From positions 1-64,000 of the forward strand of contig JAXQJY010000022.1 of NCBI GenBank assembly GCA_037042185.1: 64,000 nucleotides of DNA. Direction: 5' to 3'. The notes beneath the pieces are model-generated. The model saw nothing but the letters and a program-made list of their open reading frames with translations, ran no database searches and was not told the DNA's origin. Source of the DNA: Sordariomycetes sp. S80-01Y (lineage: Eukaryota; Ascomycota; Sordariomycetes). Positions 1-64,000 of this stretch are shown here, piece after piece; position 1 is the first letter of the stretch; every line of letters begins with the position of its first letter. The position numbers and the translations under genes are program-made.

Positions 1-421
1 GCGACTCTGCCAATACAGGGAGACTGCCATCTTGGAAGAGTCTCCATGAGTCTGAAGGCATGGGATCTGACGCAGTGATGCATAGCATCAGAGGGTTCAT
101 ATCTCCTGTGCTCTCCCCGATCTCTCCGTCTCGCTAACAAGACGGATACATAACATCCCCTCTCCCCCCATCCTCGAGCGTCTTCCTGACAATTCTCACC
201 TACATATCTTTGTGTATCCTTTGCTTTTCCAGTAGCCTTGGGCGGTATTCTGTTTCACTCTCTTCGTTACTCACAAGAGATACTACTTGCTCAGACTATT
301 AACTACATCCACATCGATCCCACTTCGCCCCCGCACGACGACAACTCTTTCGTTTTGGAAGTGACATCTACTCAAATTCGCTTCAACGCAGAAGTTGCTG
401 GGTCTACAAATCTTGGAAGAC
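1..421. other. Upstream region / 5' leader of the zinc-finger gene
   Basis: No protein gene is recognisable here. The stretch from about 100 to 230 is rich in C and T (runs of tctcc and cccc), as is common just upstream of fungal start codons. It probably holds the promoter and 5' untranslated leader of the zinc-finger gene that follows. The open frame running into that gene has no ATG before 422. Confidence 0.4.
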
Positions 422-1963
422 ATGGCCAGCATTTCGACGTTTGGCCAACCGGCCTGGGGACGTTGGGCACCACACCCACAACCTCAGCAACATGACATGA
501 TGGGAAATGGACAGGAGCAGATGTACTACAGCTCGCCGCCGGAGAGTCCACATGTCATGTCTGGACAGATTCTGGGTCCTCAGTACGCCATGGCGCTTCA
601 GTACGGCACTGGTTACAGTACCGCTCCCAGTCAGACACAAAGCGCTCCAGCGCCGCAGCACATGGTCATGCCATACGCTGGTTACGGCGGCCTCAACGAC
701 ATGTCGGCTGCGCCCTTCATTAAACAGGAACCGCATAATCAACACTTCGAGTCGATGCCTCACCAACAGATGCCGCCTCATGGCTTCTACGCTTACCAGC
801 AGCGAGAGCTGAAGCCCATTGCCAACGTACTCTCCCCTGCGTCTTCCCGAAGGGGCTCCCATGGCTCGATCATGACGAACGAGACGAAGCTTTCTCTTCA
901 CACTCCCTCCAAAACCATCAGGGTGAATAAGACATACGACCCCAACCAAGATATCTCTTTCAGCACACCCGTCGACCAGATGATGCGGGTTCTTGACCCT
1001 GAACCGAAGATTGAGTCTCAGCTCCCAACGCCAGGTGCCACGCCTAAATCGGAGCAAATGGACTGTTCAACCCCTACCAGTTCTTGTGGTTCTGCGAACG
1101 TTAACGCCATGGCTTCGCCCTCGATGTCCCCGCCCCCGGCCGACCTCAAGGTGAAGAGATACTACTGCGACGGTCCCGACTGCAACCAAAGCTTCACGCA
1201 AAAGGTACACCTGAAGACACACAAGGCCACGCACACTGGGGAGAAGCCATATGTAAGTGTTTCATGAAACGTATTCTCGAATGCGGCTAATCGCGCTTAG
1301 CAATGTCCGCACTGCCCTCACTCCTTTAGCCAAGCTGGCAATCTCAACGTGAGTAACTCTCCATCACTTTTGGGCGTTTACTTATGCTTTCTTCAGACGC
1401 ATGTCAACAACCACCTCGGAATCAAGAACTTCCGCTGCAGGTACGCAGGCTGCGATAAGGAGTTTGCCGCCAAAGGCAATTGCGACGCCCATGAGAAGAA
1501 CATCCACAATCCCAACCCCAAGATCTGCCGACTGGACCAGTGCGGCAAGCAGCTCAGCACACCTGGTAATCTGAAGGTGAGTTCGTAAAATTTCACACTT
1601 GGAAACTGTCTCTAACAGAAGCTTTAGACACACATCAACAAGTTTCACCAGAACACTGTCGCAGAACTTACCATGCGCTTCGCTCAGTATCAGGCTGAGG
1701 GACATATTCCGGAAGAGGAACGTTCCCTCTACGAATATTTCCGCGAAATCTTCAAGAACAGCAACAAGGGTGTCAAGGGCCGAGGCAAGGGTCGCAAGGT
1801 CAACAAGATCAACAAGATCTCCTCGCCTAAGAAGGTTTGCAAGCCTACTACGCCATCCGAGTCGCGCCAGCAGTCGCACCGCAACATCACTGGTGGCTTC
1901 CCAACTCAGGGTGCTACCGTGGCGGCACATCTTGAAGATCGCACACGATTCTACGGCATTTAA
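422..1963 (+). CDS. C2H2 zinc-finger transcription factor (Azf1-like), four fingers
   Basis: Four exons, 422-1252, 1301-1348, 1397-1576 and 1628-1963, give about 464 residues. The first ATG of the open frame is at 422 (MASISTFG). The first 245 or so residues are low-complexity, rich in Gln, Pro, Ser and Met, as in activation regions. Then come tandem C2H2 fingers: YYCDGPDCNQSF with paired His before HTGEKPY, QCPHCPHSFSQAGNLN, FRCRYAGCDKEFAAKGN, and a divergent fourth, ICRLDQCGKQLSTPGNLK with its His pair in THINKFH. Introns fall inside the finger array, roughly one per finger. A basic tail (KGRGKGRKVNKINK) follows and may be a nuclear localisation signal. The likely role is a sequence-specific nuclear DNA-binding regulator. 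The Azf1-type assignment rests on the finger array only; targets are unknown. A pyrimidine-rich leader precedes the gene and a long AT-rich 3' region follows. Confidence 0.85.
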
Positions 1964-4141
1964 CGCGTACAACGCAAACCAAAAGAGCCTAGTCAACCAA
2001 CACTCGACAGCAACGCTGGGCTCAACGACTAACGGATCACGGCGGAAAAGTTGAAGCATTTACTAGCGAAGGTGTCTAAGCGTTGATTTTTATATCTTTA
2101 CGTTCCGATGATAGCATAGGCGGTCGTACAATCACCCCCCTTGCCCGACACAGCGGTCTGAGAACTCTCATACTATGGGATGAGGTTTATGAGCCATTCC
2201 CGAGGGTTTGAATCTGTTTGCTTTGCTTTTTATCTCTTTCTTCACGCCTTCGTCTTTCATCTTTCAAGTTTTGGAGGTTTTGCGTTCTAATTCAAAGTAG
2301 TCGGTTTCTCTTTTCGTGGGAGGTGGGCTAGTCTTTCAGGATTTGGATGTCACGTTGGCTTATATGTTTTTTGTTCTCCAATGTTTCTTGTCACTTTTCT
2401 TATGTCATGGGTATACCATAGAACTGTCTTCTAGGACAGGTCATCCTGGGTTTGGGATAGGAAAGCATGGCCGGGGATTCTTAGATCCCCCAGGCACGGA
2501 GTACAGCACCTGGCGGGCGGTAGCACTGCATTTCGAAGAGATACCATGGAGAGGCAATCTGATTTTCGCGCTAGTATGTATTTACTTTATGAGAGCTCAA
2601 AGTCTTGTTCACACATTCATACCTTGTCTTCGCCTTGTTTCACCTTCGAGGCTTGAGTACGGGACAATACGCGGTGATACGGGTATGATGGCGCCTGGGC
2701 TGCGGTGCACTAAAGCAACGGGAGATCTTCTCTCACCCGGCGGAACCAGAAACCTGGTTCGGCCGCCCCAGCGTGTGCGTCAGGGACAAGGGTACTTGCC
2801 GACGGGTGGTGTGGTGGTGGTCCGCAGGCGCCGCAAAGCTGAGCTACAGCGCGATGCAGCCAGCCAGACGGATGTATCACGGCCCAGTGCCGGCCGTTCT
2901 GCGAATACACGCAGACGGCAAGAGCAAATAATTGTAATCGGAAGTGTGTGTGGGAGTGGCTTGGCGTAGATGAGATTCTGCGCCACCCCTCGTCGTCCCC
3001 CCGTTTGAGATATCCTGACCCCCATGATCGGGATGATGGCGCTTTCTAAATCGATTTTGTCAAGAGATTTGGGGATTTCGATTACAGCCCAATCGTCCGA
3101 CACCCCTGGAGATCAGGAATGGGCCGGGTTGGGTAGCAATCAGACAGACATCGGGATTTACGCGGAGATGAGAGAACCCTTTCTTACCCGAACATCAGGC
3201 CTGGACGACATTTGATGGATTGTACGAAGAGAGCAGAGAGGTATCGGTATACTTGGTGAGCATGTCTTAGCACCTTCCGACGTGTTTAGAAGATCGGTCG
3301 AATGATGAGCAGCAGGACACACGGAAGTTTAGCTGCATGTACGCATGTGCATGCAGTGTACATGCAACCCTTTCCGGCGATATCCTCCCACCGACCTCTC
3401 GTCATCAATTGGATTCAGGCCAATAAGTTACCCTCAGCAACTGGCGGTGTATCTCGTTCACATCAACTGGCAAACATCCTCGATAGTGGACAGCGAAGAG
3501 GCAAATGAAGTGAATTGTCTCAGTCGTCTGCATGTCGTAAATCTCCACACTCCCCAGACCAGCCCATGATCCTGAGCGACCCGTCCACACAGCCTCGTTG
3601 CTCGACAGGTCTTGGCTCCCATGTCCCGCATAGCATCCTCAGCTGTGCGACCGAGCGCCAGGTCAGGGATGAGGTGGTCTGAGAGCATCAACCTGACGCC
3701 AAAACCCGCACACATGATCGGAAACAGATCGCAACACCCACTCGTTCGGTGAGCCTTCACTAGCCGCCACCTTGAGATCCCCGCGTCATCCGGCCCCGGT
3801 GTGCTGCCCCACGTGGTGTGTAGCGAGGAAGCAACGATACCGGGAAGATGCTGGTGAAGCCTTGCATACACATACCCGTAGACTTTGTCGGAGTTGGCGA
3901 TACGCTCTGCCTGAAAGTGGGCGCCGCTGAGGATGTTTCACAAGAGGAAGCGAAAGGTGATCAGACCGAGTGGTTGGCCAACGGACAGGCGCGGCTGGGA
4001 CCGCCGCTTCGAGACCAGCTGAGGCTTCGAGCTCCGTTGCCGCCGTCACCAGGCCTTCCCAGTCCAAGACAGGCGTTACCCATGGGCGTAGACAGGGGCT
4101 TAGAATTGTCTAGATGGGCATAAGTGGCTGTCGTTATGCAT
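1964..4141. other. Gene-poor interval after the zinc-finger gene
   Basis: About 2.2 kb without a recognisable protein. The first 400 bases are T-rich and probably the 3' untranslated region and terminator of the zinc-finger gene. An open frame on the plus strand at 2316-2969 has low-complexity, arginine-rich translation and no family signature, so I do not call it. The interval 3458-3900 on the minus strand has coding-like character and is listed separately. Confidence 0.4.
3458..3871 (-). other. Unassigned coding-like segment, possibly a decayed or missed gene
   Basis: On the minus strand a frame is open from about 3900 to the stop at 3458 and reads without low complexity. It contains fragments such as ERIANSDKVYGYVYARLHQ and GRTAEDAMRDMGAKT. 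The frame is open above the first ATG at 3871, so a start would have to come from an upstream exon. Part of a second frame of the same strand (about 3450-3590, SVEIYDMQTTETIHF) also looks protein-like. That could mean an intron, a frame change in an old gene, or chance. I recognise no family. It lies downstream of URM1 on the same strand. It may be a real small gene, a relic or noise. Confidence 0.2.
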
Positions 4142-4781
4142 CTAGCCCCCGTGCAAGGTCGACACGAAGAGGATGTTATCCCGTGGCTGGATCTCATACG
4201 CCTCTTCACCTTCCAGCTCCCAGTCTGCATCGTTGATGAGGACTAGGATACCCGGTCGTCTAGACACAGAGGTCGGATTAGCTGCTGCGACTGGAATGTT
4301 TATATGCATAGTGGGCGGCACTTCCCACCAAAAAGCGGTGGAGACCGGCCATCCACAAACCAGAGGGCAAGACGACAAGACATAGGGAGAGAAGAGACAA
4401 CGACAAGGAACGTACAGGTGGCCATCCAGCACGAAAAGCTCTTTCCGGGTGTCCTTCATGACATGTTGGCACAGATAGTCAATGAGGTGGGCGATTGTCG
4501 AAGGGCTGCCATCCTTGTCGGTGGAGGGCATGGTCAGCGAATGGTGGCGCTCGTCTGCAAAGAGCATTTCGAGACCGCCGCTGGGAGCCACTCATCAGCT
4601 TATGACAAGTCAAACGCGTATCTCAGGTTGTTCTATGGATTTGAAGACACTTTGAGAACGGGGATGAAGCTTGTTGTGAAGAAGGGGATCAAGGGAGCAC
4701 ACAACGGTACGGAAGAGCTTACGAGAATTCCACCACCACGGGCAGCTTGGCTTCTGGCCCTATATCGCTGGCGTCGCCCAT
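4142..4781 (-). CDS. URM1: Ubiquitin-related modifier Urm1
   Basis: Three exons on the minus strand, 4723-4781, 4416-4580 and 4142-4259, join to a 113-residue protein, the usual Urm1 length. It starts [20 protein letters not shown] and contains [45 protein letters not shown] and the obligatory C-terminal FVSTLHGG. The terminal Gly-Gly is what the E1-like Uba4 adenylates and thiocarboxylates. Urm1 is a beta-grasp protein that acts both as sulfur carrier for 2-thiolation of wobble uridine in tRNA Lys, Glu and Gln and as a protein modifier under oxidative stress. Introns are 142 and 156 bp. The start was chosen because the family's N-terminal strand is encoded in that first exon. It is transcribed away from ELP2, which makes the other half of the same modified nucleotide. 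Confidence 0.95.
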
Positions 4782-5294
4782 GATGAGGACCTTGGAGGAG
4801 CTATCCAAGTGATCGGGGCGGAAGTGGAGAAGGGAGTCAAATGTTGTGAGAGACTTCATGTGTTGGTCGCAAGTTGGGAGTGAAGACGTCGCGTAGAAAT
4901 TCCTAGCGAGGGGCTGCCAGTGCCTTTGAGGTGCCCGCCATGGAGCTCAGGCTCTCGCTCAGGCTCAGGCTATGACCTAAGCGGGGCACTTCAGTCCACC
5001 TGACCAGTTAGGCTCGGGCTCCCCAACATACATTGATAACCTCAAGACAGCAGATGGCCATCATGACGAGGTTTTCAAAATATCAAGCAGTCAAAATGAG
5101 TTGCATGCGCACATGCGTCGAAGTTGAGAAAAACTAAACAATTGATCTGAGACCATGCTAAGGTTTAACGCTCCAGATGATGGTCAACGCCAACAGACAA
5201 GCCCATCTACCTCACGTAGTCCCACCTTTTCTGTCTGGCGCATACCAATTTTCAAGCTTCACTCACTTCCAGCACCCACGGCTCACGGCGCACA
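4782..5294. promoter_or_regulatory. Shared divergent promoter region of URM1 and ELP2
   Basis: A 513-bp gap separates the two start codons, which face away from each other, so one region must serve both promoters. It holds a short direct repeat cluster of the word ctcaggct at about 4947-4970. I see no canonical TATA box at a fixed distance from either start. Co-regulation is an inference from the layout. Confidence 0.5.
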
Positions 5295-7911
5295 ATGTCG
5301 GTTGGAGAAAATTCAGCTACCATGAGCCCACAGTCGATCCCGACGCGATATCTATCTACCGGCGCGAATAGGCAGACTTCGATTGCGGACTGGAGCAGGG
5401 ATGGCCTAGTGGCCTTTGGTGCCGACGTCAACGTCGCGCTCTGGGAGCCCTCAGTAAGTATATAACTGTCACCAGATGAAATTCACAACCTTGGCACTGA
5501 CTGCGAGGGCCCAGGCAGATCCTCCGAGGGGAATCACAAGGTTGTTGAGCGGCCACCAGGATGTTGTCAAAGCAGTCACCTTCCTCCCTAGTCTCGAAGG
5601 TGACACGGCCACATATCTCCTCAGTGGCTCAGACGACAAAAGCATCAGGATATGGAAATCACCAGTCGGTTCTCAGAGTTTTGAGCTCATCTGCAAAGCT
5701 GAAGGCCACCTTGGGCCGATCAACTGCATTTCCGCCATACGAGTACCTGGGGACATCCCGAAGTGGATCGTCGCAACAGGTAGCGCAGATGCTACGATCA
5801 GGATATGGTCCTTCGAAAGTGACAACCTCACGCTGTTGCAGTCTATAAAGACCATGCCAAAGTTTTTTCCCCTAGCCCTAGCACTGGAAAAGCTAGATGA
5901 TGCGGGAAGGCTGTTGATCTTGGCTGCCGCAGGGACAAGGGATACAATCCAAGTACTCACCGCGGAGAACAACCATGACGGATTCCTTAAATTTGATGTT
6001 CAAGCAAACCTCGGCGGGCATGAGAGCTGGATCCGCTCTCTCAGCTTCACGCGAGAATCGAACAACCCCGGTAGCGACCTGCTCCTCGCTTCGGCAAGCC
6101 AGGACAAGTACATCCGCATCTGGCGTGTTCACGAAGGACAGGACCTCCCAGCTTTAGTGAAGGAGGGGGCTGATCCCCTGAGCGGAGCATATCTTCCCGG
6201 GAAATCCCCTTCGAACAAGGCACATAAGCTCAAGACCGCAGGCCGCGACTTCTCTGTGACATTTGAGGCGTTGCTACTAGGCCACGAGGACTGGATCTAC
6301 AGCGCAAAATGGAATGCAAATCGCGACGGCAAGCTACAGCTTCTGTCCACCTCAGCAGACAACTCATTGGCGATATGGGAAGCAGATCCAGGCTCCGGCA
6401 TCTGGGTCAGCACCGTGCGTTTGGGAGAAATTAGCAGAGAGAAGGGTGCAACTACAGCTACGGGCAGCACAGGCGGGTTCTGGACAGGTCTGTGGTCTCC
6501 TGACGGTAATTCGGTTGTCTGCCTAGGCAGAACTGGCAGTTGGCGACGCTGGCAGTACGAGCCTTCAGACGACGCCTGGAAGCCCTGTATCTCCATCTCA
6601 GGTCATACCAAATCCGTCACAGGGATCTCATGGTCACAATATGGGGACTATCTCCTCTCAACGAGCTTGGACCAGACCACAAGATTACATACCACATGGA
6701 CACCTTTGGGCCAGCACACGTGGCATGAAATGTCGCGGCCTCAGATCCACGGCTACGACCTCAACTGCATCGATGCTCTCGGTCCCTCGCAATTCGTCTC
6801 CGGGGCAGACGAGAAGCTCATGCGCGTCTTCAGCGAGCCCAAAGCTGTTGCTTCCATGCTCAACAAGCTCAGTGGAATAGGCGAAGGAGACGTGGAGAAT
6901 ATGCCCGACGCAGCCAACATGCCCGTCTTAGGTCTTTCGAACAAAGCCATCGACACTGTGGACGACGACCAGGAAATCGACCCAGTAGATGACCGAGATC
7001 GCGACGCTATGGATCCAGCATCGATCGTTAAAAAGTCCTATCTCGACATCGATCACCCTCCATTCGAGGAGACGTTGTCTCGTCACACGCTCTGGCCAGA
7101 AACTGAGAAGCTCTACGGGCATGGCTATGAAATCTCATGTCTAGCGGCTAGCCATGATGGCAAGATAATAGCCAGCGCTTGCAAGGCTTCTTCTACCAAC
7201 CACGCCGTCATCCGCCTCTTCGAGACGGAGCGCTGGACGGAGGTCCGACCTCCGCTGACAGCCCACTCCCTGACCGCAACAAGGCTACGCTTCACCCAAG
7301 ATGACAAGTACCTCCTCAGCGTAGGCAGAGATCGCCAATGGGCTGTGTTCGCTCGCACCGAGGAAGACCCGTTGCAATACTCGCTTCTACAGGCGAATCC
7401 CAAAGGACATACGAGGATGATTCTCGACGCGGCGTGGGCGAGCGGGGAGAATACCTTGTTTGCAACGGCGGGGAGAGACAAGCAGGTCAGGATATGGGCT
7501 TCAAAGACCACTGATGAGAGCGGTGAAATGCGGTTTACTCAGGCCGCCTCAATACCTAGCGAGGGCCCGGTCACGGCTGTGGATTTCCTCCCGGGGTCGG
7601 TAGAGGGACGGGATATTCTTGCCATGGGAACCGAAGCTGGAAAGATCAGCCTGCACGCGGTAGGGGATGGTGCGGAGGTCATCCCTCTGCCTGCCATGAA
7701 AGAGTAAGTTCTTCTGTGTGAGTCTGTCAACGCTGGTCACTAGCTAACATGTTCTAGGCTCAACTTGCCAAAGTCTATAATGCAGCTCGCCTGGCGCCCG
7801 CGGAGCAAACAATGTGAGGATGCCAACTCTTATGAGCTGGCAATAGCTGGAGAGGATAGTTCCCTGCGGGTGTTGGCTTTCGACAAGACGTATCTGATGA
7901 GCAGCTCGTAG
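5295..7911 (+). CDS. ELP2: Elongator complex subunit Elp2 (WD40 repeat protein)
   Basis: Three exons, 5295-5453, 5515-7703 and 7758-7911, encode about 833 residues, close to other Elp2 proteins. The start ATG gives MSVGENSATMSP. The first splice joins VALWEPS to ADPPRGITRLLSGHQD, a typical Elp2 N-terminus. Many WD-type repeats follow, with motifs such as LLSGSDDKSIRIWK, IVATGSADATIRIWSF, LLASASQDKYIRIWR, LLSTSADNSLAIWE, YLLSTSLDQTTRLH and LFATAGRDKQVRIWA, forming two beta-propellers. Elp2 is a scaffold of the Elp1-Elp2-Elp3 subcomplex of Elongator, which adds the carboxymethyl group to wobble uridine 34 of tRNAs. An acidic linker around residues 500-540 (DDDQEIDPVDDRDRD) interrupts the propellers, as in homologues. 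An alternative acceptor at 5475 is in frame, but the one at 5514 fits the family better. Confidence 0.93.
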
Positions 7912-8215
7912 CACCACTTCTCAACGCTGATGGAGGTTTCGGCTGGCATGATGCCGTACGCTGTCTCGTCTCAACCATCTCGGCCTTGGCCGACCTCGTT
8001 TTACACGTGAAGCCTCTTCGTTTATGCGTTCGTATTAACATTATTACAAGCATTTAACTATGGCAGCGCTTTCTGCTCTTTAGACCAAGCATAACCTAAA
8101 CGCCTCGAGATGCCCTCCGCTGCTTCCACGCCCTCCAAACTGCGCGCTCTTCCCGCTTGCTCCCGTCTAGCATCCGTCTAGCATCCGACGAGTGGATCCT
8201 CTCCTGAAGCCCAGA
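7912..8215. other. Short convergent gap between ELP2 and the SPT small subunit
   Basis: About 300 bases between two 3' ends, presumably holding both 3' untranslated regions. A near-duplicate word (gtctagcatccg) occurs twice in a row around 8164-8187. Nothing else is seen. Confidence 0.3.
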
Positions 8216-8673
8216 TCACAGTTCCCTGGCAACTGCTTCAACCGTATCCTCCACCAGCCCTTCCAGTCCAGTCGCTGCGGTGGTTTCCTGCAGAACGCTG
8301 GTACTCATCTCCCTGACCTTGCCCCCCAAGTCGATGTGCTCCCCGTTGATGTAGTACCACGCGCGACCGACCAGGAAAGAGATGTGGTGCGGCAGATAAA
8401 GGACGACGGCGATGAATGTTAGGCTGCAGAGTAGGAAGAAGATGCTGTCTGTGCCAGTCATTAGCGAAATGTTCAAGCCCAAGAGCATCTTCGCACGGAA
8501 GCACCGGCCTCGGCGCCAGAGCGCGCGAGCGCCGCGAGAGATAGAGGAGCTACGAGGAGAAACATACAGATTGCGAGTTTCTCGCCTGGCTGCATCATAT
8601 AAATGCCCACGCTGAGCTCGAAGTGGTACTTCTTGAGGCGAAGCCATTTCTGGAAAGAGGAAAATTGCGCCAT
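8216..8673 (-). CDS. Small subunit of serine palmitoyltransferase-like protein
   Basis: Two exons, 8568-8673 and 8216-8448, encode 112 residues starting MAQFSSFQKWLRLKKYHFEL. The segment YHFELSVGIYMMQPGEKLAI followed by a hydrophobic stretch (about residues 35-58, YSIFFLLCSLTFIAVVLYLP) matches the SPTssu pattern: a short amphipathic part, aromatic residues, a Glu-Lys before one membrane span. Such subunits bind the Lcb1/Lcb2 catalytic pair in the ER membrane and raise the rate or set the acyl-CoA choice of sphingolipid synthesis. The spliced junction (donor gtatgt, acceptor cacag, branch ctaat) is needed to join the two halves of the membrane span. The C-terminal 50 residues after the span are longer than in the animal protein and mildly amphipathic. 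It is divergent from a mitochondrial release factor gene. The family call is from pattern only. Confidence 0.75.
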
Positions 8674-8978
8674 CTTCTCGTCGCTCGCCGTCGCTTGGCT
8701 CGTTCTAATTCGTCGCTCGCGGATGAAACGTGTCTTTTCGTATGGCTTAAATCGATGTTCGAGGTGCGTACGCGAAGTGGTAAAGCCGTTGTGGCGTTGA
8801 AGTCCAACGTTGGATCGAAAGTTGACTCCTGAAGCCGCGGCGACGGCGCCGATAAGATTGCAGGGGTCCAGTCGCGTGCGTGCCCCGGAGTGCGCCAACC
8901 TTCAATTCCGGCCTGGAGTCCGGTCTTCCGGGCGACATCGTCGGCTCGGGTGCTTTTAAACATCAGCGCAATGGCAAT
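8674..8978. promoter_or_regulatory. Divergent intergenic region (SPT small subunit / mitochondrial release factor)
   Basis: About 305 bp between two outward-facing start codons; it must contain both promoters. GC-rich, with no clear TATA box. Confidence 0.4.
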
Positions 8979-9793
8979 ATGATGCTGCGACAATTATTTT
9001 CGCGATGCATGTTACATGATCTTCCCGCAGGCACAGGACTTGCGCCTATTCGGCGCTTCAGCGCAACTGTTGGCCAAGCAAAGAGCGCCCTTCCCCCCAG
9101 GCCAATGCCCCCGCCAGATGATGAGCTTGAGGAGAGTTATCTCAAAGGCAGCGGCCCCGGCGGACAGAAGATCGTAAGTCCTAGCCTATCTCCCGCTATC
9201 TCCCGATTCTAATTCTCCCCGTTCCTGATGAGGCACCTCCAACCATACCGATGATGCTGACCTGCACCCAGAACAAGACCAACTCTGCCGTCCAACTAAA
9301 GCACCTCCCGACCGGCATCGTCGTCAAATCGCAGGCCACTCGCTCGCGCGATCAGAACCGCAAGATAGCGCGCCAGGTTCTGGCCGCGAAGATCGACGAT
9401 CACCTGAACGGACCGCAGTCCCGCAGCGCAATAGTAGCGACCAAGAAGGAGACTAAGAGAGCAAGTAGTGACAAGAAGAAGAGGAGGAAGTACAGGGCCC
9501 TGGAGCAGGAGAAGGCTGGACAGGATGAAGTGGGCCGCGAGGAGAACGAGCGGAGCGACGAGAGTGGTCATGAAGGGCTGAAGGACCAAGACCCTGAAAC
9601 AGAGACAGAGGTTCAGAGCCAGATTCGGCAAGTCGGACTTGAGCTGAAGCCAAACACGAGCGCTGGAAGCATAGAGACGGTCGATGAGAAGACCGAGAAG
9701 CGACTCGCTAAGAAGAAGATGTTACAAGAGAGGGAGGCCAGGAGAAAGGCGAAGGAAGAGAGGGCAAACGCAGCCAAAGCACGTCGGCAGTGA
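8979..9793 (+). CDS. Mitochondrial peptide-chain release factor-like protein (GGQ domain, Rso55/MTRFR type)
   Basis: Exons 8979-9173 and 9272-9793 encode 238 residues. The start is the first of two adjacent ATGs (MMLRQLFSRC). The first 30 residues are basic and free of acids, as expected for a mitochondrial presequence. The core reads LKGSGPGGQKI, then NKTNSAVQLKHLPTGIVVK and QATRSRDQNRKIARQVL, the class I release factor catalytic domain with Gly-Gly-Gln at residues 61-63. There is no codon-recognition domain. The intron sits directly after the GGQKI segment, leaving NKT to the next exon. The C-terminal half is a highly charged Lys/Glu/Arg-rich tail, consistent with rRNA binding in the C12orf65/Rso55 family. 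The predicted role is hydrolysis of peptidyl-tRNA on stalled mitochondrial ribosomes. The distinction from ICT1 rests on lack of codon domains and the long charged tail. Confidence 0.88.
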
Positions 9794-10177
9794 AGGGTTG
9801 CAGCGCAATGACACATTTGCTTACGAGCGACGCTTAAAACGTCGCGACACTGGACGATCTAGCATCATTCATCACATCTTAATTCAACGAATCTAGAACG
9901 AAAAGCAGTAATTGTATATCAACCTCAGCTCTACCTCCTAGGCTCGCATACGCTCAGTCAACAACACAGTGGCCGCCAGCACAAGCACATCCTGCTCAGA
10001 ACAGCAACGCCCCTACCCGTGACCATGTCAAAAACTTTTCGTAAATATGAGACTCGATTCGGAGACGCGCGCTGCCGAGTAGACGTTGCATCGGGCGCCA
10101 CCAGCTCCGTGATCGTCGTGTCGATGTCGATGTCCAGGCGCGTAAGGCGGGAGGGTCGGTTTCGGGGGTGCCATCGC
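9794..10177. other. Convergent gap, 3' ends of release factor and actin
   Basis: Holds the two 3' untranslated regions; no gene or repeat seen. Confidence 0.3.
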
Positions 10178-11818
<1,641 letters not shown>

Positions 11819-14549
11819 TGTGACGGATTACTGTGGTGAGAAAAGCGGTAAGAGATTTTACAGAACAGAAGAGAAGACGGCGAAACTCGACGCGATGCGA
11901 AGATGCGAAGAGCTAGATGAGTGACGGAGGACGGTGGGAGTTGACGACTGAGAAAGACTCAAGGTCGAGAAGGAGGAGGAAGATGGAAGGTTGAGGTGGC
12001 TTGGGCGAAGCTGGAAATGGATCAGAGTGGATGCGGAGGGGGGGTAAGGAGAGGCCGCGAGCCAGAGGGAAAGCACGATCCAGCTCACCTCACCGATGGA
12101 CGAGAAAGTGTGGGCACCAAAACCCGCCTCCAGCGCCCATTGCCCGCTGGCAGCCACGACTGCAGGCGCTGTAGAGGGTGAAGTGTGGGGGCCATCCTGC
12201 TTGCCGCTTTAGCTGATTGGCTCGTGATGGTGGCTGGGAGACGCATGCCTCCAGGCCCAATTCCAGTCCAGTCCATCCGACACCGTTCGTCACCACCGCC
12301 ATGTCTCTTTGCAGCCTGGAATTCCAACCACACAGCCTCCATTGCCTGAGTCTGAGTCGTGGCGGCCTACGTTCGAAGGCATAGGCAGACGGAGTTTCAC
12401 TACTAGTCCAGGTGGCAACCGATGCTGTCGTCAGCCATGTCGCGTCCGTCAACCGGTGCTACAGGCACCACCATATTCCTACCAGCCAAAAGCCAAGCTC
12501 TTGTCAGATCGAGCATCATCGACAATGTCTGTGCCTCTTTGGAATCCCGACCAACAACCGCAAGCTTGTCTCTTGCCTGCAGGTAATCACAGTGTCCACC
12601 CTGAATCGCTACTGCGACAACATAACGCCTTGGTTGCCGTGAGCTCGGACAGTGAGCCATGTGGCCGGATGTGAGAACGTCTGACTTGATTCGCTGTTGC
12701 CATAAGACGGCTTCCACCATCGTTGTGAACCTGTGTCATTATTTTTGGAGCGTCTTACGCGGATACGGCCACGAGTCTCCCACATACCCGGTGGCGTCGG
12801 GAGGCCACATCTTACGCATACAGAGGCAAGGCTGCAGCTCGTCTCACACAGAGCGCTCATCTGATTCCCGCTCAGCTTGTGCCAGAGGTCCAGTAGCTGA
12901 AGTCGTTAATTCAGTCAAGGCGGAACTCCGCGTTGAAGCTAGCAGTGATGTCTGAGATGTTGGTTTCCAACAAAGCTCATTTCTGTGCTCGCGGTGGTTG
13001 CTACCACATCCTTGTTTGACAGGGGCCAGAGACAAGTTGCTTGAATCCGGGGTAACGAATTGCATCGCAATAAGATGTTAGATATCATCTTCAAGACTAC
13101 TTTGGATATGTCTGGCCCCGATTAGACCGACACACGACGCTTGGACCGGCCGCGAGGCTTTCAGTTCATGTTGACGGAGGTTCGAGCTTAAAGCAGCGAT
13201 GAGGGGCAATGATGGTGGGGCAGAAATTTTCGCAGCGCCTCAGTCAACTCAGGCTTTTCTTAGCTGACCGGCGGCAACACCTCGGCGAAGAAGTCTGAAT
13301 AAGCTTGGTAGTTCAAGCAATGGAATCTACACAGCCTCGATGCTCGCTTCCCCCAGATTGTTTGCTGCCCTGCTCAAGGCCGAGCGTCGAGGTGTTGTCG
13401 ACATGGCCCCTCTGGTTTGTGGGATCTGCTAGGCCAAATTGGGACTAGGGCTCATCAACCAGGTCGAGAATGGTTCAAAAAGGGGCTACCCCCTTTATGG
13501 GCCTTTCATTGGTCATGAACAACACTTTGCAGCTGGTATAATGCGCCTTCGGCTGCAAGATGTAGGCGCGCAAGCAATCGATTCTTGAAAAGGGAACCCA
13601 GGCAACTCTCTGTCGGCTTTCTTTGATCTCTCATCATCTGTCGCAATACATCCACCAGAGCAACCTGCGTCAAGCAGCTAGATGAGGTGCCTAGACACGG
13701 TGTCCAAGATAAAGTTCTAGGAAGATAGCGTATCTAGCCACGGGAGACTATGACTTCACTCATGACCAAACATCAAGGACTTCTAATCACCATCTGACAC
13801 AGTCCGATGTATCAGGAATTCCGTCTAAGGCTTCTCTCCAGCCTCCATCCCAACCTTCCTTGGTACCCCAGCCGTGGCGTCAAATAGAGAGCTATTGAGG
13901 GCATGGGCGGACTGCCAGCCCAGCGTCGAGGGTGAGACAGGGCATGGCTAAGCGCACGAAGACGGGCAAGACGCGTTCTGTTGTCGGTGCTGCAAGGCCA
14001 CAGCGCGAGACCCTTCACGCAGAACTGAGCGTAAGTATTCCGAGTCTGTGAGGCTTCCAAATGCCCAAAAAATAGGCAACTTTGTTTCCGTAACGCTATA
14101 TACTGTCTTTATAGCATATACTCGACCGGGTGATTAGGGTGTGATATGGTAAAAGAAACGAGGTTCTATCGAGGCTCCTCAAACAGGAGAAGTAGCCTAG
14201 TACACCACTCACCCATGGAACCTATGATACAAAGGCCTGGTGTCTCAGAGCTACCAACATATCGGTCTTGATAGTATCTCGACCATGCCGTTTTGAAGAC
14301 GAATATCAAACAGGGACTCTTACATCCTGCGATGACGCCACATGACTGAGTCGGTTTCTGCACCAGTATTGCATCGGGTACTCCAGTAACAAATATCGGG
14401 TTGTCTCAACTGCGCATCGAAGGATCATCAAGGTCATCAAAAAGAGCCTCATCAGGTTGGACTTGCATGCGGTAATAGTTGTACGTGGTAACAAACTCAG
14501 GATATGTATGGTGGCGAGCTAGTCCTCTTTGGGTGAAGTAGTTGGGAGC
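11819..14549. other. Gene-poor interval between actin and FES1; contains the actin promoter
   Basis: About 2.7 kb. The part next to actin (about 11820-12060) is a long purine-rich tract on the plus strand, so pyrimidine-rich on the actin strand, typical of strong fungal promoters and leaders. From 12300 to 14500 I find only short, mutually overlapping open frames with no family signature, and no tRNA-like fold. Nothing further can be supported. Confidence 0.4.
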
Positions 14550-14567
14550 TTCTTGAAGCTTCCAGAA
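14550..14567. promoter_or_regulatory. Perfect four-unit heat-shock element upstream of FES1
   Basis: The sequence cTTCttGAAgcTTCcaGAAc contains four alternating TTC/GAA units at exact 5-bp spacing, the consensus binding site of trimeric Hsf1. It lies 154 bp before the FES1 start codon. The match fixes 12 positions, so by chance about 0.004 such sites are expected in 64 kb at equal base frequencies. FES1 is a chaperone cofactor, which suits heat-shock control. Confidence 0.85.
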
Positions 14568-14720
14568 CGCCCGTGGCCCAAATCGCGGGGCGCCATAAAA
14601 AAGTTCGAGCTGCAGGTAACATCAACGTCACACCCTCAACTCCTTTCACGTCTCCCGCACCCATTTGCAACGGCTGCATATCCTCAACTATCCAAAAACC
14701 ACAAAAAGAAAGTCGCCAAT

Positions 14721-15371
14721 ATGAATGGAGACCCGCGCCTGAACGAACTCCTAAAATGGAGCATCGAAAACTCCGACGCGACCAAGAACGACCCTAATGC
14801 CCCTCCTCCCAAGACCGATCTGACACCCGAAGTCATGGCCGCTCTCATGGGCGGTCCCAGCGAAGCAGACCTCATGAAAGCAAACATGGACATCATCGGC
14901 TGCCAGGACCCTGAGCAAGTATCTCTAGAGGACAAGCTGGTTGCTTTCGACAACTTCGAGCAACTCATTGAATCCCTTGACAACGCGAACAACATTGCCA
15001 ACTTATCCCTCTGGACTCCACTGCTAGACCAACTGAAGGCTGAGGAAAAGGAGTGCCGGAAAATGGCCGCGTGGTGCGTCGGCACTGCGGTGCAGAATAA
15101 CGAGAAGACGCAAGAAAAGTTGCTGGCCATGGGCGGTCTGCCGGCATTGGTCGAGATGGCGCTAAAGGAAGACGAGCATGAGGATGTGAGGAGGAAGGCC
15201 GTGTATGCTTTAAGCAGCGCAGTGAGGAATTATCAGCCCGCCACGGATGCCTTTGTGGATGAGTTGACCAAGGGGGGGGTGCAGACTGGAAAGACCGATG
15301 CTACAGATATGGAGGCTATCGATGCCATCATGCATGGTCTGAGGGAAAAGGCTAAAGGTTCGGGGGCATGA
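14721..15371 (+). CDS. FES1: Hsp70 nucleotide exchange factor Fes1
   Basis: A single exon of 216 residues, the family length. The start at 14721 gives MNGDPRLNELLKWSIENSD, the conserved Fes1 N-terminus (family form: LLKWSIENS). Armadillo-like repeats follow: LVAFDNFEQLIESLDNANNI, LWTPLLDQL, ECRKMAAWCVGTAVQNNEKT, DVRRKAVYALSSAVRNY. Fes1/HspBP1 proteins open the lobe of cytosolic Hsp70 to release ADP and so pace substrate release and delivery of misfolded proteins to degradation. The frame is open for 64 codons above this ATG but that part does not resemble the family. A perfect heat-shock element sits 154 bp upstream. Confidence 0.96.
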   Translation: MNGDPRLNELLKWSIENSDATKNDPNAPPPKTDLTPEVMAALMGGPSEADLMKANMDIIGCQDPEQVSLEDKLVAFDNFEQLIESLDNANNIANLSLWTPLLDQLKAEEKECRKMAAWCVGTAVQNNEKTQEKLLAMGGLPALVEMALKEDEHEDVRRKAVYALSSAVRNYQPATDAFVDELTKGGVQTGKTDATDMEAIDAIMHGLREKAKGSGA

Positions 15372-15582
15372 GCTCGGGATATTCACGGATAGGATGGGAT
15401 AATCTGGCGTTGAGGCGTTGGGAAGGATGCAAATAATGACATGGATGACAAGGAAGTGGACGATACATGTCCATACATTTGACGACATCTAAAATAATAC
15501 ACTTTGTGTACATGATATGATACATGGCCGATCAGTAGCCAGCCCTTCTCGAGTTCCTGTGTCTGGGTCCCACGGAATTGCA

Positions 15583-16751
15583 TTATTTCACCTCGCCGTA
15601 GAACGGGATGCCGATGGCCTCCAGTAGCAGCCTTGCGTGGCGATCCGATGTCGCCGTGGTTTGTATGCTGATGTCGCATCCCGTCATCAATTTCGAAGGA
15701 TAGGCCTATCTCATCGTTAGCATTGCATCAGCATTATAAAACGACCCTGAGCTTACAGAGAAATTGTACTCCAACTCAGGGAAGAAGGCCATGCTATCCT
15801 TATCCAAGCCAAGGTTGATGTTGCCGTTCCCGTCGCCGCTTGTACCCTTAACACCAGGCCACTCCTTAATCCTCGGCAGCACCAACGTAACCAACTTGTC
15901 AAGGAACTCATAGGCCGTCTCCCCCGTCATCGTCGTGCTCACACCACCAATCTGTCCCTCCCGGATTCCAAAGTTTCCAACATTGGACTTGATGAGGTTC
16001 AGCTTCGCATACTGCCCCGTGATAGCCAGCATGATTGCCTTGGCCGTGTTAAGATATTCCTTGTCTTTTCCCGCTTCCGGCGAGTGGAAGGACACGGACA
16101 CGGCCTTGATGGTTGGAATGTTGTTAAACGTGATGTCTCTTTCAACAAGCTGGAAGCGATCAGACCCAGGGCCTCGAGCACCGCGAACCCCACGACCTTT
16201 GTGGTAGGGCGACGAGCCGTCCCATGTCCGCAGTTGGCCCTTTGTGGAAACTGCGCGTTCCTCGCCCGGGTAGTGATGTTGATAGGTCAGGGTCAGGAGA
16301 TCCTGCGCGATGGAGGACTCAACGCTGTGCTTCATGCGAGGGTGATTGAAGGGGCCAGGGACAAAGTCACGGGCAATCGGATCGGAGGACGGTGGAGATT
16401 GGACGGGATGGAGAGGCCCGCGATCGAACTTGGGCGGGTGATATTGGTATCTAGAAAGTGTTAGCTCTGTCCGAGTACAAGCTCTTACGCGGCTGACCTG
16501 TTTCCTGGTAGATTTCCTTCGAGACCCGTCCTCTTTTGCGTATCAAACTTCTCAGCAAAGTCGCCGCTCGGTGGCGGCGTCGAGAAAGACGATGCTTGGT
16601 CGAGCTCGCCTAGGTCTTTGGGGTTGTTGTTCTTGGGTTGCTGTGCGTTTGTCGAAGCGAACCTCCTGGCGCAGATTGGTGCTTGTTGCAAAGGCAATTG
16701 TCTCCGTAGGAAGCTGCCCGCCAGGCGAGCGCTCTCCCGGGTGCAGGCCAT
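15583..16751 (-). CDS. MRPL7: Mitochondrial large-subunit ribosomal protein uL5m (MRPL7)
   Basis: Three exons, 16498-16751, 15758-16450 and 15583-15706, give 356 residues. It starts MACTRESARLAGSFLRRQL, an Arg/Ala/Ser-rich mitochondrial presequence. The uL5 fold is visible in KLNLIKSNVGNFGIREGQIG, AYEFLDKLVTLVLPRIKEWP, LGLDKDSMAFFPELEYNF and the C-terminal TGCDISIQTTATSDRHARLL. uL5 binds 5S rRNA in bacteria; in the fungal mitoribosome, which lacks 5S rRNA, it stays in the central protuberance. Introns are 47 and 51 bp. The last exon supplies the final strand and the closing LLEAIGIPFYGEVK. It runs convergently with FES1, 211 bp between stops. Confidence 0.93.
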
Positions 16752-18241
16752 TGTACGATGTGCTGCAAGTGGACAGGGTGGATTGTCGTCGTCGTCGCAA
16801 TATTTGAGGCGCGTGAAGGAAATTTCCCTAACGGCGTATGGAACTGCGCCACAGATACTTGGCACGAAATGCACATGCGTGGCTGCAAGATGTGGCTCAT
16901 CCACGGACGGACGGGCAGTAACTCCGACCCCTGCAGCCTGGACTTTTAACTGAATTCCCCCAAAGTACCGCAGCCTCTCGTGGTCTTCTTGGAGGACCAT
17001 GACTTCAAGGTCAGGCCATTGGCTGCCTGCGTTAGGCAATCGAATTGTTCCGTTATTAGAGACGACCTCCTCTTTCATGACGCCATCGTTCTCAGTTTCT
17101 GAGCAATCAGCCTGAAGGTTACCTCGAGTGAGCCGCCAAGGTCTGATCGTCGTCATTGTACATTCGCACGTATGCAGGCACGGTTGCCTATCTCGAGCTC
17201 GCGAACACCTGGACTTGTCTGCAGCCCCATCAGAAATGGTCCAGCTATGTCGTGCGGCTGAAGAGTTGAACGGAGTTTCGAGGTGCCCGTCGCCCCGAAG
17301 AGTGACCACGAGGCAGATATTTGAGAGGGGCGTGATATGTTAGAATGACGAATCAAACGGACCAGGCGCGAGGCACCAGTGACTGCGTCGTATGTGCTGT
17401 AGCAATGAGATGAGATCGTATTAATTACCTATCATCTGAGCGCGTGTCGGACTGTTGGACCCTGGAGGCTGGGCTTAGGCTGGCAACAAAGAGGGGAGGG
17501 GGGGACGCGGGCGGCCACATAGGTAATACAGGGACGTGTTGCAAATGGTAAAGCACTCAGTCTCAGACTCATACCCCATACTTCAAGTGACGCTGCTCAT
17601 TTGGACCTATTCTGACTCAGAAAGCAGACTGTTGGCCGTGTCTTCGTTCCAGGTGAGTTACATGGCGCGACAGCGCTAAGGAGACAAGCTTAGCCGTTGC
17701 CGCCTTCCCGCATCCCAGCTGGGGGATCCCTCCGAGTCCAGCACCCTGAGCTGGAAACCGCAGGCTGGAAAGCGCTGGACCCTGGAACCCTCTCTTCGGG
17801 AAGCTGCCGACACCAGACGGCAAGCGCTCTTCTTCAACGCTCCGACGGTCCTTCCTTACGTTTCCATTCTGCTTTGCAAGCAACGAGCACTTGTGCCTCC
17901 CACCTCCCACCTGTCACCTCCCACCACAGCGGCTGCAACGTGGAACCTTTTAAGTTTCCGTTCTGCGCCACTCTTTGGACCCCCAACCGATCGGAGCCTG
18001 TACCCCACGGCTGCCCCTCGACACGACGTTCGACACGACGTGCGTCGAGCGAATTCAGCAAGCCACCGCACCAAAGTTCTCGGGTTCGCCCCAACTACCT
18101 ACTTCATCGCTCTGAATTTGAATCACAGAAGAGAATGGTCACGATCGTACGGTTTCGACTCCGACGCTGTTGAAGAACGAGAACGAATCGCTTCATTCTG
18201 CGACCGCGCCGCATCCCGAACAAACGACCTGAGCAGCCGCA
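16752..18241. other. Divergent interval between uL5m and the ubiquitin protease
   Basis: About 1.5 kb serving two promoters. It includes a run of CCACCT/CTCCCA words at about 17897-17930 and a direct repeat cgacacgacgt twice near 18019-18041. The minus frame above uL5m stays open to about 17309 but its translation is not conserved-looking and includes several Met residues, so I treat it as leader. No RNA gene is evident. Confidence 0.35.
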
Positions 18242-21200
18242 ATGGAGTTCGGGTCGCCTCCGCGCAAGGATGACCTCGAGCTCCGCGAGAAGAGCTCGAT
18301 CAGCCAGCCATCGCGATGGCTCAGCGTAAAGAAGAAAGGCCCCAACAGTCGAAGCAAGTCGAGAGAGCCCAAGCCCCGCGACGATGATAGGTCGGCGGAC
18401 TCCGGGGAGTGGTTGAAGCCAGAGAGGCTAGAGAAAGAAAAAGTAAGACTCCGTGGTTACGACTGATAAGATGTGGTGCTGACATCTTCTAGTCACATCC
18501 ATTGAGCGGGGACGGCTTCCGCAATATGTTCAAGAACTCCGATAAAGAAAAAGGGAAGAACAAAGAGAAGATCATTGACGAGACGGATTCCAATCTCGCT
18601 GTACCTAGGGTTCGCCTCCTCAACTGCACATGGGCTGCATAAAGCTGACCGCTTCCTGTATAGATATCTGAAGTCCAGCAAAAGTTGGAAGAAATGCACG
18701 TCAGTGCTGAGGTGAAGGAAATCAAGCGAGCGCTCACAAGCCCTTATTCGCAAGGCGACCCAACAACAGCGGCACGACTCATCGATATATGGCAGAAGTC
18801 GCAAGCGGGGACAGTTGTCCCTTACGATAAGAACGTCCAGATGCAGGGTGCTGTTAACGTGAACATGGTTACCTGTTACCTAGATGCTCTGTTCTTCAGC
18901 ATGTTCGCCAAGCTGGCCGTGTTCGAGTGCATGCTCAGTTTCGACTTTCCTAAGGACAAGAGCGGGAAGCGGAAGAGGCTTTCTCGTCTGCTGTGTCTCT
19001 GGGTCAATCTGGTCAGATCTGGGTTTCTGGTCCGGGAGGATGTGGTAAGCTAACCTCAAGTGACGTTGGGAGTGCAATAAGCTGATTCATCAAGACTCGA
19101 GACATAACAAATGCTTTGGCCGCCCTGGGATGGACCGAGGCAGCGGAAATCCAGCAACAGGACACCACGGAGGCCTTCAACTTCATCACCGATGTTCTGG
19201 AATTCCCGCTACAGCCGTTGCGCATGAGTATCCATCATGGCGGCGATAGAGACAAGGACGATGACAAGATCGAATTCGAGCGCCTTTTGAATATTGCCAT
19301 ACCGTCGATACCTCCCGAAGGAGGGGTCAAACTCGAAGAATGCCTGACGGCTTATTTCAATGCGGAACCTGTCAGACTTGACAGAGAGTGGGAAGAAGGA
19401 ATGAAGAAGAAGGTCGATCAGGAGGGCTCGATATGGAAGCTCCCGCTCGTCAAGACCACGGCGGTTGAGCCTGTACCAGAGAAGGAAGAAACCCCGACCG
19501 AAGTGGTTGCCTCACCTCTCTCCATCCACGCCCCGGAAGTACCGAAAGAGGACGAGGCCGACCACGATCGAAGTAGGGACGAGGATGACGACAGGACTCC
19601 TGAGAGGACAGGGCCGAAGCCGGAGGAAACTGACACCGAAGACCGCGAAACGGAAACGGAAACCCAGGCCGTTGCTGCGTTGAAGAGAACAGATTCGAAG
19701 ATGAACGGATATGACAGCACATCAAACGGCCCAAATGGCGAAGCATCGACAGATCAGTCTATCGCGGCCTCCAAACAGGGAGAGCAGCAGCCCAGTGAAG
19801 AAAAGCCGGCGCTCGAAAATCAACAGACGAAAGGCGTCCATTTCGCTCCTAGCTCGTCAATAGCTGCGGCCGAGGGTCTTCGCCGCAGCTCCCAACACAG
19901 TGCTTCTGATGGTTCCCTTGTGAGAGCCGATACAGTAAGCTCTGGCCGTCCCAGCCGGGATAGAGCGTCCAGTGTCATCCAAGACGTTTACATCGACGAG
20001 AACAACAATCAGATCATTATCGATGAGACGACGCGTGCGAGATTGAAGAGGCAAGGATCCTCGGTTGTCAAGGCCATTAGAGTCCCTGCTTGGAAGTTCT
20101 ATAGACTCGTACCTTGGCACAATGTCAAGGGACAACCAACTTCTGATTTCGAAGTCGCCGCCGAGTTTCAAAAGCGTCCAGTCGTCGGGGTTTGCCTCAA
20201 ACGCTATGCTTTCACGAATGACGGCAGGTCGCATCGACTGGAGACCCATGTCGACATTCCAGAAGAAATGAAGATTCCATACACACTCATCTCAGAAGAG
20301 CAGAATGGACCTTCTGGCGGACAGCGTTCTTTACCACGAGATTACAAGTTCGTGCTCCAGTCAGTCATCTGCCATCGAGGCTCTAGCCTCAGCGCTGGCC
20401 ACTACATCTCCTTTGCTCGTGTGGACCCAAAGAAGCTTCGCGAGAACAGGAGACATGACTTCGACCCGCCTCCTGATTACGAGCAAGCACAATGGCTGAG
20501 GCACGATGATCTTGACGAGGGTGGCCGAGTTCAGTACATTCCGAACTTCCAAGAGGCCATCAAGACTGAATTTCCGTACCTCCTATTCTATCAAGTCGTT
20601 CCTTTACAAGACGACGCGCCGCCTCCATCTGATTCTAGCGAAACCAGCGATGAACCGCCTTCATACGAAGAAAACTTCAGGCTCAGTGTCGATGAGCCCT
20701 CCACTCCTGTACCGACTGGAAACAATATCGGCGCTGCCCATCGTGAGCAAGTCTCCCCAGACGCTAAGCATCTACAATCTCCAAGCAGGCCCACAAGCAA
20801 GCCTTCTAGTATCAGGTCTCGCCCCTCGATGGAGGCGGATCGTTCACGCAAGGGCTCAGATGACAGTCGCCGGCCCTCACGTAACCCTTTCAGCTCGCGA
20901 CCGGCCAGTATGAACCTTGACTCTGCGATGAATTCTCCCGTCCGCACGCCGGATGCCCGCGACTCCCCTATGCTGGGTCCTTCGGACGAATCAACAGCTT
21001 CGAGACTCTCCCGCGCTGCCGCAGCCTTCAGGGGCAAACAAAGCCGAAATTCTAGTCAACAACCAAGCGAGTCGCGGTCTGCTGGTGCGGATATGATCAA
21101 TCGAATGACTGGCATGCTGCGTGCCGCAAGCAGAGAGCCCCTGGGAGAACCACCTTCCATGAACCTGTCCAATGCGAACTCGCGGGCGGGCACTAACGCT

Positions 21201-21410
21201 AGGACAAGCGTTGACAGTACCTACAGACCTTCTCTGGAGGTCTACCGAGAAGAGATGAACCTTGACAGGGCCCCGAAAGCGGGAGGCTTCCTCTCGCGTA
21301 CCGGCTCTAAGACTAAGAGGGACAAGAGGGGCAAGAACAAGGAGAGCAAGGGCGACAAGACACCGAGGAACGAAACTGACCAGCCTGATCGAGAGTGCAA
21401 CGTCATGTGA
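18242..21410 (+). CDS. Ubiquitin carboxyl-terminal hydrolase (USP/UBP) with C-terminal CaaX box
   Basis: Four exons: 18242-18442, 18493 to 18600 or 18609 (two in-frame donors), 18664-19044 and 19095-21410; about 1,001-1,004 residues. The catalytic domain begins with the Cys box NVNMVTCYLDALFFSMF (Cys near residue 174), followed by EIQQQDTTEAFNFITDVL. The His box SSLSAGHYISFARVD lies near residue 666. Between them is a long acidic, Ser/Glu-rich insert (about residues 350-530). The protein would cleave ubiquitin from substrates as a thiol protease. After the catalytic domain there is a Ser/Pro/Arg-rich tail, then a basic stretch (KTKRDKRGKNKESKGDK) and the last four residues CNVM. That is a CaaX prenylation motif with Met favouring farnesylation, so membrane attachment is likely. 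I cannot name a yeast orthologue. Confidence 0.9.
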
Positions 21411-22051
21411 GCGATATATGAGCTTTTTACTGGGCCACTAGACATTCGGTCATCGACTTGTGCTCTGGATTTTGCGCGGTTTAAGCATGTACATTGGGTC
21501 TCCAGAAGTTGACAGTGTCGGATATCACGAGGCAATTGTATATTACAGCAAGGCGTTTTGGGATGTTGACTAGGTTAAAGGGAAGTCTAGCAAGGGAATA
21601 TCGACTAGAACACGGCCGCTACCATGACCTTCTATCTTGATCGCGGGAAGCTCGCACAAAGTAAGCTGTGGCTGCTCATGTTCAGGGAAGCGTCACAATC
21701 GAAACTGAGTCTGCGAAATGGAAACTTTCATGATCCTGTTTCTTCTATTCCCGATATATACAGTACACGAGGCTTAGCGTTGCAAAACAAGACCGCTTGC
21801 AGACGGCCTCTGCCTTCTGATCACATCCTACACTCTCCCGATATGCCTTCCATCTCCCATCGAGATGAAATGTGCCTTTTTGGACACCCACAGCACGGAA
21901 AGCCCCGACTCATTGCGAGAGTCCTTAGAAACAGTAATGTACACACGACACGAGTTGTGCCTGATGATTTTCAGTCGATTCAAATTGCTGAAACATGGTC
22001 GACCAATATTAGAATGGTGGGGTTGCGTTCGTTATGTCGAGAGTATGGCGC
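21411..22051. other. Convergent gap between ubiquitin protease and TOM40
   Basis: About 640 bp with both 3' untranslated regions. A short plus-strand open frame at 21624-22055 overlaps the TOM40 end and has no family signature. Confidence 0.3.
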
Positions 22052-23237
22052 TTAGAAGGGGATATTGGCGGGCGTGGGAGGAGCACCGCCGGCTTCTTGC
22101 TGCTCTTGAAGCTCCTCGGGAGCAGCCTCGATCGAGACACCAAGACCAAGCTTCGCTGATTGCTAGAAATTGTTAGCCTTATCGACATCTGATGTTCGCT
22201 AGGTTACGTACGGTGAAGTGGTCGATGTCAGCCGCAAATGTCATCATAACGGGGGGCGCAACGCGCTTCTCCAAGAGACAGCTCAACTTGCCCTTGGAGT
22301 CGACCTGCGCGCGGAAAGTCGACATACGGAAGTCGTACTTGGCTCCAATAGTCGTGACGCCCTCCTTCTGCAGACCACCTCCCATCATACCACCCTGAGC
22401 AGGGACAAGACCCAAGCTCATATCGACACCAGCCTGCACGCTCTGCGAGATCTTCCTCCAGTAGCTCGTGTTCAGCGTACCCATCGCGGCCTGCAACTGA
22501 GCGGTGGCCACCCAGTCCTCAGCCTTGTATCGACCACAGTAGCTCACAGCGCACTCAGGGCCTTGAGTCAGAGCGGGTCGCTGCCAGAGGGCTTCCATGC
22601 CGAGGGCCAGCTTAGGGGTGACGGACTGCAGGTAGGAGCCGATGAAGATGCCGGTAACGCCGCCTTCGAGGAAGGACGGGTTGAGCATCTTGAGAGAGGC
22701 GGAAAAGTCGTTGCCAGTGTACTCGTGCTCGAATTGGGCCATGTCCTGACCGCCGGGGGAGATCTGGAGTTGGGATTTCGAGACGAGCCGCTCGGTCCAG
22801 CGCCAGTTAAAGCGGCCAGAGAGGTTACCCTCGTTCTCGAGGTTACCCTGGGCGAAGATCTTTCCGTCGAGTCAGCAAACCCACCCGTTCATTCAACGCG
22901 GCCTTATCTGGCCTCCGAAGCGACTGACCTTATTGGTACCGAACATAGCCGCGAAGGTGTACGGGTTGATCTTCTCGCCCATGGCAAACTGATGAGAAAC
23001 CTGGAACAGAGGCGTCATGCTGAAGATCTTTGTAAGATCGGCGCGCACGCCTGTGAACATGCTGTTGTTGAGGAAGACATCGCGCGAGACCTCCCTGCTC
23101 AAGCCCTCGATGGTGCCCGGGTTGCTGAGACCCAACTTGGCGCGACGCTCGGAGAAGGAGTTGACGGCGTCGCCTATCGCGTTGGCGAGGGGGTTGGTGA
23201 GGAGCAGGGCGGATAACGAGTCGATTGCTGCTGCCAT
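22052..23237 (-). CDS. TOM40: Mitochondrial import receptor channel Tom40
   Basis: Exons 22929-23237, 22212-22859 and 22052-22162 encode 355 residues, the family size. The start ATG gives [20 protein letters not shown]. Eukaryotic porin-type features follow: [80 protein letters not shown] and [20 protein letters not shown]. Tom40 is the 19-strand beta-barrel of the outer membrane TOM complex and the entry pore for nearly all nuclear-encoded mitochondrial proteins. The final exon encodes [19 protein letters not shown] and a Gln/Pro-rich end. The frame runs three codons above the ATG but without another ATG. It is divergent from the 6-phosphofructo-2-kinase gene. Confidence 0.97.
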
Positions 23238-24644
23238 GACGGGCAAGGGGTTGTCCGACTTCGTGATGAAGTCGGCTGTGGGGGAACGGGTTGGAATGAA
23301 AGGAGAGAACTCGAAGGGAAGGGAAGAGGGTATAGCGTCAGTCGCTGGCGACGCGATGCGAGTTGCGAGGATCGGGGGTGTGGCGTGAAGGCGTTGCGAG
23401 GTGAGGTTCGAGTTGGAGAATAATTTTCATGAGCTGGCTGCGACGCCTGGTTTGAAGTGGAGCTCGACTCGACCATTGTTCCGGGAGGTGAGCGACGAGA
23501 GCCGGAACGACGGAATGATCCGCGCCGACGCCTTCCTACCTACCTTACAGTGGTGGACGTCATCCCCGGTAACCAATGACAGCGGAGACGGTTCTACTAA
23601 GTAGGAGTAATAGCAATGCGTACAATTCATGCCGAAAATGAGAAGCATCAATTCTCATCAATTTACAGAGCAACACAGGCCTCACCGAAACACTGAGTCA
23701 CTTGGAGTTGTGGCTCACTGTCTAGTCCAAATTGTGGCTGGTGGCTTACAGCGCCACACTCGTCGACCCGCGGCTTCTGAAGATACGGCCGGATCATCCA
23801 CTGCGACCAACACCTCCCAGCCTACAATCCGGGATGATCACGAGACAAGCGTTGCGCGTCTAGCCTTAGTACCTAGCCTTGCACGCAAACATTTCGCCAT
23901 AGCATACCAAAAGCACACGCAAGTCCAGTACGTTCCCTTCGTTGGCAATCGTTCCAACGTTCTATAGATCTAAGCTGCTGCTGTCGTCACACCTTCCGCC
24001 CGAGAATATCCGACCGTGACTGCCCGCACCCTCACCATCGTCGTCCACTTGCTTGCTACCTCCGGCCTCTTGAGTAGTAAGCTCATCACATCGTCATTCA
24101 ATTCTTGTCACCAAGCGGTCAAGACTCTATCTTGGCACTTGAATAAACTATTTCACCGTTCTTTGCTGATTTTCTCAACGATACAGCTTATCAAACCCCG
24201 CGCAGAGCGCCCACGCTCAGCGAAACCTCCGACCACACTCAACTCTGGCTCTGGCAAAGCTGCTGTTGCTACATCCTGCTTCACCAAAGATCTACAGCAC
24301 CTCAAGGCGTACTATACCCAAGGCCGTGTCTGCTTACCTCGTACGAGCTTTCTCAGACATCCGTCTCGGAAGCTACCCCCAAGGAATTGCATGGCGCCTC
24401 GGGGCAAGTAACGCTCAAGATGGATACCCTGCTGTACGTTGTCGCCATTTTCCAGCGTTCTGAGATGTTCCGTTGTTTGCTTTCCCTTTTATCCTTGAGC
24501 TCGGGCGAGGATCTCAGAGCGCTTTGCTGCTCTCACGCGCCCCAAGCTTCGAATCACCGTGGTCGAGATTCCTCATCACAGCTTGTCTTTTTGCTATGCA
24601 ATTGAGCCCTTCGTCCAACCCTTCACGGATGCTGTTCATTCAAA
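23238..24644. other. Divergent region and long leader of the PFK-2 gene
   Basis: About 1.4 kb between outward-facing genes. The half near 24000-24640 is pyrimidine-rich and contains several short upstream ATGs, for example one at 24391 whose frame closes after six codons. It is probably a long 5' leader, perhaps with an untranslated exon. No separate gene is seen. Confidence 0.35.
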
Positions 24645-26566
24645 ATGAAGAATACTGCTAAGACTCCCGACTTCAGGACTGCTGAGATCGCGGCGAACGC
24701 ACCCCGGTACCGCCGGAAAAGCTCAACTTTCATCGATGGCATCCATGATGTTCCCGAAGATCAGGACATGGCTCCGGCCCAGCTCTACTCTACTATGAGT
24801 GGGAGACTTTTTCACTCAGGAAGGATAGCTATCGTCATGGTCGGTCCGCCTGCGCGCGGCAAGACGTAGGTCGATCCCTCATTCCCTGCGTGCATTCGGT
24901 CAGCTTACCTCTCAAGTCATATCTGTGTCTCCATGGCACGGTATCTGGGTTGGCTCGGCGTCAAAACTCGAATCTTTCACTTGGGGGACTACCGAAGAGC
25001 CACGATTGGCCCTGGTGGCTCGGTACCTGAAGACTACTTCTTCCCTAATGCCACTCCTCAGTCTGTCATCCTGCGGCAAAAGATCCTCAAGAAGTGTCGA
25101 GAGGACATATATGCCTGGCTCAATCACGAGAACGGCCAAATTGCGATCTATGACGCCGTCAATCCTACTGCAAGCGGGCGTAGGTCGCTGATGAAAGAGT
25201 TTGCCAAGCACGATGTTCAGGTAATCTCTTCACAATCGTGATCCAGAGCTTGCGCTGACTTATAAACTAGACCTTGTTCATAGAATCCTTTGTCGACGAC
25301 GAGAGGATATTGCGTGAGAACGCCCGCAACGTGAAAATTTCTTCCCCCGACGTGAGTACCCGATCTGTACAGAACGGTCACCGATTAACAGGCTCAGTTT
25401 GCTGGCATGGACCCCGACAAAGCAGCCGAGCTTTATCTAAAGCGCATCGAGATGAAGATCCCAATGTTCGAGACCATGAACGAGCCAGAGCTGAATTACA
25501 TCAAAATGATCAATGCCGGCGCCAAATTCTTTTACAACAACGTCAACTTTAACTACCTTTCCCATCGCATTGTCTTCTACCTCACCAATCTCCACATCAA
25601 GTCGCGAACGACCTTCTTCGCAAGAGCTGGCACAACGACAGAAGAGGGACAGGACTCTTACAAGTCTGATGCGCCCCTTTCAGAGCAGGGCAAAGCGTAC
25701 GCGCAGAAGATGGCGGATGTACTCCTTAAGCATCGCGATCAGGAGGCGGCAGAGCTGCGGGAGAAGGGGGGTGGCCAAACGTCATTGCGACCCCTAAGTG
25801 TTTGGACCTCCACGCGACTGAGGACAGTACAAACGGCGGAGATATTCAATGAGAAGGGGTACAAGGTAAGACAACGCTCGCAGATGAGCCAGATCAACCC
25901 CGGTGCCTGCGACAGGCTGTCAGATCGGATGATCAAGAACTTGTTTCCCGATGAGAGCGAGAAGCATGATAGCGATCCTTACCATCATCGCTATCCACGA
26001 GCCGAGGCAAGTCCCCATCTTGAACTGAGTTGAGCCTCTCTAACTCTGGATAGTCCTACCATGATCTCGCAGTTCGCCTCGAGCCCATCATTCTCGAACT
26101 CGAGCGCGAACAAAATGATCTCCTCATTATCGCTCACGAATCTGTCCTTCGTGTCCTTTACGCCTACCTCATGCACTGCTCCACCATGGAAATCCCCACA
26201 TTGACCTTTCCCCGGGATGAGATTATTGAGATCATTCCAGCGGCTTATCAAAACGAAGCCAAGCGGATTCACATCCCAGGCCTTGAAGCGAGGATGGCCA
26301 AGACAGTCCCTGGAAGTCCTAACTCAGGTATCAAAAGCCCAGTCGGGGCGCAGGCAGGGAGTGTCCCGCCCAGTGGTCCTGCGAGCGGGACGGCGAGTGG
26401 TATTGCAAGTGGTGTCACGAGTGGGAGAATAAGCCCTATTCCATTAGGAACGGTTGGCACGGAGGGCTTAGGGGAAGGAGTTGATGATGTCGTTGAGAGA
26501 CCGCCAGAGAAGGTCATCAATACAGCAAAGGATATGGTCGCGGACAAGGTGGACGACGAAGATTAG
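24645..26566 (+). CDS. 6-phosphofructo-2-kinase / fructose-2,6-bisphosphatase family protein
   Basis: Five exons, 24645-24865, 24917-25220, 25271-25351, 25398-26006 and 26054-26566, give 575 residues. The kinase half has the P-loop GPPARGKT (67-74), VSMARYLGWLGVKTRIFHLG and NARNVKISSPD. It makes fructose-2,6-bisphosphate, the activator of glycolytic phosphofructokinase. The phosphatase half is recognisable (APLSEQGKAYAQKMADVL, DLLIIAHESVLRVLYAYLM), but the family's catalytic Arg-His-Gly reads FFARAGTTTE, with Ala near residue 279 where His forms the phospho-enzyme. The phosphatase is therefore probably dead, as in yeast PFK26. The exon 4 donor is GC (gag/gcaagt), and reading through it would leave the family. 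The exon 4 acceptor could be at 25391 or 25397. The C-terminal 90 residues are Ser/Gly/Pro-rich and unconserved-looking. The start is less certain because upstream exons cannot be excluded. Confidence 0.92.
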
Positions 26567-29500
26567 GCATTTGGTTCTAAAGGTGTTCCCAGACATGATA
26601 GCAAGTCACGAGAAGTCCGTGCGTGGACCAACGGTGATAGGCATACGGGCGTATCAATTTACCATTACCTGAGCCCGCGAGTTGTCAGACAATCATTTTC
26701 ACCACTCCTAGGTTCAGAAAGCGATGAGGCTGCGGGCAAGGTGACATGTGAGGGCGACCACGCATCCCGGCGGTGGCTATTCGGACCTTAACGTCCAAGA
26801 TTGACGCCCGGAGACGATCGTCATACGTGCACCAGCCCTGGTGGCCGGTAGCACAAGGTGATACGTGGTGAGTGTTACAGGCTATAATGTAGTCTGGACA
26901 CAAGGCGTATGGGTAAATCGCCGGGGGTGCTTGACTACGCCTTGCCGATTAGTTGCTTGCACAGTCAGCTGATAATCTAGGAGATCCTGCGGATAGCCGC
27001 TAATCTGAGCCCGTCTGGACGAAACAGATAATGCGTATTTGCGGTGCAACAGTTGTGAAAAGAGCGATCACTAAGGGGGCAGTGCTCAGTGCTGCAGAGT
27101 TTACTTGATCGATGCGTTGAATTCTGTAAGTGAGACCGAGTCACGGAGTAGACGCGGGGGTCCCCTTTCGGTAAAGCTTGCCTCGCGTTTTGACAGCGGA
27201 ATCAAGTAAGCAAGCAGCTTCCGTTGGAGTGGGAGCTTGATTGCCGGCAGCAAACACATTCACGTAGATGCAGGCCGCGTGGTACAATGGGAGTGGCGCT
27301 TCGCTTGCGGCTTCGGCCGGCCACCAGATCTCGAGGGAAGCAGAGCGCCACGTACACAACGAAGATCAGCCAATAATGGCGGCCGATTGGGCACGACAGC
27401 GATAGCTCAGGCAGCTCTGCCGCTGGCATGCAAGCATACCCCTTTTTCACATCCTGTCTCTGCTCGTCAGGTGAGTGAAATAGAATGGACCAGAATCCAA
27501 GTGGGATATTGGTGGCTGGCGGTTGGGTCCTGAAGTCGGGCAAAGTCAAATTCGCCCGTTAGCGTTGCATGAGGTGGTCATGGGACCCCAGATGCATTCC
27601 GCCAACAGTTCGACACCACCTTAGATGTCGAGGTGAGAGAGCTCCTGGAAGGCCCCTCGATTCGGATATCCCTCGTTATGTGGGTGGCCGGGGAGGGAGC
27701 TGGACAGAGCCGCGAACCAACAGTTGCTGGGGGTTGAGGCGACCCCTGCTGGGGAGGGAGCAGGTGATAGGGCAGTGTTATTGAAGATCTGGATGGCGGG
27801 CATCCAATCCCCCGGTCCTCGCCGTGAGCATCTGTCGATGTCGACGAGGTTTACGGCCGCGCAAGCCCTCAAATTGCGGTATTCGGCGCTGGAGATGACG
27901 TATCTGTAGCCATCGTGACCGGAGACGCAACGATCGGTAAAAGACTCTGTGGGTTTCGCTGATGGGCCTAATGCGAGCTGTGCAAGGTCCACTGTAGACT
28001 CAAGCACGAGAGCACCAATCGTGATGGATTTCTCCTCCAGCCATGGGAAATTTGGGGTTTAGGTTTGAACGGAGGCTTGACCAGAACGGCGCTCCTTGAC
28101 TGAGTGACACCCACAGTCCGCCCAGCTTCATGGGCTGGGAAGCTTCATCGCAAAATTGGACCCGTCCCTCTCAATACCTTAAATGCTCAGAGCTGTTTGA
28201 TTGAGGCTGAGCTCAGAATCAGGAAATTGTCCTGGGACATGCATTGGCATAATAATTCTCGTGCGTGGCTGGCAGGGGAACTAGGGCACGGGGCCTCATG
28301 TCGCGCTGCTGGTCGGGAGCTGTCCCGACCCATCGGAGCGGCAGACCGGGGCCAACGTTGTTAGCCCGAGCATTGAACTGAGTAGCGCCTTGGATGATGT
28401 CGGTAGTGTGATCACAGACGGCGATATGGATCGAGAGTGATGTCGTCGTTACGTTGTAAAAGCAATTTGGGGTGCTATTTCGTTGAATCAGCGATTCGCA
28501 CGAAAAGGGGCACTGCACTGCTGGGCGATGGAGTATGCTAGGTACTTCTACTTAGCAGTAGTGATAGCATACTAGTCTAGTAGGACACACAAGTAGTACC
28601 TAACTGTCATCAAGCTGTCACAGACGGCATTGAGCATGGTAGCTACTCCGCAGGCCTCACAAACGGGCCGCCCACATGGCTGGACGCATCGCTGTTTGGC
28701 TCATCCTCGACAGGTTCGGCAATAAAGCGCTACCGTCGCATCGAGGACCTCGACTTCCCAGGCCGTAGCGGCGTCCAAGGGTGCCGGAGCAGGCCTGATG
28801 GACGCATAACTTGGGCAGTCCCTGAGGAGTCGATCCCCACAAGGGGCAACGTGTAAGCGGGATGGGTGCTGACCTGCTCCGTGGACAGTGGCTACAATGG
28901 GACGGCAATACGTCACGCTAACGATCGATGCTACAATGCAGATACGAAGAGATGGAGGGTTGGAGAAAACAGGGAGCGTTTAGATCACCTGTGATGTTGG
29001 GGTTTCCGCATCTGCCAGTGTGGCTGGTAAGTACCATGGTAGCAGGTGGACGTGCCAGCCTGAACTGGCAGCACCTACAAGCACCTTGGGCCCAGAACAA
29101 TTGACTCAAGAAGTAATGAAGCGCGAGTCCGGGCAGTGTTTCATAAGAGCTAAGATCCGGCTTGGATGAGATTGGTCGAGACAAAAGAAGGAAATTCTAT
29201 CCAGCCTCGTGCAAATTCCATCCAGGAGAAAGGGTCTTCGCATCAAGCTATTTTTGGCGCGAGTGACAGTCCCTGAGGCGCCGCAATGCAGCTCAACAAG
29301 ATGCCCGTCATCAGCCAAGGCAAAACTTTGGTCTCCGTGTCTTCGTCGACATATCCCGGTGAACCAATAACCAAAGCTGCATATTAGAATCAGCATTGGT
29401 TCGCTGACGAAGGAGTGATAAGTGATGCATCACGGCAACAGCGCGCCAGGGGACCACCAGACATGGCCCGCGTGACATTTGCCCCGCACCGATCATGGAT

Positions 29501-29800
29501 GCCATCTGATGGCATGGGCGAATGCCCAGATGCTCTCGGTCATCAAGGTATCCCCCATACGTCAGGTACTTGCCGAGCAGCTGCTAGCAGCTCTCTGATC
29601 GAGTACTTGAATGGCGTCTGTACCTTTCGCAGTTGGAGCTCAAGCCGTCATTCACCTCCCGTTGCAGCGTGCCTCCGCGCCCAAGACACTTCCTTGACCG
29701 GCTTCACAATTCGGACAGAGTTTCGGGAGGCCTGCATGTCGATTCCTTACCTAGCACCGCTACCCCTCAGCCCACGAACCCTTTGACGCCTCCCCGAGCC
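26567..29800. other. Gene-poor interval
   Basis: About 3.2 kb of ordinary composition with only short open frames on both strands. One at 27621-28007 on the minus strand (128 residues) is not low-complexity but has no family signature and I do not call it. Around 28536-28605 there is a tangle of short inverted words (ctacttagcagtag, ctagtctag, gtagtacc) that could fold locally. No tRNA, repeat family or transposase remnant is seen. Confidence 0.35.
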
Positions 29801-31987
29801 CACGATCCTGGTCGAGCCGCCCGCCTCCGCGACTCCGTCTTGCATCCCGTTCCGTTCTGCACCACGGCCGCTGCTTGATCAGTGACCGAATCGGTACCTT
29901 GCCTCTCAACTCAAGGCCTCGAAAAGGTACGATCCCACGGACGCCCGCGAGCGCCTCCGTCTCTCGCCCCTTGTTGGTTGCACAGAAGCTTGCAGTTCAC
30001 CTGACGTCGGCTGCCGTCCTCCCTGGCATCCCAAGCATCCCTGAACGGGCTGCGGCGTTGGCGCTGCATAGATCAGGGCACAGACTGACCTCTTGGGCTC
30101 CAGAACAAATCAACCCTCTCCTCAGCACCGGCATTGGATCTGGAGCTGTCCCTGCAAGCATTGACAAGCAGCAGCACCTAGCCAAGAGTTGCCTCCTCGG
30201 CACCCTCGTCTTCACCAACTCCAAGTTCGCTTACGGCCTCGCCCCTGGTAAGAGCACAAGCTGTGTGAGGAATCGACGAGCCGGATCCGCGTCACAGCTC
30301 GTCCACCAAGCGCGAGGCTTGAATGGTACGTAGGTCTTTATTAGTTCCCTATTCCTTGATTCGCCAGCCCTTTCCTTCTGCGTCTCTCGAGATTCGCTGG
30401 CGTTCCGCGGCCACTGCAGTGTCTGTGGATGCTGGCTTGGCTGGCTGGCTACCTTACAAGGCTCCACCTCCGTACATCAGCTGGGCAGCAAAATCCAACG
30501 ACGATCCACCTCGACGTTTGCCAGGCCCGTGTCGACCGAGTGCGTTGTACAGCCAGTGACAGCTGGAAGAGGAAGTGGAAGCCCTTCACCTTGATTCACC
30601 ACTGCTTCACCGCAGCTCGGGAGATAAGCCTGGCCTGCTTCAGATAAGCCTTCAGTACAGCGTCGCCACTGGCGGTGCAGTTCTGGCGTCTCCTTTGCCC
30701 CTGCCCTGACCAGGAAGCTCTGTCTGCCCCAAGTCCCCCTTCGTTGTTGTCACGAGCGCGCTACATCAAGCACCCCGCCCCTCCACAGCAGTCAGTCGAG
30801 GGCTCTCCACTGCTTTTCGAGACCCGCCTCTTTTGTTCAAACAGATCTCGAGCCAGGCTTTGGAGCTCACACGATCGCTTATTGTTTGAGGCTGAAGACC
30901 AGGGTCTTGAATTGGACAGCGGCAAAGCTGCATCACGGGAGCCAGGCAGAAATTGCCGCGATGAGAGCAATCTGAGCTCGAGCTCACTTCAGTCGAAGCC
31001 TCACGTCGCTCACCACCGGCGATGCATGCAGCCTGCCCCTAGTAGCGCATCCTCCCACACCCCAGAGCCCAGCGTACGGCACCCCTTCACTTCGGTCGAG
31101 TGCACTGCTCCGGCCTGCATCTGCCAGTTGCCAGCAGCCGCTCCTGTTGCCACTGGGCTGGCTGCCTCGAAGATGTCAAAGAGGCGGCTGTCAGGATTAA
31201 ATTCGTTGATATATCTCATCCCGCCTCAGACTGTTGCTGCCTCAAAACCCGTCACCTGATCGCCTTCAGCTCGAGCTCGGTCGAGACGAAATTGCCCTGC
31301 CCAGCCCAGCCGCCCTGCCGTCACTGCACTGTCAGGCCCAGCTCAGTGGTGAGTGGTGACCGTGACCGCTGCCAGTGGATTGGACTGAGGTCAACCAAGC
31401 CCCGCACCCCCCTCCCCTCCTCCTCTGCCTCCGCCCATCTTGCGCCGTGTTACCTACCAAAACAACCTCAATTCCAATCCTCATCTTCCTCTTCTCTTCT
31501 CCCCCATTCCTCCCTTTCCGACCAGAGATACCCTTTGTTTACCCTCCTACGTCGTTCGTCGTCGTCTGCATGTGCTAAGACACCTTCTAGCTCCTCCTGT
31601 CCCCCAAGGTTTCCTCTGACCAAGGGCCACCCGCGGCCTCAAACTTTCGAGGTCACGAGCGCCGCCACCCCGTCGCCCATCGTCACCGGCGTCCAGTCCA
31701 CAGCCATCCCGGATCCCGACTTGACTACCCAACTTCTCTCCGTCTTTTCGATTGACCACCTTCTGATACTCCCGCAATCAATCGCTTTGCACTGCGCACC
31801 TTTGCACAGCAGCCTGACTTTCGATTCAATCCTTCCGTCGCCGCTCTACGCAGTCGCCCATCACGGCCCGCATTCAGAGCCCCGTTTCCTTACCCCCCCT
31901 CGACCACGCATCACGCGCAACCTTCGACCCCCCCGACCGGTAGCATTTGCTTGACCAAAGCTGCCGAGTCTCCTACAGCGAGTAATC
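29801..31987 (+). promoter_or_regulatory. Long promoter and pyrimidine-rich leader of the GSK-3 gene
   Basis: This stretch is C/T-rich on the GSK-3 strand, most strongly at about 31400-31640 (runs of cccctcc, cctcctcct, ttcctcttctcttctccc). Open frames over it (30675-31259 and 31100-31954) translate to Ser/Pro/Cys-rich low-complexity sequence that matches nothing, and are best read as leader artefacts. A very long 5' leader, possibly with untranslated introns, is likely. Confidence 0.45.
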
Positions 31988-33450
31988 ATGTCCTCTCATC
32001 GGCCCAACAACTTCAACAGCCTGAGGATGGGTGGTGAGTGGTTTTTTGCCAACCTTTTCCCTGCAGCGTCCCACCAATAGGTATACTGATATGTGACGCA
32101 GAGGTCATCCGCGAAAAGGTGCAAGATGGCATCACGGGCGAGACCAAGGATCTGCAATACACCCAGTGTAAGATTGTCGGAAATGGCTCATTCGGTGTCG
32201 TTTTCCAAACAAAGCTTTCGCCATCCGGTGAGGACGCCGCCATCAAGCGGGTGCTGCAGGACAAGCGCTTCAAGGTTTGTAACCAACCGCCAGCGTCGGT
32301 CGGTACTTATTAACGTCTGCAGAACCGTGAGCTTCAGATCATGCGCATCGTTCGCCACCCCAACATCGTTCAGCTCAAGGCCTTCTACTACTCCAACGGC
32401 GATCGCGTACGTACAATGCTGAGTAATTATTGTTGGATGCGATATTAATGGTCAGACAGAAAGATGAGGTCTACCTCAATTTGGTTCAGGAGTTCGTCCC
32501 CGAGACCGTGTACAGGGCTTCGCGATTCTTCAACAAGATGAAGACAACCATGCCCATCCTCGAGGTCAAGCTGTACACTTACCAGCTTTTCCGCGCCCTG
32601 GCCTACATCCACTCCCAGGGAATCTGCCACAGAGATATCAAGCCCCAGAACCTGCTTCTTGACCCCACATCCGGCATCCTCAAGCTTTGCGATTTCGGAA
32701 GCGCCAAAATCCTCGTCGAGAACGAGCCCAACGTCTCTTACATCTGTTCCCGATACTACCGAGCCCCAGAGCTTATCTTCGGTGCGACGAACTATACGAC
32801 GAAAATTGGTGAGTTCGGCTGCGACCAAGTACCCGAAGATGCATGCTGACGAGAAAAGATGTTTGGTCGACTGGCTGCGTCATGGCTGAACTGATGCTAG
32901 GACAACCGTTGTTTCCAGGCGAGTCGGGCATTGATCAGCTGGTGGAGATCATCAAGGTTTTGGGAACGCCCACCCGCGAGCAGATCCGCACGATGAACCC
33001 CAACTACATGGAGCACAAGTTCCCTCAGATCAAGCCGCATCCCTTCAACAAGGTGTTCCGCAAGGCCGACGCCAATGCTATTGACTTGATCGCGCGTCTG
33101 CTCGAATATACCCCCACCGAGCGGCAATCGGCCATTGACGCCATGGTCCACCCCTTCTTCGATGAGCTCCGCGACGCAAACACCAAGCTGCCTGATTCGA
33201 GGCACGGATCCGGCCAGATGCGGGAATTGCCCGATCTCTTTGATTTCTCCAAGCACGGTACGTCTACTTGGGAAACTTGGATTACACACAGTGCATGCTG
33301 CTAACACTAGTTCCAGAGCTCTCGATTGCCCCAGAGTTGAATCCCCGCCTTGTGCCTGCTCACATGAAGCCAGTGCTTGCGTCACGGGGGTTGGATATCG
33401 ACAACTTCACCCCACTAACGAGGCAGGAGATGATCGCCAAGCTGGACTGA
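31988..33450 (+). CDS. Glycogen synthase kinase 3 (GSK-3/shaggy) serine/threonine kinase
   Basis: Six exons, 31988-32033, 32102-32274, 32323-32406, 32460-32808, 32859-33257 and 33317-33450, give 394 residues, the usual fungal GSK-3 length. It begins [20 protein letters not shown]. The glycine loop is [12 protein letters not shown], the ATP lysine is in [13 protein letters not shown], the catalytic loop is [10 protein letters not shown], the metal-binding DFG is in [10 protein letters not shown], and the activation-loop tyrosine is in [40 protein letters not shown] is subdomain IX. The kinase phosphorylates primed substrates and in fungi affects stress tolerance, conidiation and virulence. The short first exon and splice sites inside kinase subdomains agree with other ascomycetes. 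Confidence 0.97.
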
Positions 33451-34682
33451 GATACCCGTGTCGTGTGTGTTTATTTGGACACTCCAAGCCTCTGGCAATT
33501 AGTGATCCTGGGATAAACCTCTGCTCAACCCTCACGCACAACCTACTCAATTTGACGGGGATCCGAAGACCCACGGTATACCGAAGGCCGGGTGGGAGCT
33601 TAGGCGGGTTGAAAATTCTCGAGCTCTTAATGAGCAATGACAATCGGAGGAGCACACGCGCAGGATCACCGCGATGGAAAAGAGAAGCTGCAGGAGAATT
33701 TAACAAAACTTGCATGGTTGGGGACGCTTGCTAGGGATCAAAAGGAAAAAAATTTCTCCCCCTTGTTCGCGGCAGGTTCTAGCAGGTCGCGGTTCGCTGC
33801 GAGCCTCCGCCAAAGAATAGGCGTTGGGCGTCGCGGGAGAAAGGCTGCGATGAGGGATGTCACAATGCTGTGCACATCGCAGGGAATTACGCTTGTTAGA
33901 CCACACGTTTCGGTTCATGACAGAGATGGCTCTACTCTTCTTTCAATATTGTTTTTGCTGATGCGGTTGTTGTCGATGGCGTGCGGATGTGTCGTTGACC
34001 CCTTTTCTTTCGCTTCTCACTTTTATGCTTGATGCGCTGCTTTGAAAAGAGGCATTGTGTAGATCTGACGATGCAGTTTCCACAGCCAGGGTTGGTGAGT
34101 GCGGCAGCGTTTGGAACGGGACGAAGCTGTCTCCCATGTTCCGCCTACGGGCCAGGGGCGGTTCATGATCTCGTTTCATTTCACAAGACGGAACACGGTT
34201 TGGGGAATTTGGTGGTGCGCGAGGTTGTAATAGCTTCAAGGGCGAAAAGCAGACACATGGACTCCACACGGGAACCGAGAAGATGTAGAAAGATCAAAAC
34301 CATCACGTTCCCGCCCAGCACACAGCTCTTCCCTTTTCGGGGCTGGTCTCGCGCCCAGATGTTCATCGATAGTAACAGAACCATGTAATGGTCATCCATT
34401 GTAAATGCGAATGAAGCTTCTCTCGTTCATAACTGCAGCGTCAGACATTCACTACAGGCAGGGCGCACAGAGCCTCTTGCTCGAAGCGTGTCCTGCCTGA
34501 GGCATCCACACAGCTTAAGCTTCACCTCTGACGCGCATCTTGGTCCAGGGCGCGCATCGCAACCTGCATCACATTTTCCGAGCCTCTCCCATCGCCATTC
34601 CTCGCTCTCGCAACCCTACATTTGAGATCAATTGACCCTAACGGACTCCCGCAGCGCCTGTATATCTGATATAACCTTCACA
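33451..34682. other. Gap between GSK-3 and CBP80
   Basis: About 1.2 kb: the GSK-3 3' region and the CBP80 promoter. Short open frames only. Nothing else is recognised. Confidence 0.3.
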
Positions 34683-37253
34683 ATGTCTGATTATCACGAC
34701 CGCCAGGGGGGTGGTGGCGGTCAACGCAATCGCAAGCGTCGTTACAGAGGTATAGTCTCCTTGCCAAACTCCAGCCTTGCCGTTGTAGCTAATGTGCTCC
34801 GAGATGACGAGGACCACTATGACCGTCGCAATCAACGCCGCCGTCACAATGAAGCGCCCCCTCCTGCTCGTCTGCGCCATCAACTCATCAAGATCGCCGA
34901 GTCACCCCTCCGGCGTTGGGCCGAAGAGGTCCAGTCCATCGCAGCTCTCGTGTCCGACAACTACGACTCCGATGCCGACCTCGGGCGTAACTTTGTCGAC
35001 TTGGCGATGCAGTTGTCCATTGAGCAGCCGCTCAAGACACCGTTCGTGGCAGCTGTCGTTCTGGTCGCCAACACGAGGGAGCCTAAAGTGGCAGGTGATG
35101 TGCTGGCCAGATTGGCGAAGGACACGGAGGAGAGTCTGGATGCGGGCGATTGGAGGAAGGTGAAGCTTCGCATCAAGTTGTTGGCTTGTTTGCAGAGCTT
35201 ACTGGAGGGTGACGGCGTCTTCGGAGTGTTGGAGGGACTGTTCGCGAGAGCAGCGGATTTGCAGACTGCCAGCTCCGAGGATGTAAGTCTTTATTCCTCA
35301 CTGAGTTGCACGGCACGACTGACGAAAGTAGACCATTGGTACGGAGATTGTCAAGATCATTCTCTTGACTATTCCGTATATCCTCGCCTCAGCGCCTGGC
35401 CAGCTGTCACAGCAAAAAGCCGCTGAGCTGATGGAGAAGACGGACATCATTGCGTCCGAACCTCACGCCCTGCAAGCTTTGGTAGATCCTTTCCACCCTG
35501 AGAACAAGGAGAAAACCCCCGGATCGGAGAGCCTGTGCATGCTTCTCCAGAAGCAGCTCCAGAACGAAGCAGCCAACAACTGGGAACTCAAGTGCCTCCC
35601 GCGCCCTTGGCAAATGCCTTTGGAGGACATTGAGGTCCAGGAGAAACTCTCAAACCCCACAAAGCACGCTTTGCCTGCAATTAACATCCCCCAAACCCCC
35701 ATCACCGGGCCCCGCGCCCTGTTCCCGGAGATGTTCTTCAGCGTCTACGCCAACCAAGACGCTGAGTCAGTCCCCTCCCCTGCCAACATCGCCTCCTCTC
35801 TCATTCGTGACGGCCTTGTTGACACAATCAACATCCTGGACTTCAACCGCCACGCTGTAGCACACTGCCTCATGAACCTGGACTGCTACTTCGCAGAGGG
35901 CACCTTCGTTAAGCGCGCCACGGCCTTTGATGACCTCAGGAACTTCCCCAGCGACCGCTCAACGTGGAAACCAGAGGATGTTGCGGTCGATACCGTTTTC
36001 TCCCAGCTCTTCCAGCTTCCCAACCCGGAGCGCAAGGTGGTTTACTACCACTCGGTGCTAACGGAAGCGTGTAAGCTCGCACCCGCCGCGATTGCACCCA
36101 GCCTGGGCAGAGCTATTCGGTTTCTGTACCGTAACAGTCCACAGATGGACCTGGATTTGTCCTATAGGTTTTTGGACTGGTTCTCTCATCACTTGAGTAA
36201 CTTCGGATTCACGTGGAAGTGGAGTGAGTGGGCCGAAGATGCTGAATTGCCGGATCTTGATCCGAAGTCCTGGTTCCTCAAGGGTGCGCTGGATAAGGAG
36301 ATTCGGCTGAGCTTCGCGCAGAGGATTCAAAAGACCGTTTCCGAGCCTTACCAGCCGCTCATTGGACCGGACAAGGAACTGGATGTGCCCCCTTTCAAAT
36401 ACGCCAACCCTGGTATGTCTCTCTCCACGAACATCTAAAGAACTGAATACTGACTCTAAGCGCAGACACACCCTTCTCTGCCGAAGGACAAGAAATTGCG
36501 TCACTCCTCCGGAAGAAGGCTCCAGACGAGGACTTCCAGCCCACAATCTCCCACATCCAAACCCTCGCCTCGGAACGCGGTCTTGACCCTCTTGTCACCA
36601 GCACCTCTGTCTTCGTAACGTCCATCTGTTTCGTCGGCTCCAAGTCCCTCTCTCATGTTCTCGCCTGCATCGACCGCACGAAGGCTCGTCTCCTAGACAT
36701 CGGATCCCAATCCGAGGCCGCACGTGCTCAGATCGTGGCCAGTATCATGGAGTACTGGTCCGCCCACCCCGGCGTCGCCTTGAGCATCGTCCAGAAGTTG
36801 CTCAATTACGCCGTCCTCACGCCCTTCTCAGTGGTCGACTGGGCCTTGGTCGCCACGTCCCCGTCGAACGGCACCCAGGGGGGCGAGTCGCTGGCCAAGG
36901 CGCACGTGTATGAGATAGTTTCCAGCACTGTCACCAAGGTCACCGCTCGTGTGCGCCAGGACTTCACCGCCGCGGACGTCCCCTCGGAGCAGAGGGAGAA
37001 GGACGCGGCGAGCATGAGGGACATGTTCCGCTCCATGAACGATGCGCTCGCCTCCTGGGCCGGCGGGAACAAGGACGAGCAGATGGAGGGCGGAGATGGT
37101 TCCAGCGACAGAGAGGCCATGATCAGGAGGTGGGGTCAGAGGTGGCTGAGGGTCTTCCAGAGGAGACAAGCGCTTGAGGAAGCTTTCCTGCTGGAGGCTG
37201 AGAAGGAGGGGGAGAAGATGGTCGTTGAAGAGAATGGCGCGGCAGAAAGCTAG
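34683..37253 (+). CDS. CBC1: Nuclear cap-binding complex large subunit CBP80
   Basis: Four exons, 34683-34749, 34804-35282, 35332-36412 and 36466-37253, give 804 residues, matching the roughly 790-residue family. It starts MSDYHDRQGGGGGQRNRKRR, an Arg/Gly-rich nuclear-signal-like head. An MIF4G-type helical repeat domain follows (SPLRRWAEEVQSIAALVSDN, DVLARLAKDTEESLDAGDWR, LLACLQSLLEGDGVFGVLEG). Further helical domains contain EIVKIILLTIPYILASAPGQ, HALPAINIPQTPITGPRALF and TSICFVGSKSLSHVLACIDR. CBP80 stabilises CBP20 on the m7G cap of new mRNAs and snRNAs and links capping to splicing, export and decay. Intron 1 is 54 bp, in frame and free of stops, so retention would insert 18 residues after KRRYR. 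The spliced form joins two charged segments and fits the family better. Confidence 0.94.
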
Positions 37254-37850
37254 GAGAACGATGCGTTGAAGACCTTGGAGGATCTGTTGTAAAAGTATGA
37301 AAAGTATGGATAAGGGCAGCATCGGGGCTGCTTCAATTTTAGACCAGATCCTAGATGGGATAGCAAACAAGCTCACGTCAAACTTCTGTTCGCCTCGAGG
37401 GTGAGAAATACCTAGATGGTAGCACAACAACAATCATTGAAAAGTGTTGACCCTCTCAGGAGGTCCCAGGCCAAAATCAGCGTCAAAAATCCATGTGCAC
37501 CAAAGGTTTGTCGTCATGATCATGATATTCGTTACACTACATTCGTACAGAGTCCTTCAGGACTGTCCATGGCCTAACGCCAAACGCCCATACCGCTCTG
37601 GTTCCAGCAGAAGCTGCTATTGTCTGATACCGCTTGGGAAGCCACCAGGATGCGATATCCCACTAATGCCCGTTGAAGCCCGAGGTTTGCGTCGTTTCTC
37701 ATACCAGCAACTTTCTCTTGATAGGCTTTGGTGGAATTTGACCATCAAAGTCGAGTGCCTGTTGCCTCTCCTCCCTAGCCTCGGCCTTTTCTCCGAGCTT
37801 CTGGATTTTCTCGAGCAAGTGACTAGAAGACTGGCATTAGCTTGTTGACA
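37254..37850. other. Convergent gap between CBP80 and the RFTS-like gene
   Basis: Two 3' untranslated regions; no gene seen. Confidence 0.3.
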
Positions 37851-40015
37851 TCAAAATAACCGGACGGTGGCTTCTGTAGAGGTTTGAGATTGGGCTGATG
37901 AAGGGGATGGTGGTTGTCTGAAAACCGTTGAAGTCTGAGCCCCTACTGGGGTCTCGCTTTCATGCAGTTGTGTACGTATGCGGGAAGGGGACAAGTACAC
38001 GTACTTAATCGGTAAGTGGCCTCGAGTGCCCTCCGTCACAGCCAGCTGGACTCGTTCTCCTTGTTGCTCGTGATCCTTAAAATGTGCCTCGATGTGTTGC
38101 TGGCATGACTCGGCATCGCCGCCGCGAACGACATAGTCGCAATCGTCCTCAGCGCACGACCAGGTTCCGTCTTTCCCATGAGGAACATCCGAGGGAAGCT
38201 TGTCGGCGCGGATGACAAGTTTTATTTCTTCCTCTTCGTCGCTAGATCCAGCCTTATATTCCCGCACAACGTCGTGGGCCGCATCGTGGTGCGCTCTTTT
38301 AGTCACTGGGCTTTCCTCATCTGAGTCATCGTCCATGTCCTCGTAGTCTCGCTTGTGAGCTGAGGCGACCGGTCTGAGGGTGGATTTGCCCTGCCGTGCT
38401 GGGGTTTTGACGCCTTTGCCTAGGCGCCTCGGTGTCTCGAACTCGTTTGCCTCGTCCTGGTCCTCGTCGTCTGGCGTGGCTATGATGGGCGAAGTCAATG
38501 GCGGAAACTTAGCCGTACTAGTCCTAGCTATTTTCTTTCGGCGCAGGACCTTCCATGGAAGATCTGACGGTTTCAGAGCCTCTAGTTTCAGCTTTACCTT
38601 GGATACCTGGTTTAGCCAGTCCCAGAATTCACCTTGCCACTTCTTGCTGTCGAGAGTCGCAAGTAAAGCAGGCGCGTTGTAGTGCAAAACCTCCAGTATA
38701 GGAATTTTGTGAGAGCCGGGTGCCCCATTTTTGAAAGTCGGCCATCTGTAATCAAAGTATAATTTGCTGGCCAAGGTGGTCAAAGCAACTCCCTTTCTGG
38801 TATTCAATTGTGGGTGAGCCTCTTCCAGGGCCTCGAGTAAGGAATCGAATGGCTCTTGACTCTCTGTAGATGTGTCCACCATGGGTTGATCCTGAGCCGC
38901 GCCTCGCTCAAACTCTTCTGGTGCTAGCGTTCGATCCAACGATTGCGGCCTTGGCTGTGGGCTCGGTGCGGTAGACCCAGATCGTGTAGCGCGCTTCCGA
39001 CTTGTTGTCTCGTCTGGTTCTTCGTGATTGATCGGGGTTCTTGACTTCGTTCGAGTCCGAGTTGGCATCTCCACGGACGTCGATGCTAAGCTGCGGTTCT
39101 GGAGCTCGAGAATCGTGTCCTTGGTGCGCTTGGCAAGATCCTACGCGCATTAGACCAACTACTCACCACCAAATATGGTACTTAAGCGGTCATTTCGAGT
39201 TCCACGTACCGCATGCTCTTTCATCATCCATTTCTTGAAGTAGGTGGCTTCCCAGACGTGGGAGTCCTTGCCCGTGAGAACCCAGTGTAGAAAGAGGGGC
39301 GCTGCCTCGGCGCAGTGCTCTTGTACCTCCTCAATAGTCATGCCGTTGCCGACCTTGATTGCGTATTCGACAAAGAGCTCTTGTAGACGTTCCACTCCAG
39401 TCGTAGTTTTGCGCCCTTCTATCATGCGTGGTCGGATTTTGCCGCCGCGGTCCATCGTGGCCTCGTATCTGGAGAGGATGCCGTAGTATAGCTGGATAGA
39501 CTTGCTCACATTCCGCCAAATAGGCGCAAACTGCGGACTTGGGTAGATTTGGAACCATGCACTGCGCCCACGTACCCATAGCATGGGGTCTCCTATGCCT
39601 TGGCCTTCCTCGATTTGCCCTTCACCAATGGATATCATTGAGCAATTGGATATTTCGATAGGCTCGCCCGCTCGGTGTATCTTTCTGAGAACTCCAGGAA
39701 TGTCAGATTGTTTTATGAACGACTAGAGATTGATGGCTTACGCAAACTCTTCTGTCCATCCAATGTTGGACCGTCCTTGTCAAGATGCAAGTATCCTCTA
39801 ACGAGTAATGGCCCGTTGAGGAGGACATGGAGAGGATTTTGAAAGGATACGCCATCTTTGTTGAGAATAACCGCGTCTCTGAGCTCAAAATCCGGCCAAT
39901 CGTCCTCTGGGATGCTTCTGGATGGCGGCGCGCGGAACAGACTCGTTTCCTGGATGTAGTGGACCTGGTCAGCATTGGAGGCTGCCGCCTTGCCTCTCCG
40001 CGGACGCCCACTCAT
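37851..40015 (-). CDS. Stand-alone RFTS (DNMT1 replication-foci)-like domain protein with C2H2 finger
   Basis: Exons 39742-40015, 39210-39691 and 37851-39140 encode about 681 residues, starting MSGRPRRGKAAASNADQVHY. Residues 25-180 resemble the RFTS/DNMT1-RFD fold: DWPDFELRDAVILNKDGVSF, LLNGPLLVRGYLHLD, IEISNCSMISIGEG, PMLWVRGRSAWFQIYPSPQF, APIWRNVSKSIQLYYGILSR. In DNMT1 this domain targets the enzyme to replication foci and ubiquitylated histone H3. No methyltransferase motif is present in this protein or nearby. The C-terminal half is acidic and disordered, with a single C2H2-type finger (WSCAEDDCDYVV, then His in QQHIEAHFKDH). A nuclear chromatin role is likely but unproven. For intron 1 I chose the acceptor that gives LLLRKIHRAGEPIEI; a nearby one breaks the frame. 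It is divergent from PUS4. Confidence 0.7.
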
Positions 40016-40931
40016 GGCGGTATAGTTTCCAGAAGGCCGCCCTACATAGATCAATTCGAGGGGTCACAGATCGGAGAGAAGTTTCGAGGTTGGAGGATGA
40101 AAGACTTGAACTTGGAGTTGGTGGTTGACGCGAGTCGGGTTTGGAGGGGTGCACTTAACGCGCCTACCACTGCCGCTGCACGTCACTAGTGAAAGCGATC
40201 GCGACCCGTAGCCCCACTTCATGACTCCGAGTCACTTCACTTAAGTAGAGAGCCTCCTAATTACAACCACTACCTAACCGAATCCTTTTTTAATCACGTC
40301 CTTCGTGTTTTATTTGATCTGTTTATCAAATCACTCAGAATGCATACTGGTGCACGAGAGGCTTATGTAATACTTTTCTCTAGATTCCCTGCAAACAATC
40401 CGAATTGCTCAAAGCTTTTATTGAAGCATTCTGTCCTGGTGAATTCAATGCATACAAGTGATATTGTTACGCTATGATCTGGCCACCAAAAACACACCCA
40501 AAGTCTCTTAATACCAGTCAAGGGCAGTAGTTGCTTTAATTGAACATCTCACTGTTGGCTTTGCAAGGCACCTTAATAATTAGCATAGTGGTGAACAAGG
40601 CGTCAAGCTGCACACCTCGCGCTTCGGACCGCACGTGACCAACAAACGCGAAATTCAGGTTCAGGGTAGCTGAGGAAATTGGAGATGGGAAAAAAAGTTG
40701 CGGCGCATCGCAAACTCGACCCGCCAGCACGAGATCTGGCGTAACCTTAATCACGCTGCAGATTTTCTTGCCCTCATTTTAACACTTCTCATTGATGCTT
40801 CTAGTTCTTACGGTCGGGCTGTGCTGAGTAGCTGATAGGGGTGTCAACAGCATTGTCCTCTCCCAGCACATCTGCTCACCCTTGAATTTCGCTCCGAAGC
40901 CCGTATGACACGACCTGAGAGGTTGTTCAGA
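40016..40931. promoter_or_regulatory. Divergent region between the RFTS-like gene and PUS4
   Basis: About 0.9 kb and noticeably AT-rich at about 40250-40600, unlike the flanking coding DNA. It contains both promoters. No gene or repeat is recognised in it. Confidence 0.35.
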
Positions 40932-42551
40932 ATGGCTTCCGAGGCCGTTCGCGATGGCTGCTTTGGTATCTATCCTCTTGCAACGCGTGCAGATACTTAG
41001 GAGATTCATGCTAACGACCGCGCAGCCATAAACAAGCCCAAGGGCATGTCCTCTGCACAGGTGGTCCGCGCCTGTCAAGACAGCTTCAGCACCTCCGAAT
41101 TCTTCAAACCCCTGATCAATGAGCAGAAGAAGAAGCTCAACGACCACTCCGCCGGCCAAAAATTTCGCCACCGACGCGCGAAGATCGCCGACAAGGTCAA
41201 GATTGGCCATGGCGGGACTTTGGATCCCTTGGCCACGGGCGTCCTGATCATGGGCATTGGCAGCGCAACAAAGAGCCTGAATCAGTTCCTACATTGCGTC
41301 AAAGTGTACGAGACCACAATGGTATTTGGTGCGAGCACGGACACGTACGATCGCGTCGGGCGAGTTCTCACGAGACGGCCTTACGAGCACATCACGAAGG
41401 AGAAGGTGCAGGAGAAGTTAAAGGGTATGCTGGGGACACAACTCCAAGTCCCGCCCTTGTACTCTGCTTTGAAAATGGAGGGCAAACCACTATACGAATA
41501 CGCCCGCGAGGGCAAGCCCATTCCCCGCGAAATAGTCGGTCGCGAAATCGAGATCAAGGATATCGAGCTGCTGGAATGGTACGAGCCAGGAACGCACAAC
41601 CACCGTTGGCCGACCGAGGAGGCTTCGGAAGCCGAGAGGAGCCTAGCCGAGCAGGTGTGGAAGCTGAAGAAGCACCAAGACGAGAGCGGCAAGTTGACGC
41701 CCGAGGAACGCGCGGAAGAGGACCAGGCGATTGCGGCGCACGAGAGCTTCAAGAGGAAATTCGAGGAGAGGCAGGATCGGTTGGTCAGCGATTCCCCGAC
41801 ACCAAGTAAGCGGGCGAGGCAGAGCAGTGGCGCGCATGTCATGTCGGGTGCACTACCAGAGCCTGAAGAGGCCGAAGACCAGAAGGAGAAGAAGGAGGAG
41901 GCTGGCGAGGAACTTGAGGATCCGACCAAGGGGATGAGCAAGAAACAGCTGAAGAAGCTGCAAAAGAAGGAGAAGCAAAAGTACAAGGCGAACTGGAAGG
42001 ATGACGAGAGCAAGCACAGGACGGATCTGGTGCCAGAGGTACCGGTCGACACGCCACCGCCGTGGGATGGAAAGGGACCGCCTGCTTGCAGGATCAGGAT
42101 CATGGCCTCATCTGGCTTCTACGTAAGGAGTTTCTGCAATGACCTCGGACAGGCACTGGACTCGGTAGCCCTGATGTCGGAGCTGGTCCGCGTCCGTCAA
42201 AGCGACTTCGCCGTTGGCGAGCCAAACTGCCTGGAGCTGTCAGAGATTCAGGCAGAAGAGTCCCAATGGGCGGGCAAGATGGCCAACGCGCTGGCACGAT
42301 GGAACGGAGAACCGACCCCGGACGAGGAGCAGATACACGTCAAGGAGGAGCCATCCAAGTCCGCACCTAGGAGCCCAAGGCACAGCTCTCCGGTGCGCTC
42401 AGGCCCCGCATCGCCAAAGAGACAAGTGAACTACCATTCGGTTTCCCCACAGAAGAGGAAGACGCAGCCATCGAGGTCCCCATCCCCAGCGGCTAAGGTC
42501 CGCCGGGGATCGGCCACGAGCGAGTCGTCGTGGACCGGCATCGCGGACTAG
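40932..42551 (+). CDS. PUS4: tRNA pseudouridine-55 synthase Pus4 (TruB family)
   Basis: Exons 40932-40965 and 41026-42551 encode 519 residues. It starts MASEAVRDGCFAINKPKGMS, the TruB N-terminal motif INKPKGMSS being completed by the splice. The catalytic motif is KIGHGGTLDPLATGVLIMG with the nucleophilic Asp near residue 78. VYETTMVFGASTDTYDRVGR and QVPPLYSALKMEGKPLYEYA follow. The last catalytic-domain segment is ASSGFYVRSFCNDLGQALDS. Pus4 makes pseudouridine 55 in the T-loop of nuclear and mitochondrial tRNAs and modifies some mRNAs. Between residues about 200 and 350 there is a long Lys/Glu-rich insert (including KGMSKKQLKKLQKKEKQKYK), and the last 90 residues are Ser/Pro/Arg-rich. Both add much to the size of bacterial TruB. 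Confidence 0.94.
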
Positions 42552-42885
42552 AGGATCGCGTACCTTTGGCACAACTGAAGCGGCATTGCGTACGGCGTTC
42601 TTTGTTTATTTGGCTAGTAGGGGACACAATTGCTGGACAACCACGGAAACTGAGTTAATAGGAACACTCTTCTCAAGGCGTGGAGAGCATGGCAGCACAA
42701 GAGACGAAGACCATGCATGATCAACGGGGTTCAATTTTGCGCGCCATACCGTGCTACCCATCCAAACCTGACCGTCGCACAGCTATGCATCGAAACAATC
42801 TATGCCCAAACATACCTAAACGCCTAGCCATGCTTCTCATACTTCGTAACGTCATACCATCAGCCGAGCCCTCGAAGCACAAGGC
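42552..42885. other. Convergent gap between PUS4 and the Sec2-domain gene
   Basis: About 330 bp with two 3' ends; nothing else seen. Confidence 0.3.
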
Positions 42886-43851
42886 TTAAGGCTTGGTCTC
42901 ATCCAAAACCTTCCTCACCCTGTCAATCCTCCCCATGGCACTCTCCAGCCGCTCTAGTCTCTTGCTCTTCGCCCGGTCCCTCCTCTCCAACTCATCAACC
43001 CTCTCTTCCAGCTTCGCCCGTGCCCTCCTCTCGTCGGCAACCATCTCATTCGCCTGCTCGAACAGACTTGCGCTCAGCTCCTCTACTTCCTGGCTCGTAG
43101 CTGCGACTTTGGTCTCTGCCTCCTTTCGCAGGCTCTTTTCCCGTCTGAGGGCGTGCAGTAGATCTTCGGTGTCGGGTTCCGGTTGGGATCGCGTCCTGGT
43201 CGGCTCTCGTGGCCTCTGCCCTTGGGGAAAGCCGTCCTGGGCTAGATTTGGGCTGCTTTTGTTCCGGTTCAGGAGGGCAGACAGTCTGTTCGTTCCCGTC
43301 GCTAGTAGGCCTCCCCCAGCCGAGATCCCAGCCGAGATCCTCTTTTGCTCTTCTTTGGGCGGCGGCGGCGGCGGTCCAGCATCGTTGTCATGCGCGGCTC
43401 GCAACCGCTGTAGCTCATCCTCGTAGTCGGCCCAGCGATCCACCGCAGCCGTAGCCTTCTGGTTCAGTAACCGCACCTGCGTTTCTAATTCGGCGATGCG
43501 CGAGTGCGCAGCCCGGAGCTCGACGCTGGCGTCGAGACCAACCGTGCTGTCGCCGCAGGAGGGGCAGCAGGTGGACGCGCTGCTCGTGCTGAGTGTCGTC
43601 GTTGTCGTCTCCACCGGCAGTTTCGTGGGGGTGTCAGCCATGGTTAGGACCATAGTCGACGACATGGCGTTGTGCGTCGCGTGCACTAGGGAGGGTTGGG
43701 TTTCTATGTCGGGGAGAGGAAAATTGAATATTGGGCTGCATGCCAATGCGCTGGGGATTTCCAGGGTTTCATGTGAGAATGGAGTGGCGGGGTGGGGTGC
43801 GTTCCGGGGTGCGGCAGAGCCATGAAACGGTTGGGCTACGTGGAGATGCAT
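42886..43851 (-). CDS. Sec2-domain coiled-coil protein (Rab exchange factor-like)
   Basis: An uninterrupted frame of up to 321 residues. The first ATG is at 43851, but the Pro/His-rich first 60 residues look like leader. The ATGs at 43665 (MSSTMVLTMADTPTKLPV) or 43641 (MADTPTKLPV) are more likely true starts, giving 251-259 residues. The conserved parts are CCPSCGDSTVGLDASVELRA, a first coiled coil (RIAELETQVRLLNQKATAAV), a Pro-rich linker, and a C-terminal coiled coil. That coil contains LRKEAETKVAATSQEVEELS, ASLFEQANEMVADERRARAK and KSKRLERLESAMGRIDRVRK, the Sec2 N-terminal pattern. In Sec2/Rabin8 this coil opens Rab GTPases (Sec4/Rab8) for exocytosis. The protein is far shorter than yeast Sec2 and may be a paralogous regulator. 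Its Cys pair CCPSC near the N-terminus may bind metal. Confidence 0.75.
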   Translation of the reverse strand: MHLHVAQPFHGSAAPRNAPHPATPFSHETLEIPSALACSPIFNFPLPDIETQPSLVHATHNAMSSTMVLTMADTPTKLPVETTTTTLSTSSASTCCPSCGDSTVGLDASVELRAAHSRIAELETQVRLLNQKATAAVDRWADYEDELQRLRAAHDNDAGPPPPPPKEEQKRISAGISAGGGLLATGTNRLSALLNRNKSSPNLAQDGFPQGQRPREPTRTRSQPEPDTEDLLHALRREKSLRKEAETKVAATSQEVEELSASLFEQANEMVADERRARAKLEERVDELERRDRAKSKRLERLESAMGRIDRVRKVLDETKP

Positions 43852-44389
43852 ACTTTTAAATACAAGTTGGAAGCTGCGCCTCTGAACAGCGCCAGGTAGG
43901 CATTTGGCAGCAAGATTCGAAGTAATTCAAGGGGGACGGAACGTGAGAGGCGGTTCACGCTGACGGCCTGGGTGGCTTAGATTAGAGCTGAGAATGGACA
44001 CGAGGTGATGAGGCGCAAGGGGATTTTCTCGGGAGAATAATAGGTTTATTCCGTTGGCCGACACAGACTTACGCAGTGAACGTAGTAAGCTTTGGGATCT
44101 TCCGCCGTTGCTGTTCAGATAGCCGATGGCTCTTCTCTCGCCGCATAGGCTCCCTGCTCATCTATTCAGATGCATCCTCCCAATTCATGTCGAGACTCTA
44201 GCAGCCACTTGAGCCTTTGATGCCGTATATCCAGCCAGCGAGCGCTGTAGCGTCGATTGCAGGCTCGGGGAGGCGAGGTAGTGTGCGCGTGTTTTGGTAA
44301 CCGGCGGTATGGAACGCGGCATAGAGTGGGCGTGTGGTGTGCTGGGCGAAGTGTGCTCATAGAGAATTCCTTTGCTGACGGTGCATGAT
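43852..44389. other. Gap between the Sec2-domain gene and CSL4
   Basis: About 540 bp holding the Sec2-domain gene promoter and the CSL4 3' end; no further gene. Confidence 0.3.
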
Positions 44390-45062
44390 TCAAGTCGGCT
44401 TTGCAACCTTTCTCAGCTCGGTAGCACCGGTCTCTGGGTCCCTGTACTCCTTCCAGCTAATGGGAACCATGTCGTTGCCGGCTTCGCTAGTAGCCATGAT
44501 GACACCAAGTTCGTTTGATGCCGTTGAAAGGTAGTAGTTGGCTTGGTCACCCAGAGAAATCTGCATCGAGTCAGTTGGCTCTCAAAACGAGATAAGATCT
44601 CCGTCGACTTACCACCTGGGCCTTGACGATATCACCTGGCTTGAAGCTCTCATGAATCTTAACCTTGTCCTTTTCCGTGGCTCTCACATCCTGCACCCTG
44701 ATCACACCCTGCCACTCCGTCTGAAGCACCGTCTCGCCAACCTGCTGAATCGTGACAATCGCTTGTTTAGGCATCAGGCGCAGCACTCTCGTAAGGACCA
44801 CATTGCCTACGTCAGGGAGGACCTCCCTCCTTCTGCCGTGCCTGGCGACTGAGATGGTTCCGAGATTGGATGCCTCCTTTGACGTGAGCTTGTTGAGACG
44901 CTTGGCGGGTCCGGCTGGCTTAGAAGCAGGCGTGAGCGTTACGTGGCCCATGAGGGAGGAGACAATGTTATTGTTGTGAACATGTGTTCCTGCTCCGGGG
45001 TTGTAGCCGGAGATGGGACCGAGGACGGCGCCCGGGAGAGCGGTCTGGGGCACGGCAGACAT
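44390..45062 (-). CDS. CSL4: Exosome cap subunit Csl4
   Basis: Exons 44613-45062 and 44390-44560 encode 206 residues. It starts MSAVPQTALPGAVLGPISGY, the N-terminal domain of Csl4 with the short Leu-Pro-Gly motif that contacts the core ring. The S1 RNA-binding domain runs from about residue 80: LPDVGNVVLTRVLRLMPKQA, GETVLQTEWQGVIRVQDVRA, IHESFKPGDIVKAQV, then exon 2 with ISLGDQANYYLSTASNELGV. The C-terminal zinc-ribbon-like part ends PISWKEYRDPETGATELRK, with the paired cysteines of the archaeal form absent. Csl4 sits on the nine-subunit exosome ring and helps feed RNA to Rrp44 for 3'-5' processing and decay. Promoter sequences lie upstream towards 45.3 kb. Confidence 0.95.
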
Positions 45063-46610
45063 TTTTGCCTCTATGGATTTGTCTTGGTCAGTCGCGCGCG
45101 GTTGTATGTGAGATTGTGTAAGCCGGGGTGGCTCGTTCGGTCGATGAGCTCGATCACCGAGGGGGCTGCTCTCACTGAAGTGCCAGCTTCAATTCACTGA
45201 CGCAGCAAGAAAATCTCCGTATCGATAAGCAGTCATGGACCGGGATCTTGACCCGGGGATGAACCCGGAAGAGCATCACGTGAGCGAGTCGGTTTCGGGC
45301 GTTAGTAAACTCCGCTGCCGCTTCGGCCCCGATTCTCCACCGGTCTGTTGACTCAAGTGGGGAGGCGACGCTGCATGCGCCGGCATCTTTTTCCCGTCAG
45401 CAAGTGATTCACACGGCGTTCAAAATTAGTTTCAAGGCGGAGCAATTACCAATGGCAGCCAGGCCATGGCCTTTTCCAGAAGTGCGAATTCCGTATCCCG
45501 CGGTCATGCTTTGGAGCGCAGCGTGTTGCGGATTGTGCGTTTGACGCGTGGAAGGGCATATGCTTACGATCTGACCTCTATGATTCACCATTGATGAGCT
45601 GCCTGGGGCTGCCGACACCGAAGATGAGGGCACCAACAGGATCGAGTCCCTCTCTAGGCGGCTGATGTACCCCGTATGCATGTCCGGTCACCCATCGACG
45701 AGGCCATCGGCAGCCGACTTGCACGAGGTTCACTGTCACATACGGGCAGCATTGTAGCCTGACGCGAATGGAGTTTGGGGCAAAGTCCATTGTCTATCTC
45801 CATAGGCAGTATTCGTGCTCGTGGTCTGCTCTCTGCGCAGCGTTCTCAATCTCGAAACAGAGGCTCGAAAAGGTTAGCGTCTCCAGAGTATCGGACTTCG
45901 GCAGACTAGAGCCAACTCCGACCGAAGATTTCCATCTCCACGCAGCCGATGAACCGAGTCGCAAAGGCTGAGGTGCATGTTTGCGTACCAAAGTCCGCCC
46001 CGACAGTGGGAAGGGGCAGCAACAAGGTCCAGGCTGTCGCTGGAGCAGCAGTGCTAAGTGTGGCAGAGGGCCAGAAGCACCCAAGGCACCCATCAGGCGA
46101 CGAACATTATTAATAATGGAGGCGCTAGGCCGGCGGGATTCGAAGCCGTCATGACTGCACGCGCACTGGCAGTGACGGTGGAGACTGCGAGTGTTGAGAG
46201 AGAGGCATGGGCGGGTGTCATCGATCCAGCTCCAGATGCGTACTCGCGTCGGATTCGGATTTGCCAGCGGGACACTGACTAAACAGAAGCCCATGGTTCT
46301 GCAGATGGGATAAATCTCCATTGGCTGCACTCCCCCTTCTCTGCCATGTACCATCATTGTCGTAGTCTTCTCGTGATGTCCTGACGACCGGCTTCACATC
46401 TTTCCGGCCTCATCCACCCTTTTGACGACCCACGTTCCGAGCTGTCGCTGCCTGTGCTCGTTTTGTCTAAAGTTGCGACTCGGGCGCATGTCTTCCTCCC
46501 GAGACTGATCGGAGCCACCTATCAATACTAGCACCGTTCTCGACCAAACGCAACGAGGCTGCGAGACCTTTCTTGAGCAACGCTGGCCCTCCAGCGCACA
46601 CAGCACCGCC
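45063..46610. promoter_or_regulatory. Divergent interval between CSL4 and the ABC transporter
   Basis: About 1.5 kb with both promoters. A minus-strand open frame at 45794-46357 is Ser/Arg/Cys-rich without any family signature and I do not call it. No Zn2Cys6 regulator lies next to the transporter. Confidence 0.35.
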
Positions 46611-49600
46611 ATGTCCGACCATCCCCACGACAGGGAGCACGCCCTCCAAACACCACCTGACGACGTCGCCGCTGCTATTGAGCCGACCTACTCCCGCGAC
46701 GAGCCTCCCGCCGTCCATGACGATACCTCGGACAGCGGTATCAACGAAAAACTGGGCGAGGACGACCGGATCTCGCGGCGCGGATCCGCCGCAGGCGAAT
46801 ATGCTGCCATTAGTGGCGAGACAAACGCAGAATCAAGGGATCCCGCGCGACCAGATGCTCTCACAGCGACGAAAAGCTACGCGACAGACACGAGTGTCGG
46901 AACGAGGAGGGAGATTGTGCCGCAGAAGCCACTGGATAGACCTTGGTACCGCAAGTTGAATCCGTTGCGATGGGGGGACATCCCACAGATACCAGAGGAG
47001 AGGATGGTGAGCAGGGAGGGTAAAGCCGGTTTTTGGAGTCAATTGACGTTCAACTGGATGACACCTTTGATGACGGTAAGTCGGTTCCTCCCAAGAATGC
47101 ATTTGCGACAGCAAGAAGATTGAAATTCCACGTGGTGTTGCGGCGCGGCGTGGCGGCGATCCTCCCGTGTCTGACTCTCACTGAGATCAGCATAAGCACC
47201 CAATCGCCCTCGCAGCCACCACATACGGCGCAGTACTCTCGATCAGGAGGCTAACATCATCTAGACTGGTTACAAACGTCAACTCGACCAGCGCGACATC
47301 TGGTCCGTCAATCCCTCCCGGGCCGCCGAACCCCTGACCCTCAAGTTCCGCACGTCCTTCAACAAACGCGTCCAGCGCGGCGACAAGCATCCCCTCTTCT
47401 TCGCCCTTCATGAGACCTTCTTCTTCGAATTTTGGCTGGGTGGGTTTGCCGCCATGATCGCGACGATTCTGCAGGTCATGGCGCCGTTCACGTTGAGATA
47501 TCTGATTCAGTTTGCGACGGACGCCTGGATCGCCAACAGGTCGGATGCGCCTGCTCCGCCAATCAAGAATGGCATCGGGCTGGCGATTGGGGTGACCGTC
47601 ATGCAAATTCTACAATCCCTGGGAATCAATCACTTCATCTACCGCGGCATGATGGTTGGTGGTGAGAGCAGAGGCGTGTTGATCGGGATGATCTATGAGA
47701 AGGCAATGGTCATCTCGGGACGAGCCAAGGCTGGAAATCACGACAACAATCTCATGGCTGCGGCAGAGGCAAACGATGAGGCGAAGAAAGACAAGAAGGG
47801 CAAGAACAAGGACAAGAAGTCCAAGAAGGGCGAAGAAGACATGCAGGTTGGCTGGGGCAACGGCAGGATCGTCAATCTGATGAGCGTCGACACTTATCGT
47901 ATCGACCAGGCTTCTGCGCTGTTCCACATGATCTGGACCTCGCCCATCGCTTTGCTCCTCACCCTCGCGCTCCTTCTGGTCAACTTGTCCTACAATGCCC
48001 TCGCTGGTTTCGCGCTCCTTGTCATTGGAGCCCCGATGCTCACCTGGGCCATCCGCTCCCTCTTCCGCCGCAGGAAGGACATCAACAAGATCACCGATCA
48101 GCGTGTTTCCCTGACGCAGGAGATCATCCAGTCCGTCCGCTTCGTCAAATTCTTCGGCTGGGAGAAGGCCTTCCTCGGTCGCCTGGCCGAGTACCGCGGC
48201 AAGGAGATCTACTCCATCCAGATCCTCCTAGCTATTCGAAACGCCATCAACGCCGTCAGCATGGCCCTGCCCATCTTTGCCTCCATGTTGTCCTTCATCT
48301 CCTACTCTCTCACGAGGCCGAACTTGCCAGCCGCGGAGATCTTCTCCTCTCTGGCCCTGTTCAACGGTCTCCGTGTACCGCTGAACATTATGCCGCTCGT
48401 CCTGGGTCAGTCTATCGACGCTTGGTCTTCCATGAAGCGTATCCAGCAATTTCTCGTTGAGGAAGAGCAAGAGGAAGACTTTATCCAGAAGGATGACGGT
48501 CCCAATGCTATCGAGCTTCGCAACGCGGGCTTCACCTGGGAGAAGGCTGCTTCGCATGACGAGAAGAAGGGCGACAAGGAGAAGAAGTCCAAGAAGCAAA
48601 AGGCCGAGGAGGCGAAGGAGAAGGCTGCTACAGAGGCGGAAGCTCTCCCACAGAACGAGCGTCCTGGGTCCTCTGGCAATGAGACGACCAGCACCCTGGT
48701 CGAAGAGCGCGAACCCTTCAAGCTCCAAGACCTCAACCTAGACATCGGACGAAACGAGCTCATCGCTGTCATTGGATCCGTCGGCAGTGGCAAGTCGTCG
48801 CTGTTGGGCGCCTTGGCGGGTGACATGCGCAAGACGGACGGAGAGGTAGTGTTCGGTGCTTCAAAGGCTTTCTGCCCCCAGTACGCTTGGATCCAGAACA
48901 CTACTGTGCGAAACAATATCACGTTCGGCAAGGACCTCGACAAGAGATGGTACCACGAAGTTGTCAAAGCGTAAGCTCTCCCTAGTCCCTAATGTAGACA
49001 TAGCTAACAAGACCCAGATGTGCCTTGCAGGCTGATCTCGACATGCTTCCCAATGGCGACCAGACTGAGATTGGCGAGCGTGGAATCACCATCTCCGGTG
49101 GCCAGAAGCAACGTCTCAACATCGCTCGTGCCATCTACTTCAACGCCGACATCGTCCTCATGGATGATCCCCTCTCTGCTGTGGACGCCCACGTCGGCCG
49201 CCACATCTTTGACAACGCCATCCTGGGTCTGCTGGGCAACAAATGCCGTATCCTCGCCACGCATCAACTCTGGGTTCTCAACCGCTGCGACCGCATCGTC
49301 TGGATGGAGGGCGGCAAGATCCAGGCAGTCGACACCTTCACCAACCTGATGAACAACCACAAGGGATTCCAGCATCTCATGGAGACCACCGCCGTGGAGA
49401 AGAAGGAAGACGACGGCGACGAGGAAGAGGAGAAGAAGGAAGAGTCCAAGGAGGGCGATGGGCATAAGAAGAAGAAGAAGGGCGCTGGCCTTATGCAGCA
49501 AGAAGAGCGTGCCGAGTCCTCGGTCCCTTGGTCTGTGTACGCAGCTTACATCCGCGCATCGGGCTCGCTGCTCAACGCCCCTTTCGCCATCTTTCTGCTC

Positions 49601-51394
49601 CTGCTCTCGCAGGGCGCGAACATCATGACCTCCCTGTGGCTCTCGTACTGGACCTCGGACAAGTTCGGCCTCTCCAACGGCACGTATATCGGCATCTATG
49701 CGGGGCTTGGAGCGCTGCAGGCCATCATCATGTACGCCTACTCCGTCCTGCTCTCCATCCTCGGCACCAAATCTTCAAAGGTCATGCTCCGCGACGCAGT
49801 TACGAGGGTCCTGCGCGCGCCCATGTCCTTCTTCGACACTACGCCCCTCGGCCGGATCACGAATCGCTTCTCGAGGGACGTGGATGTCATGGACAACAAC
49901 CTGACGGATGCCATCAGGATGTACTCCTTCACCATCGCCATGGTGACGTCCATCTTCGCGCTCATCATCGCCTTCTTCCATTTCTTCGCCGTGGCCCTGG
50001 TGCCGCTGTACATCCTCTTCGTCCTCGCGGCAAGCTACTACAGGGCGTCGGCTCGCGAAGTCAAGCGCTACGAGTCCGTCCTGCGATCGCACGTCTTCGC
50101 CAAGTTCGGCGAGGGTCTGACCGGCGTGGCCAGCATCAAGGCCTACGGCTTGAAGCAAAGGTTCATTGATGAGCTGCGCGTCTCCATCGATGAGATGAAT
50201 GCAGCGTACTACCTGACCTTCTCGAACCAGCGTTGGCTCTCCGTCCGCGTCGACACCATTGGAAACGCGCTCGTCTTCACCGTCGGTATCCTTGTCGTCA
50301 CGTCGCGCTTCAGCGTCAATCCGTCCATCGGCGGTCTTGTACTGTCCTACATTCTGGCCATCGTCCAGATGCTGCAATTTGGTGTCAGGCAACTCGCCGA
50401 GGTCGAGAACGGCATGAATGCGGTGGAGAGGTTGAGATACTACGGGACGCAGCTCGAAGAGGAGGCGCCCTTGCACACAGTAGAGGTCAGGGAGAGCTGG
50501 CCAGAGAAGGGCGAGATCGTGTTCGACAACGTGCAGATGCGCTATCGAGACGGTCTGCCGCTTGTACTGTCCGGACTGAGCATGCACGTCCGCGGAGGAG
50601 AGCGGATCGGCATCGTCGGTAGAACGGGCGCCGGAAAGAGCAGTATCATGAGTACTCTCTTCAGACTCGTCGAGATCTCCGGCGGGAGCATCACCATCGA
50701 CGGAGTCAACATCTCCACCATCGGTCTGCACGACCTGAGGTCAAGGCTAGCTATCATCCCGCAAGATCCCACCCTGTTCAGGGGCACCGTACGCACCAAC
50801 CTCGACCCCTTCTCCGAGCACACCGACCTCGAGCTCTGGTCCGCCCTGCGTCAAGCAGATCTGGCCCCCGCCGACGGAGGCACCCACACCACCACCACCA
50901 CCAATGCCGCGGGCGAGGAGACCACGACGGAGAACAAGGACTCGCGCATCACCCTCGACACCCCCGTCGAGGAGGACGGCCTCAACTTCTCCCTCGGCCA
51001 GCGCCAGCTCATGGCCCTGGCGCGCGCCCTGGTCCGCAACTCGAGGATCATCGTCTGCGACGAGGCCACCTCGAGCGTGGACATGGAGACGGACGCCAAG
51101 ATCCAGAACACCATCGCCACCGGCTTCCGCGGCAAGACCCTGCTGTGCATCGCCCACAGGCTGAGGACCATTGTGGGCTACGACCGCATCTGCGTCATGG
51201 ATGCCGGGGGCATAGCCGAGCTGGACAGCCCGCTCGAGCTGTGGAAGAGGGAGGGCGGCATCTTCCGCGGCATGTGCGAGAGGAGCGGCATCAGGCTTGA
51301 GGATATCAAGGGCGCGAGGGAGGAGATGATGGGTGGGAGGGTCGTAGAAGGGGAGCCCAGTGGGACTCTGCCCACGTCAGAAAAAGAGGAATAG
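46611..51394 (+). CDS. ABCC-type (MRP/Yor1-like) full-length ABC transporter
   Basis: Exons 46611-47075, 47265-48970 and 49018-51394 encode 1,515 residues. A 110-residue hydrophilic head precedes PWYRKLNPLRWGDIPQIPEE and FWSQLTFNWMTPLMT, the conserved lead-in of Yor1-like proteins without the extra TMD0. Membrane domain 1 follows, with a Lys-rich cytosolic insert (KKDKKGKNKDKKSKKGEEDM). Nucleotide-binding domain 1 has Walker A GSVGSGKSS (near 664), signature ISGGQKQR and Walker B IVLMDDPLSAVD. Membrane domain 2 precedes domain 2 with Walker A GRTGAGKSS (near 1263), signature NFSLGQRQ and Walker B IIVCDEATSSVD. Domain 1 has Asp after Walker B, the degenerate ABCC feature, and domain 2 has the catalytic Glu. 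It likely exports amphipathic anions or drugs at the plasma membrane. Very Lys-rich linkers occur at about 580-620 and 850-890. The substrate is unknown. Confidence 0.93.
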
Positions 51395-51935
51395 AAGGGG
51401 GAGAGGTGCTGAGAACCACGTGAGAAGTGACGATGTGCATTTACCGGCGTTTGGTTGGGTTTGGCCTCTTCAAAAAAGGGACATTTAGACACGGCGGGAT
51501 CATCACATGACCTTGAACCCGAAAACACCTCCAAAATAATTATATCTTTTTAATTACTGGTGATCCAAAAAAATATGTACTTGTACTCAAAAAGGAGCGA
51601 GAACCGGGGCGCCACCCAATATCAACACGACTTGTACAAAACCTTGCTCATCCTCCACCTGTCGAGGAACACTTTTCCGAGGCCTCGCATTATTGTATTG
51701 GTTGTTTTGAAAAAAGAGGCGCAAACGTGTCCTGTTCGTTTCGTAGTGATGCCCAATGCTTTGTCCAACGCCCAAAGCGCCATAGCCCAAATCAAGTTTT
51801 GCCAACTTCTGGGCTTGTTGAACTCCGAATCTTGAAGCTCAACCTGTAAAAAATGCAACATTATGCACACGCAACTGAATATGCCGGCGGGGGTCGCTGG
51901 AGATCCAGGTATCTGGGTGGTGCGACCCGTCTTGT
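51395..51935. other. Convergent gap between the ABC transporter and CSI2
   Basis: About 540 bp, AT-rich near 51530-51600, with the two 3' untranslated regions. Nothing else seen. Confidence 0.3.
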
Positions 51936-53156
51936 CTAGAATCGGTTCGAGCCAGGTCCCAGATTCGAGTTGCGGCTTGGGCCTTGCTGCGGTGGCATGT
52001 GTGGCGGCGGCAGCGCACCAGGGTCGTCAGCCAGCAGGTCGTCCAGGTACGCTGACGGCGCACGCTGGCTGCTTGGGCGTGCGAGGTTGAGCGAGCTGGA
52101 AGAAACGTCGCGTCTTTGCGCCGGGAAGGATGGCGAGTCCGGAGGCGAGGGGCCGAGCGTGCTCCGACCGGCGCCGTGGCCTCGAGAGTCAGGGCGGAGG
52201 TTGGTGAGGCTGATGGAGTGGGTGTGGTTGGGCGAGTTCGCACCTCCACCAGCGGCATAGAAGCCAGAAGGGAGGAAAGCCGAGCCACGGTTGCCGTTGT
52301 TGCCGGAAGCAGCAGCTGTGGGCGAGAAGAAGAGGTTGCTCTGGCTGGGGTTCGATGAGGGGATGGGGCCGCGCTGAGTACGACGAACACCACGGCCAGC
52401 GGCAGCGCCGCCGTTGAGGGACATGTTGGAGCCCTGGTCGGTGTACTTGTAGAAAGGAGCGGGCGGCGCGGGGAAGCCGGCCTTGCTGTTGGCATCGTGC
52501 TGGGCCATGGCTGCGCGCTCGACGGAACGGTGGAGGAGCAGACCGACAATGACGCGCCAGAGGAGGATGCCCAAGCCGAAAGCACCGAGGATGGCGCCTA
52601 CAGCGATGAAGACTGTGCCGTCAGGGGCGGTTGAGTGCTGCATGAAGGGCGCATGGTATGTTGGCGGCACAGTGGCGGCTGGGTACTCTGGAATACCGAA
52701 GCCTCGAGTCAGTGTCGGACCGCCCGTGATACCACCACCTCCAGAGTCTGTCGCCATTGGAACCTCGCTGGTCTCTGCGTCGGTCTCTGTCGTTTCGGCT
52801 TCCTCTGTGGTTTCGGTGGGCGCTTCTGCGGTGGTCTCGGTGGGCTCAGCCGCCGTTGTTGGCTCGGTCGGCGCAGCTGTGCTTTCTGGCTCCTCGGCGT
52901 CGGTCTCAGGGGGAGCCGTCGACTCGGTAGGCTCAGCAGTGTCGCTAGGCGGATCGGCAGCAGCGTCGTCGGTGTTGCTAGGCTCCGGCGCGGGCTCGGC
53001 AGTGCTCTCAGGTGGAGGTGCCGCAGTGTCCGAAGGCTCGTTGTCGTTGTTGTTGTCGTCCTGGGCGAAAACGGGCTTTGCAGCTAGAAGAACGCCCGTG
53101 GCTGCGAAGGTGGTGAGGACGGCACCCCGCCTCTGGAGTCGAAATTGAGGGCGCAT
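51936..53156 (-). CDS. CSI2: Csi2-like single-span membrane protein (chitin synthase 3 related)
   Basis: An uninterrupted 406-residue frame starting MRPQFRLQRRGAVLTTFAAT. Residues 1-31 form a basic head and hydrophobic core ending AQ, a signal peptide. Residues 32-140 are a Thr/Glu/Pro/Ala-rich extracellular stalk of degenerate TEPTETTAE-like repeats, likely heavily O-glycosylated. The conserved block is YPAATVPPTYHAPFMQHSTA followed by one membrane span (about 181-208, TVFIAVGAILGAFGLGILLW) and LHRSVERAAMAQHD. The cytosolic tail is Ser/Pro/Asn-rich with phosphorylation-like sites. This layout matches fungal Csi2 proteins, linked in yeast to chitin synthase 3 activity or localisation and to cell-wall stress. 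The molecular role is not established. Confidence 0.78.
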   Translation of the reverse strand: MRPQFRLQRRGAVLTTFAATGVLLAAKPVFAQDDNNNDNEPSDTAAPPPESTAEPAPEPSNTDDAAADPPSDTAEPTESTAPPETDAEEPESTAAPTEPTTAAEPTETTAEAPTETTEEAETTETDAETSEVPMATDSGGGGITGGPTLTRGFGIPEYPAATVPPTYHAPFMQHSTAPDGTVFIAVGAILGAFGLGILLWRVIVGLLLHRSVERAAMAQHDANSKAGFPAPPAPFYKYTDQGSNMSLNGGAAAGRGVRRTQRGPIPSSNPSQSNLFFSPTAAASGNNGNRGSAFLPSGFYAAGGGANSPNHTHSISLTNLRPDSRGHGAGRSTLGPSPPDSPSFPAQRRDVSSSSLNLARPSSQRAPSAYLDDLLADDPGALPPPHMPPQQGPSRNSNLGPGSNRF

Positions 53157-55829
53157 ATTGGTGTCTTGTATGTCGTACTTTTCAAGGGCGGTGTTCCAGG
53201 AAGGGAGTCGGATATGAACACAGCAGCCAGGCGCGAAAATGCAGGGTGCAAGGGCGCCAGATGAGATGGTTGCTCAGGAGAAGTGTTTCGATAGATGATA
53301 GTCCCGGCCTGCTCCTGACGACAAGTGAATGGGGCGATGGACTGGAATGCTGAGGACTGTCGTATTTCGAAGTGGCTGTCGGGGTGTTTCGGGTGATTGA
53401 TTCGGGGGCTCAGGGAGCAAGGCAATGTCGCGTAGAGTGAAGTAGACGTGTGAAGATGAAGGAGAAGGGGATTGGAGATCCAAAAGAGAGGCGAAGCGAT
53501 GCCAAAAAAAGAATGAAGATGCGAAGAAGAGCAGCACAGAGGCCACGAGGGGAAAATGAAGCCGTGCTGTATGGGGCGGGAGGAGAGACAGGAAGAGCCT
53601 GGAGGAGAGGCACGGGAAAGTCGTGATTCTGCTCAGCCGCCCACCACTGGTGCTGGTACTGGCGCTGCAGTGGCAGCCCATCAACTGCAGGCACGAGTGG
53701 CTGCGCAGGAGTCCAGCGCCCAGCCCCGACTGGGAGGCTTGGCGGGGAGGAAAAAAGGAGAAGAGGGCGGCCCAAAAGGGTAAGCCCGGGATGCCGCTCT
53801 GGAGAAGGAACACGACCCTCTGGCGCTTGCACCATTCAGCGCATGGGACTTCTGTAGATGATCGACAGTCATCAGACGAGGGCGTAAAGCAGCAGCCCTT
53901 GAGCTCGGAAAATCGCTTTAGGTCCCTTCCCTTCACCAGGGCACTGGGGCACTGGGGCACTGTAGTCAGTCAGCGCTGCGACTGGCAGTGAGTGTGCCCT
54001 GACAGAGCGCTTCTGCACCGGCGCCGCGGCGCGCCGCCGCACCCACGGAAGACAGCGGCCAGAAACACGGGAATCTCGTGTTCCATTGCCCTTTACGCTG
54101 CTCCTCATCCCTTTTGGGCTTGGGGAGCCCGCCCACTGAGTAGCTGCGCTGTCGTGTCGTCATCCTGAGGAAGTCCTTGCGATGCGCTCAATCGACGTTG
54201 GCAATTGACGTTGGCAGGTTCACGACATGCTGCACGCTGCTCAATGACGCGACGACGTCGTCTGAAGTTCTGTTCTGGGGTGCTGTACAACCGTGATCCC
54301 ACGACCTGCCGTGTTTGTCTCAGCAGGATTGATTGGTTGACTTATGGTTGAATGATGCCAAGTCGTCGGGCAAGGTTTGCGCCGCACGTTTGACCTGACC
54401 GTTAACCACATGTTCAACGGCACATCGAGCAGCCAAAGCTTCCAACCACGTCCGCTCACTACGTGCTACTACCAGTAGTACTATCACCCTCAGGAATCAT
54501 TCCAGGGAACTGCCTGGGAGGGTTTGGCCCGACCCCTCATCGAATAAGGAATAAATACATCGCCCTGCCGCGACGACTTCGGTATGTGGCGCAACCTGAG
54601 AGGCTAGCTGACAGTCAGCTGTGTGACTGGTGGTCGGTGAGCTGTCACAGAACCGCTGACCGAGCCGTCCTGCAACTTGATGCGCACCGTGGAGGATGAA
54701 AAAAGCGAAAGACGACTTTCACGGAGAATGGGAGTCAGGGGACGCGGAGCAGTAGCAGGACCCTGACTCAACGGAACGGTCCCGAGATAGGGACTCTATT
54801 TCAACCACAAATCGATATGTGTAGCGATTTGCCAAGTTCGAAACCACCCACTTCCGCCTGCACCTCGGTCATCAGCCGACTCTCAGCATCAACCACCAAC
54901 GTCATCTCAGCCAGCCTCTCATCGCCCCAGCAGACTCCGATGCAAATCATCACACCCTCTACTACCCGATTCTGGTCAGCCTCTCAATGTCGTCGGTGCC
55001 GTTCCAAGGAAAACCCCCACACGCAACGCCCGTCGAAGGCCCTCCGTCTTCCCCACAGACGTCGACGTGCATCATGCGCGACAACAGGAACAGCCTCGAC
55101 GCCCAGCCTGCGTCTGTGCCTTACCTAGGACACGAGCCACTGACATCCCATGCACTCCTAGCTCTCCTTTGCCGTCTGCCAAACAGCCTGCGAAGACGGG
55201 AGGCAAAGGCGGGGTTTGTTGACCTACCTACCTTAGGTAGTGCGTCAGTGGCCTGCCAAGAGCTGCTCCTCCGGCTGATAAAGGGACACATCACTTTCGC
55301 TTGTCAGCGCAGTATGCGAGAGAATAATGCGTCCGTGATCCGAAGCGCTGGGTCACGATAATTCTTCTCCGGCCTGCCTTATGGGTAGTTTGACTGGCCT
55401 TATCTATGACTGACCCTCCTCACTAGCCGTAGCCCCTCCATTGGCTTGCTCCCGGCCTAATATCATGACTTTGACCCCCTCTTCCGTCAATGGCTAAATC
55501 TCTCATTGCTTCTTCTTTCCTTATCTTGTACACTGATTCTTGTCCATTTTTTCCTGGGCAACCCTTGATGCATAGCAGCCTTTACCTTACCCAGGGCACT
55601 AGCGAAGGGTTCATGCAAGGCTGATGGGCGAAGCTTGTCTTGCACTCCACGCGCCGAATCAGAGTTCACTAGACCGGTTTTCCAACCCGCCAACTCAGCC
55701 TTCGACATCTGGGCAGCAGCTATTCTTCGCTGAGTATTTAGTCTAGCTGCTTCTCGCAATATCGAGGTTGGGACTCAACAAGATCATCATCGCTTCGCGC
55801 AGGGCCCTGCGCCTGTGGCCTCCTGCGAG
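53157..55829. other. Gene-poor divergent interval between CSI2 and the CASTOR-like gene
   Basis: About 2.7 kb. The part next to CSI2 (53200-53800) is purine-rich on the plus strand, so pyrimidine-rich on the CSI2 strand, as in a leader. Beyond that only short overlapping frames exist. A small tandem repeat lies at 53941-53966. Confidence 0.35.
53941..53966. repeat. Three tandem copies of an 8-9 bp unit
   Basis: The unit gcactggg is repeated three times with slight decay of the last copy. It lies in intergenic DNA and has no evident function. Confidence 0.6.
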
Positions 55830-57115
55830 ATGAATACCCAGATTTCCTTTTTGGTAAGTTGTAGATGATCGCTAGATCGACCGCGATTCTTCCCTGCTTT
55901 GCAACGCTATTATCTGGGCGTGACCCATGAGCTGGAGCAGGCATATGACTACGGCATTCCTTTGCTAACTGAGCACAGGATGGCGAATACACCCTCATCC
56001 ACATCCCCCTCAACCTATACACATCCCTCCTCCAACCTATCCTCCGCATCCTGCTCCCCACACCGCCGCCACCCTCTTCACCTGACGATGACCTGGCAGA
56101 CTCGACCGCCCATCTCAATCTCGGCACCAACCCGCACCCCTTTCTGAACATATCAATAACCCCCATCGAAGCATCTATCGTCTGCCACACCACACTCTCA
56201 AGATCCCACTTCCTCCCCCTCATAGCTTCACTGCCCCAATCCCTCTCATCGACAGTCCAAGTCTCGCAGAATGACTTCCTCATTCTCTCCGTCATATCAG
56301 CTGGCTTGGATGCGGCGGGTAGGGTGATGGAGCTGACCAGTCCACTGGCCCTGGCGGGAATTCCTATCTTCTTCATCTCGACGTACTACTCCGACTTCAT
56401 CCTCGTGCCGAGAAAAGAAAAGGACAACGTCGTGAAGGCATTGCTGGCCAGGGGGTTTGAGCTGAGTGGTAGTCAACAGGGTCAGTTTGTCACTGCGCGG
56501 CCGAGAACGAGCAGCAGAAGTACCACGCCACCACCCAAGAGCCCGCCACCCAGCAACCTTGCCGAGCTCCAGACTCGGGCATTCAACACCTTGAAGAAGC
56601 GCAACGTCCTGCCCAAGATATTCCCAGACCTGGAGCTCGTGCAATGCTCCGGAAAAGAGATAGCGCCCGTCACGGACGAAGTCTACACCTCTTCCCGTTC
56701 TAACGGGCGCCACGCAAGAGCGACCTGGCTTGATAACATCGACACCCGTCTCTACACTTGCATCATCTCCGCTTTGGTGTCGCAGCCCAGGTTTCTGTCC
56801 CTCACACTGGCAGCTGAAGACCCGCCATCCCTCCTTTTGGACCGCAACTTGCTGGGCTTGTTCGGAGATACTTTGGTGGGAGACACGGAGGGTCGATACA
56901 TTCCCATCTTTTTGGACTTGGTGAGCCTGCCCCTAGAGGTGACGGGTATTGTCTGCGGTGTTGCTGGGCGGCTGGTGGGCGAGATGAAGATGGGGGAGAG
57001 TAGCGAGTTGAGTTATCTGAGTACCGCGCGGGCGGGTGCTGTAATCTTGCCAGAGGGGCTGTCGAGACGGGCGGTTGAGGTTTTGGAAGACCTGTTGAGG
57101 GTGGAAGACAAGTAG
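55830..57115 (+). CDS. CASTOR-like ACT-domain protein (putative amino-acid sensor)
   Basis: Exons 55830-55853 and 55979-57115 encode 386 residues; exon 1 gives only MNTQISFL. The text ISFLDGEYTLIHIPLNLYTS starts a first ACT-like unit, followed by NISITPIEASIVCHTTLSRS, QVSQNDFLILSVISAGLDAA, SPLALAGIPIFFISTYYSDF and ILVPRKEKDNVVKALLARGF. The ordering resembles CASTOR1/2: a motif near ATWLVL, then an unregulated-looking hydrophobic helix, then STYxxDFILV. The second half (TRLYTCIISALVSQPRFLSL, GRYIPIFLDLVSLPLEVTGI, STARAGAVILPEGLSRRAVE) would form the second pair of ACT units, again as in CASTOR. Human CASTOR1 binds arginine and releases GATOR2 to activate TORC1. A ligand for the fungal protein is not known. 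A disordered Ser/Pro stretch (about 215-245) separates the halves. It is tail to tail with YIH1. Confidence 0.75.
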
Positions 57116-57241
57116 CCTCGTGTCGACAGCGCGCAGCCCTCGGGGAGCTTGAAAAGAAGGTAGACCTTAAATACCCATACTCTTGGTACCCTGGATCGTG
57201 ACAAGTACCGTGATGCCCATGTGTCTCAGAAACCGAAGAGT

Positions 57242-58108
57242 TCACTTCCCCTTCTTCTTCCCATCCTTCTCCTCCCTCACCAGCCCAGCCTTGACAAAGC
57301 CCTCCCTCGCAACCCCGTTAATGACGGCGAACCTCCTCGGTCCCATGTGTACACCCCCGTACCACCTCGTCACCACTACCATGGCGTCCCATATGTCCAT
57401 CAGCTGCATCAGATGCAGCAGCCGTCCTCCGGCAGCCGTCTCCCCGTCATCGTCGCAGTCCTGATACGTGGCTGTGCTGGAGGGGTTGTCGGAGCGGATG
57501 CGCCACGCCGAGATGTTGTGCGTGGCGTTTGCTATCCGCTTGTCCGAGGCGAGGAGCTGGTTGAGGTACAGCTTCGCTTGGTCCGGATTCGTCACAGGCG
57601 CAACGTGTGCGACGAATGTGGACTTCAGTTCGACCCATGGCTCTGAGACTGTCCAAGGCGGTGCGGGAAGGCTGTTAAGATCTACAACCTCCTCCTCTAC
57701 TTCCTCCTCTTCTTCTCCCTTCCCATCAGCCTCAGCCTTCCTCTCATCTTCTTCCCGCTCCTGCTCCTCGATTTCCGTCAGGAGACGCTGAAACTCCTCC
57801 ACGGCGTCAAACACACACACCATGCCCTCTCCCCACACCGTCTTCACCGCATCTCTGAAGAGTCTCAGGTCCCTAGCCCCGGCGCCCTTCTTCCCATCTG
57901 CGGCGTGATGCGTAGCCACTACCTCCGGTGGAGCTGTAGCGGGATATGTTGACGGGAAGGAGAGGATGAGGGATGATGCTTCATTGGGGAGACTGAGTAT
58001 GTACGTGGAGTGGGAGGGGTCTGAGGAGGGGGTAGGGGAGGGGACGAGGGTCGAGTCGCCGTAAATGGAGTTTATAGCCTCGACTTCGTCATGTAGCTCA
58101 TCCGACAT
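57242..58108 (-). CDS. YIH1: Yih1/IMPACT, RWD-domain inhibitor of Gcn2 activation
   Basis: A single exon of 288 residues starting MSDELHDEVEAINSIYGDST. The N-terminal RWD domain (about 1-110) has the EVEAINSIYGD start and the YPATAPPEVV turn. An acidic linker (EIEEQEREEDERKAEADGKG) leads to the ancient IMPACT/UPF0029 domain: ELKSTFVAHVAPVTNPDQAK, ASDKRIANATHNISAWRIRS, DCDDDGETAAGGRLLHLMQ, DAMVVVTRWYGGVHMGPRRF. The RWD domain competes with Gcn2 for Gcn1 and so damps the amino-acid starvation response. Yeast Yih1 also binds G-actin. The C-terminus is a Lys-rich tail. The stop is 127 bp from that of the CASTOR-like gene, so two nutrient-sensing genes adjoin. Confidence 0.95.
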   Translation of the reverse strand: MSDELHDEVEAINSIYGDSTLVPSPTPSSDPSHSTYILSLPNEASSLILSFPSTYPATAPPEVVATHHAADGKKGAGARDLRLFRDAVKTVWGEGMVCVFDAVEEFQRLLTEIEEQEREEDERKAEADGKGEEEEEVEEEVVDLNSLPAPPWTVSEPWVELKSTFVAHVAPVTNPDQAKLYLNQLLASDKRIANATHNISAWRIRSDNPSSTATYQDCDDDGETAAGGRLLHLMQLMDIWDAMVVVTRWYGGVHMGPRRFAVINGVAREGFVKAGLVREEKDGKKKGK

Positions 58109-58485
58109 TCTGAGGGCGGGGCGTCTCTGTACAGAATGGGAGCCGGGGTTGTCGTTTCGATATGGCGATCATGGATGAGGTACGGTCTTTGCCCGAGTGG
58201 GAGATGTGCTGCTGGTGCGCCACCAGGAGTGGGTCAGCCCGTAAACTCTCCAGGCTCACGCCAGTGGGATTCTACCAAGCTCGCCCTTGTGTGGATGATC
58301 TGCCACGAGGCCAGAGACGGTGAGCAATTCGTCGAACATAGAGAGCAACCGGACATCATAGGATAATATGGATATAATTCAGGGCGATGCTGGTAATAGT
58401 ACGCAACTAGCTCCAACCTCTATAGAACAATCACCCCTGCAATGCGGCCGCCACTTCCTTTCAAGCACTCAACACAAAGATACAT
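58109..58485. other. Gap between YIH1 and V-ATPase subunit A
   Basis: About 380 bp containing the YIH1 promoter and the V-ATPase 3' end. Nothing else seen. Confidence 0.3.
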
Positions 58486-60650
58486 TTACTCGTCCATGAC
58501 GGCTGCAAACTTGTCCATCATTTGTTGTTGGATTTCCTCGTACTGCTCCTGTTAGTCTCTGGGCACATCACGGGGAAAGGGGAAACTCACCTTCTTGGTA
58601 ATCGCCTCCTGACCATCGCCAGGTACCTCAAACTTCATGCTTCGCAGCTTGGCCTGCAGGTCGCTGGTCGAGTCGCGCACCTTGGACCAGTTCTGGCCCT
58701 GCGCAATCGCCTTCTGCGCCTCGTCATGGTAGCCCATCATGAGCTTCATCATCCACTCGGTCTTCCACAGGGGACAGAACTGGTCGTAGTCTGAGTAACC
58801 GTTCTGCTGCAGGAAGTCTTCCTTCACGAGACCAGCAATGTCCAGGGTGATCTTGTCAGGGTCCGACAAGGCACTCTTTCCGACAAGCTGGACGACCTGG
58901 TCGAGCTCTTCCGAGTCGGACAGCAGGTTCTTCAGACGGTCACGCAGACGAGGGAAGTCGGGGAACTCCTTCTCGTAGAACTTGTCGAGGGTGTTTGTGT
59001 ACTGCGAGTAGGACATGCTGGTGTTGATCGAAGGGAAATGCTTGCGCTGCGCAAGCTTCTTGTCAAGACCCCAGAAGACCTGCACGATACCCAGCGTAGA
59101 ACTGGTGACAGGATCCGAGAAGTCACCACCGGGAGGACTGACAGCGCCGACAATGCTAACACTGCCGTGACGCTCGGGCGAACCGAGAGACTGGACGCGA
59201 CCAGCACGCTCGTAGAACGAGGCGAGCTTGGCACTGAGGTAGGCGGGGAAACCCTGGTCAGCAGGCATTTCTCCCAGACGACCCGAAAGCTCACGGAGAG
59301 CCTCAGCCCAACGGGACGAAGAATCGGCCATCATCGCGACGTTCAAGCCCTGGTCGCGGAAATATTCAGCCACGGAAATTCCTGTGTAGATGGAGGCCTC
59401 ACGGGCGGCGACAGGCATGTTGGAGGTGTTGGCGATGAGTGTTGTGCGCTTCATGATGGGCTCTTTGCGGCCTTCAACGTCAATTGTGAGCTCGGGGAAG
59501 TCCTTCAAGACTTCAGCCATCTCGTTACCGCGCTCGCCGCAGCCAACATAGACGATGACATCGGAGTTGGAGAACTTGGAGACGGACTGCGAAATGACAG
59601 TCTTGCCACAACCGAAAGCACCCGGGATGGCAACAGTACCACCTTGGACACTGGGGAAAAGGGCGTCGAGGACACGCTGTCCGACGATGAAGGGCTGGTC
59701 GGCGGACAACTTCTCGGTAGTCGGACGAGGCACACGGACGGGCCATGACTGCATCATGGGGTACGAAGTCTTCTTTCCATCGAATTCGACCTCGAGCAAG
59801 TCCTCGGCAACGGTGTACTCGCCCTTGGAGGCGATCTTGGTGATGACACCGCGGGCGCGGGGAGGCAGAAGGATACGGTGAGTGTGGATGAAGGAGTTCT
59901 CGAAGACGGTTCCCCAAACGTCACCACCCGAAATGTGGTCGCCAACCTTGAGAACCGGGGTGAACTCCCACTTCTTGTTCCGGTCGAGCGCAGGGACGGC
60001 GATACCGCGGGGAATGTAAATGGACTTGGAGATTTCGGAGATCGATGCCAGGGGACGCTGGATACCATCGTAGATACTGTTGAGGAGGCCAGGGCCGAGT
60101 TCGACGGAGAGAGGCTTGCCGGTACGGGCGACGGGGTCGCCAATCGTGACACCAGCTGCAGGGGTCGTTAGAAAACATCTGTCGTCTAGTCAAGCTATAG
60201 TGGGTTCGTACCAGTCTCTTCGTAAACTTGGATGGTGACTTGGTCACTGCTGATTCTGATGACCTCACCAACAAGCATCTCGTGGCCGACCTTGACCTGC
60301 AATCAAAACAATGTCAGTTCCAGCATTCATATGAACAGGAAATAGTCGCGACGTACAAGCTCGTACATGGCACATCCTAACATGTCCTCGGCGACGATGA
60401 CGGGACTGTGCACGGGTTAGCATCGCTCGAAGCTCGGCATTGGCGTCGTCGTGGAGGTCTAACCCAGAGATGGAGAAGATCTTGCCCTTGGCTTGGAGCT
60501 ATTAGCATCCTCTAGATGAACAGCAGGGAATCAAGGCTTACAGAACTCGCCATCATCACCGTTCTTCTTCTCGGCGGACTTCTGTTGGTAAGGGGTTAAT
60601 CAAGTTGAAGGGTGGCTGCGATGGTCGGCGGGACAAACCTTGGGAGGCAT
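58486..60650 (-). CDS. VMA1: V-type H+-ATPase catalytic subunit A
   Basis: Seven exons: 60639-60650, 60542-60581, 60464-60491, 60357-60405, 60212-60296, 58591-60155 and 58486-58548. They join to 614 codons, 613 residues, the family size. The protein runs [20 protein letters not shown], then KIFSISGPVIVAED and [20 protein letters not shown]. Walker A is GAFGCGKT at about 250-257, and ATP-domain text includes [20 protein letters not shown] and [20 protein letters not shown]. It ends [11 protein letters not shown]. Subunit A hydrolyses ATP in the V1 sector to drive proton pumping into the vacuole. Unlike baker's yeast VMA1 the P-loop region holds no intein. Exon 1 carries only 12 coding bases. 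The third exon's acceptor (ctccaag) was chosen because it restores the frame. Confidence 0.95.
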
Positions 60651-61550
60651 GGTGACGGATGAGGAGCGGAGAGGAGGGGAATGGACAGTCTCAAAGTCGG
60701 CTGGTTCAGGCGACGCAGAGCCTGTGTTCGATGGCTCAGTTGGCGACGGGGGAGAAAAAGACGCCGGCGAGGAAGAGGTTGGGGAGGCTGCGGGGTGGAG
60801 GATTGGAGGTGTCGTCGGAGTTGACGTTGACGCTGACCTGGACGCGAGCGGTGATGTCGGTGGAGAGTTTGGTAGAGGGAGCTCCAGTGGCGCCTGCTGC
60901 AGTGGTTCTGGCGGTGCCGTTAGAGGAGCAGCTGACCCCGGCGCCGGGCTGGGTGGAGGCGATGATGCGGTGCTAACAGCGTCGCCTGCGGTGCTGCCAC
61001 TGGCAGTGCTACCAGCGTCGGAGCGCTGCGACACGTCCACGTGCAACGGCGAAGTGTCGGTCGAGTTGCTCCTACTGCGAATGAGATCCAGCAACGAAGG
61101 CCGTGCCTTAAGACTCGGACGAATTCCCAGCTGCATTCAAACACGGCGACTAACTAGAGCTTGGAGTGCCTGTTGACGACCTCGAGGGTTTGCGGAGGGA
61201 AGACCTGATGATGGAGCCGTTGAGCCAGCAGCCTGCTACTCGTACCATGGCTGCGGCCTCACTGGCAGCTGTGGCGTCATTAGCCCAAACCGCAGGAAAC
61301 AAGCTGCCGTAACTCTTTGCCCCTGCCCCTTTTCCTGAGCGATACACCAACATTCAATACTGTCGAGAAATGATACGCTATCGATCCATTCAATTCAACG
61401 CCAGGTAAACTTCTACGCCACGCTAATATTCTGACCATATCCTGATCTATATGCAGCTAGTGTACAACAAATTACAGTGTATACATCGGGGATGGTTTGA
61501 GGCAGACATAATCTCTGATCACTTTCCTCAGCCCAACTGGCAAGGGCCTC
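60651..61550. promoter_or_regulatory. V-ATPase subunit A leader and PET127 3' region
   Basis: On the minus strand the frame stays open for 162 codons above the subunit A ATG, from an ATG at 61136. It encodes Ser/Pro/Thr-rich sequence (TSPLHVDVSQRSDAGSTAS) unlike any V-ATPase. I read it as leader, but an N-terminally extended form cannot be ruled out. The rest, to 61550, is the downstream flank of PET127. Confidence 0.35.
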
Positions 61551-64000
61551 TCAAGGATTCTCATCTCCCTCCGGCTTGCGTCGGTGAGGTCGCATATCCC
61601 ATGCAACAGACACCTCCTTCGTCTGGTCTTCTTGGCGGCGTCTGTTCAAGCCTTGCTTCGATAGTCTCAGTAGTGTCTCCCGGTCTCGGTGACTGATGGC
61701 TCTCCTATCATCTCCAAAGACCTTCCACCTGCGTTTACGCACTGCAGGATAGACTGCCTCCATCTGGTTTCTGTCCATCTCATGTATTGTGTAGTGAGCT
61801 GTCCAGTCAAGCTCGCCCTCTCCAGTAGGCACAACTGGTCGTTTAACGTTCTTCCCATGTTGAGTATTGACCACTGATACCACGGCGCCAAACAAGTCCT
61901 CTGGACATTCACCACCAGGTCTGGCCCGTTTGGACTCGCCGTTCTTGGACTCTGGTGTCTCGCTGACAGCCGCCGCAGCTGGGTCTGTGCCGTCGTCGGT
62001 CGAGGCCGCAGGTTCGCGAGTGGCAGCATCAGCTTGGTCGTTATACTCGCCCTTGTCGGAACTGTCCGAGGTTGAAGTCTGCTCGGAGGCGGCTTCATCT
62101 GCAGTAGCAACCGTTTGCCCACTTACGTCCGCCGGGGCCTTCGCCTTGGTCAGGAACTCTCTGAGCGCGCGCTTGAATCCTTGCGCTTCGGTGGCGTCGT
62201 GGTCGACAGACCTCGTGAACTTCAACACGAGTTCCTTCAGCTCTTCTGTGCGAGCGGCGATTGACTCTTGATCGCCCTCATTTGCCGGAGGAGGTGCAGT
62301 CGTCGAGCCATCCGTCTGGTCATCTGTCTGGTTGAGTGCAGTGGTGTTGTCGTCGGTCCGTGTCCCATTGGCATCGGCATCAGCCTCAGCTGCAGTAGCC
62401 TCAGCCAACTGTCGAGACTCTCGCAAGCCCATCGTCTCCGCAACGAGGGCTTCAACCAAGGTCTCTATCGAGGGTGTGAGCTCTTCAGCCTTGTTGAGCT
62501 TAAGCAAGTCATTTTGATGAAACGCGTCCTGAACTGCATCCCTGACACTCTCCACGCCCATCGCTTCGTCTTCGACAACCTCCTCCACCTTCGCAATCAT
62601 TTCTTCCCAAATGGGGTTACCTTCAAGCGGAATGGAAGTCTCGTCCACAGCGTTGTCTGATGCTGTCATCTCTGTAACCTCGTCCTTAGGCGTCTCCGCC
62701 TCCACCTTCTCCGCCTCTATCGCGGTCTCTTCGGCGCCCTCGCTGTCCAAATTCGAATCCTCTTGCTCAGCTCTTGTCTTCATATCGGTTTGCGCCTGAT
62801 CAACGATCTTCAAAGCCTTCTCGTCAGCTCGGCGGATCTCCTCGTCAGTGACCGGCCTGGCGAAGAAGTACAGAACTGGAGGGTTGGTCGCGCGGGTTTC
62901 CACGTAGATCTGCATCTTGCGTCCCGGATACTTGGCCGTGGCCATGTCTAGCAAGTTTTCCAACATGCTCACGCTAAGCCGGAACTCCTGGTCTCCGATT
63001 CGACGATCGGTTGTCCCATGGAGCGCCAGATCCATCTCATCTAGTGAAACATACTGGAAGCCAAAGATCCTTCGCGTATTGTGATAGGCCACGAAACAGC
63101 CGTCCATGCGACCTATGCGGACTTGCAAAGAGTATCTCAGGAAAGCGGCTCTTATCAAATCGTAGTATTCCCGTTCGTAGGATGACAGCTGCCCGAAACG
63201 CTCTGTGATCTCATATCCGGCGTGGTCCCTGTAGTTGTTGAGGTCGATCCTGATTGGGAATACTGCTCTTGTCTTGATATCAAACACGCCAGTGCCAGGC
63301 AATCTTGGATCTTGAGCATCCAGCTGGGAGCGCATCAAGAACTTTCCGATTTTCCCGTAATGGAAGGCATCCGCTCCGGCATCCTTGTCCTCTTCAGAGA
63401 GTTGGTGCGACCTATCCCGCCGGTATTTCTCGAACTCCTCGGGAGGCAATGTCAAGAGCTTCTCCATAGAGTGACCCAGCATCATCAGAATATTTTCTCG
63501 CCCAAAGTCATATTCCTTATCCGCATCCATGGCATATATCCCATCTTTGTGGGTGATGTAAGTAGCCGCCGGGGCTCGCGTTAGCTGTGTGAAGTTATCG
63601 GAGTCGCGAACAAAATCCTGGGTGAGAGTAGGGAACTGGGGCAATCTCCAGTGTGAAATGAGATAATGAAAGTGGGCGAGCACGCTCGTCATACTTGACG
63701 TCGATCCGCAGTATTTGGCATCGTTTTGCTTGGCCATCTCATGAAGCTTTTCATCCTTGGAAGACGTGATGTACTCTCTGAGAGCATCGAAATCGAACTC
63801 ATCTACCGGCATGATCGAGCTCAGGTACGGATCGAAGTTAAAAACCTTTGACCGTGGATCTTGAAGTTGGAAAACACCCGGGTTGAATAGAGCTCTCTCG
63901 AGGTTGTGTGCGAGGCGCGGCACCTCCCAGTTTGCGGTCTTGACGTCGTTGATAGCCTTGAAGTCGATGTTGATGGGATTGATCTTCTTGATATGAACGG
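61551..64000 (-). CDS. PET127: Pet127-like mitochondrial mRNA processing protein (5' end beyond the window)
   Basis: An open minus-strand frame from the window edge to the stop at 61551, about 816 residues, without an intron. It lacks its N-terminus, which continues past 64000. The start of the visible part (HIKKINPINIDFKAINDVKT, then NWEVPRLAHNLERALFNPGV) and the core resemble Pet127. Core segments include NFDPYLSSIMPVDEFDFDAL, CGSTSSMTSVLAHFHYLISH, RENILMMLGHSMEKLLTLPP, LPGTGVFDIKTRAVFPIRID, YEREYYDLIRAAFLRYSLQV and IGRMDGCFVAYHNTRRIFGF. Pet127 acts in mitochondrial RNA 5' processing and decay and associates with the inner membrane. The middle 300 residues here are Glu/Thr/Ala-rich and probably disordered. 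The C-terminal third returns to conserved-looking text (AVVSVVNTQHGKNVKRPVVP). Confidence 0.88.
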   Translation of the reverse strand, partial: VHIKKINPINIDFKAINDVKTANWEVPRLAHNLERALFNPGVFQLQDPRSKVFNFDPYLSSIMPVDEFDFDALREYITSSKDEKLHEMAKQNDAKYCGSTSSMTSVLAHFHYLISHWRLPQFPTLTQDFVRDSDNFTQLTRAPAATYITHKDGIYAMDADKEYDFGRENILMMLGHSMEKLLTLPPEEFEKYRRDRSHQLSEEDKDAGADAFHYGKIGKFLMRSQLDAQDPRLPGTGVFDIKTRAVFPIRIDLNNYRDHAGYEITERFGQLSSYEREYYDLIRAAFLRYSLQVRIGRMDGCFVAYHNTRRIFGFQYVSLDEMDLALHGTTDRRIGDQEFRLSVSMLENLLDMATAKYPGRKMQIYVETRATNPPVLYFFARPVTDEEIRRADEKALKIVDQAQTDMKTRAEQEDSNLDSEGAEETAIEAEKVEAETPKDEVTEMTASDNAVDETSIPLEGNPIWEEMIAKVEEVVEDEAMGVESVRDAVQDAFHQNDLLKLNKAEELTPSIETLVEALVAETMGLRESRQLAEATAAEADADANGTRTDDNTTALNQTDDQTDGSTTAPPPANEGDQESIAARTEELKELVLKFTRSVDHDATEAQGFKRALREFLTKAKAPADVSGQTVATADEAASEQTSTSDSSDKGEYNDQADAATREPAASTDDGTDPAAAAVSETPESKNGESKRARPGGECPEDLFGAVVSVVNTQHGKNVKRPVVPTGEGELDWTAHYTIHEMDRNQMEAVYPAVRKRRWKVFGDDRRAISHRDRETLLRLSKQGLNRRRQEDQTKEVSVAWDMRPHRRKPEGDENP

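Follow-up and report, generated by a model that had tools for sequence, protein, structure and literature searches.

Conserved divergent gene pairs in fungi tend to join genes of related function, and fungal gene-order conservation is highest across gaps of 100-1000 nt, where divergent pairs stand out (PMC2871058). The 51 pairs in Table 1 of that study include RAD16/RAD7, SNZ1/SNO1, and the FET/FTH1 iron pair. Divergent promoters have also been described in Aspergillus nidulans for niiA/niaD (1200 bp) and acvA/ipnA (872 bp), the former with a reported shared factor, NirA (PMC7012866). Divergent pairs take up about half of the yeast genome, with gaps of mostly 200-800 bp; a shared region raises the covariance of co-regulated partners, and differently regulated partners leak into each other (PMC4820839).

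Here we describe URM1 and ELP2, which belong to the 2-thio and 5-carboxymethyl arms of wobble-uridine (U34) modification, in the first 64 kb of contig C5 (hereafter, the window) of a 30.87 Mb genome in 16 contigs. Like the Table 1 pairs listed for Pezizomycotina, they stand head to head, close together, and in one pathway, and like niiA/niaD and acvA/ipnA they diverge from one intergenic region. They differ from the Table 1 pairs in that the support for their conservation is indirect, and from niiA/niaD in that they are without a known shared regulator. Neither URM1 nor ELP2 occurs in the main text of PMC2871058, the pair is absent from its Table 1, and the titles and abstract openings listed for the literature on Urm1 with Elp2 or Elongator make no mention of linkage between the two genes. 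What is new here is the pair's membership in the block URM1-ELP2-SPTssu-RF1-ACT1-FES1.

The URM1-ELP2 locus

The features of the pair and of the genes that follow it in the window are as follows.

4142..4781, minus strand: URM1, exons 4781-4723, 4580-4416, and 4259-4142, with GT..AG splicing
4782..4859, minus strand: possible N-terminal extension of Urm1 or 5′ leader, from an in-frame upstream ATG at 4859, adding 26 residues
4782..5294, no strand assigned: inter-ATG stretch, 513 bp, 52% GC, one CCAAT (5245) and one TGACTC core (4834)
5295..7911, plus strand: ELP2, exons 5295-5453, 5515-7703, and 7758-7911, encoding an 833-aa WD40 protein
8216..8673, minus strand: SPTssu-like gene (small subunit of serine palmitoyltransferase-like), PF11779, 4.2e-19
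8979..9793 (start approximate), plus strand: RF-1 domain gene, PF00472, 3.5e-25
9999..11700 (limits approximate), minus strand: actin gene, PF00022, 1.2e-88
14691..15368 (limits approximate), plus strand: FES1, Hsp70 nucleotide exchange factor gene, PF08609, 3.7e-28

Both gene models of the pair are intact. The 113-aa product of URM1 falls in Pfam family PF09138 (Urm1, E 1.3e-34) and carries the C-terminal Gly-Gly (..STLHGG), the two features by which we assign Urm1 membership. Its best match among solved structures, searched with the 113-aa form without the 26-residue extension, is 6yuc, 'Ubiquitin-related modifier 1' (E 1.8e-48), and 7q5n (Urm1) matches at E 1.3e-47. Across the whole genome there is a single Urm1 family match, which is the URM1 of the window. 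The predicted length of M. oryzae Urm1 is 129 aa (PMC6746893), compared with 113 or 139 aa here, and the start calls or the N-terminal lengths therefore differ.

The best solved relatives of the ELP2 product are Elongator complex protein 2 entries (4xfv, E 1.9e-165, and 5m2n, both about 2e-165), and at E <= 1e-60 the matches comprise four distinct solved sequences, every one an Elongator complex protein 2. The alignment with 4xfv spans residues 18-796 of 833, a near full-length similarity. A genome search with exon 2, in which the best candidates were scored, returned no second ELP2 copy at E <= 1e-20, and no relatives of this exon were found in the prokaryotic and viral contig collections scanned, which hold no fungal relatives of the source.

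The two genes are neighbours on opposite strands with their 5′ ends facing, and their ATG-to-ATG gap is 513 bp, or 435 bp if URM1 starts at the upstream ATG (4859); both distances, measured between ATGs, lie below the 1000 bp between 5′ ends that we take as the limit for a divergent pair with a candidate bidirectional promoter. Barring upstream non-coding exons, the transcription starts are closer together than the ATGs. The 513-bp stretch contains no TATA-box match and holds a short GCTCAGGCTC direct repeat at 4945-4968; other repeats there are also short.

The preliminary description had placed URM1 (minus) and ELP2 (plus) head to head with starts 513 bp apart, and our splice models bear out its coordinates, names, and spacing, while Pfam and structure matches uphold the gene identities and their link to the U34 pathway. 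Its remark that PUS4 lies unlinked at 40.9 kb also agrees with our annotation, in which a TruB-family (PUS4-like) gene occupies 41001-42548 on the plus strand. The window order begins with a C2H2 factor (+), URM1 (-), ELP2 (+), the SPTssu-like gene (-), and the RF-1 domain gene (+), continues with actin (-), FES1 (+), an L5-family ribosomal protein (-), a ubiquitin hydrolase (+), a porin (-), and 6-phosphofructo-2-kinase (+), and then runs through a protein kinase, a MIF4G-like protein, the TruB gene, and others. No tRNA genes were found in the window by a search run with the bacterial code, and no Rfam matches at gathering score.

Probable gene order in Magnaporthe and Neurospora

Around the pair the genes run URM1-ELP2-SPTssu-RF1-ACT1-FES1, with actin four genes further on from URM1. 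Locus numbers are taken to follow gene order along the chromosome. The M. oryzae genes are numbered MGG_03978 for URM1 (PMC6746893) and MGG_03982 for actin (PMC5491321, PMC4999194, PMC9694575), a distance of four locus numbers that equals the five-gene spacing URM1-ELP2-SPTssu-RF1-ACT1 seen here. The N. crassa numbers are NCU04172 for FES1 (PMC5117620) and NCU04173 for actin (PMC4256298, PMC4856084); they are consecutive, and the two genes are neighbours here too. Because the spacing of locus numbers matches in both Magnaporthe and Neurospora, the block is probably old, and judging from these published numbers the six genes probably form one block shared at least partly with both. We predict that MGG_03979 is ELP2 in M. 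oryzae. An ELP2 locus of M. oryzae or N. crassa was not found among the literature matches listed, and MGG_03979 is absent from the literature matched by locus numbers near M. oryzae URM1 and actin.

That the two genes might be adjacent in close relatives only, which the preliminary description had named as a result that would speak against its reading, is thus probably not so; the M. oryzae URM1-actin spacing matches ours, with ELP2 itself not seen there.

The naming of MGG_03982 varies among these sources. PMC6746893 labels this gene, four locus numbers from URM1, as beta-tubulin in qPCR, three other papers call it actin, and in PMC4999194 the beta-tubulin of M. oryzae carries a different number.

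U34 genes across the genome and their upstream regions

Besides URM1 and ELP2, searches of the genome located the following U34 genes.

ELP4: contig C13
ELP5: contig C5, at 425 kb
ELP1: contig C6
CTU2: contig C9
ELP3: contig C14
CTU1-like gene: contig C16, below the family cut-off, PP-loop family
KTI12: contig C9; a second, weak match on C6 (E 9e-4) was set aside
UBA4: contig C15, the best of nine ThiF matches, with ThiF plus rhodanese (rhodanese scan at the C15 locus only)

URM1/ELP2 is the only adjacent pair among these ten genes. A search for ELP6 gave no match, but its control gave none either, so that this negative carries no weight. In simulated random gene order with 10,000 genes assumed, any adjacent pair among ten genes arises with a probability of 0.85% and a divergent one with 0.2%, figures uncorrected for the post hoc choice of the pair, and one divergent pair is expected by chance per about 444 ten-gene pathways. 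As the pair was noticed post hoc among very many possible pathways, these probabilities are no strong evidence of design; the 0.85% leaves room for selection having joined URM1 and ELP2.

Divergence itself is ordinary in this genome. Of the 23 neighbour pairs in the window, 8 diverge, 9 converge, and 6 are in tandem, as counted on a hand-made list of 24 genes in which some limits are approximate, four genes are without a named family, and small genes were possibly missed. The smallest divergent gap belongs to SPTssu/RF-1 (about 300 bp), a pair without an evident functional link, followed by URM1/ELP2. Judged by the nearest coding segments, the upstream neighbour is divergent at 8 of 9 U34 loci, with partners that are mostly unrelated: Rpb8/ELP4, DUF3984/ELP1, CTU2/PH-domain gene, ELP3/CoA-ligase gene, L7Ae-family ribosomal protein/CTU1, KTI12/DUF7702 gene, SLX9/UBA4, and URM1/ELP2, ELP5 being the sole exception. 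The layout of URM1/ELP2 alone therefore says little.

At the ELP4 locus (L019:4278-7398, C13), ELP4 (ATG at 4973) diverges from RPB8 (ATG at 4613). A gene for a tRNA splicing endonuclease (PF01974, 2.6e-15) comes next after ELP4 on the same strand, which makes this a second tRNA-processing neighbourhood.

We compared nine U34 promoters, three of them with approximate starts (ELP5, KTI12, and UBA4), with 85 background upstreams for k-mers of 6-8 bases and for eleven fungal or yeast motifs. The best k-mer, AATGAGT (reverse ACTCATT), is present in 4/9 U34 promoters and 0/85 background upstreams (Fisher p 4e-5), its carriers being the upstreams of URM1/ELP2 (window 5094-5101), ELP5 (L020), CTU1 (L024), and KTI12 (L025). 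Label shuffling with the same procedure gave an equal or better k-mer in 28/400 trials, and we therefore did not accept AATGAGT as a U34 regulon motif; it is borderline, a lead rather than a finding. The context of the k-mer is GACTCATT in three of its four occurrences. The TGACTC core occurs in 5/9 U34 promoters and 25% of the background, and TGA[C/G]TCA in 1/9 and 7%, respectively.

Codon coupling was set aside, the signal being weak and the p values uncorrected. Codons read by the modified tRNAs (AAA/CAA/GAA) make up 39/108 AAR/CAR/GAR codons in ELP2 (p 0.02, uncorrected) and, in the same direction, 7/16 in URM1 (p 0.14, uncorrected), relative to a baseline of 248/970 in eleven coding segments of the window.

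Explanations for the pair

URM1/ELP2 is probably an ordinary compact divergent pair inside an old micro-syntenic block. Most likely, two core promoters would share the 513 bp within a single stretch of open chromatin, which would give both genes similar housekeeping transcription with loose co-expression. The pair may be kept by selection, or because short divergent intergenic regions are difficult to break. The fungal conservation pattern and the behaviour of yeast divergent pairs outlined above lead us to expect such a paired-promoter arrangement in a single open stretch, without a dedicated regulator, and we saw no firm sign of a regulator dedicated to wobble-uridine genes. The preliminary wording of one promoter region common to the two arms holds only as a description of 513 bp between two start codons; its further sense, shared control of URM1 and ELP2, is unproven, given that random sets equalled or beat the best k-mer in 28/400 trials and that the divergent layout is ordinary.

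A co-regulating bidirectional promoter, in which a shared element would set the output of URM1 and ELP2, match the 2-thio and 5-carboxymethyl arms, and lead selection to retain the pair, is possible but in our judgement unlikely. AATGAGT upstream of URM1/ELP2, ELP5, CTU1, and KTI12 and nowhere in the background would suit such an element, but 28/400 random sets produced an equally good k-mer. URM1 and ELP2 are alone in being adjacent among the ten located genes, yet the others are scattered over C5, C6, C9, C13, C14, C15, and C16, mostly beside unrelated genes, and the URM1 of budding yeast lies elsewhere, between FAA3 and MAS3 according to the record name of 2ax5. The two arms target one and the same wobble uridine, and certain yeast strains die when both modifications are lost, but Urm1 also modifies proteins (PMC11705076). 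Elp2, for its part, is a single subunit among the six of Elongator, so that matching these two genes alone would leave the arms themselves unmatched. Retention by selection is in keeping with the block's probable age, and with the better conservation of highly co-regulated divergent pairs in yeast, although the same study reports that co-regulation does not require divergence, with 34/44,489 highly co-expressed pairs mentioned (PMC4820839).

The most far-reaching form of this idea, an ancient Pezizomycotina bidirectional promoter that doses both mcm5s2U34 arms, was retained beside actin by selection for a long period of evolution, and belongs to a small U34 regulon, seems to us slightly less likely still. 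Similarly unlikely is that random rearrangement placed two U34 genes together without functional or selective meaning: the post hoc choice of the pair, the expectation of one such pair in some 444 pathways, and the commonness of divergent neighbours here, including seven other U34 loci with mostly unrelated partners, are in keeping with chance, but a block probably reaching Magnaporthe has lasted long, and such retention is less expected without constraint, even if a chance origin as such would be compatible with that long survival.

URM1/ELP2 can plausibly be read as an old divergent pair, belongs to a known kind, and is not surprising on present evidence. If it is conserved and co-expressed, it would offer a natural handle on the transcriptional matching of both wobble-uridine modification arms; if not, it would show, as a caution, how easily neighbours from one pathway are over-read when a genome is compact. 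Where the layout exists, a URM1 deletion that includes the upstream region may also disturb ELP2, and ELP2 expression therefore needs checking behind such phenotypes.
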